Of a DNA stretch of 64,000 nt, positions 1 to 64,000 are shown piece after piece. The notes under the pieces are model-generated. The model did no database searches and was not told the DNA's origin. It saw only the letters and a program-made list of their open reading frames with translations. Where the stretch lies: positions 186,001 to 250,000 of the forward strand of contig DASQNC010000016.1 in NCBI GenBank assembly GCA_035645145.1, in the 5' to 3' direction. Both the position numbers and the translations under genes were made by a program. Source of the DNA: Azospirillaceae bacterium. Lineage in GTDB: Bacteria; Pseudomonadota; Alphaproteobacteria; Azospirillales; Azospirillaceae. How positions within the stretch are numbered: the stretch's first letter is position 1; every line of letters begins with the position of its first letter.

Positions 1-1
1 G

Positions 2-298
2 CCCCGTCCCGGCACCCCCGCGGCCCGCATGCCCCAGGTGCCGGGGGATGTGGTCAAGGCCCGGGCGGCCCGCCTGCGCGCCAAGGGCGAGGCCGCGCTC
101 GGCGCATTCCTGGCCGGCCGTGTCGGATCCAATGCCGAGGTGTTGGTGGAGAAGCCCGGCCTGGGCCGCAGCGAGCATTACGCCGAAGTCGCCCTGGACC
201 CGTCGGCACCGGCTGGCGCATTGATCCATACCCGCATCGTCGGCGTCGAGGGCGGACGTTTGCTTGGCGCCCCGCAAGCCGTGACACCCCCATGCTGA
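2..298 (+). CDS. mtaB: tRNA t6A37 methylthiotransferase MtaB, C-terminal part
   Basis: The 5' end lies outside the window; 98 codons plus the stop remain. MtaB is a radical-SAM enzyme that adds a methylthio group to N6-threonylcarbamoyladenosine at position 37 of tRNAs reading ANN codons. The visible part starts in the conserved end of the radical-SAM barrel (a FSPRPGTPAARM-type stretch, from PRPGTPAARMPQVPG) and continues into the small TRAM RNA-binding domain. The radical-SAM cysteines are not in the window. The gene overlaps ftsY by seven bases (ATGCTGA), an order common in alphaproteobacteria, so translation of the two is probably coupled. The family assignment rests on this C-terminal signature and the neighbour. 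Confidence 0.85.
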   Translation, partial: PRPGTPAARMPQVPGDVVKARAARLRAKGEAALGAFLAGRVGSNAEVLVEKPGLGRSEHYAEVALDPSAPAGALIHTRIVGVEGGRLLGAPQAVTPPC

Positions 299-1545
299 AC
301 TGGTTCCGCCGCAAGAAACCCGACGGGAAACCCGGCGACGACGCCGGCACCGCAACCGAAGCGCCCCCCGCCGCCCCGGACGTGGTTCCGGCCCCGGTGC
401 CGCCCCCGGCACCACTGCCCGGGCTGGATCCGCCCCTGGCCGAAACGGTCGACATCGAAGCGGAGCAGGAGGCACTCGAGGCGCTTGCGCCACCGCCCGC
501 CCCGCCGGCCGACCTGTCCGAGCCGGAGGTTGCGGCGCGCGTCCCGGACCAGGCCCCCGGATCCGGCACGGCACCGGACACGTCCGAGCCCGACGGGACC
601 GAGCCCGCGCCGCCTCCCGAGACGACCCGGAGGAGCTGGTTCGCGCGGATGCGCGAGGGGTTGGCGAAATCCACCCAGCGCCTGTCCGACGGCATCGGCG
701 GCATCTTCACCAAACGCAAGCTGGACGACGAGACGCTGGAGGAGCTGGAGGAGCTGCTGATCCAGGCGGACCTCGGCCCCACCATGGCCGGCCGCGTCGC
801 CGCCGAACTGGCCCGCACCCGCTTCGGCAAGGAGGTGACCCCGGAGGAGGTGCGCACGGCATTGGCCGAGGACATCGCCAAGACCCTGGCCCCCGTCGCC
901 CGGCCCCTGACGATCAACCCGGCCCGCAAGCCGTTCGTGGTGCTGGTGGTGGGCGTCAACGGCACCGGCAAGACGACCACCATCGGCAAGATCGCCCGGC
1001 AGCTGCGCGACGAGGGCAAGACCGTCTGGCTGGCGGCCGGCGACACGTTCCGCGCCGCGGCGGTGCAGCAGCTTCAGATCTGGGGGCAGCGCACCGGGTG
1101 CCATGTGATCGCGCGGGGCCAGAACGCGGACCCGGCGGGCTTGGCATACGACGCGGTCGAACAGGCGCGGGCGGCCGGTGCCGACGTGCTGCTGATCGAC
1201 ACCGCCGGACGCCTGCACAACAAGGACGCCCTGATGCAGGAGTTGCAGAAGGTCGTACGCGTGATCCGCAAGGTGGATCCGGAAGCGCCGCACGCCACGC
1301 TGCTGACGCTCGATGCCACCACCGGGCAGAACGCGATCAACCAAGTCCAGGTCTTCCGCGACATGGTGGACGTGTCGGGCCTCGTGGTCACCAAACTGGA
1401 CGGCTCGGCAAAGGGCGGGGTCGTCGTGGCGCTCGCCGACAAGTTCAAGCTGCCCGTCCACATGATCGGCGTCGGCGAGGGGGCCGAGGACCTCCGCCCG
1501 TTCGACGCCCAGGATTTTGCCCGGTCACTGGTCGGACTAAGGTGA
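292..1545 (+). CDS. ftsY: Signal recognition particle receptor FtsY
   Basis: 417 residues. FtsY is the SRP receptor GTPase that docks ribosome-nascent-chain complexes at the inner membrane. The first ~110 residues form a proline- and acid-rich A domain of low complexity; the NG GTPase core follows. The P-loop GVNGTGKTTT is near residue 220, the DTAGRLHNK G3 motif near 302 and the TKLDGSAKGG G4/closing motif near 366. The length is in the usual range for FtsY proteins with an extended A domain. The start overlaps the mtaB stop. No unusual residues were seen in the GTPase motifs. Confidence 0.97.
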   Translation: MLNWFRRKKPDGKPGDDAGTATEAPPAAPDVVPAPVPPPAPLPGLDPPLAETVDIEAEQEALEALAPPPAPPADLSEPEVAARVPDQAPGSGTAPDTSEPDGTEPAPPPETTRRSWFARMREGLAKSTQRLSDGIGGIFTKRKLDDETLEELEELLIQADLGPTMAGRVAAELARTRFGKEVTPEEVRTALAEDIAKTLAPVARPLTINPARKPFVVLVVGVNGTGKTTTIGKIARQLRDEGKTVWLAAGDTFRAAAVQQLQIWGQRTGCHVIARGQNADPAGLAYDAVEQARAAGADVLLIDTAGRLHNKDALMQELQKVVRVIRKVDPEAPHATLLTLDATTGQNAINQVQVFRDMVDVSGLVVTKLDGSAKGGVVVALADKFKLPVHMIGVGEGAEDLRPFDAQDFARSLVGLR

Positions 1546-1549
1546 CGTC

Positions 1550-3049
1550 ATGAACAGCCCCGGCGACATTCCGGCACCCGAGCGATTCTCCGATCCGGAC
1601 GCCGCCCTGGCGCAGGTGCGGCGGATCTACGAGGAGAACTGCGCCTACCTGCGCCAGTGCTTCCAGGATTTCGCCCACGGGCGGGAATTCCCCGGCCGCG
1701 TCAGCCGCACCTATCCCTACGTCGCCATCGAAACCTCGACCTCCACGCGGGTGGATGGCCGCCTGTCCTACGGGTTCGTGCCGGGCCCTGGACGGTACCG
1801 GACCACCATCACCCGCCCGGACCTCTATGCGCCCTATCTGCGCCACCAGTTCGAGCAGCTCCTGCGCAACCACAATGCCCCGCTTGAGGTCGGCGTCAGC
1901 GAAAGCCCGATCCCGATCCACTTCGCATTCCCGGAAGGACTGCACGTGGAAGGCGGGCTCGATCCGGGGCGGCTGAGGCGGCTGCGCGACGTGTTCGACG
2001 TGCCCGACCTGGAGCATATGGACGATGCCATCGTGAACGGCACGTTCGAAGTGCCGCCGGGCGAGGCGGAGCCGCTGGCCCTGTTCACCGCGGCCCGCAC
2101 GGATTACAGCCTGCACCGGCTGCGGCACTACACGGCCACGAACCCGGAGCATTTCCAGAACTACATCCTGTTCACCAACTACCAGTTCTACGTGGACGAG
2201 TTCGTGCGCATCGGACACGAGCTGATGTCCAAAGCCGGCCACCCGGCCAGCCGCGCCTACCGTAGCGGGTACACGGCCTTCGTCGAGCCGGGCGGCTACA
2301 CCATCCCCAATGCCAACCTCGGCGACGGCACCCCGTTCGGCAGCCGGGCCGCACGCCTGCCGCAGATGCCCGCGTACCACCTGATGCGGGAGGACCACGG
2401 CGGCATCACCCTGGTCAACATCGGCGTGGGACCGTCCAACGCGAAGACGATCACGGACCATCTGGCCGTCCTGCGCCCCCACGCCTGGATCATGCTGGGC
2501 CATTGCGCCGGCCTCCGGAACACCCAGCGCCTGGGCGACTATGTGCTGGCCCACGCCTATGTCCGCGAGGACCACGTCCTGGACGCCGACCTGCCGCTGT
2601 GGGTTCCGATCCCGGCCCTGGCGGAGATCCAGCAGGCGCTTCAGAAGGCGGTGGAGCAGGTGACCGGCCTGTCCGGCTACGACCTGAAGTCCATCATGCG
2701 CACCGGCACGGTGGCCACCATCGACAACCGGAACTGGGAACTGCGCGACCATCGGGAACCGGTGCAGCGCTTCAGCCAGAGCCGTGCCATCGCGCTCGAC
2801 ATGGAAAGCGCCACCATCGCCGCCAACGGCTTCCGCTTCCGCGTCCCCTACGGGACGCTGCTGTGCGTCTCGGACAAGCCGCTGCACGGCGAGATCAAGC
2901 TGCCGGGCATGGCCGACCGCTTCTACCGCGAGCGCGTGGACCAGCACCTGAAGATCGGCATCCTGACCATGGAGCTTCTGCGCGACATGGGCCTGGAACG
3001 CCTGCACAGCCGCAAGCTCCGCAGCTTCCACGAGGCCGCGTTCCAGTGA
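1550..3049 (+). CDS. amn: AMP nucleosidase
   Basis: 499 residues, close to the ~484 of the E. coli enzyme. Amn hydrolyses AMP to adenine and ribose 5-phosphate and so trims the adenylate pool. The N-terminal part (to about residue 180) is the Amn-specific domain. The C-terminal part is the nucleoside-phosphorylase-like catalytic fold, with the ALDMESATIAANGF segment near residue 415 and a C-terminal ERVDQHLKIGILTMELLR helix. The ATG lies four bases after the ftsY stop, suggesting cotranscription, although no functional link to protein targeting is apparent. Its stop overlaps the next start as GTGA. Confidence 0.95.
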   Translation: MNSPGDIPAPERFSDPDAALAQVRRIYEENCAYLRQCFQDFAHGREFPGRVSRTYPYVAIETSTSTRVDGRLSYGFVPGPGRYRTTITRPDLYAPYLRHQFEQLLRNHNAPLEVGVSESPIPIHFAFPEGLHVEGGLDPGRLRRLRDVFDVPDLEHMDDAIVNGTFEVPPGEAEPLALFTAARTDYSLHRLRHYTATNPEHFQNYILFTNYQFYVDEFVRIGHELMSKAGHPASRAYRSGYTAFVEPGGYTIPNANLGDGTPFGSRAARLPQMPAYHLMREDHGGITLVNIGVGPSNAKTITDHLAVLRPHAWIMLGHCAGLRNTQRLGDYVLAHAYVREDHVLDADLPLWVPIPALAEIQQALQKAVEQVTGLSGYDLKSIMRTGTVATIDNRNWELRDHREPVQRFSQSRAIALDMESATIAANGFRFRVPYGTLLCVSDKPLHGEIKLPGMADRFYRERVDQHLKIGILTMELLRDMGLERLHSRKLRSFHEAAFQ

Positions 3050-3786
3050 CCGACGGCCCGGCGCCGCTCGCACCGCCACCGGCACCCGCACTGACGCCGG
3101 AGGCCTTGCGCGCCCGCGTGCTCCACATGGACGAGGACGTGGTCGTCATCGACAAGCCGACCGGCCTTCCGGTGCACAAGGGCACCAAGGTGCAGGACCA
3201 TCTTGAGATGTTCCTGCCCGCCCTGATGGACGGGCAGCCGGAGCCGCCGCGCTTGGCCCACCGGCTGGACAAGGCCACCAGCGGCTGCCTGGCCCTGGGC
3301 CGGCACCCCGCCGCCAGCAGTGCGCTGGGCAAGCATTTCATGGCCGGCCGGGTCGAAAAGCTCTACTGGGCCGTGGTCCGCGACGGCCCGGCCGCCGACA
3401 CCGGCCGGATCGACGCGCCGTTGCGGAAGGTGCAGGGACCGACCGGCGCCCTGGTGGTCGCACACCCCGATGGCAAGCCGGCCACGACCGAGTGGCGCGT
3501 CCTGGGCCGGGGCGGCGGCCTGGCGTGGTTGGCGCTGGAGCCGCGGACCGGACGCATGCACCAGCTCCGCGCCCACTTGGCATTGGCCGGATTCCCGATC
3601 CTCGGCGACCCCATCTACGGACCGGAGCGTCCGGCGCCCTGCCCGCTGCACCTGCACGCCCGGCGCATCGCCCTGCCCCCGGTCCGGCACAACGGGCCGC
3701 CGATCACGGCCGAAGCGCCGTTGCCGCCGCACATGGCCACCACCCTGGCGGCCGCGGGTCTCCCCCTGGACGCGGCGGTCCGGTAG
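3046..3786 (+). CDS. RluA-family RNA pseudouridine synthase
   Basis: 246 residues from a GTG that overlaps the amn stop. The catalytic motif HRLDKATSGCLALGR places the essential Asp near residue 75; later the protein carries EPRTGRMHQLRAHLA and GDPIYG, both typical of the RluA/YqcB-type fold. It lacks an N-terminal S4 domain, so it is a short form such as TruC or RluA. The target nucleotide in rRNA or tRNA cannot be read from the sequence. An in-frame reading extends far upstream inside amn but is only a shadow; homology begins at about residue 20 of the GTG-initiated product. Confidence 0.88.
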   Translation: MTDGPAPLAPPPAPALTPEALRARVLHMDEDVVVIDKPTGLPVHKGTKVQDHLEMFLPALMDGQPEPPRLAHRLDKATSGCLALGRHPAASSALGKHFMAGRVEKLYWAVVRDGPAADTGRIDAPLRKVQGPTGALVVAHPDGKPATTEWRVLGRGGGLAWLALEPRTGRMHQLRAHLALAGFPILGDPIYGPERPAPCPLHLHARRIALPPVRHNGPPITAEAPLPPHMATTLAAAGLPLDAAVR

Positions 3787-3869
3787 GCCCAAGATGTCCC
3801 ATATCCCCCCCCCTCAAAAGCCGGCGGGGCCGGGGCCATATAAACGGCATGGATAAGCTGGAGCGTCAT

Positions 3870-4886
3870 ATGCACCGTCCTTCGGTCCGCCCCAAACGCA
3901 GGCTCTACAAGGCCGCCGCCGTCGCACTCGCGGCCGCGATCGCCGTCGCCCCGAGCTTGGCCGACGCACGCGCCGGCGGTGGTCGCAGCGCGGGCAGCCG
4001 CGGCACCAACACCTACTCGGCCCCCCCGGCCACATCCACCGCCCCCCGCGCCGCACAGCCGATGGAGCGGTCGGCCACCCCGCAGACCGCCCGCCCGGCC
4101 CAGCCCGGTTTCAACCAACCGTCCCCGGCGGCCCGCCCGGGCGGCCTGTTCAGCCGCGGCTTCGGCGGCGCGCTGCTGGGCGGCCTGATCGGCGCCGGCC
4201 TGTTCGGCCTGCTGTTCGGCCACGGCCTGTTCGGCGGGATGATGGGCTTCGGTTCGATCCTGGGCCTGCTGCTGCAACTGGCGTTGATCGGCGGTCTGGT
4301 CTGGCTGGCGGTGTCGTTCTTCCGCCGCCGCCAGCAGCCCGTGCCCGCCGGCGGCCCCGCCCTCGGCGGCGCCTCCTATGGCCGCACCGACTACGCCGCG
4401 GAGCCCCGCCATGGCTACGACGTGCGCAGTCCCGGCATGGCCGCCGGCACGGCCTATGGCGCCGCGCCCGTGCCGCAAAGCCCGGTCGCGGTCGTGAAGG
4501 AGGACTACGACGCCTTCGAACGGCTGTTGTCCGAAGTCCAGGATGCCTGGAGCCGTGGCGACAGGGCGGCGCTGAGCCGCAGTCTGACGCCCGAAATGGC
4601 GGGGTACTTCGAGGACGAGCTTGCGGCGAACACCCGCCGTGGCCTGTCCAACCGCGTGGAGCAGGTCCGGTTGCTGCAAGGTGACTTGGCCGAAGCCTGG
4701 CGTGAAGGCAACCTCGAATACGCCACCGTCGCCATGCGCTTCGCGGCCCATGACTACATGGTGGAGACCGCGACCGGACGCGTGGTGGAAGGCGACCCGG
4801 CCCGCCCGGTGGAGGCGGTCGAGGTCTGGACCTTCGTCCGCCCGGTCGGCGGCGCTTGGCAGCTGTCCGCGATCCAGCAGGCCTGA
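3870..4886 (+). CDS. Tim44-domain exported/membrane protein
   Basis: 338 residues. An Arg/Lys-rich N-terminus and hydrophobic stretch ending ALADARA form a signal peptide or anchor. A Pro/Ala/Ser-rich linker, a Gly-rich hydrophobic segment (about residues 95-155, likely one or two membrane spans) and a C-terminal Tim44/NTF2-like domain (about 205-338) follow. Family members in alphaproteobacteria are membrane proteins of uncertain role; some relate to the mitochondrial import motor subunit Tim44. The ATG at 3870 has GGAG six bases upstream; an in-frame ATG at 3849 has no clear ribosome-binding site. A strong terminator follows. Confidence 0.8.
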   Translation: MHRPSVRPKRRLYKAAAVALAAAIAVAPSLADARAGGGRSAGSRGTNTYSAPPATSTAPRAAQPMERSATPQTARPAQPGFNQPSPAARPGGLFSRGFGGALLGGLIGAGLFGLLFGHGLFGGMMGFGSILGLLLQLALIGGLVWLAVSFFRRRQQPVPAGGPALGGASYGRTDYAAEPRHGYDVRSPGMAAGTAYGAAPVPQSPVAVVKEDYDAFERLLSEVQDAWSRGDRAALSRSLTPEMAGYFEDELAANTRRGLSNRVEQVRLLQGDLAEAWREGNLEYATVAMRFAAHDYMVETATGRVVEGDPARPVEAVEVWTFVRPVGGAWQLSAIQQA

Positions 4887-4897
4887 CGACCCGCTTG

Positions 4898-4934
4898 CCC
4901 CTCCTCCCCATTGGGGGAGGAGGGGCGGCCTTTT
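4898..4934 (+). terminator. Hairpin terminator after the Tim44 gene, probably bidirectional
   Basis: A perfect 12-bp inverted repeat (arms 4898-4909 and 4914-4925, loop ATTG) is followed by CGGCCTTTTA. It sits between two convergent genes, and the stop of the minus-strand phosphatase lies in its T-run. Confidence 0.8.
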
Positions 4935-6048
4935 ATCGCCCGTCCGATGGACCCTGGCCCGTCAGCTCGGCCAGCCCGATCGAGGTTTGCAGGACGGCCG
5001 CGCCATCCATCCCGCGCACCGACAGGGTGACGGTGCCAGCGGCCCAGTCCACGTCCACGGTGCCGAAGTTCTCGTCCCGGTAGGCATCGCCCAGGCGGTT
5101 CGGGCCGGTGATCTCGTTCCGTCCGCCACCGGCGTGGCTGATGCCGCTGCTGGTGACATCCAGCATCGGATAGGGCGTTCCGGTCGTCTCCCGGTAAAGC
5201 CCCCCAAGGTGCCGGTCGCCGGACAGGAAGACGACGCCGTTCGCCCCGGTTTCCCGGATCAGATCGAACAGCCGTTGCCGTTCGCGCGGGAAATTGCCCC
5301 AGCGCTCCCACCCGTGGCCTTCGGCCAAGACCTGCACGGACGAGACCACAAGGCGCAGTTCGGCCGGCTGGCGGAGCTGCTCGGCCAGCCATAGCCATTG
5401 CACCTCGCCCAGCATGGTTTTTGCGGGGTCCGGATCGGGGACATAGCGCTCCTTGCCCGGTGCACCGGACTGATCGGTCGGGGCCAGGGGCGACCGGAAC
5501 CAGCGCGTGTCGAGCAGGATCACCTGCACCCGCGCCCCCTCCGGTCCGAAGATCCGGGCATGGTACAAGCCGTCGCGACCGCGCCGCGGATCGTCCGCCG
5601 CCAGCCTCCAGAAATCCATGAACAGGGCCTTGGCCTCGGCGCGGAACGGGTGGTCGGCCCCGCCGTCGTTCAAACCGAAGTCGTGGTCGTCCCAGACCGC
5701 CATGATCTCCGCGGCCTCGCGCATCCGCCGGATCCCGTCCACGCGGGCCGCATCCGTGTAGGCGCGGCGCAGCTTTCCCAACCGGGGCGTCAGTTTTTCC
5801 CGCCGCACCGATCCGTAGACATTGTCGCCGGCGAAGATGAACAGCTCCGGCTTGTAGGCGAGGACGGCCTGCCAAATGGGCTGCGGCCTTTCCTGGTCGG
5901 CACAGGATCCAAAGGCGATCCGCGTCAGGGGAACCGGCGCCGGCTGCGCAAGCACCTGTTGGGCGGAAGCCGGGCCGCCCGAAAGCAGCAGGGCCAGCAG
6001 GGTCGAACCGATGGCCAGCGCACGGGCAAGAGGTGGGGGGCGGGCCAA
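4933..6048 (-). CDS. PhoD-like alkaline phosphatase/phosphodiesterase, exported
   Basis: 371 residues from a TTG start. Metal-binding motifs of the PhoD-like metallophosphatase family are present in order: AFGSCADQ, FAGDNVYG, WDDHDFG, and a late LSGDRHLGGLY. The N-terminus from this start is a normal signal peptide (Arg, then ALAIGSTLLALLLSGGPASA), so it is periplasmic or surface-bound. The TTG has AGGAG eight bases upstream. An in-frame ATG at 6123 would add 25 residues before the signal peptide and overlap the upstream gene by 50 bases, so it is less likely. The substrate is unknown; relatives hydrolyse phosphodiesters or phospholipids. Confidence 0.85.
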   Translation of the reverse strand: MARPPPLARALAIGSTLLALLLSGGPASAQQVLAQPAPVPLTRIAFGSCADQERPQPIWQAVLAYKPELFIFAGDNVYGSVRREKLTPRLGKLRRAYTDAARVDGIRRMREAAEIMAVWDDHDFGLNDGGADHPFRAEAKALFMDFWRLAADDPRRGRDGLYHARIFGPEGARVQVILLDTRWFRSPLAPTDQSGAPGKERYVPDPDPAKTMLGEVQWLWLAEQLRQPAELRLVVSSVQVLAEGHGWERWGNFPRERQRLFDLIRETGANGVVFLSGDRHLGGLYRETTGTPYPMLDVTSSGISHAGGGRNEITGPNRLGDAYRDENFGTVDVDWAAGTVTLSVRGMDGAAVLQTSIGLAELTGQGPSDGR

Positions 6049-6073
6049 GACGGGCGCTCCTGTTCGGGACGGA

Positions 6074-6649
6074 TCAGAGCAGGGCGATCGCCCAGTTCTG
6101 GACGAAGGCGGCCAGAAGGACATCCAGAACCACCAGCCCGAACGACACGGGCCCCGGCAACTCCAGTGCCTCGCGGGCGATGAACCAGTGGTAGACCAGC
6201 ACCAGGAAGCCGAACAGCGTCAGCAGCCAGTCGCCCATGGCCTCGGGCACCAGACCACCGCCGACCGCGGCCACCAACGGCAGCCAAAGGACGGCCTGTG
6301 GAACAACGAACCAGTTGTACGCGGTGAGATAACCCGTGTACCGGCCGGCACGGTCGAGCCGTTCGGCCACATACCAGGCGGCCAGCGGGTAAAGCGTCCA
6401 GCCGATGACATAGGCGACGGCCTCCACCAGCAGGAATTCCGCGAACCCGACCTCGCCGAGGATGCCCCACATCTGCAGCATGGAGATCAGCAGGAACGCG
6501 GGGAACAGCACCGGCGCCAGCCAGAACGACCGCATCGCACCGGCGGCCGACGCATCGAAGAAAGCCAGCCCCGACCGGTCGAACCGCAGCAGGCGGAACA
6601 CGCCGTGGACGCCGTACGCCGCTTCCCGGATCGTGGGGGGACCCAGCAT
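6074..6649 (-). CDS. Conserved membrane protein of unknown function
   Basis: 191 residues with about five hydrophobic segments (near residues 38-58, 66-92, 105-130, 136-155 and 168-190). The pattern resembles small Yip1-like or DUF inner-membrane proteins, but I do not recognise a specific family. It begins five bases after the dapE stop, on the same strand, so it is probably cotranscribed with dapE. No catalytic motif was seen. A role cannot be assigned from sequence. Confidence 0.75.
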   Translation of the reverse strand: MLGPPTIREAAYGVHGVFRLLRFDRSGLAFFDASAAGAMRSFWLAPVLFPAFLLISMLQMWGILGEVGFAEFLLVEAVAYVIGWTLYPLAAWYVAERLDRAGRYTGYLTAYNWFVVPQAVLWLPLVAAVGGGLVPEAMGDWLLTLFGFLVLVYHWFIAREALELPGPVSFGLVVLDVLLAAFVQNWAIALL

Positions 6650-6654
6650 GGGGA

Positions 6655-7809
6655 TCAGGCGGCCTGCGGGCGGAAATAGCCTTCGAGGACCCGGAGGTAG
6701 ATCCGCGTCAGCCGCTCCAGATCCGCGACGGCCTGGTTCTCATCCACCTTGTGCATGGACTGGCCGACGCCACCGAACTCCACCACCGGGCAGTGGTCCT
6801 TGATGAAACGGGCATCCGATGTGCCGCCCGAAGTGCTGAGCACCGGCCGGCGGCCGGTCACATCCTGCACGGCCCTGGCCACCGTTTCCACCCAGGGCCC
6901 GGGTTCCGTCAGGAAGGCGTCCCCGCTGGCTTCCCACCGGATCTCGTAGGCGCCGCCGACGGTGTCCAGCCTTTCCACGACCCAGCGCTTCAGGCTGTCG
7001 GCGGTGTGCAGGCTGTTGTAACGGATGTTGAACACCGCCCGGCCTTCCGAAGGAACGAGATTGGTCGCGGTGTTGCCCACGTCGATGGTGGTGATCTGGA
7101 GCGAGGACGGTTCGAAATGCGCGTTCCCGCTGTCGAGCGGGGCGGCGGCCAAGGCGGTGAGCATCCGCGCCAGCCGGGGCAGCGGATTGTCCGCCAGATG
7201 CGGATAGGCCACATGGCCCTGCCGTCCGAGCACGGTCAGGAAGCCCGTCAGGCTGCCGCGCCGTCCGATCTTCATCATTTCCCCGAGTTGGGTCGGGTTC
7301 GTGGGCTCGCCGACAAGGCAGACGTCCATCCGCTCGCCCCGGTCGGACATCCATTTCAGGACCTGCCGGGTGCCGTTGACGGCGGGACCTTCCTCGTCGC
7401 CCGTGATCAGCAGGCTGATGGAGCCATCGGGCGGGCCATGGCGGTCCAGGAAGGCGCCGACGGCCGCCACGAAACAGGCGACGCCCCCCTTCATGTCCGC
7501 CGCGCCGCGGCCATAGACCCTGCCGCCCACGATGTCCCCACCGAACGGGTCCACGGTCCAGCCCTCACGCGGTCCGGGCGGGACGACGTCGGTGTGGCCC
7601 GCGAAGCAGAGGTTGGGGCCGGCCGTTCCCAGCCGTGCGTACAGGTTTTCGACCGAATCGGTCCCCGGTGCCTCGAACCGCAGCCGGTGGCAGTCGAACC
7701 CCAACGGCCGCAACGCATCCTCCAGCACCGCCAGGGCCCCCGCATCGGCGGGCGTGACGCTGGCGCAGCGGACAAGCGTCTGGGTCAGGGCAACGGGATC
7801 GAGGGGCAT
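6655..7809 (-). CDS. dapE: Succinyl-diaminopimelate desuccinylase
   Basis: 384 residues. DapE is an M20-family di-zinc hydrolase that removes succinate from N-succinyl-LL-diaminopimelate in lysine and cell-wall precursor synthesis. The first metal ligand lies in [12 protein letters not shown], the bridging Asp in [10 protein letters not shown] and the catalytic Glu pair in [15 protein letters not shown]. The C-terminal HKVDE motif is present. Length matches the family (~375-385). dapD, the preceding succinylase-pathway step, lies about 3 kb away at 10.8-11.6 kb, so the pathway is split. Its upstream region holds three 16-bp tandem repeats. Confidence 0.96.
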
Positions 7810-7879
7810 AAACAGGACTCCTCGCAGGGCCGGCGGCCTCGCCGACCGCGTGGATCAGCGGTACCCGTAGCGGTTCCCG

Positions 7880-7927
7880 TTTGCAACCGCCCTGCTTTGC
7901 AAACACCCGGCTTTGCAAACACCCTGC
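7880..7927. repeat. Three tandem 16-bp repeats upstream of dapE
   Basis: Units begin at 7880, 7896 and 7912, each with TTTGCAA and ending CCCTGC or CCCGGC. Units 2 and 3 match at 15 of 16 bases; unit 1 is more diverged. Units 2 and 3 contain the palindrome TTTGCAAA. The array lies 71-118 bases upstream of the dapE start, in the gap between dapE and bfd. The rest of the gap (7810-7958) shows no gene. Confidence 0.85.
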
Positions 7928-7958
7928 GGCCCGACGGACCGTCGCCCCCTCGGCGCGG

Positions 7959-8186
7959 CTATTCCGCCGCGCATGCGGTGGCCGACGGGCGGTTCCCGGA
8001 CGGCGCATTGGCGGCAAGGCTTTGGCGCATGCGGTCCAGGATTTCCGGGGTGCACCTGCCGCATTTCGCCCGGCACCCCATGGCGGCATAAACGTCGGCG
8101 ACACGCACGGAAGCCTCCGTGCACACCGCCGCAATGGCGGTCGCCACATGCCGGTCGTTCTTGGCGTTGCAGATGCACACCCACAT
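7959..8186 (-). CDS. bfd: Bacterioferritin-associated ferredoxin (Bfd)
   Basis: 75 residues. Bfd is a [2Fe-2S] ferredoxin that delivers electrons to bacterioferritin to release stored iron. Cluster cysteines are C4 and C6 (MWVCIC) and C42 and C45 (KCGRC); an additional C38 lies close by. The first ~55 residues cover the whole BFD domain; the last 20 residues are an Ala/Pro/Ser-rich tail. It is divergent from bfr across a short region containing a Fur-like box, so both are likely under iron control. A longer in-frame reading upstream exists but homology starts at this Met. Confidence 0.92.
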   Translation of the reverse strand: MWVCICNAKNDRHVATAIAAVCTEASVRVADVYAAMGCRAKCGRCTPEILDRMRQSLAANAPSGNRPSATACAAE

Positions 8187-8237
8187 GGCCGAGCCAGCCC
8201 CCTTCCGGTGCCGTCCCCAAGCCCGGCCACCTGAGGG

Positions 8238-8256
8238 GATATTGATACTCATTCTC
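8238..8256. promoter_or_regulatory. Fur-box-like operator between bfd and bfr
   Basis: GATATTGATACTCATTCTC matches the 19-bp Fur consensus at 16 positions. It also fits the TGA-N9-TCA pattern of RirA iron-responsive operators. It lies 52 bases upstream of bfd and 102 upstream of bfr. Which regulator binds is not known. Confidence 0.7.
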
Positions 8257-8357
8257 AAACAGCCAGTTAATGCGACGTCTTGCCCGATGCCGCAGGTCCG
8301 GCCAAGGTTACGACGCAACCGCTTGGTTCCGGCACGGCCGGGAGGGGGAGGAAAGGC

Positions 8358-8846
8358 ATGAGGGGCGACCCGCAGGTCATCGACGGGCTCAACCGCGTTC
8401 TCACCAACGAACTGACGGCCATCAACCAGTATTTCCTGCATGCCCGGATTCTGCGGCACTGGGGATTCGAGCGTCTGGCGAAGCATGTGTACGAGGAGTC
8501 CATCGGTGAAATGCGGCATGCCGATTGGCTGACCAACCGCATTCTGTTCCTGGACGGCCTGCCCAACTACCAGGACCTGCACCACCTGCGCATCGGCGAG
8601 AACGTGCCGGAGATGTTCGATGCGGATCTGGTCCTGGAGCAGAAGAACCGGGACGACCTGCGGGCGGTCATGGCCCAATGCGAACAGGTCCAGGATTTCG
8701 TCACCAAGGACATCCTGCTCAAGATCCTCGACGACACCGAGGAGCATATCGACTGGATCGAGACCCAGAAGGATCTCGTGACCAACATCGGCCTGCAAAA
8801 TTATCTGCAAACCATGATTGGCGACGGCGAGCCGAAGAAGGACTGA
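8358..8846 (+). CDS. bfr: Bacterioferritin
   Basis: 162 residues. Bfr forms a 24-subunit haem-containing iron-storage shell. It aligns without gaps to E. coli Bfr across the key region. Haem ligand Met52 is present, as are ferroxidase ligands Glu18, Glu51, His54, Glu94 and His130. The residue at E. coli position 127 is Thr (in DDTEEH), with Glu at 128, so one di-iron ligand is replaced or shifted. A purine-rich ribosome-binding site (GGGGGAGGAAAGG) precedes the ATG. Divergent bfd and the Fur-like box support an iron storage/release pair. Confidence 0.95.
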   Translation: MRGDPQVIDGLNRVLTNELTAINQYFLHARILRHWGFERLAKHVYEESIGEMRHADWLTNRILFLDGLPNYQDLHHLRIGENVPEMFDADLVLEQKNRDDLRAVMAQCEQVQDFVTKDILLKILDDTEEHIDWIETQKDLVTNIGLQNYLQTMIGDGEPKKD

Positions 8847-8863
8847 CGTCCGGCCCGGGTCCT

Positions 8864-8893
8864 GCCGTGCAGGCCGGGTTCAACCCGCACGGG
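8864..8893. terminator. Terminator-like hairpin at the bfr/antiporter junction
   Basis: CCGTGC (8865-8870) pairs with GCACGG (8887-8892), enclosing GGGTT/AACCC (8876-8880/8882-8886). It overlaps the end of the convergent antiporter gene. There is no T-tract. Confidence 0.4.
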
Positions 8894-10715
8894 CCGCCGG
8901 GGCGCCATTCCCCTCCCCGGCGGCACTGTCGTCCGGGTTCCGATGGGGACGCAGCTCCGGCGAAACGCCTGCGTCGACGTCCGCCACGTCGAGGCCGACG
9001 CGGGCCAGGGTGCGCAATGCCCGCACCACATGCTGCGCACGGCCGTCCGGAACGCCCAGGGTGCGCAGGGTGTAGTCGGCCATGGCGAGCGCCATTTCCC
9101 GTTCGCCCATGACGGCGAGGCCCACGCCCTGGCTTTCCATGTGGGTCAGATCCGCATCGGTGTGGGTCCGCACCACGGCGTCCAGGCCCGGATTGAGGGT
9201 GCGGGCGGTCTCAAGCACGCGCCGCGCCTGCAGCCGGTCGGGAGCTGCCAGCACCAACAGACGAGCCCGGGAAATGCCGGCCGCCTCCAGCACGTCGGCC
9301 GCCGTCGCCTCGCCCCAGACCACGGTCAGGCCGCGATTGCGCAAATCCTCGGCGATGCGGCGGTTGCGCTCCACGACGATAAAGGGCAGCGCCTCCTCGG
9401 CAAGGATGCGGGCGATCAGGGCGCCGACCCGGCCGTGCCCGACCAGGACGACGTGTCCGCTCAATCGCCCGGCGTTCGGATCCGCCTCCCACGGCGCCTG
9501 CGGGGCGGCGCGCCGCTCGGCCCAGCCCCGCAGTGCGGGGCGTTCGTCGAACCAAAGGGCAAGGCGGTCGGCGCTGGCCAGCAGCGGCAGGTTCAACGCA
9601 ATGGAGATGAGCGCACCGGCCAGGATGAGGTCGCGCCCCTCCGCCGGCAGCAGGTCAAGCCCAACCCCGAGCGTGGCCAAAATGAACGAGAACTCGCCCA
9701 CCTGCCCAAGTCCGGCCGCCACCTCCAGCGATGCGTGCAGGGGCCGACGCGTGGCCAGCACGACCGCGACGGCGGCAGCCGACTTCACCACCACCACCAC
9801 CGCGGCCACGGCCAGGACGCGCAAGGGTTCGCGCATCAGAATGGTCGGGTCGAACAGCATGCCGACGGACACGAAGAAGATGACGGCGAATGCGTCCTGG
9901 AACGGCAGGGAATCCGCCGCGGCCTGGTGGCTCAGGTCGCTTTCGCTCAGGACCACGCCGGCAAAGAAGGCCCCGAGCGCGAAGGACACGCCGAACAATG
10001 CGGCCGAACCGTAGGCGATGCCCAGGGCCGAGGCGAGGACCGACAATGTGAACAGCTCGCGCGAGCCGGTACGCGCCACGATGGCAAGGAACCACGGCAC
10101 GACCCGCCGGCCGACGGCAACGACCAACAGTGCGAACAGTGCCACCTTGCCCAGGGTCACGGCCATCGCCCATGCGATGTCGGTTGCCCCGCCTCCGCGC
10201 GCCAAGGGTGGCAGCAGCACAAGCACCACGACCATGGCGAGATCCTGGACGATCAGCCACCCGACCGCGATCCGCCCCGCCGGCGTGTCCAGGCGCCCGC
10301 GCTGGTCCAGCATGCGCAGCAGCACGACCGTACTGGCAACCGACAGGGCGAGCCCAAGGAGCACCCCGGCCCCGAAGCTCCACCCCCAGAGATGGGCCAG
10401 CGCGATGCAGACCAGGATGCACACGGCCATCTGCCCCAGTGCCCCCGGAACCGCGACCGCATGGACCGAGACCAGGTCGCGCAACGAGAAGTGCAGGCCG
10501 ACGCCGAACATCAGCAGGATGACGCCGACCTCGGCCAACTGTCCCGCCAGGTTCGTGTCCGCGACGAAGCCGGGCGTGAACGGACCGATGGCGATCCCGG
10601 CCGCGAGGTATCCGACCAGCGGGGGAAGCCTCAGCCGGTGCGCCGCGAAGCCCAGGGCGAACGCGAAGACCAGACTGGCGACGATGGTCGAGAGGAGCGA
10701 GGTTGTGCTGTGCAT
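8880..10715 (-). CDS. YbaL/KefB-type monovalent cation:proton antiporter (CPA2)
   Basis: 611 residues. The first ~390 residues hold about 12 membrane spans of the Na+/H+ exchanger fold. Typical CPA2 stretches include LPPLVGYLAAGIAIGPFTPG, GVILLMFGVGLHFS and FFVSVGMLFDP. A cytoplasmic TrkA-N/RCK nucleotide-binding domain follows (GHGRVGALIARIL, about residue 415). The overall similarity is closest to E. coli YbaL. The ATG at 10715 begins MHSTTSLL and matches the YbaL N-terminus; a longer reading from 10766 adds 17 unrelated residues. The transported ion, probably K+ or Na+, is inferred. Confidence 0.92.
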   Translation of the reverse strand: MHSTTSLLSTIVASLVFAFALGFAAHRLRLPPLVGYLAAGIAIGPFTPGFVADTNLAGQLAEVGVILLMFGVGLHFSLRDLVSVHAVAVPGALGQMAVCILVCIALAHLWGWSFGAGVLLGLALSVASTVVLLRMLDQRGRLDTPAGRIAVGWLIVQDLAMVVVLVLLPPLARGGGATDIAWAMAVTLGKVALFALLVVAVGRRVVPWFLAIVARTGSRELFTLSVLASALGIAYGSAALFGVSFALGAFFAGVVLSESDLSHQAAADSLPFQDAFAVIFFVSVGMLFDPTILMREPLRVLAVAAVVVVVKSAAAVAVVLATRRPLHASLEVAAGLGQVGEFSFILATLGVGLDLLPAEGRDLILAGALISIALNLPLLASADRLALWFDERPALRGWAERRAAPQAPWEADPNAGRLSGHVVLVGHGRVGALIARILAEEALPFIVVERNRRIAEDLRNRGLTVVWGEATAADVLEAAGISRARLLVLAAPDRLQARRVLETARTLNPGLDAVVRTHTDADLTHMESQGVGLAVMGEREMALAMADYTLRTLGVPDGRAQHVVRALRTLARVGLDVADVDAGVSPELRPHRNPDDSAAGEGNGAPAARAG

Positions 10716-10781
10716 CCCGCTTGCGTCAAAACGGTGACCGCCCAATTCTGGCGGCCAAAAGCCCAACCGGGCAAGCGGCGC

Positions 10782-11639
10782 TCAGTCCCGCAGCAGCTCG
10801 TTGACCGAGGTTTTGGCGCGGGTCCGTTCGTCCACGCGCTTCACGATCACCGCGCAATAGAGGCTCGGTCCCGGCGTGCCGTCGGGCAGCGGCCTGCCCG
10901 GCAGCGAACCGGGTACGACCACCGAATAGGCGGGCACCCGGCCCACATGGATTTCGCCGGTGGTCCGGTCGATGATCTTGGTGGACGCGCCCAGGAACAC
11001 GCCCATGGACAGCACGCTGCCGGTTTCGACCACCACGCCCTCGGCCACTTCCGACCGGGCGCCGATGAAGCAGTTGTCCTCGATGATGACGGGACCGGCC
11101 TGCAACGGTTCCAGCACGCCGCCGATCCCCACCCCGCCCGAGATGTGGCAGTCCCGCCCGATCTGCGCGCAGGAGCCGACGGTGGCCCAGGTATCGATCA
11201 TGGTGCCGCGGTCGACATAGGCGCCGACGTTGACGAAGCTCGGCATCAGGATCGCGCCCGGCGCGACATAGGCCGGCCGGCGCACGATGGCGCCCGGCAC
11301 CGCGCGGAAGCCGGCTTCCTTGAAGCGCGCCTCGTCCCACCCGGCGAACTTGGGCTGCACCTTGTCGTACCAGGCGTAGGTGCCGGCCGCGGGATCGTCC
11401 GGGCCGCCCGGCATGGGCCGGCTGTCGGACAGGCGGAAGGAAAGCAGCACCGCCTTTTTCAGCCACTGGTGCACGACCCATGCGCCGTCGCGCTTTTCCG
11501 CCACCCGCATCCGGCCGGAGTCCAGCCCCTCCAGCGCCGCCTCGACGGCGTCGCGGTGGGCACCTTGGGTCGCTGGCGAAAGGGTGTCGCGCGCCTCCCA
11601 GGCGGCATCGACGGCGGATTCGAGCTGGGCAGGTGTCAT
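10782..11639 (-). CDS. dapD: Tetrahydrodipicolinate N-succinyltransferase
   Basis: 285 residues, the standard length. DapD transfers succinyl from succinyl-CoA to tetrahydrodipicolinate, the first succinylase-branch step toward diaminopimelate. An N-terminal helical domain (to ~100) precedes the left-handed beta-helix hexapeptide region ([51 protein letters not shown]). The ATG at 11639 starts [10 protein letters not shown]; a longer in-frame reading to 11705 is not supported by homology. It works with dapE at 6655-7809. Confidence 0.96.
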
Positions 11640-11732
11640 GGCGACGGACCGTGCGGCAGAGGGGTTGGGGCGGGCACGATGGGTCGTGCCACCCGGTGCT
11701 GTCAACCGGGGCCGTCACCCCCGCGACGCCGG

Positions 11733-12440
11733 TCAGGCGGACGCCGAGCCCGTCAGTTCCGTCAGGAAGGCCGGCAGATCGTCCACCTCGCAGTGGATGT
11801 GGGCCCGCGCCCCCGCCCCTCCACGATCCGGGCGGGCCCAGTCGGCCTCGCTGCGCACCCAGACGGTGGTCATGCCGAGCGCCGCCGCCGGGGCGAGATT
11901 GCGCGCGATGTCCTCGAACATGCAGGCGGTGGCCGGATCGAAACCCAGCCGTGCCGCCAAAGCCCCGTAGGGCCGCGGATCCGGCTTCGGGATCCAGTCC
12001 GCCGCTTCGATATCGAAGATATCGTCGAACAGGTCGTCGCCCAGCCCCAGCCGCCTGCACACGCGGGCGGCGTGCTTGGCCGACCCGTTGGTGTGGATCA
12101 CCCGCCGGCCCGGCAGGCGCGCCAGCGCCGCCGCCAGCCGCGGGTCCGGGTCCAGGGTGCCGAGGTCGATGTCGTGGACGTAGTCCATGAACGCCACCGG
12201 ATCGACGCCCCGCTCCACCATCAGACCGCGCAACGTGGTGCCGTGATCGCGGAACAGGCGCTTCTGTTCCAGCCGCGCCGCCTCGTACGGCAAGCCGAAG
12301 CGGTCCGCCACGAACTCGCCCATGCGCCGGTCCACCTGGGCGAACAGGTTCAGGGCGGCGGGATAGAGCGTGTTGTCCAGGTCAAAGATCCAGACCCGGA
12401 TGCGGTCGAAGGGCGGCCGGTCGAGAAGGGGCGGTTGCAT
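11733..12440 (-). CDS. HAD-superfamily pyrimidine 5'-nucleotidase
   Basis: 235 residues. All four HAD motifs are visible: FDLDNTLYP (nucleophile Asp), HTNG, the Lys in IPKPDP, and FEDIARNL. The C1 cap domain type and sequence style match the alphaproteobacterial pyrimidine 5'-nucleotidase group (SDT1-like). It would dephosphorylate pyrimidine mononucleotides or related phosphates in the cytosol. The ATG at 12440 is chosen; a GTG at 12482 would add 14 residues and has no better ribosome-binding site. It is 93 bases upstream of dapD on the same strand and may share a transcript. Confidence 0.85.
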   Translation of the reverse strand: MQPPLLDRPPFDRIRVWIFDLDNTLYPAALNLFAQVDRRMGEFVADRFGLPYEAARLEQKRLFRDHGTTLRGLMVERGVDPVAFMDYVHDIDLGTLDPDPRLAAALARLPGRRVIHTNGSAKHAARVCRRLGLGDDLFDDIFDIEAADWIPKPDPRPYGALAARLGFDPATACMFEDIARNLAPAAALGMTTVWVRSEADWARPDRGGAGARAHIHCEVDDLPAFLTELTGSASA

Positions 12441-12552
12441 GACGGGAAAGGGGAGCCCGGGTTGTCGTGAAAGAGGGAACACAGGATTCCCCGTGCGCCC
12501 CCATAGGGATATGCCTTATACTTCAAAAGCCTCTTTCGGGGAGGAGCGTCGG

Positions 12553-12900
12553 ATGTTGAAGCTGTTCTTGTGCGAGAACATGCACCGGTTCGTGCAACAG
12601 CTTGTGGCGTCCGGGCGCTACAGGAGCGAGACCGAAGTGGTCGAAGAGGCGCTCAAGCTTTTGCACAGGCACGTCGACAGCGAGGACATGGGCCTCGACG
12701 AATGTTGGAAGCCCTTGGCGGCCCAGGCCGCCATCCGTGCCGCGCGCAGCACCGGTGATTGCGAGCTCGACGCCTATCTGGCCCACCTGGAAGCCTCGCC
12801 TGCGCGCAGGAAGAACCCCGAAGCGCAGGCGACCGGGCGGGACACCCCAGCCGCCGAACACCAGGCCCAAACACCCGTGTTTGACCCGAAGGACCGCTGA
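12553..12900 (+). CDS. ParD-like ribbon-helix-helix protein without a partner toxin
   Basis: 115 residues. The first ~45 residues match ParD/CopG-type ribbon-helix-helix antitoxins (HRFVQQLVASGRYRSETEVV then EEALKLLHRH). The remaining ~65 residues are longer than a normal ParD tail and turn hydrophilic and Pro/Ala-rich. The ATG has GAGGAG six bases upstream. No ParE/RelE toxin follows: the next gene is argB on the other strand, and the intervening bases contain only a small hairpin (arms 12907-12913 and 12926-12932). It may be a solitary DNA-binding regulator or a relic of a toxin-antitoxin pair. Confidence 0.75.
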   Translation: MLKLFLCENMHRFVQQLVASGRYRSETEVVEEALKLLHRHVDSEDMGLDECWKPLAAQAAIRAARSTGDCELDAYLAHLEASPARRKNPEAQATGRDTPAAEHQAQTPVFDPKDR

Positions 12901-12958
12901 AACGCGGGCTGCGCCCGACGCCGGCCGCAGCCTTGCCGACATGCGGAGGCTCGACGCC

Positions 12959-13879
12959 TCAGTTGCCGCGGATCAGCGTGCCGACCCCGCCTTCGGTGAA
13001 GATTTCCAGCAGGACCGCATGCGGCACGCGGCCGTCCAGGATCACCGCCGCCCCGACGCCCTGCTCCACCGCCGAGATGCAGGTCTCCAGCTTGGGGATC
13101 ATGCCACCCGTGATGGTGCCGTCGGCCATGTAGCCCCGCGCCGCGGACAGGGTCATTTCCGGGATCAGGCGCTTTTCCTTGTCCATGACACCGGCCACGT
13201 CGGTCAGCAGCAGCAGGCGGTCCGCCTTCAAGGCGCCGGCCACCGCACCCGCCACCGTGTCGGCGTTGATGTTGTACGTCTCGCCGTCCTCGCCGACGCC
13301 GATGGGCGCGATCACGGGGATCAGGTCCGACGCGGCGAACGCATGCAGCAGCGTCGGGTCGACGGTGGCGGGCTCGCCCACGAAGCCGAGGTCGAGAGCC
13401 CGCTCGATGTTGCTGTCGGGGTCGCGCAGGGTGCGGGCGAGCTTGCGGGCACGGATCATGCCGCCGTCCTTGCCTGACACGCCGATGGCCCGGGCGCCGG
13501 CCTGGTTGATGGCGCCCACGATCTCCTTGTTGATGGACCCGGCCAGGACCATCTCGACGACCTCGACGGTCTCCTTGTCGGTGACGCGCAGACCGTCGAT
13601 GAAGTTGGACTTGATCTTGAGGCGGTCCAGCATGCGGCCGATCTGCGGCCCGCCGCCGTGGACCACCACCGGGTGCATGCCCACCTGCTTCAACAGCACG
13701 ATGTCGCGCGCGAACAGGCGGAACAGGCTGTCGTCGCCCATGGCGTGGCCGCCGTACTTCACCACCACCGTTCGGCCGGCGTAACGCCGCATGAAGGGCA
13801 GTGCCTCGGACAGGATCCGCGCCTTGGTCTGCCGGTCCTCGTCGGTCACGGGGGCGGCGGCGTGCAGCTTGTCGGACAT
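12959..13879 (-). CDS. argB: Acetylglutamate kinase
   Basis: 306 residues. ArgB phosphorylates N-acetylglutamate in arginine synthesis. Typical amino-acid-kinase motifs occur: [11 protein letters not shown] near residue 40, [10 protein letters not shown] near 75, and [10 protein letters not shown] near 200, with the C-terminal GVGTLIRGN. The N-terminal helix preceding the kinase core is of the type found in the longer, arginine-inhibited ArgB proteins; inhibition here is an inference. argJ, which makes the substrate, is about 47 kb away at 60.8-62.0 kb. ArgB and pgk are divergent; the ~250 bases between (13880-14130) show no gene or clear promoter. Confidence 0.96.
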
Positions 13880-14130
13880 GGCTCGGCCTTCAGCAAGCGT
13901 GGCGAGGTGGCGCCCGCCCCTTCTAACGGCGGGAACGGGAGGGCGCAACGGCATGGACGCGCGGCCCCGGCGCAAGATCCGGCGGCCGCGGATGCGGACG
14001 GGCCGCGCATCCCACCGCGCACCCCATGGGCCACCCCCTCCTGATGACCGCCGGGCGGGCGGTTGCCATTCGAATTTGGGTGTGCTTGCTTCCCCGCCCG
14101 AATCGCACCGCGCTTGACCGGAGACGCCCG

Positions 14131-15330
14131 ATGCCCCGCTTCCGCACGATCGACGACCTGGACGTTGCCGGAAAGACCGTCCTGCTGCGCGCCGATCTGA
14201 ACGTCCCCATGCAGGATGGCCGCGTTTCGGACACCACCCGCATCGACCGCCTGGTCCCGACCATCCGGGAACTGACGTCCAAGGGCGCCAAGGTCGCGCT
14301 CCTGTCCCATTTCGGCCGGCCCAAGGGCGGCCCCGACGAGAAGAACTCGCTGCGCCAGGTGCTGCCGGCACTGGAGCAGGCGCTGGGCACCAAGGTGGCG
14401 TTGGCTCCCGACTGCGTCGGCGAAGCCGCGGCCCAGGCGGTGAAGGCGCTCGGCAATGGTCAGGTGATCCTGCTGGAGAACACCCGTTTCCACGCCGGCG
14501 AGGAAAAGAACGACCCGGCATTGGCGAAGGGCATGGCGGCCCTGGGCGACATCTACGTGAACGACGCGTTCTCCGCCGCCCACCGGGCCCATGCCTCGAC
14601 AGAGGGCCTTGCGCATCTGCTGCCCGCGGCGGCCGGCCGGCTGATGCAGGCCGAGCTGGAAGCGCTGGGCCGCGCGCTGGAACATCCCGAGCGGCCGGTC
14701 GCGGCCGTCGTCGGCGGCTCCAAGATCTCGACCAAGCTCGACCTGCTGCTCAATCTGGTCGCCAAGGTCGACCTGCTGGTTCTGGGCGGCGGCATGGCCA
14801 ACACCTTCCTGGCCGCGCAGGGCGCCCAGGTGGGCGCATCCCTGCAGGAGAAGGACATGCACGAGCAGGCGCGTGCCATCTCGCAGCGCGCCAAGGAGCG
14901 GGGCGGCCGCATCCTGCTGCCCATCGACGCCGTGGTGGCGCCGCGGTTCGAGGCCGGCGTCGCCACGCGCACGGTGCCGATCGGCCAGATCGCCCAGGAC
15001 GAGATGATGCTGGACGTCGGCCCCGAAACGGTGCGCCTGATCGAGCGTGAACTGGCCGGGTGCAAGACCGTGGTGTGGAACGGCCCGCTGGGCGCGTTCG
15101 AGGTCCCGCCCTTCGACCAGGGCACCAAGGCGGTGGCGCGCATCGTGGCCGATGCCACCGCCGCCGGCCGGGTGGTCAGCGTGGCCGGCGGCGGCGACAC
15201 CGTCGCGGCGCTGGCCCACGCCGGCGTGGAGGACCGCATGACCTACGTGTCGGCCGCGGGCGGCGCGTTCCTGGAATGGCTGGAAGGCAAGGAACTGCCG
15301 GGCGTCAAGGCACTCGAACCCCAGGGCTGA
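14131..15330 (+). CDS. pgk: Phosphoglycerate kinase
   Basis: 399 residues. Pgk interconverts 1,3-bisphosphoglycerate and 3-phosphoglycerate with ADP/ATP in glycolysis and gluconeogenesis. Signatures are [10 protein letters not shown] near residue 18, SHFGRPKG near 60, the hinge, and the nucleotide-binding [11 protein letters not shown] near 350. Length is normal. It stands alone here, without gap, tkt or fba beside it. The ATG at 14131 is preceded by GGAGA; a longer in-frame reading from 14026 is non-homologous. Confidence 0.97.
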
Positions 15331-15429
15331 AACGGATCCGGCCGCCCGTGCCGTTTCGAACGGCGCGGGCGGTCGCCCCCCCCGCCGGGCCGCTTGCCCA
15401 CCACCACCCGGCACGCCCACAATGCGTCC

Positions 15430-16023
15430 ATGACCGATGGCTCGACGCACGGCGCCCCGAACGGCGCCCCCGGTGATGCCCTGCCCGTACCCGGCCCCCG
15501 CGTGCGCCGGATCCCCGAGGGCGACGACAAACCCCGGCTGACCTGTCCGGATTGCGGCTACATCGCCTACGAAAACCCCAAGATCGTCGTCGGGTCCGTG
15601 GCGACGTGGGGTGACCGCATCCTGTTGTGCCGCCGGGCGATCGAGCCGCGCAAAGGGTTCTGGACCCTGCCGGCCGGCTATCTGGAGCTGAACGAGACCA
15701 CCACGGACGGCGCCGTCCGCGAAGCCTGGGAAGAGGCGCGGGCACGCATCGCCATCGACGCGCTGCTGGCGGTCTACAACGTGGTCCGCATCAGCCAGGT
15801 GCAGTTGATCTACCGCGCCACGCTGCTGTCGCCGGACGTCGCGGCCGGGCCGGAGAGCCTGGAGGTTGGCCTGTTCACCTGGGACGAGATCCCGTGGACG
15901 GACATTGCCTTCCCCACGGTCAAATGGGCGCTGGAGGAGCACCGCCGGCAGTCGGGCCGGACCGGTTTCCAGCCGGGCACCAACCAGGGGGCGAACACGG
16001 ACCCGGTCCCACCGGGGGCGTAG
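15430..16023 (+). CDS. Zinc-ribbon Nudix hydrolase
   Basis: 197 residues. A short N-terminal zinc ribbon half ([13 protein letters not shown]) leads into a Nudix domain. The Nudix box spans roughly residues 82-104 (GYLELNE ... [11 protein letters not shown]); the glycine normally following the EE pair is replaced by Arg. This architecture is common among bacterial ADP-ribose or NADH pyrophosphatase-like Nudix enzymes, but the substrate is not known. The ATG at 15430 is preferred over 15394 because upstream residues are low complexity. It follows pgk by 99 bases on the same strand. Confidence 0.85.
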
Positions 16024-16064
16024 GCGGGCGTACACGGCACGGGATCCATCACCGTCTCCGGGCC

Positions 16065-16403
16065 GTGGACAATGCCGGCGCCGGATGCGAGCCTGCGGCC
16101 GTGTTCCAGCGGCTCGTCCCATACCCGCCCGCCTATATCGAGGACGGCTCGGCACGGCTGTGCGACACGTTTCCGATCCATCCGGCCGAGTTGAAAAGGA
16201 CGAAGCAGTGGCACGCCACCGTCGGTGCCGTGCATGAGGTGGTCACCGCATCGCCCACAAAGGCCCATCTGGTCCTTCGGACCGCGACGCGGGTTCGGGA
16301 GGACGGTTCGCCGATAGAGACCGTGTCCGCCTTCCACGCCTTCACCCGCACGGACCAAGGCTGGAAAATACACCCCTTGTCGGCGGTCGTGATACCGGCC
16401 TGA
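16065..16403 (+). CDS. NTF2/SnoaL-like small protein, possibly 5'-truncated
   Basis: 112 residues from a GTG (alternative GTG at 16101). The C-terminal two thirds reads like the beta-sheet half of an NTF2-like fold: WHATVGAVHEVVTASPTKAH, then FHAFTRTDQGWKIHPLSAVV. The usual N-terminal helix (a FF..Y...L-type start) is missing, and no good ribosome-binding site was seen, so this may be a remnant or may begin elsewhere. In-frame reading continues upstream into the Nudix gene. Function unknown. Confidence 0.45.
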   Translation: MDNAGAGCEPAAVFQRLVPYPPAYIEDGSARLCDTFPIHPAELKRTKQWHATVGAVHEVVTASPTKAHLVLRTATRVREDGSPIETVSAFHAFTRTDQGWKIHPLSAVVIPA

Positions 16404-16415
16404 GGAAGGGCCAAT

Positions 16416-16458
16416 CCCGCCGTCCTCCCCTGCGCACAGGGCGGGATGGGACGGCGGG
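16416..16458. terminator. Bidirectional hairpin between convergent genes
   Basis: CCCGCCGTCC (16416-16425) pairs with GGACGGCGGG (16449-16458). An inner CCCTG/CAGGG pair (16428-16432/16437-16441) closes a four-base loop. It lies between the NTF2-like gene and the end of trpS. No T-run. Confidence 0.55.
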
Positions 16459-16470
16459 GTCCTCCCCCGC

Positions 16471-17487
16471 TCAGGCGAACGCGAACAGGCCCAAGGCCGT
16501 GCGAACCTCGTCGAGGGTCGCCTGCGTCACCGCCTGCGCCTGCCTTGTCCCCTCGCGCAGCACGTCCAGGACATACCCAGGGTCGCGGGCCAACCGTTCG
16601 CGCCGCTCCCGGATCGGGGCCAGCAGCGCCTGCAGGCACTCTTCCAGCCGGCGTTTGACGACGGCATCGCCCAAGCCACCGCGCTGGTACCGGTCCTTCA
16701 GTTCGGCCACCGCCGCCGCGTCCTCGTCGAAGGCGTCGAGGTAGGTGAACACCACATTGCCCTCCACCCGGCCGGGGACGCTGGCGCGCAGGTGGCCGGG
16801 ATCGGTGAACATGCGGCGCACGGCGTCCGCGACCTCGTCGGCCGAGGCCGACAGCGGGATCGCGTTGCCCAGCGACTTCCCCATTTTCGCCTTGCCGTCC
16901 ACGCCGGGCAGGCGGCCGACCGGCGGGACCAACGCCCGGGCCTCCACCAGCACGTCGCGGCCGGCCTGACGGTTGATGCGGCGGACGACTTCGTTCGTCT
17001 GTTCGATCATCGGCAACTGGTCCTCGCCCACGGGAACCAGTTCGGCCTTGAAGCCGGTGATGTCGGCCGCCTGCGCCACGGGATAGCACAGGAAGCCGGC
17101 CGGAAGCGCCCGCTCGAACCCGCGCTGGCGCACCTCCTCCTTGACGGTGGGGTTGCGCTCCAGGCGGGCCACGGTGACGAAGTTCAGGAACAGCATCGAC
17201 AGTTCCGCCAGGGCCGGAAGACGGGACTGGACGCAGATGGTGGATTTGGCCGGGTCGATGCCGACGGCCAGATAGTCCAGCGCCACTTCGATCACGTTGC
17301 CGATGACCTTGCCCGGAGCGTCGGCGTTGTCGGTCAGCGCCTGGGCATCGGCGAGCAGCAGGAACTGGCGGTGCGTGTCCTGCAACCGGACACGGTTCCT
17401 CAACGAGCCCGCATAATGGCCGAGATGCAGCGGGCCGGTGGTGCGGTCGCCGGTGAGGATGACGGGTTTTCGTGTTTCGACGGTCAC
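16471..17487 (-). CDS. trpS: Tryptophanyl-tRNA synthetase
   Basis: 338 residues. TrpS charges tRNA-Trp with tryptophan. It is a class I synthetase with the HIGH-type motif HLGH (in [11 protein letters not shown]) near residue 14 and the KMSKS-type motif KMGKS near 195. The GTG at 17487 is chosen: GGAG lies seven bases upstream and it begins [14 protein letters not shown] as in the short bacterial type. An ATG at 17535 would place the start just after the predicted terminator hairpin and add 16 residues without homology. Expression is probably governed by the leader-peptide attenuator at 17540-17668. Confidence 0.95.
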
Positions 17488-17539
17488 GGCGGGTCTCCGG
17501 TTGGACGCGCCGCCGTGGTCGATGACCGTTGCCACACAA

Positions 17540-17668
17540 GGAAACGGTGCAAGCCGGACCCCGGCGGCACCGTTCGTGTGGATGTCTGGACGAAGACAGA
17601 GAACGAGGCGCCGCTCCTTAGAAGGAGCGCCACCACATGCGGCCGGGAATCGTGGCTTGGTCTGTCAT
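17540..17668 (-). promoter_or_regulatory. Tryptophan leader-peptide attenuator of trpS
   Basis: In the minus-strand RNA four pairing segments follow one another. Protector: 17622-17629 with 17612-17619 (8 bp), covering the Trp codons' downstream side. Antiterminator: 17607-17614 with 17564-17571 (8 bp with one G-U). Terminator: 17567-17574 with 17543-17550 (8 bp) plus an inner 5-bp stem (17561-17565 with 17553-17557), then TTTCC. Antiterminator and terminator share 17567-17571, so they exclude each other. Ribosome stalling at the Trp codons should free the antiterminator and allow trpS expression. Confidence 0.8.
17618..17668 (-). CDS. trpS leader peptide (16 residues, tandem Trp)
   Basis: Reads [16 protein letters not shown] and stop. 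The two adjacent TGG codons are near the end, just before the protector hairpin, as in classical trp leaders. No Shine-Dalgarno is visible before the ATG, but the predicted transcription start falls at or next to the ATG, so translation may be leaderless. A second ATG directly precedes the Trp codons. Confidence 0.75.
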
Positions 17669-17675
17669 GCGTCGA

Positions 17676-17705
17676 AGGCTAGCACACGCCCGCGTGTGGG
17701 CTCAA
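17676..17705 (-). promoter_or_regulatory. Predicted promoter of the trpS leader
   Basis: On the minus strand TTGAGC (17700-17705) and TAGCCT (17676-17681) are 18 bases apart. Seven bases below the -10 is the leader ATG. The spacer contains the 7-bp inverted repeat CACACGC/GCGTGTG (17683-17698), which could be an operator or the end of the TSUP transcript. Confidence 0.5.
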
Positions 17706-17706
17706 T

Positions 17707-17728
17707 CCCGGTCCGGGCCCGGTCCGGG
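17707..17728. repeat. Exact 11-bp tandem repeat between the TSUP gene and trpS promoter
   Basis: CCCGGTCCGGG occurs twice head-to-tail (17707-17717, 17718-17728). Each unit is near-palindromic. The pair lies directly upstream of the predicted -35 element of trpS. Confidence 0.8.
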
Positions 17729-17730
17729 CG

Positions 17731-18522
17731 TCAGCGGAGCAGGCCGTCGAGCACCGGCAGTCCCAGAACGGCCGCCGCCGCGATCAGGGCGTAGCAGACA
17801 CGGCGGAACACCGCCTCGCTGGCGAGGCCGAACATGCGTGCCCCGAGCCAGATGCCGACCCCGTAGGCGGGACCGGCAACCGCGGCGAGGGCCAGCACCC
17901 GCACCGTCAGCAGGCCGCCGGCCAAATAGCTGGCTGTGGTCAAAAGGCTCGACGCCGCGAAATAGAGCATCAGGTTGGCCCGCACCGACTGCGCCGGACC
18001 GGCCCCGCCCAGCCAGTAGGCCACCACGGGCGGCCCGCCGACCTGGGCGGCGCCGCTGAGAAGGCCCGCAGCGCCACCGACCGAAAGCGTCAGCGGGACC
18101 GCCAACCGCCCGCGGTAGCGCCAACCCGACGCCAACAGGACGAGCAACAGGGCACACAAGGCGCAAAGTCCCCAGCGCAACGCCACCGGATCCACCTGCG
18201 TCAGGACCCAGGTGCCCATGGGTACGCCCAGGGCGGCGCCAAGCGCCATCACGGCAACCTCGCGCCGATCCGCCCGGACCCAGGCCCCGGGGATCAGACC
18301 GGCGGCCATGACGAGATCCATGACCAGCAGCAGGGGGACCGCGGTCCGGGGGCCGATGGCGGCACTGGCCAAGGGAACGAAGATCAGCGCGGCGCCGAAG
18401 CCCGAAAAACCGCGTGCGAGGCCGGCGACGAACCCGGCCACGAACAGGAAGGCCAGCACACCGGGTTCCACCGGCCCGAAGGCGCCTCCCCCGAAGACCG
18501 CGGACACCACAGGCTCCGTCAC
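17731..18522 (-). CDS. TSUP (TauE/SafE) family permease
   Basis: 263 residues with about eight hydrophobic spans. The N-terminal GFVAGLARGFSGFGAALIFVPL and the second-half SVGGAAGLLSGAAQVGGPPVVAYWL are the paired repeats of the TSUP family. These proteins move sulfite, sulfonates or organic acids across the inner membrane; the substrate here is unknown. The GTG start overlaps the stop of the upstream acyl-CoA ligase (GTGA), so the two are translationally coupled and may handle the same carbon compound. Confidence 0.88.
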   Translation of the reverse strand: MTEPVVSAVFGGGAFGPVEPGVLAFLFVAGFVAGLARGFSGFGAALIFVPLASAAIGPRTAVPLLLVMDLVMAAGLIPGAWVRADRREVAVMALGAALGVPMGTWVLTQVDPVALRWGLCALCALLLVLLASGWRYRGRLAVPLTLSVGGAAGLLSGAAQVGGPPVVAYWLGGAGPAQSVRANLMLYFAASSLLTTASYLAGGLLTVRVLALAAVAGPAYGVGIWLGARMFGLASEAVFRRVCYALIAAAAVLGLPVLDGLLR

Positions 18523-20171
18523 GGCCCCGCCCCGGCTTCGCGGCGGGCGCGGTCCCGCAGCTCGCGGCGGATGATCTTGCCGGTGGTGGTCATGGGCAGT
18601 TCGTCCACGAAGTCGATTTCCCGCGGGTATTCGTGCGCAGCCAGACGCGTCCGCACATGCTCTGCGATCGCCGCCGCAAGATCGTCCGACGGCGCGAAGC
18701 CCTCGTTCAGGACCACGTAGGCCTTCACGATCTCGGTCCGGTGGGGATCGGGCTTTCCGACCACCGCCGCCATGCGCACGGCCGGGTGGCGGATCAGGCA
18801 GTCCTCGATCTCGCCGGGCCCGATCCGGTAACCGGACGAGGTGATGACATCGTCGTCCCGGCCCAGAAAGCGGATCCATCCCTCGGCGTCGCGCACCCCG
18901 ATGTCCCCGGTCAGAAGCCACTCGCCCTGGTATTTCGCCGCCGTGGCCTGCGGATTGTTCCAATAGCCCAGGAACATGACCGGATCGCCCCGCCGCACGG
19001 CGATGCGGCCGGGCACGCCGTCGGCGCACGGCTGTCCGGCCTCGTCCAGCACCTGGACATCGTGCCCCGGCACCGGACGCCCCATGATTCCGGGACGCGG
19101 CGGCATCAGCGCCGCGCACGAGGACACGATCATGTTGCATTCGGTCTGGCCGTAGAACTCGTTGATGGTGACGCCCAGCACCCGGCGCCCCCAGTCCAGA
19201 AGCTCCAGGCCCAACGTCTCGCCCCCGCTGCCGACCGACCGCATGTCGAGGCGCCACCGGCGTTCGGCGTCGGGCACGGCCCGCATCACCTTCAGCGCGG
19301 TCGGCGGCAGGAAGGCATTGCGGATGCCCTGCGCCCCGATCAGGTCGAAGGCCGCCTCGCCGGTGAACTTGGCGAACCGGCGGGCCACCACGGGAACCCC
19401 GTGGTGCAGCGCAGGCATCAGCACGTCCAGGAGGCCGCCGATCCACGCCCAATCCGCCGGCGTCCAGATCCTGTCGCCCGGCTGCGGAAACAGGTCGAAG
19501 GCCATTTCGACCCCCGGCAAGTGGCCGAGCAGCACCCGGTGGGCGTGCAACGCCCCCTTGGGCAGGCCCGTGGTGCCCGAGGTGTAGATGATCAGCGCCG
19601 GATCGTCGGCGGACGTGTCCACCGGAGCGAAGGCCGTCGCGCAGCGGTCCCGCAAAGCATGGAAGTCTTCCGCCCCCGCCGCCGGACCGTCGATGCACAG
19701 AACGAACACCAGATCCGGCAGCCGGTCGCGGATGCGGGCCAACCGCTCGGCCCCCTCCGCGTTGGTGACCACCGCCTTGGCACCGGCATCCCGCAACCGG
19801 TGCTCCAGCGCCTCGGGACCGAACAGGGTGAACAGCGGGATGGAGATGGCCCCCATCTTCCACACCGCGATGTGGGAATAGGCGGTCTCGGGAACCTGCG
19901 GCAGCAGGATGCCGACGCGGTCGCCCGGCCCGACCCCGCGGGCGGCCAAGAGGTTGGCGGTTTGATTGGAGAGGTCGCGCAGGTCGGCATAGGCGAAGGG
20001 CTGCGTGCGACCGTCGCCAAGCACATGGATTAGGGCGGGCCGCCCCGGATCGACCGCGGCCCAGCGATCGCAGACGTCCACGCCCATGTTGTAGCGGGCG
20101 GGAACGGGCCACAGGAACCGGCTCCGCACCTCGGCATAGGTGGCGCCTTCGGGCAGCATCGTCTTCCCCAT
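18519..20171 (-). CDS. AMP-forming acyl-CoA synthetase
   Basis: 550 residues. The enzyme activates a carboxylic acid through an acyl-adenylate to a CoA thioester. The P-loop-like IIYTSGTTGLPKG is near residue 170, the A5 motif INEFYGQTE near 325, the A7 motif LTGDIGVRD near 410, the hinge GRDDDVITSSGYRIGP near 430 and the catalytic Lys in TTTGKIIRRELR near the end. Domain style resembles medium-chain or acetoacetyl/aryl acyl-CoA synthetases; the acid is not known. ATG 20171 is used; ATG 20159 is a close alternative. Coupling to the TSUP permease suggests uptake plus activation. Confidence 0.9.
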   Translation of the reverse strand: MGKTMLPEGATYAEVRSRFLWPVPARYNMGVDVCDRWAAVDPGRPALIHVLGDGRTQPFAYADLRDLSNQTANLLAARGVGPGDRVGILLPQVPETAYSHIAVWKMGAISIPLFTLFGPEALEHRLRDAGAKAVVTNAEGAERLARIRDRLPDLVFVLCIDGPAAGAEDFHALRDRCATAFAPVDTSADDPALIIYTSGTTGLPKGALHAHRVLLGHLPGVEMAFDLFPQPGDRIWTPADWAWIGGLLDVLMPALHHGVPVVARRFAKFTGEAAFDLIGAQGIRNAFLPPTALKVMRAVPDAERRWRLDMRSVGSGGETLGLELLDWGRRVLGVTINEFYGQTECNMIVSSCAALMPPRPGIMGRPVPGHDVQVLDEAGQPCADGVPGRIAVRRGDPVMFLGYWNNPQATAAKYQGEWLLTGDIGVRDAEGWIRFLGRDDDVITSSGYRIGPGEIEDCLIRHPAVRMAAVVGKPDPHRTEIVKAYVVLNEGFAPSDDLAAAIAEHVRTRLAAHEYPREIDFVDELPMTTTGKIIRRELRDRARREAGAGP

Positions 20172-20301
20172 CGGCTTGGTGTGCACCTTGCCGCCGGACT
20201 GTGGCGCAGCCGCCACTGGACCGTCCAGTCCCGCGGTCGCCGGCCGTACCGGAATCCCCGTCCCGGGATGCGCCGCGGGTTTCGGGACGCGATGCGGCGG
20301 C

Positions 20302-20393
20302 ACCCGAATACTACACACCGTCGGGTCATGACCGCACCCGATGGACACGTGCATCCATCCCGGTAGTAATCCCGGCACTTATGCCAAAGGCAT
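20302..20393. other. Intergenic region with inverted repeats, divergent promoters
   Basis: The 400 bases between the acyl-CoA ligase (start 20171) and the sensor kinase (start 20573) contain no convincing ORF. Two dyads are visible: ACCCGA/TCGGGT (20302-20307/20321-20326) and ATGCC/GGCAT (20381-20385/20389-20393) in a locally AT-richer stretch. They may be operators; no regulator is implied by the sequence. Confidence 0.4.
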
Positions 20394-20572
20394 TACTTAC
20401 GCCGTCGATGAAGTTCTGGGCATACTTGTCTTTGCATGGCGCGAGGCGGCCCCACCGGCGACCCGCAAATGCGTGCAGGCACCGCCCGGCGGCGGGGGCA
20501 AGATACGCGGTCCGGCTTTCCGCCCGATCAACGCGTCGAGATTTCGAACACCACCAAAGGATCCGGCGGCAC

Positions 20573-22330
20573 ATGGCGATCGAATGGCTGGACACGCTGC
20601 TGGATTTCGGCCGCACGCTGGCGATCCTGACGCTGGTGGTCTTCGCCCATGCGGTCATGGAACGGGCATCCTGGCGTCGCATCGGGCTGGGTCTTGTCTA
20701 CGGTGCCGTCGGGGTGTTCGGGATGGCGACGCCCATTGTCCTGACGGATGGGTTCCTGTTCGACCTGCGCGCCGCCGTCATCGGGCTTGCGACGCTCTTT
20801 TCCGGACCACTTTCCGGGACCGTTGCCACCGTGTGCCTGGCGGGATACCGGCTGTGGCTCGGCGGTGGCGGGGTTTGGATCGGACTGGCGGCGATCGGCT
20901 TGGCCTATGCCGTCGCAACGGCCCTGTGGGTGGTCCATCGCCGCGACCCGGCGGGCGCGGACGAGGAGTGGCTGGTGGCCAGCGGGATTCTCCTGTCCGG
21001 CACAGGCCTGATTTTCCTCGCCCTGGTGCTGCCGGACGGCCCCGGCGCGCTTGGCGTCCTGGGGCCGCAGGCGGCGATGAACTTCGTCGCCATGCTGGTG
21101 GTCGGCTCCATCCTGATCGCACGTCGGCAGGCCCGGACCGCCCGCGAGCAGGCGCAGCAGCTCAGCCGCGACCTCCGCAGCGAGCAGGCGTTGATCGCGA
21201 CCTTGATGGAGGGGTGGCCCGACGCGGTTTTCGTCAAGGATCTGAAAGGCCGCTTCACCGCGGCGAACGAGGCCCTGGCCCGGATCTTCGGCCTGCCCGG
21301 AAAGGAAGCGCTGATCGGGCGCAGGCTCGCGGACGTGTACCCCGACGTCCCCCTGATCGCGGACCAGATGGATGCCGAAGTGTTGTCCACGGGATGTCCC
21401 ATCGTGGACCAGTTGGTGGAACGGTGCATAGCCGGCCCCGATGGGGAGAAGGTGACCTTTTTTTTCCGCACGACGCGCCTGCCGCTCCGGGATTCGCAGG
21501 GCGCGATCATCGGGCTGGTCGGGATCAGCCGGGACGTGACCCGGCAGGTCGCCGACCGGCGGGAACTGGAGGAGGCCAAGGCCGCGGCCGAGATCGCCAG
21601 CCGTGCCAAGTCCGAGTTCCTGGCCAGCATGAGCCACGAGTTGCGCACGCCGCTGAACGCCATCATAGGCTTCGGCGAGATGATCGCCGAAGAACGGCTG
21701 GGGCCGGTCGGAGTCGCCCGGTACAAGGAGTACGGAGCGGACATCGCCCGCAGCGCATCCCACCTGCGACAGCTGATCGACGAACTGCTGGACCTCGCCC
21801 GGATCGAGGCCGGACGCCTCGAACTCCGCGAGGAGACGCTGCCGGTCCGCGAAGAGGTGGAGGCCGCACTGCGGCTCATCGCCGGCAGCGGCATGGCCGA
21901 GGGGCTGAACCTGGACACCGCGCCCATCCCCGATGGCCTGTTCCTGCATGCCGATGCCCGGGCGTTCCGGCAAATCCTGCTGAACCTTCTCAGCAATGCC
22001 GCCAAATACACGCAGCCCGGCGGGCGGATCACCGTCCGGACCGAGGCCGACCCGGACGGCGGTCTCCGCCTGGTGGTGGAGGACACGGGTGCCGGCATCT
22101 CGCCCGACCGGATCGGCGAGTTGGGACACCCCTTCGCCCGCGGCACCGATGCCCTGACCCGGCAACACCGCGGGTTCGGCCTGGGCCTGTACATCACCCG
22201 CATGCTGGTGGAGCGGCACGGAGGGACCCTGACGCTGGAGAGCGAACTCGGGTGCGGCACGCGGGCCGCGGTCCGCTTCCCGCCCGACCGGATCAAGGCA
22301 AGGGTCGGCGCCGCCGCGGCCATCCCATAG
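20573..22330 (+). CDS. Membrane sensor histidine kinase with PAS domain
   Basis: 585 residues. About six hydrophobic spans fill residues 1-190, of the 5TM/LytS-like or MASE type (LATLFSGPLSGTVATVCLAGYRLWLGG). A PAS domain follows (about 205-325), then a HisKA dimerisation domain with phospho-acceptor His near 355 (SMSHELRTPLNAIIGF) and an HATPase domain (about 450-580; N box LLNLLSNAAKY, G boxes DTGAGIS and GFGLGLY). No response regulator is adjacent, so it is an orphan kinase. The ATG at 20573 directly precedes the first span. The signal sensed is unknown. Confidence 0.9.
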   Translation: MAIEWLDTLLDFGRTLAILTLVVFAHAVMERASWRRIGLGLVYGAVGVFGMATPIVLTDGFLFDLRAAVIGLATLFSGPLSGTVATVCLAGYRLWLGGGGVWIGLAAIGLAYAVATALWVVHRRDPAGADEEWLVASGILLSGTGLIFLALVLPDGPGALGVLGPQAAMNFVAMLVVGSILIARRQARTAREQAQQLSRDLRSEQALIATLMEGWPDAVFVKDLKGRFTAANEALARIFGLPGKEALIGRRLADVYPDVPLIADQMDAEVLSTGCPIVDQLVERCIAGPDGEKVTFFFRTTRLPLRDSQGAIIGLVGISRDVTRQVADRRELEEAKAAAEIASRAKSEFLASMSHELRTPLNAIIGFGEMIAEERLGPVGVARYKEYGADIARSASHLRQLIDELLDLARIEAGRLELREETLPVREEVEAALRLIAGSGMAEGLNLDTAPIPDGLFLHADARAFRQILLNLLSNAAKYTQPGGRITVRTEADPDGGLRLVVEDTGAGISPDRIGELGHPFARGTDALTRQHRGFGLGLYITRMLVERHGGTLTLESELGCGTRAAVRFPPDRIKARVGAAAAIP

Positions 22331-22583
22331 CACGTCGGGCGTGTGCACGCCGCGCCACCGGCAGCGGCCCGCGACTTCCATTCAATTCCGCCAACCGCCC
22401 AATGCCGCACGTGGCTCCCCCCAATCCACCACGTGCACAGATTCGAAGAAACCTATCTCACGATTGATCCTGCGATTTGCGCCTTGGCCTTCGGTTGTAT
22501 GCCGGCTTCGCCTCTATCCCACCGCGTGCCGCCATGGGATTTGTTTCCTTACTAATTTTTAACGATCGAGTGGGGAAACCGGG
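22331..22583. other. Intergenic region before the RTX gene
   Basis: About 250 bases with no gene seen. The last ~130 bases are clearly AT-richer than the surroundings (including TTACTAATTTTTAACGATC), which suits a promoter for the RTX gene, but no confident -35/-10 pair could be chosen. A short GGCGTG/CACGCC dyad (22338-22351) follows the kinase stop. Confidence 0.4.
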
Positions 22584-23651
22584 ATGGCGTCCACGTGGCA
22601 GGAGCTCTACGGCGATCCGTTCGGACCGCTGGACCAATTCCGATCGATCATGAGCGGGACGCAGCGGACCCTGTCCGCCCGTGCCGACAAGGCCTCCGGC
22701 ACGGGCGGCGACGACCTGTTCCGGCTACTGGGCGGCAACGACGCGCTGTCGTCCGGCGGTGGAAACGACTGGATCGACGGGGGGCACGGCAACGACACGC
22801 TGAAGGCCGGAAGCGGCCACGACTTCGCCCAGGGCGGCGACGGCACGGACTGGCTCTACGGGGAAGCCGGGAATGACCGTCTGGATGGGGGCGCCGGCAA
22901 CGACCACCTCGCCGGCGGCGCCGGAAACGACGAGATCCAGGGCTGGACCGGCGCCGACCGCATCCAAGGCGGCGACGGGGCGGACGACATGGATGGCGGC
23001 CCGGGCAACGACACGGTGCTGGGCGGATCCGGGGACGACATGCTGTGGGCCGGAAGTTCGGGCGTGGACCACCTGTATGGTGGAACCGGCGCCAACACCT
23101 TCCATGCCTGGGGCAATGTCCGCGGGGTGGTGGAGGAGCGCCCGTGGGGCAGCACCATCGTTCCGGCGGGATCGGTCCACTACCACCTGGAAGGACGGGC
23201 CGACACGGTTTGGGACAACGGCATCTCCACCGACACCGACGTGCTGCACTACACCGGCAAGGGATCCGCCACGGTTCATTGGTTCGGCGGGGCCGCGGTG
23301 ACCGAATACGATCCCGCCTATGCCCTGCCGCCGTTCCACTCCCACGGCGCCACGGACAAGGTGGTGCTGGAGAACGTGCACGTGGGCGGAAACCGGATCG
23401 ACAGTTTCGCCGAGTTCACGGCCATGATCGCGGACGGCCGTATCGGATACACCCACACCCCCAAGCAGCCGGACGGATACCACCCGCTGGACGGCCAATC
23501 CTGGCGCGGCAATTGGGACGCCGGCGGCATCGTCCTGGATTTCGGGCCCGCGCCGGACGGCACGCAGCGGATCCTGTCGTTCCACACCACCTCCCTCTCG
23601 GGAACCGACGGGGTGGCCAGCTTTTCGGCAGCGGATTGGCTGATCGCCTGA
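22584..23651 (+). CDS. RTX/haemolysin-type calcium-binding repeat protein
   Basis: 355 residues. After a ~40-residue head, about twelve nonapeptide repeats of the GGxGxDxUx type (GGNDWIDGG, HGNDTLKAG, AGNDRLDGG, AGNDHLAGG, PGNDTVLGG and others) span residues ~48-165. Such repeats bind Ca2+ and fold into a parallel beta-roll after export by a type I secretion system. There is no N-terminal signal peptide. The ~180-residue C-terminal part is not a recognised enzyme; it has several aromatic, His-rich segments and ends SFSAADWLIA. No type I secretion genes lie nearby. Confidence 0.85.
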   Translation: MASTWQELYGDPFGPLDQFRSIMSGTQRTLSARADKASGTGGDDLFRLLGGNDALSSGGGNDWIDGGHGNDTLKAGSGHDFAQGGDGTDWLYGEAGNDRLDGGAGNDHLAGGAGNDEIQGWTGADRIQGGDGADDMDGGPGNDTVLGGSGDDMLWAGSSGVDHLYGGTGANTFHAWGNVRGVVEERPWGSTIVPAGSVHYHLEGRADTVWDNGISTDTDVLHYTGKGSATVHWFGGAAVTEYDPAYALPPFHSHGATDKVVLENVHVGGNRIDSFAEFTAMIADGRIGYTHTPKQPDGYHPLDGQSWRGNWDAGGIVLDFGPAPDGTQRILSFHTTSLSGTDGVASFSAADWLIA

Positions 23652-23782
23652 GGATCCACCCCGATCGTTCAGGGTGCGACCAAGGGCCAGATGCGGCGCG
23701 CGGCATGCGTGCTCATCTCCCTCAACGGACACGCCCGACCGGCGGCGGCCGCCGGTCGGGTGCCCATCGGGGGATCGGAACC

Positions 23783-24430
23783 ATGTACGACACAGCCGCA
23801 GTGCGCAGCAGGCTGATTGAGGACGCACGGGCGCTGGAGGCCGCCGCCGCCGCCGCGCCGGACGACGGGCGCGCCCGCTTCCTGGGACTGGCCGCCGAGG
23901 CGGTGCGGACGGCCGAACTGCTGGTGGATCAGGCCGCGGAGGGTATCGTCCCCGGCGATTGGCCGGTCGACACGCTCACCCAGGCGGCCTGGCTGCTGGT
24001 CCGGGCCGCTTATGAGAACCGGGTCGACGGCGTGCTGGCCCGGGAATTGGCCCCGCTGCGCCGAATACTGGAGACGCGCGGCCTGGTCTGCGATCCCGGG
24101 ACGGCGGAAACCTTGCCGCCCGACCAGCCCGACCAGGAACCCCGGGACGTGCGGGGGGATGCCACGGACCGGGTGCCGGCGCCGGGCCATGGGGATCTCC
24201 GTGCCGACGATCCATGGGCGCATGAGCGGACGGAAACGCTGCTGGGTTACGCGTCGGGCGAAAAGCATTTCCGTCCCGGCACGCCGCTGACCCGGGCCGA
24301 GGAGGCGCTTCTGGACGAGGGCCTGCTGCACTACGCGCATAAGGACGAGGGCGGGTTCGCCATCGGCTTGTCGTCGCAGGGCTGGCAGGCATTGGCCGGG
24401 TCCGGCACACCCCCGCGCCAAGCGGCCTGA
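23783..24430 (+). CDS. Protein of unknown function, Ala-rich N-terminal half
   Basis: 215 residues; I do not recognise the family. The N-terminal ~110 residues are helical and alanine-rich. A Pro/Asp-rich linker follows (about 115-150, PPDQPDQEPRD), then a compact C-terminal stretch with TPLTRAEEALLDEGLLHYAHKD that could be a small wHTH-like or helical domain. No signal peptide or membrane span. It lies between the RTX gene (131 bases away) and a DUF3750 gene (44 bases away), same strand. Confidence 0.6.
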   Translation: MYDTAAVRSRLIEDARALEAAAAAAPDDGRARFLGLAAEAVRTAELLVDQAAEGIVPGDWPVDTLTQAAWLLVRAAYENRVDGVLARELAPLRRILETRGLVCDPGTAETLPPDQPDQEPRDVRGDATDRVPAPGHGDLRADDPWAHERTETLLGYASGEKHFRPGTPLTRAEEALLDEGLLHYAHKDEGGFAIGLSSQGWQALAGSGTPPRQAA

Positions 24431-24474
24431 GCGGGCCGGCCCGGGCGACACGCAGGCTCCGGACGGACGGAACG

Positions 24475-25248
24475 ATGAAACACCTGATCGGGGTCCTGGT
24501 CCTGCTGTTCGCCCTGCCGCTCGCCAGCCACGCGGTCTGGTGGTGGTGGCGCGGGTGGCCAGACCATTGGTCCGGGGCGGACTGGTCCTCGGCCCGGCTG
24601 CTGCCCGACGCCGGAAACGAACCCGACGCGGTCGTACATGTCATGGCCGCGCGCGTGGGCCGGTGGCGCGGCATCTTCGCCCACCACAGTTGGATCGTCG
24701 TGAAGCAGGCCGGCGCCCCGCGCTATACCCGCTACGATGTGGTCGGCTGGGGCATGCCGGTCCGCACCGACCACCGCGACCCCGATGCCCGCTGGTTCGG
24801 CAACGAACCGGTCGTGGTGATGACACTGCACGGATCGCAGGCCGAAGCCGCCATCCCGCGCATCCGCGCCGCGGTGGCCGACTATCCGTATGTTCGGCCG
24901 GGCACCTACCGGGCGTGGCCGGGACCGAACTCGAACACCTTTGTCGCCCATGTGGCGGCCACCGTGCCCGAACTGGCACCCGCCCTTTTGCCCACCGCCC
25001 TGGGCAAGGATTTTCGGCCGGAACCGCCAACCGGCCCCGTGTACGTGGGCCCGCCGCCCGGCGGGCACGGCGTGCAACTGTCCGTCGCCGGCCTGTTCGG
25101 CTTAACCGTCGGATGGGTGGAAGGCGTGGAGGTCAACCTGCTGGGCCTGATCGCGGGCATCGATGCCCGCCGTCCGGCGCTGAAACTGCCGGGATGGGGC
25201 CGCATCGGCCTTTCCCCGGCCGAAATCGTCCGTCCCCTGGCTCCTTAG
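24475..25248 (+). CDS. DUF3750-family exported protein
   Basis: 257 residues. A short hydrophobic N-terminus (LIGVLVLLFALPLASHA) is a signal peptide or single membrane anchor, followed by a Trp cluster. The body has the DUF3750 pattern: HSWIVVKQAGAPRYTRYDVVGWG, then a WFGNEPVVV region, a YPGPNSNTF-like WPGPNSNTF motif and a Gly-rich end. The family is conserved in proteobacteria and has no known function; the HSW and N-S-N-T-F residues suggest an NlpC/P60-like or related catalytic site, which is speculative. It ends tail-to-tail with the next gene, overlapping by four bases. Confidence 0.8.
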   Translation: MKHLIGVLVLLFALPLASHAVWWWWRGWPDHWSGADWSSARLLPDAGNEPDAVVHVMAARVGRWRGIFAHHSWIVVKQAGAPRYTRYDVVGWGMPVRTDHRDPDARWFGNEPVVVMTLHGSQAEAAIPRIRAAVADYPYVRPGTYRAWPGPNSNTFVAHVAATVPELAPALLPTALGKDFRPEPPTGPVYVGPPPGGHGVQLSVAGLFGLTVGWVEGVEVNLLGLIAGIDARRPALKLPGWGRIGLSPAEIVRPLAP

Positions 25249-25625
25249 GACCCGACGGAGCGCAGGATGGTGCGGCGCTCGACGATCACCGGGGTCGTGC
25301 GCGCACCGCCGGCCCGGCGCTCGGACGTATAGGCGCCCGAACCGGTTCCTGCGCGGGTGGGCATCGTGGCCCGGTCCGACCCGCGATCCGGGCGGTCGGC
25401 CCTGTCGGCTGCCCCCGCACCATCGCGCACTCGGAAGATGCCGGCCTCGTCCGGCAGGCTTTCGGCATAGATGACGACCGAATTGAGCGAGACCGGCTTC
25501 GAAGGATCGCGACCACGGCCGTCGTAGGGGCGGATCCGCCCGGCATCCAGATGGGCCTGGGCCTCGTCGGCCGAACAGTTCAGCCAATGGGCGGTCTGGG
25601 CGATGGTGATGGCAACGTCGTTCAT
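25245..25625 (-). CDS. Small hypothetical protein with HTH-like N-terminus
   Basis: 126 residues, family not recognised. The first ~35 residues (ITIAQTAHWLNCSADEAQAHLDAGRIRPYDG) resemble an excisionase/MerR-like helix-turn-helix. The rest is charged and Arg/Asp-rich, ending VIVERRTILRSVGS. The ATG at 25625 has GAGG seven bases upstream. It is divergent from the hybrid kinase across ~260 bases (25626-25884), where I see no other gene. Confidence 0.55.
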   Translation of the reverse strand: MNDVAITIAQTAHWLNCSADEAQAHLDAGRIRPYDGRGRDPSKPVSLNSVVIYAESLPDEAGIFRVRDGAGAADRADRPDRGSDRATMPTRAGTGSGAYTSERRAGGARTTPVIVERRTILRSVGS

Positions 25626-25884
25626 CGGGATCCTCGGTCGGGCCGTGCGGGCTTCGGCGGCCACCCGCGTGGGCGGCGGCAAGGATAGGGCACGCCCGGC
25701 CGCAGCAGACGAGATCAATTTGCGCCACAGGATTAACGCGTACGCATAGCCCGGCTCGGCACGCCGAAACTATTGCGGGCACAGCAGCCGCACAGCGCTG
25801 TTTTCCCGGCAGCAGGACACGTAAGGACGCATCGTCCGATCGGTGCTGCGCGTTGGCATCCGGTGGAATTGTGGGATCGTTGGA

Positions 25885-28800
25885 ATGGCTCGCTCCAGAC
25901 CGCTCGACATGCCGGTGTCGGCGAACGATTTCCGGAACGGGACCGAGTACGCCGCAGCACTCGGTCGTTGCCGTATCCTGGACACGCCGCCCGAACCCGC
26001 CTTCGACGATCTCGTCCGGCTTGCCGCCCAGATCTGCCGCGCGCCGATGGCGGCGGTGGCCCTGGCCACCCAGGGGCGGCTCTGGTTGAAGGCGGAAATC
26101 GGTCTGGGCATCCGGGAAATTCCGCTGCTTGCATCGGCCAATGTCGACGCCGTTCTGCATCCCGAACTGCTGGTCATCCCCGACACCGCACGGGATCCGT
26201 GCTTCGCGGAACACCCGCTGATCAACGCCGGCCCGGGCCGGCGCTTTTACGCCGGGGCACCGTTGGTAACGTCCGAGGGATATCGGATCGGCGTCCTCTG
26301 CGTCGTCGACGAGGCGCCACGGCCCGAGGGGCTGACGCGGGAGCAGGCATCCGCCCTGGGTGCGTTGGCACGGCAGGTCATCGCACTCGTGGAGCCACGC
26401 GGGCCGGTGGGCGGACACGGGCCGGAACCGGAGGACGGCACCTCGGCGGAACGGGCATTGCGCGATGCCCAGGCCCGCGCCGAAGCCGCTGTCACGGAAT
26501 ACGCCGCGGTCCTGGACCAACTGGCCGAGGGTGTCGTCGTTGCGGATGCATCCGGACGGATCGTCCTGGTCAACGCCGCCGCGGCCCGCCTGCATGGCGT
26601 CTCACGGCTGGGGGTGGCGACACCGGACTACAGCCGGACCTATGGCCTCTTCACCGAGGACGGGCAGCCCTTTCCGTCCGAAGACTTGGCGCTAAGCCGT
26701 GCGCTGCGGGGCGAGAGCGTGGAGGACAGCCGCTGGCGCATCCGCCGGCCCGACGGCTCGGAAATCCTCGCCATCGGCAGCGCCCGTCCGTTGACCGATC
26801 CTGATGGCCGCCGGACCGGCGCCGTGTTGACGCTGCGCGACGACACCGCCCGTCAGGCCGCGGAAGCCGCGTTGCGGACCGGCGAGGCACGATTGAAAGC
26901 CCTGATCGGCCTGGGCGACCGGCTGCGCGAGCTGCGCGACAGCGCCGAAATCACCGGGGCGGCGGCCGAGATCATCGGCCGCACGCTGGGTGCCGCCAGC
27001 GCGGGCTACGGCACGGTCGACATTGCCGAGCGGTTTTTCACCGTCCAGCGCGATTGGACCGGCGGCACCATCCCGAGCGGCGCGGGCACCCACCGGCTGG
27101 ACGATTACTGGACGGGGTTCGCGGCCGAACTGAAGCGCGATGAAACCGTCTCCGTGGAAGACGTGGCGACGGACCGCCGCCTGCCCCGGCTGGCGGCCGA
27201 ACGCTATTTGGCCGGGGGGGTGCGCGCGTTCCTGAACGTGCCCGTGATCCGCAAGGGTCGGCTGGCCGCGATCCTCTATGTCCAGGACACCGCACCGCGC
27301 CGCTGGTCCCCGGACGACGCGGTCTTCGCCCGGGACGTCGCGGACCGCGTTTCGGCCGCGCTCAAACGGGTCCGGGCGGAAAAGGAGGTTCGCCGCCTGA
27401 ACGAGACGCTGGAGGCCCAGGTCGCGGAGCGCACCCACGAACGCGACCGCATCTGGCGGCTGAGCCGGGACATGATGCTGGTTGCCCACGTCGACGGCCG
27501 GATCGAGGCCGTCAACCCGGCCTGGACCATGACCCTGGGGTGGAGCCAGGAGGAGCTGGTCGGGACCAACTTCTTCGACCTGATCCACCCCGACGACGCG
27601 GCGGACTCCGCGAAGGAGGTTGCGCGGCAGGCGCAGAGCCTGACGACGCTGCGCTTCGAGAACCGCTACCGGTGCAAGGGCGGCGGCTACCGCTGGCTCT
27701 CGTGGATGGCGGTGCCCGAAGCCGGCCTGATCCATGCCGTCGCGCGCGACGTCACGGCCGAGAAGGAGGCGAACGAGGCGCTGCGCCGGAGCGAGGAGCG
27801 CCTGCGCCAATTCCAGAAGATGGAGGCCGTGGGCCAGTTGACCGGCGGCCTCGCCCATGACTTCAACAACCTGCTTCAGGCCGTCCTGGGCTGCGTGACG
27901 ATCCTGCGCGACCGCGTCGGCGGCGATGCCAACGCGCTGCGGCTTGCGGACGGGGCACTCGCGGCGATCGAGCGCGGAGCGAAGCTGACGTCGCGGTTGC
28001 TCGCCTTCTCGCGCATCCAGAAGCTCGAGACGAAACCCGTCGATGTGAACGCCCTGGTGGTCGGCCTGCGGGACCTGCTGGCCCAGTCGGCAGGGCCCAT
28101 GGCGGAGATGCGGCAGCATCTGATGAAGGGGCTGCCGCCCGCCATGACCGACCCGAACCAGCTTGAGAACGCCCTGATCAACCTGGTGGTGAACGCCCGC
28201 GACGCCATGCCGTCGAACGGCCGCGTCCGGATCGGAACGCGCCGGGTGGTCGCGGGCGACGACGATCCCGACCTCGCCCCCGGCACCTATGTGGAGGTCT
28301 CGGTTGCGGACACCGGTACGGGCATGCCGCCCGAGGTGGCGGCCCGGGCGTTCGAACCCTTTTTCACCACCAAGGCGGTCGGCCGGGGCACCGGCCTGGG
28401 CCTCAGCCAGGTCTACGCCTTTGCCCGGCAGGCCGGCGGCACGGCCCGGATCGAGAGCACGCCCGGCCACGGCACCATGGTCCGCATTCTGCTGCCGGTC
28501 GCGACGGGGGCGACGGAGCCCGACGGTGCGCAGGAGAACGCCGCCGAGGATCCGGTCCTGCAGGCGCACGTGCTGCTGGTGGATGACGAGGTGGATGTCC
28601 GGGAGGCGCTGGCCGCACTGTTGGAGGCGTCCGGCTGCACCGTGCGGGCGGCCGCCGATGGATTGACGGGGCTGGCCCTGCTGCGGGAGGCCGGCGCCCG
28701 GACGGACGTCCTGTTGGTGGACTATGCAATGCCCGGCATGAACGGCGCCGCCGTGGCCCAGGCCGCACGCCGGATCCGCCCCGATCTTCCGGTGGTGTTC

Positions 28801-28926
28801 GTCACCGGCTATGCCGACATGGTGGAGATCGGGACCGTGACCGGCGCCCCCGTGGTGCGCAAGCCGGTCCGGCGCGAGGATCTGTTGACCGCCCTGCGCC
28901 GTGCCATCGGAAGGCAGGAGCCATGA
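25885..28926 (+). CDS. Hybrid sensor histidine kinase/response regulator (GAF-PAS-GAF-PAS-HK-REC)
   Basis: 1013 residues, soluble. Order: GAF (~35-170, [21 protein letters not shown] entry), PAS (~195-325), GAF (~340-495), short coiled coil, PAS (~525-630, [10 protein letters not shown]), HisKA with His near 658 ([15 protein letters not shown]), HATPase (~755-875; [20 protein letters not shown]) and a C-terminal receiver with Asp near 946 ([12 protein letters not shown]). The HDFNNLL type His box marks the HWE-distinct HisKA subgroup common in complex alphaproteobacterial hybrids. ATG 25885 is chosen; a GTG at 25843 is in frame. Its stop overlaps an ATG of the next reading frame. Confidence 0.9.
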
Positions 28927-29102
28927 TGCGGGGCCGACGGTCCCTGGGCGGTCCAGGCAGCACCCCCCGGTCGCCGAAGGGGCCGCGCCCTGGAGGATTG
29001 CCCCTGTCCGGACGCCCACCCGTTTGTTCGAACCGTGAACTTCCGTCCCTCCCGGCCTGTTGCGTCATGGAACCACCAAAAATGAATTCGGGGCGCCTTG
29101 GC

Positions 29103-29363
29103 ATGTACGACATCCGGCAAGACGAGGACGGCTACAGCGTGATCGACACGGACACGGGCCGTGTGGCCAGGGTCGACGGGGTCGCCATGAGGGGCCTGGA
29201 CCTGCTGGACGCGGACGAGCTTGCCGAAATGCTCAACCATGTGGCTTCGCGCCCCGGCCGGCTGGCCCACGCGGCGGAGGCCATGGCGGCCCTGGCCGCC
29301 GGCGAGGTGCCCGAACCGTCGTCCGCGACGGCACCCGCCCGGCGGGCGGAGGCCGCATCATGA
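29103..29363 (+). CDS. Small protein of unknown function
   Basis: 86 residues; not recognised. It starts MYDIRQDEDGYSVIDTDTGRV and continues with an acidic DLLDADELAEML helix and an Ala-rich tail. The reading frame is open from an ATG at 28923 that overlaps the kinase stop (ATGA), but the extra 60 residues are Pro/Arg-rich and look non-coding; 29082 is another candidate start. It may form a unit with the kinase and the 58-residue gene that follows. Confidence 0.55.
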   Translation: MYDIRQDEDGYSVIDTDTGRVARVDGVAMRGLDLLDADELAEMLNHVASRPGRLAHAAEAMAALAAGEVPEPSSATAPARRAEAAS

Positions 29364-29375
29364 CGGAGGGCTGAC

Positions 29376-29552
29376 ATGGCAGGCTTTGCAGGCTGGCTCG
29401 GGTGGGCCGAGATCGCGACGGCGCTGCAGGTGGTCGGGGTGGGGGTCGCCACCGTCGCCACATTCCTGGCCGCCGCGGCCATCCGCGACCGGGCGGAACC
29501 CCGGGCGCGGCTGAAGGTCCGGCTTCGCACCCCGCACCGCCCCCGCCGCTGA
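29376..29552 (+). CDS. 58-residue single-span membrane protein
   Basis: Too short for usual ORF cut-offs. One hydrophobic span (about residues 10-40, from WAEIATALQVVGVGVATVA) is followed by an Arg-rich cytoplasmic tail. GGAGG lies six bases before the ATG and overlaps the end of the 86-residue gene, so translation is likely coupled. Function unknown. Confidence 0.6.
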   Translation: MAGFAGWLGWAEIATALQVVGVGVATVATFLAAAAIRDRAEPRARLKVRLRTPHRPRR

Positions 29553-29558
29553 GGCCAC

Positions 29559-29580
29559 CACCCGACGGGCACCCGACGGG
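29559..29580. repeat. Exact 11-bp tandem repeat
   Basis: CACCCGACGGG occurs twice in direct tandem just after the 58-residue gene. Each contains CCCG-A-CGGG. The meaning is unknown. Confidence 0.7.
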
Positions 29581-29656
29581 GCGGAAACCGGGCAAAGGGG
29601 GCGGTGTGATTTCCGGGGCGCCCACCCCCTGCCCGTCCGTTTGCGTGCGGGGTCCG

Positions 29657-29685
29657 TTGCTTCCAAGGCCGCGCGGCCCTATCTT
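29657..29685 (+). promoter_or_regulatory. Predicted sigma-70-type promoter of lepA
   Basis: TTGCTT (29657-29662) and TATCTT (29680-29685) are exactly 17 bases apart and 32 bases upstream of the lepA start; an AGGAGG-like TAGGAGG precedes the ATG. The rest of 29553-29717 holds no gene. Confidence 0.55.
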
Positions 29686-29717
29686 GCGGCCGCACCGTAG
29701 GAGGCACGGGTTCCTCG

Positions 29718-31520
29718 ATGGCCGAGCAGGCGTTCATCCGCAACTTCGCGATTATCGCGCATATCGATCACGGCAAGTCGACGCTTGCCGACCGGCTCAT
29801 CCAACGCTGCGGCGGCCTGGATGACCGGGAAATGCGCGAGCAGGTGCTCGACAGCATGGACATCGAGCGCGAACGCGGCATCACCATCAAGGCGCAGACC
29901 GTGCGCCTGAACTACAAGGCCAAGGACGGGCACACCTATCAGCTGAACCTGATGGACACGCCCGGCCACGTGGACTTCGCCTACGAGGTTTCGCGCTCGC
30001 TGGCCGCGTGCGAAGGCTCGCTGCTGGTGGTGGACGCCTCGCAGGGGGTGGAGGCACAAACGCTGGCCAACGTGTACCAGGCCATCGACGCCAACCACGA
30101 GATCGTGCCGGTCCTGAACAAGATCGACCTGCCGGCGGCCGAGCCCGAGCGGGTGAAGACCCAGATCGAGGACGTGATCGGCCTGGACGCGTCGGATGCG
30201 GTGCCGATCTCGGCCAAGACGGGCCTCGGCATCGACGATGTGCTGGAGGCGATCGTCACCCGCCTGCCGCCACCCCGGGGCAACCCGAACGCCCCGCTCA
30301 AGGCGCTGCTGGTGGACAGCTGGTACGACGCCTATCTGGGCGTGGTCATTCTGGTCCGCGTGGTGGATGGCCAGCTCAAGCGCGGCCAGAAGATCAAGAT
30401 GATGTCCACGGGTGCGGAGCACGACGCCGAGCGCGTGGGCTACTTCACGCCCAAGGCCGTGCAGACCGACGTGCTGGGGCCGGGCGAGATGGGCTTCATC
30501 ACCGCCGGCATCAAGGACATCACCGAAACCAAGATCGGCGACACGCTGACCGACGCCAAGCAGCCGGCGACCGAGCCGCTGTCCGGCTTCAAGCCGTCGA
30601 TCCCCGTGGTGTTCTGCTCGCTGTTCCCGGTGGACGCGGACGATTTCGAGCGGCTGCGCGACAGCCTGGGCAAGCTGGCCTTGAACGACGCCAGCTTCCA
30701 TTACGAGCCGGAGACCTCGGCGGCACTCGGATTCGGCTTCCGCTGCGGCTTCCTGGGTCTCCTGCACATGGAGATCATCCAGGAGCGGCTGGAGCGCGAG
30801 TTCAACCTGGACCTGATCGCGACCGCGCCGTCGGTGGTCTACCACATCCACATGACCAACGGCGAGATGATGGAGCTTCACAATCCGGCCGACATGCCGG
30901 ACCCCGTGAAGATCGACCACATCGAGGAGCCGTGGATCAAGGCGACGATCCTGGTGCCCGACGAATACCTGGGCCCGATCCTCAGCCTGTGCACCGAGCG
31001 CCGGGGCCAGCAGGTGGACCTGACCTATGCCGGCAACCGCGCGATGCTGGTCTACCGCCTGCCGCTGAACGAGGTGGTGTTCGACTTCTACGACCGCCTC
31101 AAGTCCATCAGCCGCGGCTATGCCTCCTTCGACTACCAGATGGACGGCTACGCGGAAGGCGATCTGGTGAAGATGTCGATCCTGGTGAACGCCGAACCGG
31201 TGGACGCCCTGTCGACCATCGTCCACCGAAGCCAGGCCGAAAAGCGCGGCCGCGCCCTGTGCGAACGGCTGAAGGACCTGATCCCGCGCCAACTCTTCAA
31301 GATCGCCGTGCAGGCCGCCATCGGCGGCCGCGTGATCGCGCGCGAGACCATCTCGGCCATGCGCAAGGACGTGCTTGCCAAGTGCTACGGCGGCGACATC
31401 AGCCGCAAGCGCAAGCTTCTGGAAAAGCAGAAGGAAGGCAAGAAGCGCATGCGCCAATTCGGCCAGGTGGAGATTCCCCAGAGCGCCTTCCTGGCGGCGC
31501 TCAAGATGGGGGACGGCTGA
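29718..31520 (+). CDS. lepA: Elongation factor 4 (LepA)
   Basis: 600 residues, the standard length. EF4 is a ribosome-associated translational GTPase that acts in initiation/back-translocation and supports growth under stress. The G domain shows [14 protein letters not shown] near residue 15, the RGITIKAQT switch I and DTPGHVDF near 81, and NKID near 135. The LepA-specific C-terminal domain ends in [18 protein letters not shown] 13-bp terminator follows the stop. Confidence 0.97.
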
Positions 31521-31548
31521 GCCCCTCGCCAATCCGGTCCTTACGAGC

Positions 31549-31586
31549 AAAGGGGCAGGCGGAAACGCCTGCCCCTTTCGCTTGAT
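31549..31586 (+). terminator. Terminator after lepA
   Basis: A perfect 13-bp stem (31549-31561 with 31566-31578, loop GAAA) is followed by CGCTT. It lies between convergent lepA and the glycosidase gene and could serve both. Confidence 0.8.
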
Positions 31587-31640
31587 GGGCACGGTCGCGC
31601 CCGCCGCCCCGGTGAAGGTCGAAACCTTCTCCGCGCGGTA

Positions 31641-34511
31641 TCAAGCCCCTTCCGGCGCCGAGGCGGCTGCCATCAGCATGGCCGAGGGGTCATCGTCGAG
31701 GATGGTGACCGTAGCCAAGCCTCCGGCCGTCGGCAACGTCCCGCCGCTGGCATTGGCAAGGCGGATGTGGAACATCTCGTTCCCTTCCTGCGTGCCGTCA
31801 CCGTAGACGGGGACCGAGATGGTCTTGGCCGTCTCGCCGGCCTGGAACACCAGACGCCCCGTGGTGGCGGCATAGTCCAGGCCCGCCACCGCCGTACCGT
31901 CGACGGTGGCATAGTCGACCGCGACCGGGCCGGCGGCGGCCTGGCTCAGGGTGACCGTAACCTTGGCCTGGTCGATGGACGGCGTGCTGCCGCCGGTGCC
32001 GGGTTCGGGCATGGCGAACATCAGCGGCCTCAGGGCATTGACCTTGTCGGTCAGCACCGTGCTCCAGTCGTCGGCCAGGATGCCGCCGGTGTCACCCGAA
32101 TTCGGGTTCCACGACCACCAGGCCCAACCCACGCCCAGCTCGCCCGGCTCCAGATCGTTGGTGCCGTTCACGTCGTAGTCGCCGGCCAGGTATTGGGTGA
32201 TCTTGTCCAGCCAGAGCTTGTCCTTCGGGTCGATCAGCCGGCTGCCGAACTCGCCCAGCATGACCGGGGCGATGTCCTGCTCGTGGATGTAGCCCCACAT
32301 CTGGCTGAACTTGGCCGGCAGATTGTTGGGGAAGTCGGTCCCCTGGAACCATTGCTGCGGGTAGACCGAGTTCGGGTAATCGTGGGGGGAATAGACGACC
32401 TTGTTAGGCACGTTGAGCGTCACCGGGTCGTCGCGCACCCCCATCAGGTTGCCGCCGTACCAGTAGCCCTCGCCGTTGTAGGCCTGGATCCCCTCCACGA
32501 AGATCAGCCAGTCCGGGTTCTTGGCGTGGATGGCGTTGCCCGCGCGCTCGGCCGCGTCCTCCCAGTCGGTGGGACCGCCGGTGCCCCAGGTGGCCGGGCC
32601 GTGCGGCTCGTTGTGCAGGTCGGCGCCGATGACGGTCGGGTTGCCCTTGTACCGTTCGGCCAGCATCTGCCAATCGGCGATCCACCGGCTTTCCGGATAC
32701 TGGTCCGTGTACCACAGGCCGCCGTTCTCGAACCCCACACCGGCCGCGCTGCGGTGATGGTCCAGAATGATGCGCAGGCCGAGCTGGCCGGCATAGGCCA
32801 CGATCCTGTCCATGATCTGCAACCCGGTCAGGCCCTGCAGATCCGGGTTCTTCGAGAAGTCGATGCCGTTCGGGATCCTGCCCGGCTCGAACATCTCGTT
32901 GCAGTAGGTCAGCCGGATGGTGTTGAACCCCAACCCATCCATCTGATCCATCATCTCCTTGTAGCCGCGAACCCACAGCCCGTGCGGCGCATGGGTTCCC
33001 GACTCCATTCCGAACCAGTTCACGCCGGCGATCTTCACCGGGTTGCCCGCGGCATCCACGATCTGGCTGCCGCTGGTCGAGAAGTAGCCGGCCGCCGGAC
33101 GCGGGTTGCCTTCGGCCACCTGTACGGATGAAATCCCGATCTGCGGCAGCGCGACCGCGGTATCGTCGTTCACCACCGTCGCCACGCCCTCGCCGTCGAC
33201 GATGCGCGCGTTCACCGGCTTGGCCAGACGCAACAGGAACGCCTCGTCGGCCTCCGCGGCGAGATCGCCCGTCACCGCCACGGATACGGTCTTGGCCGTT
33301 TCGCCCGGATTGAAGGTCAGCGTGCCGGTGGCGGCCGTGTAGTCGGAGCCCGCCTTCGCGGTGCCGTCGGCGGTCGCGTAACCGACCGTGACCGTTCGGC
33401 CCGACGCCTGGGACAAGGTGACGGTGAACACCGCCTGGGTCGTGCCCGCATGCCCCTCCACCAGCCGCACGTCGGACGTCCGCAGATCGGGCACAACGTC
33501 GTTGTCCAGGATCGTGCCCGCCCCCTGCCCGTCGGCGATGGTCGCGCCCTTGGCGCCGGACAGCCGGACCTGGAAAGCTTCCGTCCCCTCGACGGTCCTG
33601 TCGCCCAGGACGGCCACGTCGAACGCCTTGACCGTCTCGCCGGGGTTGAAGGTCAAGGTCGTGGTGCGGGCGACATAATCCGCCCCGGCCCTGGCGGTGC
33701 CATCGGCCGTGGCCACCACCACCGTCACCGGCACGGTCGAGGCCTTGGACAAGGTCACATTGAAGCGCGCGGCCTTCGAACCGCTGTCCCCCTCGACCAC
33801 GGTGGCATCGCCCAGAACGAGCGACGGCAGCACCGGCGCGACATCGTCGTTGCGGACCAGGGCCTCGCCACGGGCATCGGCCAGTGTCGCACCGGCCGGC
33901 GCCGACAGGACCAGGGCGAACCGTTCGTCCATCTCCACGACGGTGTCGCCACGTACGGGAACGGACACCGTCTTCGTCGTCTCGCCGGGTTGGAACGTCA
34001 GGGTGCCGGTCCGGGCATCGTAATCGCTGCCCGCCAGCCCCGTTCCATCGGCGGTGGCGTACTGGACCGTGACCGCACCGGCCGCGGCCTTGGACAGGGT
34101 GACGGTGAAGACGGCATCCGTGGTGCCGGCATTTCCTTCGGCCAGAACCACGTCCGCAACCGTCAGTGCCGGCAGCACATCGGTCGGCGTCTCGGCAATG
34201 GCGTGGCCGTTCAGCAGGAACGTGGCGGGTTCGGCAACGGGGCCGGGGGTGGTCGGCGCCCCCAGGAAGCCGAAGTCGATCGCTTGGCCATTGGCGACCG
34301 TCCCATTCCATGCGGCATTGCGGATGACGTAGCGGGTGCCGATCCGGCTGAGGATTTCGGCATTCCAGATGTGGGTGATGTCGGCGGCGAGATCGAATTC
34401 CAGGGTCCAGCCGTTCATGACCCCGCCGCTGGTGTTTTGGAACTTCACCCCGGCGTTGAAGCCCGTGCCCCAATTGTCGACGACGGTGTAGTCGATGGTC
34501 GCATAGGCCAT
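31641..34511 (-). CDS. Multidomain GH5 cellulase with CBM2 and Calx-beta domains
   Basis: 956 residues, no signal peptide. Order: CBM2-type cellulose-binding module (~2-90, YTVVDNWGTGFNAGV); three Calx-beta domains (~112-222, 229-338, 342-450, each with aEGn...VTLS, ATADGTA.AG.DY and LTFxPGET motifs); then a Calx-beta first strand (~456-472); a GH5 catalytic domain (~475-833); then the rest of the fourth Calx-beta (~846-942). The GH5 acid/base Glu is in HNEP (~635) and the nucleophile in GEFG (~754). Calx-beta repeats and absent signal peptide point to type I secretion. ATG 34511 is chosen over 34526. Confidence 0.88.
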   Translation of the reverse strand: MAYATIDYTVVDNWGTGFNAGVKFQNTSGGVMNGWTLEFDLAADITHIWNAEILSRIGTRYVIRNAAWNGTVANGQAIDFGFLGAPTTPGPVAEPATFLLNGHAIAETPTDVLPALTVADVVLAEGNAGTTDAVFTVTLSKAAAGAVTVQYATADGTGLAGSDYDARTGTLTFQPGETTKTVSVPVRGDTVVEMDERFALVLSAPAGATLADARGEALVRNDDVAPVLPSLVLGDATVVEGDSGSKAARFNVTLSKASTVPVTVVVATADGTARAGADYVARTTTLTFNPGETVKAFDVAVLGDRTVEGTEAFQVRLSGAKGATIADGQGAGTILDNDVVPDLRTSDVRLVEGHAGTTQAVFTVTLSQASGRTVTVGYATADGTAKAGSDYTAATGTLTFNPGETAKTVSVAVTGDLAAEADEAFLLRLAKPVNARIVDGEGVATVVNDDTAVALPQIGISSVQVAEGNPRPAAGYFSTSGSQIVDAAGNPVKIAGVNWFGMESGTHAPHGLWVRGYKEMMDQMDGLGFNTIRLTYCNEMFEPGRIPNGIDFSKNPDLQGLTGLQIMDRIVAYAGQLGLRIILDHHRSAAGVGFENGGLWYTDQYPESRWIADWQMLAERYKGNPTVIGADLHNEPHGPATWGTGGPTDWEDAAERAGNAIHAKNPDWLIFVEGIQAYNGEGYWYGGNLMGVRDDPVTLNVPNKVVYSPHDYPNSVYPQQWFQGTDFPNNLPAKFSQMWGYIHEQDIAPVMLGEFGSRLIDPKDKLWLDKITQYLAGDYDVNGTNDLEPGELGVGWAWWSWNPNSGDTGGILADDWSTVLTDKVNALRPLMFAMPEPGTGGSTPSIDQAKVTVTLSQAAAGPVAVDYATVDGTAVAGLDYAATTGRLVFQAGETAKTISVPVYGDGTQEGNEMFHIRLANASGGTLPTAGGLATVTILDDDPSAMLMAAASAPEGA

Positions 34512-34854
34512 GGCCCGATCCCGCATCCGATTGGCGAATGCGGGAGTTGATGCCTCCGGCCGGCACCCACGGTTGTGTCAAGTCTGGGACCGCGACCCGC
34601 GAAGGAGGATCCGGGCCGCCCCGGGTGCCGGGAGCCGTCGGCGCAAGGGACGGAAACGGGCCGGGAAGCCCCGGGGACCCATCGTCCGAAGCGAACGCCA
34701 CGCGCCCGAACCGCGACTCCGTCACGAAGCCGGCGCCGGCCATCGATTGCGGCGCCACCACCGACATGCCCGGACAAGGGGCGTGCGGAGGGCGAAGGCC
34801 CCATTGGAGCGGGACCTCCCACCCGCCCATGTCCGCCGCGGCGGTGGCGGCCCG
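34512..34854. other. Intergenic region, no gene seen
   Basis: Both flanking genes are on the minus strand. Six-frame reading shows only low-complexity Pro/Arg-rich frames. The perfect palindrome CCGCCGCGGCGG (34833-34844) follows the FkbM-gene stop and could end its transcript. The promoter of the glycosidase should be in the right-hand half but was not identified. Confidence 0.4.
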
Positions 34855-35688
34855 TCAGGCCGCCCTGTGCAGGACCTGCATCCGCCCGTGGTCGCCCCGG
34901 TGGATGAACAGGAAATTGCGCACATAGCCTTGCTCGGCCGGCTCGCCGATGCGCTTGGCCTTGTGCGGTGGCTGGTGGACGGACGGCCGGAAACCGTCCA
35001 CATCGACCCAGCGCCCCTCCCACAGGAAGACGCCCCGGTAGCCGTGCCGGCCAAGGAAGTCGAAGATCTCGCCGGGCAGGCCCGGGGCGAACTTCTCTTC
35101 CGCCTCGACCATCAGCATCGGACGGTCGCGCTCGATGATGCCGGAGGCCCCGCGCAGCACGGCGGGCTCGTGGCCTTCCACATCCACCTTGATGAATCCG
35201 ACGTTCGCCAGACCCAGCCCGTCCAGGGTGCGCTTGGCCACCTTCACCGGCCGCACCGCGAGACCGGCGTTGGCGCCGGGTTCGAGCGAGCTTCGGCCGG
35301 TCAGCTCGGTCCGGCCATCGGCCGTGGGGATCAGGAGGGTGCCGACCCCCTCGACGTCGGACACGGCCATGTTCAGCACTTCCACCGGCGCACCGGCGAA
35401 GTCCCGCCGCAGCTTCTCCGCAAGGATGGGGTTCGGTTCGACGGCGTACACCCGGCTCGTCCGCCCACGCAGCAGGTAGGTGACCATCCCCACATTGGCG
35501 CCCACGTCCACCGCTGCCCGGTTCCGGTCCAAGAGCCGCGGCAGAAACCGCAACTCCGGTTCCCCCGCCCGCATCTCGCGGTGCAGAAGAAGCTGGAACT
35601 TCACAAAGTTGGCGACGGGCCGCGGCAGCACAGCCTTGGCTACGCGCATCGCGGGCGCGGCGACGGAGCGGACAAGCCGCTGAACCAT
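34855..35688 (-). CDS. FkbM-family SAM-dependent methyltransferase
   Basis: 277 residues. SAM-binding motif I is VDVGANVGMVTYLL near residue 60, followed by VYAVEPNP (motif II) and FIKVDVEGHEPAVL near 170, the FkbM hallmark. Family members O-methylate sugars in polysaccharides or glycans, or antibiotics. The ATG at 35688 has GAGGTG six bases upstream; an upstream in-frame start at 35799 adds 37 residues without homology. It stands alone, so the acceptor is unknown; the nearby cellulase may be coincidental. Confidence 0.85.
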   Translation of the reverse strand: MVQRLVRSVAAPAMRVAKAVLPRPVANFVKFQLLLHREMRAGEPELRFLPRLLDRNRAAVDVGANVGMVTYLLRGRTSRVYAVEPNPILAEKLRRDFAGAPVEVLNMAVSDVEGVGTLLIPTADGRTELTGRSSLEPGANAGLAVRPVKVAKRTLDGLGLANVGFIKVDVEGHEPAVLRGASGIIERDRPMLMVEAEEKFAPGLPGEIFDFLGRHGYRGVFLWEGRWVDVDGFRPSVHQPPHKAKRIGEPAEQGYVRNFLFIHRGDHGRMQVLHRAA

Positions 35689-35828
35689 GAACCCACCTCG
35701 TCCTGTCAAGCTTCGGTGCGAAGGGCGGCGCCCCAGCATCCGGCCAAACAGGAACAAGGACGGACGCACAAAGATCGAGCCCTCATCTGAAATTGTCACA
35801 GGATCCCGGCACTCGTCTTGGAGGGCCT

Positions 35829-37601
35829 TCAGGTCAGCGGGAGTACCACCGTGAATACCGCCCCGCGCACCCGGCCATCCGGACCGGTCCGGTTGGCCGC
35901 CGTGATCCGGCCGCCCAGCGCTTCGACGATCTGGCGCGAGATCGACAGCCCCAGGCCGGAATGCTGGCCGAACCCTTCCGAGGCCGGCCGCTCGGAATAG
36001 AAGCGTTCGAAAATCGCTTCGAACTTGCCTTCGGGGATGCCCGGCCCTTCGTCAACGACGGTGACTTCCGCCGTCTCGCCTTTTGTGGACAGGCCAAGGG
36101 TGACGGTCCCGCCGGGCGGCGAGAACGAGACGGCATTGGCGACCAGATTGCGGAACACCTGCACCAGCCGCCCTTCCACGCCCATCACCTCCACCGACGG
36201 CCCGCGGGGCGGGGCCAGCACCAGCCGCGGCGCGCCGTCGACACCCTCGTGGGTTGCGGCGTGCATGTCCACCAGGGTGGCCAGCATCCGGCGCAGATCC
36301 ACCGCTTCCGGCTCGGCCCGGCTCAGCTCCGCGTCCAGGCGCGACGCGGCCGAAATGTCGGTGATCAACCGGTCCAGGCGCCGCACATCGTGCTCGATCA
36401 CCGCCATCAGCTTGGCCCGCCGTTCCGGGTCGGCGATGCGGCCCGCGGTTTCCACCGCGGACCTGAGCGACGCGAGGGGGTTCTTGATTTCGTGCGCAAC
36501 GTCGGCGGCGAACCGCTCGATGGCGTCCATGCGGGTCCACAGCGCCGCCGTCATGTCCCGAAGCGCCCCCGAGAGGTCGCCGATCTCGTCCCTGCGGGCG
36601 CGGAAGTCGGGGATCTCCGCCCGGCGGCCCGTCCCCGCGCCGAACGCCCCGTGGCCCGGGCGCACACGGTCGGCCGCACGGGCCAGCCGCCGGATCGGCC
36701 GGGCGATGGTCTGGGCCAGCCACACCGACAACAGCGAGGTGATGAGAAGCGCCACGCCGAAGACCTGCAGCACCTCCAGCCGCACGCCGCGCACGGCCTC
36801 GGCGATCTCGGTTCCCGGCTTGGACACCAGCACGACGCCCAGGATCTGGCGCAGCCGCTGGACCGGAACCGCGGCGGTCAGCACCAACCCGCCATCGGCC
36901 CCCTTCCACACGCTGGCCGACGCCTCGCCCGTCAAGGCCCGCAAGGCGTCCGGATGATCGGCGGCGCCGCCCCCCGGCGTTTCGCGGTAGGGCGGGAGGT
37001 CGTCCCACGACGGCGCACGCAGGACCACCCAATCGTAGATGCGATGGACGATCCGCGTCAGCAGCGGCATGTCATCGGCCGGCGGCAGCTCGACGATCTG
37101 GACGGTGCCGCCCGGCCCGCCCAGGAACCGGCTGTCCGCCATCAGTGAGCCCTGGGCATCGAACAGGCGGGTCCGGACACGCGCGGCCTCGAACAGGCGG
37201 CGGACCATGGCGCGGCCGGCATCGGTGTCGATGGCGTGCTGCTCGTCGTAGTATTCCGCGGTGGCGCCTTCGCCCATGGCCGCGGCGAAGACGCGGGCCT
37301 GTCCCAGAAGCGCATCGAGTTCGGCGGCCACCAGCCGCTCCTGGTAGCGGCCCAGGTACAGCAGCCCGAATGCCAGGAAGAGCAGCGCCAGGATGTTGAG
37401 CGCCAGCACCCGCAGCGTCAGTGGCGACAGCGCCCCCCGCCCGCCGCGCTGCCGCAGCCGCGCCCGTGCACGCCGCTTCATGTCCGCCCTGAGCCGGGCC
37501 AACGACCATCCGGGGCGGGCCGCCCGTCCGCGGTCTCCGCCTTGCGGTTGGAAGGTGGCGGGCCGAACCCGCCCACCCGCCTGGCCGGAGCGGCCGGACA
37601 C
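35829..37601 (-). CDS. chvG: Sensor histidine kinase ChvG
   Basis: 590 residues from a GTG six bases after the chvI stop; an ATG at 37481 (residue 41) is a good alternative, starting MKRRARARLR. Two membrane spans (~61-83, ~274-298) enclose a periplasmic sensor domain of the ChvG stimulus-sensing type, followed by HAMP, HisKA with His370 (ADVAHEIKNPLASLR) and HATPase (~450-590; FRNLVANAVSF, HSGLGLSISRQIVEALGG). ChvG senses acidity or envelope change and phosphorylates ChvI; in rhizobia this pair controls exopolysaccharide, motility and carbon use. The pckA link is also conserved there. Confidence 0.9.
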   Translation of the reverse strand: MSGRSGQAGGRVRPATFQPQGGDRGRAARPGWSLARLRADMKRRARARLRQRGGRGALSPLTLRVLALNILALLFLAFGLLYLGRYQERLVAAELDALLGQARVFAAAMGEGATAEYYDEQHAIDTDAGRAMVRRLFEAARVRTRLFDAQGSLMADSRFLGGPGGTVQIVELPPADDMPLLTRIVHRIYDWVVLRAPSWDDLPPYRETPGGGAADHPDALRALTGEASASVWKGADGGLVLTAAVPVQRLRQILGVVLVSKPGTEIAEAVRGVRLEVLQVFGVALLITSLLSVWLAQTIARPIRRLARAADRVRPGHGAFGAGTGRRAEIPDFRARRDEIGDLSGALRDMTAALWTRMDAIERFAADVAHEIKNPLASLRSAVETAGRIADPERRAKLMAVIEHDVRRLDRLITDISAASRLDAELSRAEPEAVDLRRMLATLVDMHAATHEGVDGAPRLVLAPPRGPSVEVMGVEGRLVQVFRNLVANAVSFSPPGGTVTLGLSTKGETAEVTVVDEGPGIPEGKFEAIFERFYSERPASEGFGQHSGLGLSISRQIVEALGGRITAANRTGPDGRVRGAVFTVVLPLT

Positions 37602-37607
37602 GGCGGA

Positions 37608-38306
37608 TCAATCCTCCTTGTAGCGGTAGCCGACGCCGTACAGCGTCTCGATTTGGCCGAAGTCGGGATCGACCACCTTGAACTTCTTGCGGATGCGTTT
37701 GATGTGGCTGTCGATGGTGCGGTCGTCGACGTAGATGTGCTCGCCGTACGCGGCATCCATCAGCTGGTCGCGGCTCTTGACGTGGCCGGGCCGGGTCGCA
37801 AGCGCCTTGACCAGCAGGAACTCGGTGACCGTCAGCTCGATGGGCAGGCCCTTCCAGGTGCAGACGTGCCGGGAGCTGTCCAGCACCAGTTCGCCGCGCG
37901 CCATGATGGCGCCGGGGTCCCCGCCGGTCTTGGCCTTGGCCAACTGGTCGCGGCGCAGCACGGCGCGGATGCGTTCGATCAGGAGGCGCTGGGAGAACGG
38001 TTTGGTGATGTAGTCGTCGGCCCCCAGCTTCAGCCCCAGGAGCTCGTCGACCTCCTCGTCCTTGGAGGTCAGGAAGATCACCGGCATCTGCGAACCCTGG
38101 CGCAGCCGGCCCAGAAGCTCGATCCCGTCCATGCGCGGCATCTTGATGTCGAGCACCGCCAGGTCGGCCGGCCTTTGCGCCAGCGCGCGCAGCGCCTCCT
38201 CGCCCTCGGTGTAGGCGCGGACCTCGAACCCCTCGGCCTCCAGGGCCATGGAGACCGAGGTGAGGATGTTCCGGTCGTCGTCGACCAGTACGATCTTGAA
38301 CGTCAT
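37608..38306 (-). CDS. chvI: Response regulator ChvI
   Basis: 232 residues. Receiver domain with phospho-acceptor Asp53 ([13 protein letters not shown]), conserved Lys in [14 protein letters not shown], then an OmpR/PhoB-type winged-helix domain (~130-230) with [23 protein letters not shown] and the C-terminal [10 protein letters not shown] hairpin. These match ChvI closely. The gene is immediately upstream of chvG in the same transcript. ATG at 38306; the longer open frame upstream is a shadow of the divergent gene. Confidence 0.95.
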
Positions 38307-38445
38307 CGGACCTTCCCGACCCGCATTCCGCCCCGGCCCTGCGCCGGGGAGCGGCGCCGGGTGGACGGCGCGGGCCTCCCCCGTTTTTCCCAATTCGTGT
38401 CCCGCCGCAATATGGCATTGTTGCGACGGGTTGAAAGCTGCGACG

Positions 38446-39201
38446 ATGCGCGACGACCAGGAGACGACACCGGCACACCTGGCCCGAGGCGTCATGCGGG
38501 GACAGGATCGTGTTGCCCTGGCGACGGCACACGCCGGGCTCGACGGATGGCCGTATCCGTCGCTGGTGCAGGTGGCGCTCGACCTTGATGGAACGCCGAT
38601 CCTGCTCGTGTCCGGGCTTGCCGAACACACCCGCAACATGGAACGGGATGCCCGCGTCGGCCTGCTGTTCGACGGCACGGGCGGATTGGACGCCCCCCTG
38701 ACCGGACCACGGGTATCGGTGCTGGGCCGGGCGGAGCGGTCCGAAGCCCCCCGGCACCGGGCCCGGTTCCTGGCCCGGCACCCGGACGCCGGGATGTATG
38801 CGGGGTTCGGCGACTTCGGCGTGTGGCGGGTGGCGGTGGAGCGGGCGCAATTGGTCGCCGGCTTCGGCCGGATCCACCGGATCGCGGCGGACGAGCTGCT
38901 GCCGGCCGTCGACCGGGTCGCGATGCTGGCGGAACAGGAACCCGCGATCGTCGCGCACCTCAATGCGGAGCACGCCGATATCCTGCGCCAGTGCGCGACC
39001 GCACGGCTGGGACAGCCCGACGGTGGGTGGATTGTCACCGGCATCGACCCGGACGGGCTTGACCTAAGATGGGGTAGCCGAACCGCACGCCTCGATTTCG
39101 GATGCGAAGTGTTCGATGCAGAGGCCGTCCGGACCCAACTCATTCGATTTTCCAGCCGGGCGCAATCGTCCTTTAAGCGTTCCGCGTCCGCACCTAAGTA
39201 G
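38446..39201 (+). CDS. HugZ-like FMN-binding split-barrel protein with DUF2470 tail
   Basis: 251 residues. An N-terminal pyridoxamine-phosphate-oxidase-like split barrel (~15-150; [38 protein letters not shown]) is followed by a DUF2470-type C-terminal domain (~165-245, [14 protein letters not shown]) as in HugZ haem-degrading proteins. The actual substrate (haem, F420 or FMN) is not shown. It is divergent from chvI and 54 bases before pckA, on the same strand as pckA. Confidence 0.8.
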
Positions 39202-39255
39202 GTCTCATTACAATGAAGCCCCGGAACAAGGGGCATAACGTCAGGAGCAGCCCAA

Positions 39256-40857
<1,602 letters not shown>

Positions 40858-40876
40858 GTCCGGGTTGAGACCACGG

Positions 40877-40914
40877 CCCGGCGGGAGCCCAAAGGTTCCC
40901 GCCGGGCTTTTCTT
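40877..40914 (+). terminator. Intrinsic terminator after pckA
   Basis: A 13-bp stem (40877-40889 with 40894-40906, one G-U pair, loop CAAA) is followed by CTTTTCTTTT, a good T-tract. Confidence 0.9.
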
Positions 40915-40968
40915 TTGGGGCCGCCCCGGACTGCATCGGGCAGGATCCGGCCGGTGGCCGGCGGGCCT

Positions 40969-41874
40969 TCACGAGCGGCCGCCTCCGACCGCCCGCCCTT
41001 CCAGCAGGTCCCGCCGCCGCGCCAGGGCCTCGGCCAAGCCGTTGAGCACGGCGCGCACGCGGGCCACGCCGCGCAAGTCATCATGGGTCAGGAGCCACAA
41101 CGCCGTCTCCATGGCCGGATCGGGGCCGCGCACGCGCTCCAGCCCGTCCTCCCGGTCGCCCAGGAAGCAGGGCAGCGCCGCAAGGCCGAGGCCCGCCTTC
41201 GCCATTTCCAGCAGCCCCACCACCGAGTCCGCACGCCCGACGATCCGCGCCGGGTCGACATTCGCCCGCATCCAGCGCGCGGCCCCCAGGCCCGACAGGC
41301 TGTCGTCGGGCGCGACCCAGAGCCGGTCGAAGGGATCCACCTTGGAACCGGCCGCCTCCCCGCGGACACCATAGATCGCATAGGCGACGGCCGACACCCG
41401 CCGACCCACCAGCTCGGGCGGCGGTTCGCGCGTGGGCCGTACGGCCACGTCCGCCTCGCGCCGGGTGAGGCTGAGAAAGGCGTTCGACACCACGAACTCG
41501 AGCACGATCTCCGGGTGCTCGCGCCGCACCTCGGTCAGGCAGGGCCCCAGCAGCGACAGAAGCGTATCGGTCGTGGTGATGCGCACGGTTCCGCTCGGCC
41601 GCAGATCCTGGCCCGCCAGCCGCAACTCCAGTTCGCGCACCTCCGCCTCGACCCGTTCGGCCAGGGCCACCGCGCTTTCACCGGCCGGTGTCGGGGCGTA
41701 TCCAGTGCGGAACCGGTCGAACAACCGCACCCCGATGCGAGTCTCGATGCCGTTCAGACGGCGGAAGACCGTCGCATGGTTCAGCCGCAGCGTCCGGGCC
41801 GCACCCGACAGCCCGCCGCTGCGCGCGATCTCAAGAATTAGCCTCAAATCGTCCCAAGCGAGCAGGCTTTGCAT
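40969..41874 (-). CDS. LysR-family transcriptional regulator
   Basis: 301 residues. An N-terminal winged HTH (LILEIARSGGLSGAARTLRL then NHATVFRRLNGIETRIGVRLF) is followed by a periplasmic-binding-protein-like effector domain (~90-295). The HTH pattern with NHATVFRR belongs to the LysR group often beside DoxX or glutathione-transferase genes. It is divergent from the DoxX gene; the gap carries TTGCGCAA (41911-41918) and CCAATTTTTGG (41893-41903) palindromes that are likely binding sites. ATG 41874 chosen; GTG 41886 is also in frame. Confidence 0.9.
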   Translation of the reverse strand: MQSLLAWDDLRLILEIARSGGLSGAARTLRLNHATVFRRLNGIETRIGVRLFDRFRTGYAPTPAGESAVALAERVEAEVRELELRLAGQDLRPSGTVRITTTDTLLSLLGPCLTEVRREHPEIVLEFVVSNAFLSLTRREADVAVRPTREPPPELVGRRVSAVAYAIYGVRGEAAGSKVDPFDRLWVAPDDSLSGLGAARWMRANVDPARIVGRADSVVGLLEMAKAGLGLAALPCFLGDREDGLERVRGPDPAMETALWLLTHDDLRGVARVRAVLNGLAEALARRRDLLEGRAVGGGRS

Positions 41875-41892
41875 TGCCGCAAGCACACCTTG

Positions 41893-41918
41893 CCAATTTT
41901 TGGAATTCGTTTGCGCAA
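41893..41918. promoter_or_regulatory. Palindromes in the LysR-doxX divergent region
   Basis: CCAA-TTT-TTGG (41893-41903) and TTGCGCAA (41911-41918) are separated by seven bases in an 80-base divergent spacer. Placement is usual for LysR binding sites; binding is not shown. Confidence 0.5.
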
Positions 41919-41968
41919 GCTAACAGGGCATTATCCAAATCGACAATCTTCCACGCAGGAGTTTTCCC

Positions 41969-42409
41969 ATGCCTGATGCACGTTCGGTCCAGTTAGCGGC
42001 CCTGATCCTCCGGGTGTCCATGGGCGTCATGCTCATCGCCCACAGCCTGTATCTGAAGCTCTTCATCTTCACGCTGGCCGGCACGGCCGCGTTCTTCCAG
42101 TCCATCGGCCTGCCGGGTGCGCTGGCCTATGTCGTGTTCGCGCTCGAAGCGGTTGGCGGCATCATGCTGGTGCTGGGCATCCAGTCGCGTCTGGTCTCCC
42201 TGGTGATGGTGCCGATCCTGGCCGGCGCGACCTGGGCCCACTGGGGCAACGGCTGGATGTTCGGCTACCCCAATGGCGGCTGGGAATACCCGCTGTACCT
42301 GACGGTTCTGGCCGGCGTGCAGGTCCTGCTCGGCGATGGCGCCTGGGCGCTGAAGCCCTCGCAGCCCCTGGCCATCGGTGGCGCATCCGAATCGCCCCGC
42401 ACCGCCTGA
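41969..42409 (+). CDS. DoxX-family membrane protein
   Basis: 146 residues with four hydrophobic spans (about 8-28, 45-70, 74-95, 104-125). The LILRVSMGVMLIAHSLYLK entry and LVLGIQSRLVSLVMVPILAGA are typical of DoxX/YphA proteins, which act in quinone-linked or oxidative-stress functions. It is followed 54 bases later by a glutathione transferase; together with the LysR gene this looks like a small redox or detoxification operon under LysR control. AGGAG is near the ATG. Confidence 0.85.
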   Translation: MPDARSVQLAALILRVSMGVMLIAHSLYLKLFIFTLAGTAAFFQSIGLPGALAYVVFALEAVGGIMLVLGIQSRLVSLVMVPILAGATWAHWGNGWMFGYPNGGWEYPLYLTVLAGVQVLLGDGAWALKPSQPLAIGGASESPRTA

Positions 42410-42463
42410 CCGCAAGGCCCGCGTCCCCTCCCTTTCCTGTTCAAAGCCCGCCGTAGGCCCAAC

Positions 42464-43147
42464 ATGCCGACACTTGAACTGGTCAGCCATCATCTCTGCC
42501 CCTACGTGCAGCGCGCCGCCATCGTCCTGGCGGAAAAGGGGGTTCCGTTCACCCGGACCTACATCGATCTGGCCAACAAGCCGGATTGGTTCCTGCGCAT
42601 CTCGCCGCTGGGCAAGGTGCCGCTGCTGAAGGTTGGGGACGAGGTCCTGTTCGAATCCGCGGTCATCTGCGAATACCTCGACGAAACCGCGGAGCCTCGC
42701 CTGCACCCCGCCGATCCGCTCGAACGGGCCCGCCACCGGGCCTGGATGGAGTTCGGATCGGCGATCCTGAACGACATCGGGGGCTTCTACTCCGCCCCCA
42801 ATGCCGAGGCGTTCCAGACCAAGATCACCGCCCTGTCCGACAAGTTCCGTCGGCTGGAGGAGGTCCTGTCCACGAACCCGAACCGTGACGGCCCCTACTT
42901 CGCGGGCCAGACGTTCCGTGTCGTCGATGCGGTGTTCGGTCCGGTGTTCCGGTACTTCGACACGTTCGAGACGATCGCCGACTTCGGCATCTTCGCCGAC
43001 CTGCCCAAGGTGAGCGCCTGGCGCGCCGCACTGGCGGAACGGCCGAGCGTGCGGAACGCGGTGACCGAAGACTACCCCAGCCGCCTCAGCACCTTCCTGC
43101 GGGTGCGCAACTCGCACCTGTCGGGGCTCATGGCGCGGGCCGCTTAA
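42464..43147 (+). CDS. Glutathione S-transferase family protein
   Basis: 227 residues. The thioredoxin-like N-domain (~1-78) has SHHLCPYVQRAAIVLAEKGV, with Cys-Pro near residue 8-9 as in Cys-type (omega/beta-like) transferases, and the glutathione-binding FESAVICEYLDET. The all-helical C-domain follows. Cys-type members reduce mixed disulfides or dehalogenate quinones. It is likely cotranscribed with doxX. A perfect terminator follows. Confidence 0.92.
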   Translation: MPTLELVSHHLCPYVQRAAIVLAEKGVPFTRTYIDLANKPDWFLRISPLGKVPLLKVGDEVLFESAVICEYLDETAEPRLHPADPLERARHRAWMEFGSAILNDIGGFYSAPNAEAFQTKITALSDKFRRLEEVLSTNPNRDGPYFAGQTFRVVDAVFGPVFRYFDTFETIADFGIFADLPKVSAWRAALAERPSVRNAVTEDYPSRLSTFLRVRNSHLSGLMARAA

Positions 43148-43193
43148 AGCCCGTCGCCGAACCAAAGAGGCGGGACGGCACGCCTCTCGTACC

Positions 43194-43228
43194 GCCGGGC
43201 GCATGGTTTCATGCGCCCGGCTTTTTTT
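43194..43228 (+). terminator. Intrinsic terminator after the glutathione transferase gene
   Basis: A perfect 12-bp stem (43194-43205 with 43210-43221, loop GTTT) is followed by seven T residues. Confidence 0.95.
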
Positions 43229-43329
43229 GTTCATCCGGCGCCGGTGCTCGGGTGGAGCTTGGCTCGCGCGCCGATTGCCCCCCGGATTTAGGGCCGCGCC
43301 ATTCGACGTGGGGTGCGGCTCCCCCCACT

Positions 43330-43366
43330 CCGGCAGGCGAGGGCCCCAATCCCCGCCGCCTGCCGG
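43330..43366 (-). terminator. Inverted repeat downstream of cobT
   Basis: CCGGCAGGCG (43330-43339) pairs with CGCCTGCCGG (43357-43366) across a 17-base loop, one base past the cobT stop. No T-run; a terminator or a 3' stabiliser. Confidence 0.45.
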
Positions 43367-43367
43367 T

Positions 43368-44411
43368 TCAGTCCGCGGAGCCGGAGGCGCCCTCCACCTT
43401 CCCGCTGACGCCGGCTTCGGCGAAGGTCGCCATGTCGGTATGGCAGGCCACTGCCGCCTTCAGGATCGGAATGGCCAGCGCGGCCCCCGACGCCTCGCCC
43501 AGCCCCATGCCGAAATCAAGCACCGGCTCCTTGCCCAGGATCCCGAGCAGCCGCCGATGGCCGGGTTCGGTCGAGAGGTGGGCGACCTGGCAATGGTCCA
43601 GCGCCCGCGGATCGGCCTTGAACAGAACGGCGGCCGCGGCGGTGGACGCGAAACCGTCCAGCAGCACCGGCGTCCGCGCAAGGCGGGCGGCCAGGATCGC
43701 CCCCGCGATGGCCGCCAGCTCCAGTCCGCCGACGCAGCGCAGGGCTTCCAACGGATCCTCGGACGCGCCCGGGTTGGCCGCCAGACCGGCCTCCACCGCC
43801 TTGCGCTTGCGGGCCAGACCGGCCATGTCGACGCCGGTCCCGGGCCCGACCCAGTCCCCCGCATCGCCGCCGAACAGTGCGGCGCAGACGGCCGCCGCCG
43901 ACGTGGTGTTGCCGATGCCCATCTCGCCCAGGCACAGCAGGTGCAGGCCCGGCTCCACCGCCATCATCCCGTACGCCATGGCACGGGCGCAGTCGTCCTC
44001 GGACATGGCGGGACCGCGGGTGAAGTCGGCCGTCGGCATTTCAAGGGCGAGTTCGAACACCCGCAGGTCCGCATCGGCCACCTTGGCCAGTTGGTTCACC
44101 GCCGCGTGCCCGCCGATCATGGCCTGGACCATCTGCGCAGTCACCGCGGCGGGATAGGCGGACACGCCCTGCGCCACGACACCGTGGTTGGCGGCGAACA
44201 CGCAGATGCGCGGCCGCCGCATCTCGGGCGGGTGCCGCCCCTGCCATGTGGCAAGCCAGACCGCCAGATCCTCGAGCCGGCCGAGCGCTCCGCGCGGCTT
44301 GATCAGCTCCGCCTGGCGGGCACGCGCCGCGGTGCCCGCCTCCATGTCCGGCCCCGGAAGCTCGCGCACAAGGGCGCGGATTTCGTCGAAGGTCACTGCC
44401 GGCTGGCTCAT
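43368..44411 (-). CDS. cobT: Nicotinate-nucleotide:dimethylbenzimidazole phosphoribosyltransferase
   Basis: 347 residues. CobT makes alpha-ribazole phosphate, the lower ligand of cobalamin. Characteristic stretches: GALGRLEDLAVWLATWQG near residue 40, VFAANHGVV near 72, EMGIGNTTSAAAV near 165 (catalytic-site loop) and the Gly-rich C-end with the catalytic Glu in the late FAEAGVSGKVEGA region. It is divergent from cobS with a 99-base gap. No cobalamin riboswitch was recognised in that gap. Confidence 0.96.
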   Translation of the reverse strand: MSQPAVTFDEIRALVRELPGPDMEAGTAARARQAELIKPRGALGRLEDLAVWLATWQGRHPPEMRRPRICVFAANHGVVAQGVSAYPAAVTAQMVQAMIGGHAAVNQLAKVADADLRVFELALEMPTADFTRGPAMSEDDCARAMAYGMMAVEPGLHLLCLGEMGIGNTTSAAAVCAALFGGDAGDWVGPGTGVDMAGLARKRKAVEAGLAANPGASEDPLEALRCVGGLELAAIAGAILAARLARTPVLLDGFASTAAAAVLFKADPRALDHCQVAHLSTEPGHRRLLGILGKEPVLDFGMGLGEASGAALAIPILKAAVACHTDMATFAEAGVSGKVEGASGSAD

Positions 44412-44510
44412 GGTCTCAAATCCTGGACTGGAGTGGCGGGCAACATCGTCAATACGGGCGCGTGCGGCAAGGGTGTTTGCAGGCGCACGGCCCTACGCTA
44501 GACGGTCGCC

Positions 44511-45278
44511 ATGCGCTGGCCCGCCCCGCTCGCCCCCCTCGCCGCCGCGGTGATTTTCCTGACCCGCGTGCCCCTGCCGTTCCACGGCCCGATGCCCGAC
44601 GACCTGAACCGGCGGGCCATGGGCTGGTTCCCGCTGGTCGGCGCGGGCGTCGGAGCCCTGGGCGGCCTGGCCTTCTGGGCCGCGGCGGCGGCCGGTCTGC
44701 CGCCCCTGGCGTCGGCCCTGCTGTCCCTCGCCGCCATGGCACTGACGACGGGATGCTTCCACGAGGACGGGCTTGCCGATGTGGCCGACGGGTTCGGCGG
44801 CGGGCGCACCCGCGAGGCCAAGCTGGAGATCATGCATGACAGCCGGGTGGGGACCTTCGGCAGCATGGCCCTTGTCCTGGGTGTCGGCCTGCGCGCCGCC
44901 GCCCTGGCCGCCATCTCCGACCCGGCCGGCGTCATGGCGGCGCTGACCGCATCCGGCGCCCTGTCGCGCGCACCGATCCCGGCAATCGTCCGCGGCGTTC
45001 CGCCGGCCCGTGCGGATGGGCTCGCCACGCGCCAGGGGCGCCCCGGTCCGGGAACCGCGGCCCTGGCGGTCGCCACCGGGCTGGCCGCCGCCGCGGTCCT
45101 TCTGCCTGGCGCCACGGCCCTGGCGGCGGTGGCCGCGGTGGCAGGGGCGTCCGCGGTCATGGTCCACATGGCCCGCCGGCAGGTGGGCGGCTACACCGGC
45201 GATGTGCTGGGGGCGACGCAACAGGTGGGCGAGGTCGCCCTGCTGCTGACGGTCGCGGCCCTCACCCGACCGACGTGA
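44511..45278 (+). CDS. cobS: Adenosylcobinamide-GDP ribazoletransferase (cobalamin synthase)
   Basis: 255 residues, integral membrane. CobS joins activated cobinamide and alpha-ribazole. Signatures are FLTRVPLPFHGPMP near the start, the acidic metal-binding GCFHEDGLADVADGFGGGRT near 80 and MHDSRVGTFGSMAL near 108, and GYTGDVLGATQQ near the end. About seven hydrophobic spans. Its end overlaps the end of convergent cobD by 17 bases. Confidence 0.96.
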   Translation: MRWPAPLAPLAAAVIFLTRVPLPFHGPMPDDLNRRAMGWFPLVGAGVGALGGLAFWAAAAAGLPPLASALLSLAAMALTTGCFHEDGLADVADGFGGGRTREAKLEIMHDSRVGTFGSMALVLGVGLRAAALAAISDPAGVMAALTASGALSRAPIPAIVRGVPPARADGLATRQGRPGPGTAALAVATGLAAAAVLLPGATALAAVAAVAGASAVMVHMARRQVGGYTGDVLGATQQVGEVALLLTVAALTRPT

Positions 45279-46278
45279 CCAGCAGCGCGAGCGCCGCCGC
45301 CAGCACCAGCACAGCCCCGAGCCCCGCGGCCACGGCATTGAGGATGACGGCCCGATGCACGTCGGCCGGGACGATTTTGGCCCGGCCGGTCCCGATCCAG
45401 GGCGCGTCCGCGACCACCTCCCCCCGCCGCCGCGGCCCGCCCAATGCCACGTCCAGCGCGCCGGCATAGGCGGCGTCCGTCCACCCCGCGTTTCCAGGAG
45501 CGACCGCCCGCCCGTGCACGGCGACGGCCCGGACAGCCGCGCGCGCATTGGCGCCGGGGACGGCCAGGGCCGCCGCCACGACCGATCCCGCGGCCAACCC
45601 GGCGGGGATGGCCGCCATCGCGTGCCGGAGACCGGCCGCCGTGGTGCCGAAGGCGGCATCCTGGAGCCCCGGTCGTCCGACCACCGCGTCCAGCCGCTCC
45701 GCCGCGACCCAGGCCAGCAGGCCGGCCGGGCCGGCCAGCAGATACCAGAAGGCGGGCGCCACCAAGCCCGACGCCGTCCCGCGGGCCAGCATCTCGATGG
45801 CGGCACGGGCCATGCCGTGTTCGTCCAGGCTTGGCAGGTGGCGGAATGTCTGACCGTCGAGCGCGGTGGCGGCGGCGGCCCGGTCGCGGGATAGAAGTGC
45901 GCCCGCGACGGCGGCGGCACGGTTCAGCGGACGGCGGACATGAAGGGCGGAGACCAGCAACAGGGCTTCCAGGATCCACCCGTTGCGCATTTGCCGGACC
46001 AGCCAATCCAATCCGGCCCCGGCGAGCGCCGCGCCGCCGACCAGGACGACCATGACGAGCACGCCGCGGACAAGCAGGGTCCGTTCCCCCCGGCCGGGGC
46101 GGTTGAGCTTGCGGTCGGCCCCCTGGGCCAGGGCCGTGACCAGCCGCCCGGGGGTGGGGAAAAGACGGGAGGGCAGCCGGATGTCGCCGACGCACACTTC
46201 GACCAGAAGCGCGGCCAAAAGAACCAGACAGGGCCGCAGCAGGTCCAGGCCGGCCCCGGTGCTCAACGGTTCCGGCAT
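45262..46278 (-). CDS. cobD: Adenosylcobinamide-phosphate synthase (CobD/CbiB)
   Basis: 338 residues, membrane protein. CobD attaches aminopropanol (or its phosphate) to adenosylcobyric acid. The N-terminal DIRLPSRLFPTPGRLV varies the usual DP..PHPVR/IG motif; the conserved core ALDGQTFRHLPSLDEHGMARAAIEMLARGTASGLVAPAFWYLLAGPAG and the RDAPW-like VADAPWIGTGRA region are clear. With cobT and cobS it covers late corrinoid assembly; the corrin-ring genes are not in the window. Confidence 0.9.
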   Translation of the reverse strand: MPEPLSTGAGLDLLRPCLVLLAALLVEVCVGDIRLPSRLFPTPGRLVTALAQGADRKLNRPGRGERTLLVRGVLVMVVLVGGAALAGAGLDWLVRQMRNGWILEALLLVSALHVRRPLNRAAAVAGALLSRDRAAAATALDGQTFRHLPSLDEHGMARAAIEMLARGTASGLVAPAFWYLLAGPAGLLAWVAAERLDAVVGRPGLQDAAFGTTAAGLRHAMAAIPAGLAAGSVVAAALAVPGANARAAVRAVAVHGRAVAPGNAGWTDAAYAGALDVALGGPRRRGEVVADAPWIGTGRAKIVPADVHRAVILNAVAAGLGAVLVLAAALALLVTSVG

Positions 46279-46312
46279 TGCGGCCCCGGCATCGAGGATG
46301 AAACCGGCCGCT

Positions 46313-46864
46313 TCAGCGGCCCGCCCGCTGGATCAGCGAGACCACACGCGCGTTGCGGCCCTCCTGCGCCCATTCCAGCGGCGTGCGGCCGCTGAAATCG
46401 GCCCGGCGCACGTCGGCGCCCGCCTCGATCAACCGTTGCACCGCCGCCGCATGGCCCTTGCGCGCGGCGGCCACCAGCGGCGTGATGCCCTGCTTGTTCT
46501 CCTGGTTGACGCGGGCACCGGCCGCCAGCAGCGCGTCGATGATGTCCACGTCGCCCCCGTCCGCGGCCCAGAACAGGGGCGTGTTGCCCACGCGGTCCTG
46601 GGAATTGACGTTGACGCGGGCGGTCAGCAACAGCTTCACCAGCTCGACGTTGCCGGCGCCCGCGGCCTGGCTGAGCGGCGTGCGCCCGGCGCTGTTGGGC
46701 GTATCCGCCGTCGTCCCGCGATGGAGAAGGATGCGAAGCTGGCCCGGATCGTTGGCGACCGTGGCCTTCATGACCGGGTCGCCCTGGAACAGTTGGATCT
46801 CGGCGCCGGCCGGGGTGGCGGCGAGCAGGGCCAGGATGGCAAGGGCGGCGATCGGGCGTCCCAT
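46313..46864 (-). CDS. Exported ankyrin-repeat protein
   Basis: 183 residues. A signal peptide (AALAILALLAATPAGA) leads to about four ankyrin repeats (SAGRTPLSQAAGAGNVELVK, VGNTPLFWAADGGDVDIIDA, QGITPLVAAARKGHAAAVQR, FSGRTPLEWAQEGRNARVVS). It is predicted periplasmic; such proteins often shield peroxidases or other partners, but no partner is visible here. ATG 46864 has AAGGA eight bases upstream; a GTG at 46882 is in frame. It follows cobD by 34 bases across the strand order and is on the same strand as cobD. Confidence 0.85.
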   Translation of the reverse strand: MGRPIAALAILALLAATPAGAEIQLFQGDPVMKATVANDPGQLRILLHRGTTADTPNSAGRTPLSQAAGAGNVELVKLLLTARVNVNSQDRVGNTPLFWAADGGDVDIIDALLAAGARVNQENKQGITPLVAAARKGHAAAVQRLIEAGADVRRADFSGRTPLEWAQEGRNARVVSLIQRAGR

Positions 46865-47014
46865 GGCAGAATTCCTTGGCACGATGTCTCCCGCGACCGT
46901 TTAGACGAGGATGCGTGGCAAGGCCAGCCCGGGACCATGGCACGGCCACCGCCGGAACCAGCGGCAGGACCGAACCGGCCCCGACAGTCCCCTCTTTATA
47001 GCCCCCCATAGCCG

Positions 47015-48910
47015 ATGTCAGAACCATCCTCCGCATCCATGTCCGAACCCCTTGCGGAGCCGCGGTCCGGCGGACGCACCCGTTCCGCGGGCCGTATGGG
47101 GCCGGGGGCGGGATCCGCAACGCAAAGGCCGTCCATCTGGCGCCGGATCGCCGCCGAGGTGCACCCGTTCCGGGCCGGCCTGCTGCTCCTGGCCGTTCTG
47201 TCCCTGCTGTCGGCCCCGCTCGCCCTGCTGACGCCCGTGCCGCTGCAGGTGGCGGTGGACTCGGTCCTGGGCGACCGGCCGCCGCCGGGTTGGCTCCGGG
47301 CCGTCCTGCCCGATGCCGCCGAATCGGGGGGGCGGCTGCTCTGGCTGTGCGCGGGCCTGGTGCTGGCGGTGGCGCTGGCCACCCAGGCGCACAAGGTGGT
47401 GCTCGGCGTGCTGCGCGACCTGACGGCGGAGCGGATGGTCTACGCGTTCCGCGCCAAGCTGTTCCTGCACCTGCAAAAGCTGTCGATGCAGCGGCATGAT
47501 GCCAAGGGGTCGGCTGCATCGATCTACAGCATCGAGCACGATGCCGGTGCGCTGCATGTGCTGGTGGTCTACATCCTGCTGCCGATCGTCTCGTCCGTGG
47601 CGACGTTGGTGGCCACGCTGGTCGTGACCGCGATGGTGAACCCGCGCATCGCCGCGGTGGCCTTGACCGTATCGCCGATCCTGGTGCTGCTGACCTGGTT
47701 CTCGGGCCGTCTGCTGCGGGACCGCTGGCATCAGGTGCACGAGCACGAAATGCAGGCCCTGTCGGTGGTGTCCGAAACCCTGGGGGCGCTGCGCATCGTG
47801 CGCCTGTTCGGGCAGGAACGGCGCGAGCAGCGGCGCTTCCAGGAACGCAACGCCCGGACGGTCAGGGTGCGGGTTCGGGCGCAGCTTGCCGAAAGCCTGG
47901 CCGGGCTCGGCATCGGCATGGTCATCGCGGCGGGCACCGCGGCGGTGCTGGTGATCGGCGCGATGGACGTCCAGGCGGGCCGGATCACGATGGGCGAACT
48001 GCTGCTGCTGATGGCCTATCTGGCGCAGCTCTATGTTCCGCTGGAAACCATGGGCAACCAGATCACCTCGCAGCAACGCGCGTTGGCGAACCTGGAACGC
48101 GCCTTCGCCCTGATGGACGAGGCGCCGACGCCGCCCGAGAACCCCAAGGCCCCCCACCGCGGCCGCGCCCGCGGCGAGATCGAATTCCGCCGCGTGTCCT
48201 TCTCCTACGGTCCCAACCTGCCGACACTGCGCGGCGTGGACGTCCGCATTCCGGCCGGCAGCCGCATCGGCATCGTCGGTCGCACCGGGGCGGGGAAAAG
48301 CTCGCTGATCACACTGCTGGCACGACTGTACGACCCCGACGAGGGCCAAGTGCTTCTGGACGGCGTGGACCTTCGGGACTGGCGGATCGACGACCTGCGC
48401 CGGCAATTCGCCGTGGTGGCCCAGGACACGGTGCTGTTTTCGGACACGGTAGCATCGAACATCGCCTATGCCCGGCCCGACGCCACCCGCGAGGAGGTGG
48501 AGCGGGCGGCCAGGCTGGCGGGCGCCCATGATTTCATCACCGGACTGCCCGACGGCTATGCCACCCTGTGCGGCGAGCGTGGCCAGCGCTTCTCCGGTGG
48601 CGAACGCCAGCGCATCGCGCTCGCCCGCGCCTTCCTGACCGACGCGCCGATCCTGATCCTGGACGAGCCGACCAGCGCGGTGGATCTGGCGACCGAAGCG
48701 GCGATCCTGAACGGGATCGAGCGGCTGATGCCGGGCCGCACCACGTTCCTGATCACCCACCGCCTGGCGGCGCTGGAGCATTGCGACCGGGTGCTGGTGC
48801 TGGCCGGCGGGCGGCTAGTGGCCGACACCACGGATGTGCAGGCCGTGGTGCGGGCCGCGGAGTCGGAGTTCGAATTCGGCCCGGGTCCGGAGTCGGGGGC
48901 CGGCGGCTGA
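47015..48910 (+). CDS. ABC exporter, fused membrane and ATPase domains
   Basis: 631 residues, half-transporter. About six spans (45-335) form the type I exporter domain; the ATPase follows with Walker A GRTGAGKSS near 430, Q-loop FAVVAQDTVLFSD, signature FSGGERQRIALARA near 528 and Walker B ILILDEPTSAVD near 550. The style resembles lipid A/multidrug (MsbA, LmrA-like) or peptide exporters; substrate unknown. A ~40-residue Ser/Arg-rich head is cytoplasmic. A second ATG lies at 47039. No partner gene. Confidence 0.93.
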   Translation: MSEPSSASMSEPLAEPRSGGRTRSAGRMGPGAGSATQRPSIWRRIAAEVHPFRAGLLLLAVLSLLSAPLALLTPVPLQVAVDSVLGDRPPPGWLRAVLPDAAESGGRLLWLCAGLVLAVALATQAHKVVLGVLRDLTAERMVYAFRAKLFLHLQKLSMQRHDAKGSAASIYSIEHDAGALHVLVVYILLPIVSSVATLVATLVVTAMVNPRIAAVALTVSPILVLLTWFSGRLLRDRWHQVHEHEMQALSVVSETLGALRIVRLFGQERREQRRFQERNARTVRVRVRAQLAESLAGLGIGMVIAAGTAAVLVIGAMDVQAGRITMGELLLLMAYLAQLYVPLETMGNQITSQQRALANLERAFALMDEAPTPPENPKAPHRGRARGEIEFRRVSFSYGPNLPTLRGVDVRIPAGSRIGIVGRTGAGKSSLITLLARLYDPDEGQVLLDGVDLRDWRIDDLRRQFAVVAQDTVLFSDTVASNIAYARPDATREEVERAARLAGAHDFITGLPDGYATLCGERGQRFSGGERQRIALARAFLTDAPILILDEPTSAVDLATEAAILNGIERLMPGRTTFLITHRLAALEHCDRVLVLAGGRLVADTTDVQAVVRAAESEFEFGPGPESGAGG

Positions 48911-48943
48911 TCGGCCGCCCGATCCATGGGATCGGGCCGTGCT

Positions 48944-49219
48944 CTAGACGTTCAGGTCCAGGTTCCAGCCGCGGCGCCGTTTCGCCTCGACGGCGCGGGC
49001 CTCGGTGCTGACACGCGCATCGGTTTTGTCCTCGTTGGGAGCCTTCCCGTGCGGGTCCACACGTCCGGAGGCCGCCGCCGCCTGCTTGGTCTGCGTCCGG
49101 GTCACCTTCGTGGTTTGGCTGGCGGCCGCGACGGTGGCAACCAACGCCTGCTGCACCGCCGTGGGCTGCGACTGGGTCGGGGCGGGGGGCAGAGGGGGCG
49201 GGTTCGGATTGATGATCAT
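48944..49219 (-). CDS. Small hypothetical protein, Pro/Ala-rich N-terminus
   Basis: 91 residues; unrecognised. Begins MIINPNPPPLPPAPTQSQPT, has an Ala/Thr/Gln-rich middle and a charged C-terminus ending RRRGWNLDLNV. AAGAGGA lies upstream of the ATG. No signal peptide or span; probably disordered. It sits between convergent-side neighbours without an obvious partner. Confidence 0.55.
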   Translation of the reverse strand: MIINPNPPPLPPAPTQSQPTAVQQALVATVAAASQTTKVTRTQTKQAAAASGRVDPHGKAPNEDKTDARVSTEARAVEAKRRRGWNLDLNV

Positions 49220-49511
49220 GCCGCGTCCTCTTCGACCGTCAGTTGCCGTGCAGGCCTTGCACCTCTTTCGAAAGAATAAGCCCGCCGGGGAATTTTGTCA
49301 CCGCCACACTTCCCCGACTTTTGGAGGGGCCGCGTCATGAGTGGTAACCTTTATGACATATGCTTGGACCGATGCGCCTCCGATCGTGTAATAGACAGGC
49401 AGCGCATGCGGGACAGGTGTTTGCCGAATAACCATGGTGCGCACCTCGTTGCACCGGGTCGGAACGATCCGGCCGCAGGCCGTCACGGGCGCAACAGGAG
49501 ACGAGGGTTCC
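49220..49511. other. Intergenic region before phaZ
   Basis: No gene supported. It contains GTCAT/ATGAC (49334-49338/49353-49357) around an AT-richer stretch (GGTAACCTTTATGACATATG), probably promoter or operator DNA for phaZ. A 62-codon minus-strand frame here lacks a ribosome-binding site. Confidence 0.4.
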
Positions 49512-50816
49512 TTGCTCTACCAGCTCTACGATCTGCAGCACGCCGCCCTGGCCCCCATGCGCTTCCTGGCCGAGGCAACCCAGGCCACCTTCCAACACCC
49601 GCTGGTTCCCGCCGCCTACACCCAGGCCGGCCGCGCGATCGCGGCGGGGGCGGAACTGCTGGAGCGGGTGACCCGGCGTTTCGGAAAACCCGAATTCGGC
49701 CTGCCCACCACCGTGATCGACGGGCGGGAGGTCGCGGTCACCGAGCGCGACGTCCTGGTGAAGCCGTTTTGCACATTGAAGCGGTTCGAACGTGCGACCG
49801 ACCGTGGCGATCCCAAGCTGCTGGTCGTGGCGCCGCTGTCCGGACACTACGCCACGCTGCTGCGCGGCACGGTCGAGGCGCTGCTGCCGGCGCACGACGT
49901 CTACATCACCGACTGGGTCAATGCCCGCAACGTGCCGCTGAGCGAGGGCCCCTTCGGGCTGGACGACTACATCGCCTACGTCATCGAGTTCCTGCGCCAT
50001 CTGGGCCCGAACACGCATGTGCTGGCCGTCTGCCAACCGGCGGTGCCGGTGCTGGCGGCGGTGTCGCTGCTGGCCCAGGCCGACGATCCGTGCCAGCCGG
50101 CCACCATGACGCTGATGGGCGGCCCGATCGACACCACGGCCGCCCCGACCCAACCGACCCGTCTGGCCGAAGCCCGGCCCCTGTCCTGGTTCGAGCGGAC
50201 CGTCGTCGCCACCGTCCCGCCCTGGTATCCGGGCGCCTTCCGCAAGGTCTATCCGGGCTTCATCCAGCTGACCGGGTTCATGTCCATGAACCTGGACCGG
50301 CATGTGGATGCGCACGTGAACCTGTTCCGGCATCTGGTCCGGGGGGACGGCGAGGGCGCCGATGCGCACCGCAAATTCTACGACGAGTACCTGTCGGTCA
50401 TGGATCTGCCGGCCGACTACTACCTGCAGACCGTCCAGCGGGTGTTCCAGGAACACCACCTGCCCAAAGGCTGCTTCACCTGGCGGGGCATCAAGGTCGA
50501 GCCGCAGGCGATCCGCAAGACCGGACTGATGACGGTCGAGGGCGAGCTGGACGACATCTCCGCGGTCGGCCAGACCTCGGCCGCGCACAGGCTGTGCAGC
50601 GGCATCCCCGCGGACAGGCGGGTGCAGCACCTGCAAAAAGGCGTGGGCCACTACGGCATTTTCAATGGCCGCAAGTGGCGCGAGGAGATCATGCCCCGCG
50701 TGCGCGACTTCATCCGCGCCAACGACGGCGGCGAGATCGCGCCGGCGCCCCTGCCGGCTGCGGCGCCGGCGATCCCGCGCCCGCGCACGTCCCCGGGAGG
50801 GCGGTCGCGCGCCTAG
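49512..50816 (+). CDS. phaZ: Intracellular poly-3-hydroxybutyrate depolymerase
   Basis: 434 residues from a TTG. The start gives LYQLYDLQHAALAP, the conserved PhaZ N-terminus, and GAGGG lies just upstream; an in-frame ATG at 49434 adds 26 unmatched residues. The catalytic Cys is in the lipase-box-like VLAVCQPAVP near residue 180; the C-terminal GHYGIFNGRKWRE carries the catalytic His. The enzyme mobilises cytosolic PHB granules, so the organism stores PHB. No other pha gene lies in the window. Confidence 0.93.
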   Translation: MLYQLYDLQHAALAPMRFLAEATQATFQHPLVPAAYTQAGRAIAAGAELLERVTRRFGKPEFGLPTTVIDGREVAVTERDVLVKPFCTLKRFERATDRGDPKLLVVAPLSGHYATLLRGTVEALLPAHDVYITDWVNARNVPLSEGPFGLDDYIAYVIEFLRHLGPNTHVLAVCQPAVPVLAAVSLLAQADDPCQPATMTLMGGPIDTTAAPTQPTRLAEARPLSWFERTVVATVPPWYPGAFRKVYPGFIQLTGFMSMNLDRHVDAHVNLFRHLVRGDGEGADAHRKFYDEYLSVMDLPADYYLQTVQRVFQEHHLPKGCFTWRGIKVEPQAIRKTGLMTVEGELDDISAVGQTSAAHRLCSGIPADRRVQHLQKGVGHYGIFNGRKWREEIMPRVRDFIRANDGGEIAPAPLPAAAPAIPRPRTSPGGRSRA

Positions 50817-50856
50817 GGCGAACCCGATCGGACAATCCGCTCCACCGGACAAGCAG

Positions 50857-50899
50857 ATGAAGCACGGGCCCGATCCCTTCGATCGGGCCCGTGCTTCAT
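50857..50899. terminator. 19-bp perfect inverted repeat between phaZ and glgA
   Basis: Arms 50857-50875 and 50881-50899, loop CCTTC. It stands between convergent genes and should stop transcription in both directions, although neither side has a long T-run. Confidence 0.8.
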
Positions 50900-50912
50900 G
50901 GGCGGACGGCCA

Positions 50913-52385
50913 TTACGACCGGAGCGAGCGGTACAGCGCGGCGTAGGCCTTGGCCGCGTGCTCCCAACTGTTGTCGCAGGCCATGCCGTTGCGCTGGAGC
51001 CGGCGCCAGAGGTCGGGTTGCCGGTACCGGCCGACGGCGCGCCCGACCGCCCATTCCAGCTCGTCCACGGTCGCGCGCTCGAAGGTGAAGCCGTTGGCGC
51101 GGCCCTCGCGGATGTCGGTCTCGTCCCCGTCCCGCACCGTATCCGCCAGCCCGCCGACCCGGCGGACCACCGGCACGGTGCCGTAGCGCAGGGCATACAT
51201 CTGCGTCAGCCCGCAGGGCTCGAACCGGGACGGCACCAACAGCGCATCCGAACCGGCCTGGATGAGGTGCGACAGTGGCTCGTCGTAGCCCAGCACCAGG
51301 CCGACCGCGCCCTTGTGCGCGTCGGCGTAGGCCCGGAACCGGTCCTCCAGTTCCCGGTCGCCCGATCCCAGCACGGCCAGTTGCCCGCCCGCCCCCAGCA
51401 GCCCCGGCAAGGCCTGGAGCACGAGATCGAGGCCCTTCTGCCAGGTCAGGCGGCTGACCACGCCGAACAAGGGTGCGTCCGCCCGCACCTCCAGCCCCAT
51501 CCGGTGCTGGAGCGCCGCTTTGGATGCGGCCTTCGCCTCGATCCGATCGGCATCGTAGGGGGCGGGAAGCGCCGGATCCGCCGCCGGGTTCCAGATCCCC
51601 GTGTCGATCCCATTGAGAAGCCCCACCAGATCGGCCCGGCGTTTGCGCAAGAGCCCGTCCAGCCCCATTCCGTCATCGGGGGTCGTGATCTCGTCCGCAT
51701 AGGTGGGACTGACGGTGGTGATCCTGTCCGCATAGAACAGGCCCGCCTTCAGGAATCCGATGCCGCCGTAATACTCCAGCCCCTCCATCGTGAAGGACCG
51801 GGGCGGCAGGGCCAGTGCACCAAGCAGGCCCGCGTCGAAGACGCCTTGGAAGGCGATGTTGTGGATGGTCGTGACGGTGGCCGGACGGGGACGGCCATCC
51901 TGCTCGAACACGAGATAGGCCGGTGCGAGACCGGCCTGCCAATCGTGGGCGTGCACCACGTCGGGGCGCCATCCGTCCCCGGCCCCGGCGAGCCCGATCC
52001 GGGCCGCGGCCCGGGATAAGGCGGCGAAGCGGAACGCGTTGTCCGGCCAATCCCGGCCGTCCGGCCCCGTGTAGGGGTTGCCGGCACGGCCGTACAGCGC
52101 CGGCTGGTCGAGGACCATGAGGTCGAGGCCCCCATCCGTCCCGCCCTCCAACCGCCCGGCCAGGATGCGCCCTTCGAGCCATCCGGCGGGCCCCGGCAGC
52201 CCGTCCACCCGTCCCAGGTCCCGCCACGCGACCCCGGCCCCCAGCACGGCGGGATGGCCCGGCACCAGGACCCGGGCGTCAAAGCCGTGGGCGCGGAGGG
52301 CGGGCGGCAGGGCGCCGACCACATCGGCCAACCCGCCGGTCTTGACCAGCGGGAACACTTCGGAAGCGACGAGCAGGATGCGCAT
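50913..52385 (-). CDS. glgA: Glycogen synthase
   Basis: 490 residues. GlgA is a GT5 enzyme adding glucose from ADP-glucose to glycogen. The N-terminal [22 protein letters not shown] has the KTGGL ADP-glucose-binding Lys near 15; later [13 protein letters not shown], a Rossmann [14 protein letters not shown] and [28 protein letters not shown] complete the fold. It is 22 bases downstream of glgC, one operon. glgB, glgP and glgX are not in the window. ATG 52385 starts at the conserved MRIL; five extra residues from 52400 are possible. Confidence 0.96.
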
Positions 52386-52407
52386 ACCGGCGGGCACCAC
52401 GGATCGT

Positions 52408-53679
52408 TCAGGTGTTCGCCGACAGGCGCGCGATGGCGTCGCGGGTGATCAGCGCGACGCCGCCCTCGCTGATGTCGAAGCGCTGGGCGTCCAGGTCCGG
52501 ATCCTCACCGACCACAAGCCCTTCCGGGATGGTCACGCCACGGTCCACCACCACCCGCCGCAGCCGGGCATGCCGGCCGATGGAGCAATCCGGCAGCACC
52601 ACCGCGCCCTCCAGCGTCGAGTAGGAGTTGACCCGCACATTGGAGAACAGCAGCGACCGCCGCACCGCGGCGCCCGAGATGATGCAGCCGCCCGAAATCA
52701 AACTGTCCATGGCATGGCCGCGGCGGTCGTCGTCGTCGAACACGAACTTCGCGGGGGGCAACTGTTCCTGGTAGGTGAAGATCGGCCAGTTCGGATCATA
52801 GAGGTTCAGGGCCGGGGTGACATTGGTGAGGTCCAGGTTGGCTTCCCAATAGGCGTCCACCGTGCCCACGTCGCGCCAGTACGGTTCCTTCTCCAGCGCG
52901 GTGATGACGCAGGAGTCCCGGAACGGGTGGGCCAGCACCTTCGCCCGGCTGATCAGGTAGGGGATGATGTCCCGGCCGAAGTCGCGCGAGGACGCGGGAT
53001 CGTTCGCGTCGCGCTGGAGCTGGTCGTACAGGAAGGCGGCGTTGAAGACGTAGATGCCCATGCTGGCCAGCGCCATGTCGGGATTCCCCGGCATGCCCGG
53101 CGGATCGGCGGGCTTTTCCAGGAAGCTGACGACGCGTCCGTCCGCATCCACGTCCATCACCCCGAAGCCCGTGGCCTGCATGCGCGGCACCTCGATGCAG
53201 GCCACGGTGCAGTCCGCGCCGCGCTGGATGTGGTCCCGCAGCATGGCGCCGTAATCCATCTTGTAGATGTGGTCCCCGGCCAGGATCACGACCCACTCGG
53301 CCCGATGGCTGCGCAGGATGTCCAGGTTCTGGAACACCGCGTCCGCCGTGCCCTGGTACCAACTGGTCTCGTCGATGCGCTGCTGGGCAGGCAGCAGGTC
53401 GACGTATTCGTTCATCTCGCCGCGCAGGAAGTTCCAACCCCGCTGCAGGTGCCGCAGCAGACTGTGGCTCTTGTACTGAGTCAGGACGCTGACGCGGCGG
53501 ATGCCCGAATTGAGACAGTTGGACAGGGCGAAGTCGATGATGCGGAACTTGCCGCCGAAATGGACGGCCGGCTTGGCCCGCCGGTCGGTCAGCGCACGCA
53601 GGCGGCTGCCCCTCCCGCCTGCCAGGATCAGTGCGATCGCCCGCCGCGTGGCCTGCCGCAGCTCCCGTTCATCCGCCAT
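52408..53679 (-). CDS. glgC: Glucose-1-phosphate adenylyltransferase
   Basis: 423 residues. GlgC makes ADP-glucose from glucose 1-phosphate and ATP, the committed step of glycogen synthesis. The N-terminal [24 protein letters not shown] is the allosteric/nucleotide-binding loop; [13 protein letters not shown], the catalytic-site [13 protein letters not shown] and a C-terminal left-handed beta-helix ([15 protein letters not shown]) follow. Upstream of the start there is a long spacer shared with the divergent amtB. Confidence 0.97.
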
Positions 53680-53838
53680 AACGCCCCTTCCCCGAGCTCA
53701 TTTTCTTCGTATTCCAGCAAGCGGCCGGGCACCACCGGGAGGCCCGCCGCGGGGTCAAGCTGCCACACCGCCCGCCCGCGGCCAACCCGCCCAGGGGTAG
53801 TGCCATGGGCAGGCGATTCGGCAGAGGTCATACATCCC

Positions 53839-53855
53839 CGCACAAATGCTGTGCA
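53839..53855. promoter_or_regulatory. NtrC-type binding site upstream of amtB
   Basis: CGCAC-N7-GTGCA matches the NtrC half-sites TGCAC-N7-GTGCA at nine of ten defined bases. It lies about 115 bases upstream of the predicted -24 element, the usual enhancer distance. Confidence 0.55.
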
Positions 53856-53968
53856 GATCACGCGACGCAAAACACATCCGTCCGGAACAGCACAATAATT
53901 AGGCAAATGCGCACACCCGGGACGGGCGACGGACCGAAAGGATGAGTGTTTCCAGGGAGTTGTCGGTT

Positions 53969-53984
53969 CGGCACGCTTCTTGAT
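53969..53984 (+). promoter_or_regulatory. Sigma-54-type promoter of amtB
   Basis: CGGCACG-N4-TTGAT fits the -24/-12 consensus TGGCACG-N4-TTGCW, differing at the first base of -24 and the C of -12. It is about 70 bases upstream of the amtB start. The rest of 53680-54055 shows no gene. Confidence 0.65.
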
Positions 53985-54055
53985 GAGGGGACAGGGACCC
54001 GGCGTCCCGTCGCACGGCGGGGGTCGGACCCGTTGAACCTCGACGAGGGAAATCC

Positions 54056-55408
54056 ATGAAGCGCACCTTTGCCGCCCTTCCGCCGGCGCTGGCCGCCGCG
54101 CTCGCATTGGCGCCAATCCCCGCCCTGGCCCAGGGCGCGGCCCCCACGGTCGATCCCGGCGTGACCGCGTGGATGCTGACCTCGACCGCCCTTGTGCTGA
54201 TGATGACCATCCCGGGCCTCGCCCTCTTCTACGGGGGCATGGTGCGGAAGATGAACGTGCTGGCCACGGTCATGCAGAGCTTCGCGATCTGCTGCCTGGT
54301 CGCCGTGGTCTGGATGGTGGTCGGCTATTCGGTCGCCTTCTCCAACGGGAACCCGCTTTTCGGCGGCCTGGACCGGGTGCTGCTGACGGGCTTCGACTGG
54401 GCGGCCCCGTTCAAACTGGGCGGCGATCGGGAAACGGCGGTCCAGACCGCCATCCCGGAAAGCGTCTTCATCATGTTCCAGATGACGTTCGCGATCATCA
54501 CGCCGGCGCTGATCGCCGGGGCGTTCGCGGACCGGATGCGCTTCTCCTCGCTGCTGGTCTTCGTGGCACTGTGGTCGGTGCTGGTCTATTCGCCGGTCGC
54601 CCATTGGGTCTGGCACCCGGAAGGCTTCCTGTTCGCCTGGGGCGTTCTGGACTTCGCCGGGGGCACGGTGGTGCACATCAACGCCGGCGTGGCGGGGCTG
54701 GTGGCCGCGCTGGTGGTCGGCCGCCGCAAGGGATACCCGGCGGGCAACTTCGCCCCGCACAACCTGGTGCTGTCGCTGATCGGCGCGTCGCTGCTGTGGA
54801 TCGGCTGGTTCGGCTTCAACGCCGGGTCGGCGGTGGCCGCCGACGGGCGCGCGGGCATGGCCATGCTGGTCACCATGATCGCGTCGGCCGGCGGCGCGCT
54901 GGCATGGATGTTCGCCGAGTGGAGCGCCAAGGGGAAGCCGAGCGTGCTCGGCATCATCTCGGGCGCGGTGGCGGGCTTGGTGGCGGTCACCCCGGCGTCA
55001 GGCTTCGTCCTGCCCGGCCCGGCGCTGATCATCGGCGCTGCCGCCGGCCTGGTGTGCTACTGGGCCTCGACGTCGCTGAAGCACCGGTTCGGCTATGACG
55101 ACAGCCTGGACTGCTTCGGCGTCCACGGCATCGGCGGCATCGTCGGCGCACTTCTGACCGGCGTGTTCGCCCGCGGCATGTTCACCGCCACCGACGCGCT
55201 GCCCGACGGCGCCTCGTCCGGCCTTCTGGAAGGCAACGTCGGACAGTTGCTGGCGCAGTTCAACGGCGTCGCCATCACGGCGGCCTACTCGGCCATCGCC
55301 ACCTTCGTGATCCTGAAAGTGGTGGATGCGGTGATGGGCCTGCGCGTGGAGGAGGAGGTCGAGCGCGACGGCCTCGACCTGGCGCTCCACGGCGAGGTGG
55401 TCCACTGA
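54056..55408 (+). CDS. amtB: Ammonium transporter AmtB
   Basis: 450 residues. A cleavable signal peptide (ALALAPIPALAQG) precedes eleven spans. Amt hallmarks: FYGGMVRKMNVLATVMQS near the start, FDFAGG-like LDFAGGTVVHINAGVAGLVAALVVG near 205, and DDSLDCFGVHGIGGIVGALLTG near 345, with the twin His of the pore in the HINAG and HGIGG regions. AmtB conducts ammonium when nitrogen is low. A PII gene (glnK/glnB) normally precedes amtB but is not adjacent here. Confidence 0.96.
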   Translation: MKRTFAALPPALAAALALAPIPALAQGAAPTVDPGVTAWMLTSTALVLMMTIPGLALFYGGMVRKMNVLATVMQSFAICCLVAVVWMVVGYSVAFSNGNPLFGGLDRVLLTGFDWAAPFKLGGDRETAVQTAIPESVFIMFQMTFAIITPALIAGAFADRMRFSSLLVFVALWSVLVYSPVAHWVWHPEGFLFAWGVLDFAGGTVVHINAGVAGLVAALVVGRRKGYPAGNFAPHNLVLSLIGASLLWIGWFGFNAGSAVAADGRAGMAMLVTMIASAGGALAWMFAEWSAKGKPSVLGIISGAVAGLVAVTPASGFVLPGPALIIGAAAGLVCYWASTSLKHRFGYDDSLDCFGVHGIGGIVGALLTGVFARGMFTATDALPDGASSGLLEGNVGQLLAQFNGVAITAAYSAIATFVILKVVDAVMGLRVEEEVERDGLDLALHGEVVH

Positions 55409-55475
55409 CGTCAGGCCCCGGCGGGGGCCTGATGGAGGCATTCCGCGTCCCCTCCCGGCGCGGATGCCCGAACTC

Positions 55476-55506
55476 GGGCCCGGGACGAATGTCCCGGGCC
55501 CCTTTT
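55476..55506 (+). terminator. Terminator downstream of amtB
   Basis: An 11-bp perfect stem (55476-55486 with 55491-55501, loop GAAT) is followed by CTTTT. A first hairpin, TCAGGCCCC/GGGGCCTGA (55411-55419/55424-55432), comes right after the stop. Confidence 0.8.
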
Positions 55507-56732
55507 CATGCCTTGCGCAGGAACAGGGACGCCATCGGCACCAGCGCGTCGCACACCTGCTGCGCCTGCTGGGCGAAACGGTCCCAGGGCATGGCGGGAT
55601 CGACCGCCCTGTGGATGTCGCCGAAGCTCCGCACGCCATCGGCCCGCGCCAGGATCGGGCCCGCGAGCCGCGGCAGCGGCAGCTTGAGGGCGAGGCCGTC
55701 CAGATCCACCTCGGGCACCGCGCCCGGGCGCAGGGATTTGGCCAGCGCCTCCACCTCCGCCCCGCGGAGCACCGGCACATCGTCCGGCCCTTCGAAGACC
55801 GCGACGGCACCTGCAACCTCCGCCGGCCGCTTCAGATAGACGATGTGCTTGCGGATGTTGCCGGCCAACCGCTCGGCCAGGGCCCAGCGCGCGTCGCGGT
55901 CGAGGGGGGCCAGCCGCTTGAGCAGCCGCGGGTCGCCGATCAGGTTCGCGGGATCGTAGCGTGCGGGCTCGATGAGCGCCGTGGGCTCCAGCCCCGCCCC
56001 GCGGACCCAGGCCAGCAGCTCGGGCACGGTGTAGGGGCGGTCGCGCCCGTGCAGCAGCAGGTCGTACAGGCCGGCATCGCCCGCCGCGTGGTCGGCCAGA
56101 TGCGGGTTGCGGCGGAACCCGTTGGTGGCGGGAAGCTGGCGCAGCAGCCGGCGCGACAGGTCGATGCGCTCGGCGTCGGGCAGGTCCGGACCGGCCAGTT
56201 GCCGCAGCGCGTCCTGCAACGGATAGACGCCCGTGCGGCCGTAGGGGGCGTAGACCATCACCCCCATGCCGCCGCCCGGCGCCAGCACGCGTTCCAACGC
56301 CTTCAGACCGGCGTCCGGATCCTCCAGATGGTGCAGCACGCCGCAGCAGTCGATGTAGTCGAACGGCCCGCCGGCTGGCCCCAGATCCAGGAGCGAGCCC
56401 TGCCGGAACGTCACCGACGACAGCCCGCGGGCGGCCACGCGGGCGCGGGCGATCTCGATGGAGGCGGCCGACAGGTCCAGGTGCAGGATGGTGGCCGGCG
56501 ACCCGACGTCGGCGAACTGCTGGGCCAGCATGACGGTGGCATCGCCGGTTCCGCCGCCCGCCACCAGGATGCGCAACGGCCGCGCGAAATCCAGCCGGCC
56601 GCCGAACAGGAAGTGGTTCAGCTCGTCCCGGTGGCTGGGGCTGCCGGTGACCAGCCGCCGCGCCTCGTCCCGCGGGTCGCGGGCCGGGTAAGGATAACCT
56701 TCGTACTGGCGGGACAGGACGGGATCGGTCAT
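55506..56732 (-). CDS. SAM-dependent methyltransferase with C-terminal extension
   Basis: 408 residues. The methyltransferase core (~35-170) has motif I ILVAGGGTGDATVMLAQQ near 54, LHLDLSAASIEIAR and the CCGVLHHLEDPDAGLKALERVLAPGG post-motif. A ~220-residue C-terminal part with YDLLLHGRDRPYTVPELLAW and a winged-helix-like tail resembles methyltransferase regulatory domains found after class I enzymes in proteobacteria. The N-terminal YEGYPYP motif is typical of this group. The methyl acceptor is unknown. Confidence 0.8.
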   Translation of the reverse strand: MTDPVLSRQYEGYPYPARDPRDEARRLVTGSPSHRDELNHFLFGGRLDFARPLRILVAGGGTGDATVMLAQQFADVGSPATILHLDLSAASIEIARARVAARGLSSVTFRQGSLLDLGPAGGPFDYIDCCGVLHHLEDPDAGLKALERVLAPGGGMGVMVYAPYGRTGVYPLQDALRQLAGPDLPDAERIDLSRRLLRQLPATNGFRRNPHLADHAAGDAGLYDLLLHGRDRPYTVPELLAWVRGAGLEPTALIEPARYDPANLIGDPRLLKRLAPLDRDARWALAERLAGNIRKHIVYLKRPAEVAGAVAVFEGPDDVPVLRGAEVEALAKSLRPGAVPEVDLDGLALKLPLPRLAGPILARADGVRSFGDIHRAVDPAMPWDRFAQQAQQVCDALVPMASLFLRKA

Positions 56733-56757
56733 GGCCTCGGCTCCAACCGGGCCCGGA

Positions 56758-57888
56758 TCAGGCCCAGCCCTCCGCGGCCCGGAGCTCGCCGACGGCGGTC
56801 CCGGCGCGGTTGCGCAGAACCGGGCGCAGCAGGGCCTGCCCGGCTTCGCTGCCCCATTGCGCGTCGGTGCCGACGCCGAGGCCGCGCAGCAGCGCCGCGG
56901 CGGCCACGTCCGCGGCCCGCCCGGCTCCGTCGTCCGCCTTGACCACCAGGGCCAGACGGCGGCCGGGAATGACGAAGGCGTGCACGCCTTCCGCCCCGCC
57001 CTTGGACGCGGCCTCGGTCCCCAGAAGCTCCATCAGCCGGGTGTCGAAGCGGTTGCGGCCGGCCACCAGATGCGGGTGCGCGGTCCACGCCTTCACGATC
57101 CGCCGCATGGCCTCGGCCCGCTTGGCGGGCAGGCCGGACGGATCGGCGAAGCGTGCCATCACCCGCCCGAAGGCCGCCAGCGGCAGGCCCCAGTTGGGGA
57201 CGGAGCAGCCGTCGATGCCGATGGGCCCGCGGCCGGCGTCCACGCCCGCCAGCTCCGACAGGGCGGCCTGGATGCGCTGCTGCACCGGATGGTCCAGGCG
57301 GGTGTAGCCCTTCACCGGCTCGCCCAGGTGCACGGCGGTGGCGATCATGCCGGCGTGCTTGCCCGAACAGTTGTTGTGCAGGCTGGTCGGCGCCTCGCCC
57401 CGGCGGATCAGGTCGTGGGCCGTCGCCTCGTCCATCGGCAAATGGGCGCCGCACTCGTAGGCCGCCTCGGTCTGGCCCATGCGCGCGAGCCAGGCGGCCG
57501 CGAGTTCGGTGTGGACCGGCTCGGCGTTGTGCGAGGCGCAGGCCAGCGCCAGCTCGCGCTCGCCGCCGCCGGTCGCGTCCAGGGCCCCCGTCTCCACAAG
57601 CGGCAGCGCCTGCACCGCCTTGACCGCGGACCGGGGGAACACCGGCTCATCCACGTCGCCCCAGGCCCGGACCACGTTGCCGTCCGCATCCACCAGGCAG
57701 GCGCGGGCACGATGCCGGGATTCGACGATGCCGCCGCGGGTCACCTCGACCGCCACCGGATTCGAGGACACGGCCGCCCCGCCCGCGGGCGCGCCGGTGC
57801 GCGCGTCGGCGACGGCGTGGGCGGCGGCCGGGGCCGCGTGGCAGCCGCAGCCGGCATGATGGGTGTGGTGGGTGGTGGAACGGGGCAT
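56758..57888 (-). CDS. L-asparaginase II family enzyme (AnsA type)
   Basis: 376 residues from ATG 57888. The Rhizobium etli type asparaginase fold (PF06089) is unrelated to E. coli AnsB. Conserved stretches: PVAVEVTRGGIVESRHRA near 44, FPRSAVKAVQALPLVETGA near 85, SLHNNCSGKHAGMIATAVH near 165 (catalytic region) and GIDGCSVPNWGLPL near 210. The first 39 residues, with HHTHHAGCGCH, lie outside the family; a GTG at 57771 would start exactly at the homologous part. Stands 25 bases from the methyltransferase start on the same strand, so coexpression is likely. Confidence 0.88.
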   Translation of the reverse strand: MPRSTTHHTHHAGCGCHAAPAAAHAVADARTGAPAGGAAVSSNPVAVEVTRGGIVESRHRARACLVDADGNVVRAWGDVDEPVFPRSAVKAVQALPLVETGALDATGGGERELALACASHNAEPVHTELAAAWLARMGQTEAAYECGAHLPMDEATAHDLIRRGEAPTSLHNNCSGKHAGMIATAVHLGEPVKGYTRLDHPVQQRIQAALSELAGVDAGRGPIGIDGCSVPNWGLPLAAFGRVMARFADPSGLPAKRAEAMRRIVKAWTAHPHLVAGRNRFDTRLMELLGTEAASKGGAEGVHAFVIPGRRLALVVKADDGAGRAADVAAAALLRGLGVGTDAQWGSEAGQALLRPVLRNRAGTAVGELRAAEGWA

Positions 57889-57964
57889 GGGTTCGGCACC
57901 GGGTGGTGGTCGGAGGGGCCGGCAAACTTGCCTCCGGCCGTCCGGCGGTGCAAGGTGCGCCGCC

Positions 57965-58489
57965 ATGACACTCCCTTCCGTTCGCGGCTATTTCGGTATC
58001 GGCGTCCAGGAAATCAGCAAGGCCGGCAATGTCGGCGCGCTGATGCGGACGGCCCATGCCTTCGGCGCCAGCTTCTGCTTCTTCGTGAACCCGTCGGTGG
58101 ACTGGCGCGAGATCGGCTCCGTCGACACCTCGGCGGCATCCGAGCATCTTCCCGTCTACGAGTTCCCCGACGTGGCCGGCATGGACCTGCCCAAGGGGTG
58201 CTCGCTGGTCGGCGTGGAATTGACCGACGACGCGGTGGAACTGCCCAGTTTCCGCCACCCGCCCCGCGCCGCCTATGTGCTGGGGCCGGAAAAGGGCAGC
58301 CTGTCGCCCGAGATGGTGGCCCGCTGCGACTGGGTGGTGAAGATCCCCACCCGGTTCTGCGTGAACGTGGGCCTGGCCGGGGCGCTGGTCATGTACGACC
58401 GCATGATCAGCCTGGGCCGCTTCGCCGAGCGCCCGGTGCGCGTCGGCGGCCCGGCGGGCCCCGCGCCCCGTCCGCGTCGGAATGGGTAA
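57965..58489 (+). CDS. SPOUT/TrmH-family RNA methyltransferase
   Basis: 174 residues. Trefoil-knot motifs are GNVGALMRTAHAFGA near 20, VLGPEKGSLSPEMVARCD near 102 and IPTRFCVNVGLAGALVMYDRM near 130. It is a compact catalytic domain without an RNA-binding extension, so tRNA or rRNA 2'-O-ribose methylation is likely, site unknown. ATG at 57965; the open frame from 57863 has no homology. Divergent from the asparaginase. Confidence 0.88.
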   Translation: MTLPSVRGYFGIGVQEISKAGNVGALMRTAHAFGASFCFFVNPSVDWREIGSVDTSAASEHLPVYEFPDVAGMDLPKGCSLVGVELTDDAVELPSFRHPPRAAYVLGPEKGSLSPEMVARCDWVVKIPTRFCVNVGLAGALVMYDRMISLGRFAERPVRVGGPAGPAPRPRRNG

Positions 58490-58706
58490 TTGCCAGTGGG
58501 AACTTCCACCAGCGCGCCCCTGCCTCACCTAAGGTTGAGACCGGCAGACCCAATCGACCAGGAGACGACCGTATAGGTTTACAACCCGGCTCCGTGGCCG
58601 CAGACTTTCCGAAACGACCCGTCTGAACACATCATTGATCGACGGATCCATTCGGACAGGCGGGGCGCATGGAAGGCGGTTGGCCATCCGCCCGGAAGAT
58701 TTAAGG

Positions 58707-58745
58707 ACGTCACGGCGCGCGCAGATGCGTACGCCGTGACGTTTT
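58707..58745 (+). terminator. Terminator-like hairpin far from any gene end
   Basis: ACGTCACGGCG (58707-58717) pairs with CGCCGTGACGT (58732-58742), followed by TTTG. It is 217 bases after the SPOUT gene, which makes either a long 3' UTR or a separate short transcript. Confidence 0.6.
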
Positions 58746-58800
58746 GCATTCACTTATGGCTTTCCTGGGTGGACAGCCCGGTTCCGCGGACCAATGCGTT

Positions 58801-58833
58801 CGACATGGGCTGCCCGCAGGGCAGCCCATGTCG
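58801..58833. terminator. 15-bp perfect inverted repeat downstream of the VOC gene
   Basis: Arms 58801-58815 and 58819-58833 flank a GCA loop, 14 bases past the minus-strand gene's stop. Without a T-run; terminator or transcript end. Confidence 0.55.
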
Positions 58834-58847
58834 GCCCGGCATGTCGT

Positions 58848-59264
58848 TCAGCCCACCCTGTAGAGATCGTCAAACGACCGGAACCCCTTCACTTCGATGG
58901 GATTGCCCGACAGGTCGAGGAAAAACATCGTCCATTGCTCCCCGGGCTCGCCTTTGAAGCGCACGGACGGTTCCAGCAGGAATTCGATCCCGGCGGTTCT
59001 CAGGCGCTCGGCTAATTCTTGCCAAGCGCCAAGCTCCAGAACCACACCAAGATGCGGCATCGGCACGAGGTGGTCCCCAACCCGCCCCGTCCGTTCGGTT
59101 CGGAACGGCTCGCCCAGGTGAAGCGAAACCTGATGGCCGAAGAAGTCGTAGTCGACCCAGGTGGGGGCGCTGCGCCCCTCGTGGCATCCCAGCACGCCAC
59201 CGTAGAAACGGCGGGCCTCGTCGAGATCGCGGACATTGTAGGCAAGGTGGAAGACACTGCGCAT
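58848..59264 (-). CDS. VOC-family (glyoxalase/dioxygenase-like) protein
   Basis: 138 residues, the two-repeat vicinal-oxygen-chelate fold. SVFHLAYNVRDLDEARRFYGGVLGCHEG starts the first half with a metal-ligand His; the second half has a His in MPHLGVVL and a Glu near NPIEVKGF. The style resembles extradiol dioxygenase- or glyoxalase-like proteins of unknown substrate. Divergent from the DUF2167 gene; 59265-59505 shows only low-complexity frames. Confidence 0.85.
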   Translation of the reverse strand: MRSVFHLAYNVRDLDEARRFYGGVLGCHEGRSAPTWVDYDFFGHQVSLHLGEPFRTERTGRVGDHLVPMPHLGVVLELGAWQELAERLRTAGIEFLLEPSVRFKGEPGEQWTMFFLDLSGNPIEVKGFRSFDDLYRVG

Positions 59265-59505
59265 GCCATGGCTCCAGGTTCAACGCGGTGGATCGTGGTC
59301 CAAAACGGCCATCAAGCCCGCCCGGACGGGGACCGCGCAATAGCATGCTCCGGACATGGTCAACCCATGCAAGGGCGGCAGCAACCACCTGCGTCGACTT
59401 ACAACCTGGAACGCGCGCCCGGACCGGCTTTCAACCCAACCCGGCGGCCTCAACTTCTTGCGCAAATCTCAACTTGCGGTAGGAATGTCGGCAATCGGGG
59501 CCAAA

Positions 59506-60243
59506 ATGATCATTTCGAACATATTGAACAGGCTTGTGACCTTCGTCCGCCCGGAAGCCCCACCTGCGCGTTGGCAGCCCACCTTGACTGAACTGCCGCG
59601 GGCGTCAAAAGCCGGCGCCTACCGGGTCGGTGCCATACCGGGAGCTTGGTTCCACCTTCAAAGCGACGAATTGGGGGTGTTCGGCGCCCATGCCGGCCAT
59701 GCCGTTGCCCTTACCCAGGGCATAGACCAGTTCAGGAACGTAGAGGGTTTTGTGCTGAAAGCCGATGGGCCGCTGGAAGACAGTTTCATCGTCCTGCAAT
59801 TCTATCAGGCCGGCTACATCAGGGATGCCGATTGGGCCGAGTTGAATGCCGACACTCTTCTGCAGCGGACCAGGTCAAACATGGATTTGGCGAACCAGGG
59901 GTGGATTTCCGCCGGGCACGCACCCGTTTCCATCATCGGCTGGAGAGAAGAGCCGACATACGACCCGGAGCGGAACATCGTATGGTGGGCACTTGAAGCG
60001 GATGAAACCGGCCACCGCTCAGTCAACGCCGCGGCACTGAAATTATCCAGATATGGATTTACGAACGTCACATGGTCGGGCAGGGCCGACCAATTCACCA
60101 ATGCCACCCACGTCCTCACCCCATCCCTTGACCGCTACGAATTCGAAGAGGGATACCGCTACATGGACGCCGAAAAGGGAGACTTGATTTCCGATCTGAC
60201 CGTGGCGGGTCTCACGGCGATGGGAATTTCCAAGACTTCGTGA
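59506..60243 (+). CDS. DUF2167-like protein in an AT-richer segment
   Basis: 245 residues from an ATG with GGGG upstream (ATG 59485 also in frame). The pattern matches the DUF2167 core: LNADTLLQRTRSNMDLANQG, then PVSIIGWREEPTYDPERNIVWWALEA and VNAAALKLSRYGF. Members in other bacteria are exported and carry C-terminal spans; here neither a signal peptide nor a span is visible, so it may be a cytosolic or truncated variant. One sampled 60-base stretch is 57% GC against roughly 70% around it, which suggests later acquisition. Function unknown. Confidence 0.65.
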   Translation: MIISNILNRLVTFVRPEAPPARWQPTLTELPRASKAGAYRVGAIPGAWFHLQSDELGVFGAHAGHAVALTQGIDQFRNVEGFVLKADGPLEDSFIVLQFYQAGYIRDADWAELNADTLLQRTRSNMDLANQGWISAGHAPVSIIGWREEPTYDPERNIVWWALEADETGHRSVNAAALKLSRYGFTNVTWSGRADQFTNATHVLTPSLDRYEFEEGYRYMDAEKGDLISDLTVAGLTAMGISKTS

Positions 60244-60283
60244 AATTCACCACCCACGAAAATCAACTGCCCGGCCTCCCCCG

Positions 60284-60727
60284 TCACAGCAAATCCCGCA
60301 GCATCGCCACCAACGGCACGTCGGCCGGCGGCATCGGGTAGTCGCCCATGCGCGACACCCGAACCCAGGCCAGCTTCTGCCCTTCGATCGACTGGGGGGT
60401 GCCCGACCACACCCGGCACACGTACAGCGGCATCAGCAGGTGGAAGCCTTCGTAGGCGTGCGAGGCGAAGGTGAAGGGGGCCAGGCAGCTCGCGGCCGTG
60501 TCGATGCCCAGCTCCTCGCGCAGCTCGCGCACCAGGGCGGCTTCGGGCGTTTCACCCGGGTTCACCTTGCCGCCCGGAAACTCCCACAGTCCTGCCAGGG
60601 ACTTGCCCGGCGGGCGCTGTTGCAGCAGCACCCGCCCATCGGCGTCCACCAACGCCACGGCCACCACCAGCACCACTTTGCGGTTCGGGTCCACGGGCGG
60701 GGTGGACGTGGGGTCGTAGCAGTTCAT
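60284..60727 (-). CDS. mutT: 8-oxo-dGTP diphosphatase MutT
   Basis: 147 residues. MutT hydrolyses oxidised guanine nucleotides to prevent mispairing. The Nudix box GGKVNPGETPEAALVRELREELG is intact and preceded by LLQQRPPGKSLAGLWEFP, which together identify the MutT subgroup. It begins 41 bases downstream of argJ on the same strand, so they likely share a transcript as in other alphaproteobacteria. Confidence 0.92.
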   Translation of the reverse strand: MNCYDPTSTPPVDPNRKVVLVVAVALVDADGRVLLQQRPPGKSLAGLWEFPGGKVNPGETPEAALVRELREELGIDTAASCLAPFTFASHAYEGFHLLMPLYVCRVWSGTPQSIEGQKLAWVRVSRMGDYPMPPADVPLVAMLRDLL

Positions 60728-60768
60728 GGGAACTCACTCGGACGGAAGGGCGGGCGGCGCGGCGGCCG

Positions 60769-62001
60769 TCAGCTACGGTAGCTGCCGTTGATGTCGATGT
60801 AGGCGTGGGTGAGGTCGCAGGTCCAGACCGTCGCCTTGCCGCGGCCCAGGCCGAGGTCCACGTCGATGACGATCTCGCGCCCCTTCATGTGCCGGGCGAC
60901 CGGCGCCTCGTCGTAGCCTTCGACCGCGCCGCCGTCCCGCGCGATGGCGACGCCGCCGACCGAAACGGTCAGGAGGTCCCGTTCCGCGGGCTCGCCGGAC
61001 TTGCCGACCGCCATGACGATGCGGCCCCAGTTCGCGTCCTCGCCCGCCACCGCCGTCTTCACCAGCGGCGAGTTGGCGATGGCCAGCGCCACCCGCTTGG
61101 CGGAGCGGGCGGAGGTGGCACCCGTCACATTCACCGCGATGAACTTCTGCGCGCCCTCGCCGTCCTGGACGATCATGTGGGCGAGGTCCAGCAGCAGCCC
61201 GTCCAGGGCTTTGCGGAACGGGCGCAGCCGCGGGTCCGTGGCCTCGGTGATGGGGGCATGGCCGGCCTTGCCCGTGGCGCACACCAGCAGCGTGTCGGAC
61301 GTGGACGTGTCGCTGTCCACCGTGATGCTGTTGAAGCTCTTTTCCGTGCCCTTGGCCACCAACGCCTGCAGCACCGGGGCGGCGATGGCGGCGTCGGTGA
61401 AGACGAAGGCCAGCATGGTCGCCATGTCCGGCGCGATCATGCCGCTGCCCTTGGCGAAGCCGTTGAGGGTGACCGTCGCGCCGTCGATTTTGACGGTCCG
61501 CGTCGCCGCCTTGGGGAAGGTGTCGGTGGTCATGATGGCGCGCGCCGCCGCTTCCCACGCATCCGCCCGCACGGCCGGGATCACGCCGGGCAGGTGCTTG
61601 GCGATGGCGTCGGCCGGCATCGGCTGGCCGATCACGCCGGTGGAGGCGACGAACACCTCGTGCGCCTTGCAGCCGACAGCCGCCGCCGCTGCCTTGACCG
61701 TGGCGTCGACGAACACCTGCCCGGCCTTGCCGGTGAAGGCGTTGGAGTTGCCGGAGTTCACCACAACCGCCCGTGCCTGCCCTCGCGGCAGGTGTTCCCG
61801 GCACCACAGCACCGGGGCGGAGCAGGTCTTGGACCGGGTGGTGACGCCGGCGATGGTGGTGCCCGGATCCAGCACGGCCACCATCAGATCGTCCCGCCCC
61901 TGGTAGCGGATGCCGCAGTTGGCCGCGGTCAGGCGCACACCGGCGATCGGCGGCAGCGTGGGGAACGTGGCCGGCGCGAAGGGGGAAACGGCTTTCGCCA
62001 T
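60769..62001 (-). CDS. argJ: Glutamate N-acetyltransferase / ornithine acetyltransferase ArgJ
   Basis: 410 residues. ArgJ recycles acetyl from acetylornithine to glutamate and may also use acetyl-CoA. It is a self-cleaving Ntn-like enzyme; the cleavage-site Thr is in GMIAPDMATMLAF near residue 200. NSGNSNAFTGKAG near 92 and GEDANWGRIVMAVGKSG near 330 are typical. The ATG at 62001 starts MAKAVSPFAP, and longer frames upstream are shadows. Presence with argB shows the acetyl-recycling arginine route. Confidence 0.95.
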   Translation of the reverse strand: MAKAVSPFAPATFPTLPPIAGVRLTAANCGIRYQGRDDLMVAVLDPGTTIAGVTTRSKTCSAPVLWCREHLPRGQARAVVVNSGNSNAFTGKAGQVFVDATVKAAAAAVGCKAHEVFVASTGVIGQPMPADAIAKHLPGVIPAVRADAWEAAARAIMTTDTFPKAATRTVKIDGATVTLNGFAKGSGMIAPDMATMLAFVFTDAAIAAPVLQALVAKGTEKSFNSITVDSDTSTSDTLLVCATGKAGHAPITEATDPRLRPFRKALDGLLLDLAHMIVQDGEGAQKFIAVNVTGATSARSAKRVALAIANSPLVKTAVAGEDANWGRIVMAVGKSGEPAERDLLTVSVGGVAIARDGGAVEGYDEAPVARHMKGREIVIDVDLGLGRGKATVWTCDLTHAYIDINGSYRS

Positions 62002-62128
62002 GGCGGGGGCAGCTCCGGATCGGACGGTGGTCTTGGGCGGCCGCATTAAGCCGTTCGGGCTGGGCCAGGGCAAGGGGCGGTAAAGGGGAGACTGGCCCTC
62101 GAGCCTCCGGATGCCGATATTGGCGGCC

Positions 62129-62737
62129 ATGACCGCACGCCGCTTCACCGAACCCCGCCTCGTCCTTGCCACCCACAATCCCGGCAAGGTCCGCGAGATC
62201 CAGGACCTGCTGCGCCCCTTCGACGTGGATGTGACGTCCGCCGGCAAGCTGGGCCTGCCCGAGCCCGAGGAAACCGCCGACAGCTTCACCGGCAATGCCG
62301 AGCTGAAGGCCCGCGCCGCAGCCCTGGCGTCGGGGCTGCCCGCATTGGCCGACGACAGCGGCCTCGCGGTACCGGCGCTGGATGGCGCCCCAGGCATCTA
62401 TTCCGCCCGCTGGGCCGGGCCGGACAAGGATTTCCGCATGGCGATGGAGCGGGTGCACCGCGAGTTGGGACAGAAGGACCCGCGGGCGTACTTCGTGTGC
62501 GCGCTCAGCCTGTGCTGGCCCGACGGCCACTGCGAAACGGTCGAGGGCCGCGCGTACGGCACGCTGGTGTGGCCGCCCCGCGGCGACCGCGGCTTCGGGT
62601 ACGACCCGATCTTCCTGCCGGACGGCCACGCCGTCACGTTCGCGGAGATGGACCCGGCGGACAAGCACGCCATCAGCCATCGTGCCGACGCGTTCCACCA
62701 GATGGTGGCCCGCTGCTTCCGGGGCGGTGCCGGTTGA
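62129..62737 (+). CDS. rdgB: dITP/XTP pyrophosphatase (RdgB/HAM1)
   Basis: 202 residues. RdgB removes deaminated purine nucleotides (dITP, XTP) from the pool. Family motifs: [14 protein letters not shown] near the start, the [24 protein letters not shown] segment near 74 with the catalytic Asp, and [12 protein letters not shown] near 155. ATG 62129 is chosen; ATG 62111 is equally open. Divergent from argJ; overlaps or nearly overlaps hemW. Confidence 0.93.
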
Positions 62738-62754
62738 CCGCCGCCCCGGCAGAC

Positions 62755-63945
62755 ATGGCCGCCCAGCCGTCCGCCCGCCCATTCGATGAGGGCGATCCCG
62801 GCTTCGGGGTGTACGTGCACTGGCCCTTCTGCCTTCAGAAGTGCCCGTACTGCGACTTCAACAGCCATGTGCGGGAACGCATCGACCAGGACCGCTGGCG
62901 GGCGGCGCTGCTGACCGAGATCGACCACTGGGCCGGTCTGACGGCGGGGCGGACCGTCACCTCCGTCTTCTTCGGCGGGGGCACGCCGTCGCTGATGCCG
63001 CCCGCCACGGTCGCCGCGGTGCTGGACCGGATCGCCGGGCGCTGGACCGTGGCCCCCGACGTGGAAGTGACGCTGGAGGCCAACCCGACCTCGGTCGAGG
63101 CCGGCCGCTTCGCCGCCTACCGCGTGGCGGGCGTGAACCGGGTGTCGCTGGGCATCCAGTCCCTGAACGACGCCGACCTGAAATTCCTGGGCCGCGCCCA
63201 TTCCGCCGACGAGGCCAAGGCCGCGATCCGGCTGGCCGCCACCCACTTCGACCGGTTCTCGTTCGACCTGATCTACGCCCGCCCCGGCCAGACCGTGGCC
63301 GCATGGGAAGCGGAGCTGCGCGAGGCGCTGGCCTACGCCGTCGGCCACCTGTCGGTCTACCAGCTCACCATCGAGGAGGGGACGCGCTTCCACACACTGC
63401 ACGCGCGGGGCGAACTGGTGGTGCCGGACGAGGACACGGCCGGCGACCTGTACGAGGCGACCCAGGCCCTGTTGGAGGCCGCCGGCCTGCCGGCCTACGA
63501 GATTTCGAACCACGCGCGGCCGGGCGAGGCGTCCCGCCACAACCTGACCTACTGGCGCTACGGCGACTATGCCGGCGTCGGCCCCGGCGCCCACGGCCGG
63601 TACGCGGATCCGGACGGGACCAAGATCGCCACACGCGCCCATCGTGCGCCGGAAGTCTGGCTGGAACGGGTGGAGCGGGCGGGCCACGGCCTGCACGGGG
63701 TCGAGCCGGTGGACACGGACGCCCGCCGCGCGGAATTCCTGATGATGGGCCTGCGCCTGACCGAAGGGCTGCCGCTGTCCCGCTTTCCGGCCGAGGCGGG
63801 GGCGCCGCTGGAGCACGCGGTGGACCCGGCGGCCCTGGACCGGCTGATGCGCGCCGGCTTCCTGTCGGTCGAAGGCGGCCGACTGCGCGCGACGTCCGAG
63901 GGGCGCCAGCGCCTGAACGCCGTGCTGGCGGCCTTGCTGGGCTGA
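62755..63945 (+). CDS. hemW: HemW-type radical SAM haem chaperone
   Basis: 396 residues. HemW (formerly the oxygen-independent coproporphyrinogen oxidase-like YggW) is a radical-SAM haem chaperone. The cluster motif is CLQKCPYCDF (C-x3-C-x2-C) near residue 24, followed by FFGGGTPSLM near 70, GIQSLNDADLKFLGR near 135 and the HemN-type C-terminal domain. The third residue after the first Cys and absence of the extra HemN Cys indicate HemW. An in-frame TTG at 62734 overlaps the rdgB stop and is an alternative start; ATG 62755 is conservative. Nothing follows to the window end. Confidence 0.92.
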   Translation: MAAQPSARPFDEGDPGFGVYVHWPFCLQKCPYCDFNSHVRERIDQDRWRAALLTEIDHWAGLTAGRTVTSVFFGGGTPSLMPPATVAAVLDRIAGRWTVAPDVEVTLEANPTSVEAGRFAAYRVAGVNRVSLGIQSLNDADLKFLGRAHSADEAKAAIRLAATHFDRFSFDLIYARPGQTVAAWEAELREALAYAVGHLSVYQLTIEEGTRFHTLHARGELVVPDEDTAGDLYEATQALLEAAGLPAYEISNHARPGEASRHNLTYWRYGDYAGVGPGAHGRYADPDGTKIATRAHRAPEVWLERVERAGHGLHGVEPVDTDARRAEFLMMGLRLTEGLPLSRFPAEAGAPLEHAVDPAALDRLMRAGFLSVEGGRLRATSEGRQRLNAVLAALLG

Positions 63946-64000
63946 CGGGCGGACCGGGACGTCCTATCGCCTGCGTACAATTGCCCTTGGCCCTTCAAAG

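Follow-up and report, generated by a model that had tools for sequence, protein, structure and literature searches.

The segment from 17705 to 17485 on the minus strand of the window (the whole 64,000-nucleotide stretch of Azospirillaceae DNA analysed here) is probably a tryptophan-sensing dual attenuator, acting on both transcription and translation, of an auxiliary tryptophanyl-tRNA synthetase (TrpRS). It carries a short leader ORF with two tandem Trp codons and five pairings that covary among relatives (2:3 weakly), and it precedes an auxiliary trpS gene. The general idea is already known, from TrpRS attenuation in Streptomyces and from the dual control of Bacillus subtilis vmlR; no description of the proteobacterial element, of its 3:5/5:6 arm or of its wide spread was found in the literature covered, which included few subscription papers and leaves such an absence unproven. 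The proposed switch would read the charging state of a tRNA and act at two levels, and it accompanies its gene on chromosomes and plasmids of soil bacteria and enterics. It may represent a general way for bacteria to hold a second aminoacyl-tRNA synthetase in reserve, unexpressed for as long as the main enzyme works. The leader ORF and structure should help to tell from sequence whether a TrpRS gene is a housekeeping one or an auxiliary, possibly inhibitor-tolerant one.

The downstream gene

The trpS gene (16471..17487, minus strand) encodes 338 residues and was assigned by profile and structure comparisons to the auxiliary, TrpRS-II type of tryptophanyl-tRNA synthetase. It passes the NCBIfam trpS cut-off (213 versus 176.75 bits), and the nearest solved structure is the Deinococcus TrpRS II (2a4m/1yi8) at 400 bits, with the next at 235 and most others at about 118-130 or less. 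The enzyme thus resembles Deinococcus TrpRS II more than it does housekeeping TrpRS, and its own genome holds a second TrpRS, of type I and 34% identical (G000:C16:21711-22694). The family's other 81 genomes (82 with this one, spread over 13 genera) gave only type-I-like matches and no TrpRS-II. Wider sampling shows a patchy occurrence, with TrpRS-II carried by 33 of 385 genomes of the class and 27 of 398 of the phylum; plasmids bear it too, among them those of rhizobia, Burkholderia and Klebsiella. Given the type-I copy elsewhere, the absence from the family, the patchy distribution and the plasmid copies, this trpS is, judged by its sequence, the auxiliary copy and not the housekeeping one, and it was probably acquired horizontally. 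The initial annotation had the attenuator controlling "its own synthetase"; a Trp-codon attenuator does precede trpS, but the enzyme is an auxiliary TrpRS-II beside a type-I TrpRS. No mobile element gene was recognised adjoining trpS, and the neighbouring acyl-CoA ligase gene, sought in five relatives for an empty site, lacked a close match in four of them. An argB-like gene and a phosphoglycerate kinase-like gene lie near trpS at 12959-15330 of the window.

The leader ORF and its predicted promoter

The 16-codon leader ORF (17618..17668, minus strand; ATG 17668-17666, TAA 17620-17618) ends in MWWRSF before its stop, as first described, and direct reading places the two tandem Trp codons that would act as the sensor at 17635-17633 and 17632-17630. 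As in trp-type attenuators, codons for the regulated amino acid thus stand in tandem in a short leader ORF, just before its stop. Conservation of these codons upstream of trpS, a check proposed together with the original reading, is borne out: a WW leader ORF lies 60-230 nt upstream in 62 of 110 TrpRS-II loci (taken at 57% identity or more, their upstream regions being searched for short WW ORFs), compared with 0.18% of shuffled upstream regions, and only one of 30 housekeeping trpS control loci has one. The part common to the leader peptides of 64 loci is only WW followed by 1-4 residues, the N-terminal part being variable; endings among relatives include WWRSF, WWRR, WWRA, WWLPA and WWLAC, and a few lineages have single-Trp leaders (YWRR, FYWPSP).

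A promoter is predicted at 17676..17705 on the minus strand, with a -35 box TTGAGC (17705-17700), an 18-nt spacer and a -10 box TAGCCT (17681-17676) that stands 7 nt upstream of the leader ATG. It matches the consensus weakly and is absent from the list of a consensus promoter and terminator scan, which returned no predictions for 16300-18100. The position of the -10 box is nevertheless conserved, ending 5-8 nt 5' of the leader ATG in 38 of 64 loci as against 9% in shuffles. A Shine-Dalgarno (SD) 4-mer precedes the leader ORF in only six of the 64 loci (58 have none) and precedes trpS in 61. The conserved -10 position and the lack of an SD before most leader ORFs make it likely that the leader mRNA is leaderless, with transcription probably starting at the leader ATG; the earlier proposal of such a start is thus strengthened by conservation, although the promoter itself remains a poor match that the scan did not list.

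Segments 1 to 4

Downstream of the Trp codons lie the pairings of a trp-type attenuator, all on the minus strand. Segment 1 (17622..17629), the 5' arm of the protector, forms 8 bp with 17612-17619 of segment 2 (17607..17619). Segment 2 may instead serve as antiterminator, its portion GCGGCGCC (17607-17614) forming 8 bp, one of them G-U, with GGTGCCGC (17564-17571) in segment 3 (17557..17574). Segment 3 is a hub whose partner may be 2, 4 or 5. With segment 4 (17543..17550) it forms the terminator-like 3:4 hairpin, in which AACGGTGC (17567-17574) pairs with GCACCGTT (17543-17550) over 8 bp plus an inner stem. The protector, antiterminator and 3:4 pairings are therefore those initially annotated, and their coordinates make 2:3 and 3:4 mutually exclusive, as had been proposed. 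Given the general footprint of a ribosome, they are so placed that one stalled at the Trp codons would mask segment 1 and one at the stop codon segment 2. The exclusive 1:2, 2:3 and 3:4 pairings are in this respect those of a trp-type device, with weak covariation in 2:3.

The region from the Trp codons to the trpS start (17636-17480) folds more stably than all 200 of 200 dinucleotide shuffles (z -4.43), in line with the folding-energy check suggested at the outset. Its minimum free energy (MFE) structure contains 1:2, 3:4, a third hairpin over the trpS start (5:6) and one small local hairpin. Covariation was assessed by exchanging segments between species within GC bins. The stems foreseen at the outset fared unequally in these swap tests: z is -8.6 for 1:2 and -12.3 for 3:4 (0 of 20000 permutations each), and only -2.4 for 2:3, whose pairs are nearly invariant.

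The 3:4 hairpin had been called a strong terminator, a description that finds no support in the window: the consensus scan found no terminator at 3:4, and the T stretch that follows it, TTTCCTT (5 T in 8), is enclosed by a longer stem in the MFE structure. As far as its sequence goes, 3:4 is here a poor terminator and the weakest part of the element. A U tract of at least 5 T in 8 follows 3:4 in 25 of 64 relatives, a rough count, as the automatic 3:4 search takes a longer 3:5-type stem in some loci; a clear tract is missing in Rhizobium, Bradyrhizobium and others. Its presence in many relatives argues for 3:4 as the OFF structure.

Segments 5 and 6: a proposed translational arm

The attenuator had been considered complete at 17540-17705. 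The element in fact reaches 17485, since segments 5 and 6 (17485-17520) constitute a conserved translational arm. Segment 5 (GACCACGGCGGC, 17509..17520, minus strand) lies just upstream of the trpS SD and can pair with segment 3, the loop at the tip of the 3:4 hairpin included. In the window, 11 of the 12 positions of GCCGCCGGGGTC (17568-17557) match it (17520-17509), and the own duplex reaches -28.7 kcal/mol. Segment 6 (17485..17498, minus strand) comprises the trpS SD GGAG (17498-17495) and the start GTG (17487-17485), and is paired in the 5:6 hairpin with 17503-17505 and 17511-17517. The 3:5 pairing excludes both 3:4 and 5:6, so that, as in the dual attenuator of vmlR, the hairpin that sequesters the SD comes last and cannot coexist with a competing pairing further upstream.

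Both pairings covary strongly. Own 3:5 duplexes have a mean of -22.9 kcal/mol across 64 loci, compared with -16.2 for species swaps (0 of 20000 permutations), and the own 5:6 pairing averages -12.1 versus -8.8; within GC bins z is -12.0 for 3:5 and -8.3 for 5:6 (again 0 of 20000 permutations each), and the six control pairings 1:3, 2:4, 1:5, 2:5, 4:6 and 3:6 were null in the same GC-binned tests. In a gap-free alignment of 25 loci, 90% of the 3:5 cells are paired as against 29-72% on slid versions, 56 cells show changes on both sides compared with 20.7 in shuffles, and the six 3:5 pairs outside the anchoring motif are 80% paired versus 52.8%. RNAalifold, applied to an unconstrained MAFFT alignment, returned 1:2 plus 3:5 as the consensus. 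Two loci in which the segment-3 anchor was wrong (L094 and L101) were left out of alignment A4, and alignment A3 was used only for the covariance model because L033 is misaligned in segment 5. The 5:6 complementarity (ATCGAGG/CCTCGAT) is preserved in L091 (upstream of 3001), whose leader is related to the Massilia-type one and has about 100 additional bases separating segments 5 and 6.

These results bear on two rival explanations. The earlier model of transcription attenuation only, in which 3:4 is the terminator and both segment 5 and the start-codon hairpin are incidental, accounts for the conserved leader, WW codons and 1:2/2:3/3:4 logic and for the good U tracts of several lineages, but it leaves 3:5 and 5:6 covarying as strongly as 3:4 and 1:2, and has to contend with the want of a clear U tract in Rhizobium, Bradyrhizobium and others and of a consensus terminator in the window; we consider it quite improbable. 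A purely translational device in this organism, with a non-terminating 3:4 that keeps segment 3 hidden, and the trpS start thereby shut in 5:6, until stalling frees 3 for 3:5, would suit the weak, stem-enclosed T tract and the strength of 3:5 and 5:6 in the window. It sits less well with the short TTTCCTT after the 3:4 stem and with the clear terminators of related lineages, and we regard it as unlikely, if somewhat less so than the former. Under the dual attenuator that we prefer, the poor terminator of the window, Rhizobium and Bradyrhizobium suggests that control in these cases may be exerted mostly through the translational arm.

Proposed mechanism

We propose that transcription would start at the leader ATG and that a ribosome on the leader would then meet the two Trp codons. 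With Trp-tRNA plentiful, this ribosome would reach the stop codon and cover segment 2, or be released to let 1:2 form; segment 3 would pair with 4 and transcription would tend to end, while any read-through transcript would fold segment 5 onto the trpS SD and start (5:6), switching translation off too. When Trp-tRNA is scarce, through tryptophan starvation or inhibition of the housekeeping TrpRS, the ribosome would be expected to stall at WW and mask segment 1, leaving segment 2 to hold 3 (2:3) while RNA polymerase continues; the emerging segment 5 would then capture 3 (3:5) and be kept from 6, so that the trpS ribosome-binding site would be open. Stalling, the order and kinetics of these exchanges and the direction of the response are what we infer from this architecture.

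Equilibrium folding indicates where the order of events would matter. With a ribosome masked at the Trp codons 2:3 is not favoured and 3:4 wins in the window, so the antitermination step there would have to rest on co-transcriptional kinetics. For some Rhizobiales the full leader adopts 3:5 at equilibrium with no stalled ribosome present, and the OFF state would consequently need kinetic trapping. An opposite translational polarity, whereby segment 2 in holding 3 would free 5 for 5:6 and stalling would lower translation of the read-through mRNA, draws on the equilibrium folds of L142 and L131, where freeing segment 2 lowers 3:5. Such a response would cut the supply of enzyme just when charged tRNA runs short, working against the transcriptional arm, and we think it very unlikely; 3:5 is, moreover, more stable than 2:3 (means of about -22 versus -15 kcal/mol), from which an exchange to 3:5 is to be expected.

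Distribution and association with a second TrpRS

Among the alpha-, beta- and gammaproteobacteria, such a leader precedes about 65 TrpRS-II loci. A covariance model built on the alphaproteobacterial element has a single match in its own genome, the present locus (E 1e-19). Of 21 further carrier genomes searched, 14 gave a match upstream of TrpRS-II, among them groups outside the training set (G544, Vibrio-type, and G754, Burkholderia-type); strong matches occur only adjoining TrpRS-II. Rfam gave no match in the whole window at curated cut-offs, nor in 17300-17800 at an E-value limit of 1, and a T-box riboswitch, for which the leader shows no Rfam match, was rejected. The protein tree gathers the 70 loci that bear a leader into one 100-row clade (SH-aLRT 97), and members in which no leader was recognised are nested inside it.

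Presence of the leader goes with presence of a second TrpRS. The leader occurs in 54 genomes with two TrpRS and two with a sole TrpRS, and is absent from four with two and 30 with a sole one (Fisher p 3e-17, a value that counts genomes many of which are related). Independent tree pairs give a mean of 5 in the expected direction and 0.1 in the opposite one (sign test, median p about 0.06), so that the phylogenetically corrected association is only suggestive. In the genomes of Acinetobacter, Cupriavidus and Methylophilaceae tested, TrpRS-II is the only TrpRS and the leader was not recognised, nor was it found in the sole-TrpRS small-genome alphaproteobacteria and Chlamydiae in which it was sought. 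We give about even chances to the broader proposition that the element represents a widespread, unnamed proteobacterial RNA family that would couple codon stalling to translation initiation through the hub segment 3 with its three partners, that in this organism and many Rhizobiales would serve chiefly for translation attenuation in response to an amino acid, and that accompanies an auxiliary, mobile TrpRS but is largely missing from cells in which TrpRS-II is the sole TrpRS.

The same observations weigh on the view that the leader chiefly supplies an RNA or peptide acting in trans, as the rhizobial rnTrpL/peTrpL does, with control of trpS secondary. The predicted leaderless start and terminated RNA do resemble rnTrpL (PMC7298713), but the free variation of the N-terminal part around a conserved WW plus 1-4 residues, the confinement of strong covariance-model matches to the vicinity of TrpRS-II and the want of a recognised leader in most lineages with a sole TrpRS-II make this view hardly credible beside a cis-acting attenuator of trpS.

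Several individual loci deserve mention. In the Massilia-type L149 (G727), one of the two exceptions to the association, TrpRS-II is the sole TrpRS and a WW leader is kept. L162 (G653:C1:3312666-3313809), of the Bradyrhizobium-like family f171, has its TrpRS-II spread over two overlapping frames, probably by a frameshift, downstream of an intact leader element (covariance-model E 1e-22). L164 (G745:C1:1386673-1387410) is a degraded TrpRS-II with two in-frame stops in a genome with an intact type-I TrpRS and further TrpRS-II fragments elsewhere. TrpRS-II genes also occur on Staphylococcus plasmids (L171 and others), with no Rfam match in the stretch searched. The AT-rich plasmid L166 (NZ_CP107771.1), recorded as 'Streptomyces griseorubiginosus', carries a TrpRS-II that matches the query at the level of the staphylococcal plasmids, and the record is possibly mislabelled or contaminating. 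For the 'Streptomyces' plasmid match H50, also AT-rich, the stretch examined contains no Trp leader, which makes the match uninformative on trpRS1.

Comparison with known systems

Attenuators of trpS have been predicted or reported in Streptomyces (PMC1262725; PMC8079986), including in a 2010 J. Bacteriol. study cited as reference 57 in PMC4787780. S. coelicolor trpRS1 and S. lividans trpL2-trpS resemble the present locus in placing an auxiliary TrpRS, with a short Trp leader, beside a housekeeping one, and in both an antibiotic-resistant auxiliary enzyme is under ribosome-mediated transcriptional attenuation. The S. lividans trpL2 (MMTRTCTQLWRAA) transcript is leaderless (PMC8079986), as is likely for the leader here. 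These systems, compared by their published description, differ in being actinobacterial and in the single Trp codon of trpL2, and no 3:5/5:6 arm was found in the parts of the descriptions available, the 2010 study aside.

The B. subtilis vmlR leader (PMC9226507) shares with the device proposed here a ribosome stalled on a uORF, an anti-antiterminator, a terminator and a last hairpin that sequesters the SD and is opened by an alternative pairing in the read-through RNA. It differs in that stalling is caused by antibiotics acting on the ribosome and not by lack of a charged tRNA, and in serving a resistance ABCF gene of Bacilli. The rhizobial trpL/rnTrpL of trpE(G) also has tandem Trp codons in its trpL ORF, which is leaderless, as is likely here, going by the portion of the source available (PMC7298713), and the Bradyrhizobium trpL peptide MSTAVAPARLWWRTS resembles the WWRST of trpS leaders. 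It differs in controlling biosynthesis and in yielding a trans-acting RNA and peptide, and no SD-sequestering arm was found described in that portion; rnTrpL, furthermore, lies upstream of trpE(G), whereas the gene downstream here is trpS.

Among Proteobacteria, ribosome profiling of Caulobacter crescentus revealed a small translated CDS before trpS, an alphaproteobacterial arrangement like that seen here, although the CDS alone was reported (PMC4117421) and the likeness is one of description. The suggestion that such control may not be standard for alphaproteobacterial trpS must therefore be qualified: Streptomyces attenuators are published and a leader CDS has been seen in Caulobacter, but no description of the proteobacterial trpS element was found in the literature covered. 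Salmonella trpS2 (STM4508) is of the same TrpRS-II type, and no regulatory mechanism for it was found reported in the literature examined. In biofilms it is reported to go up 2-fold, as does the trp operon (PMC2805695), and its presence has been offered as the reason for the insertion tolerance of the housekeeping trpS (PMC3487940). Read from the sequence, a Salmonella trpS2 orthologue has the leader MNMKRSNATQRHLRWWLPS and all of the pairings. One Salmonella locus, L173, lies on an apparently chromosomal 501-kb contig (AGRM01000005.1) that is filed among phage records.
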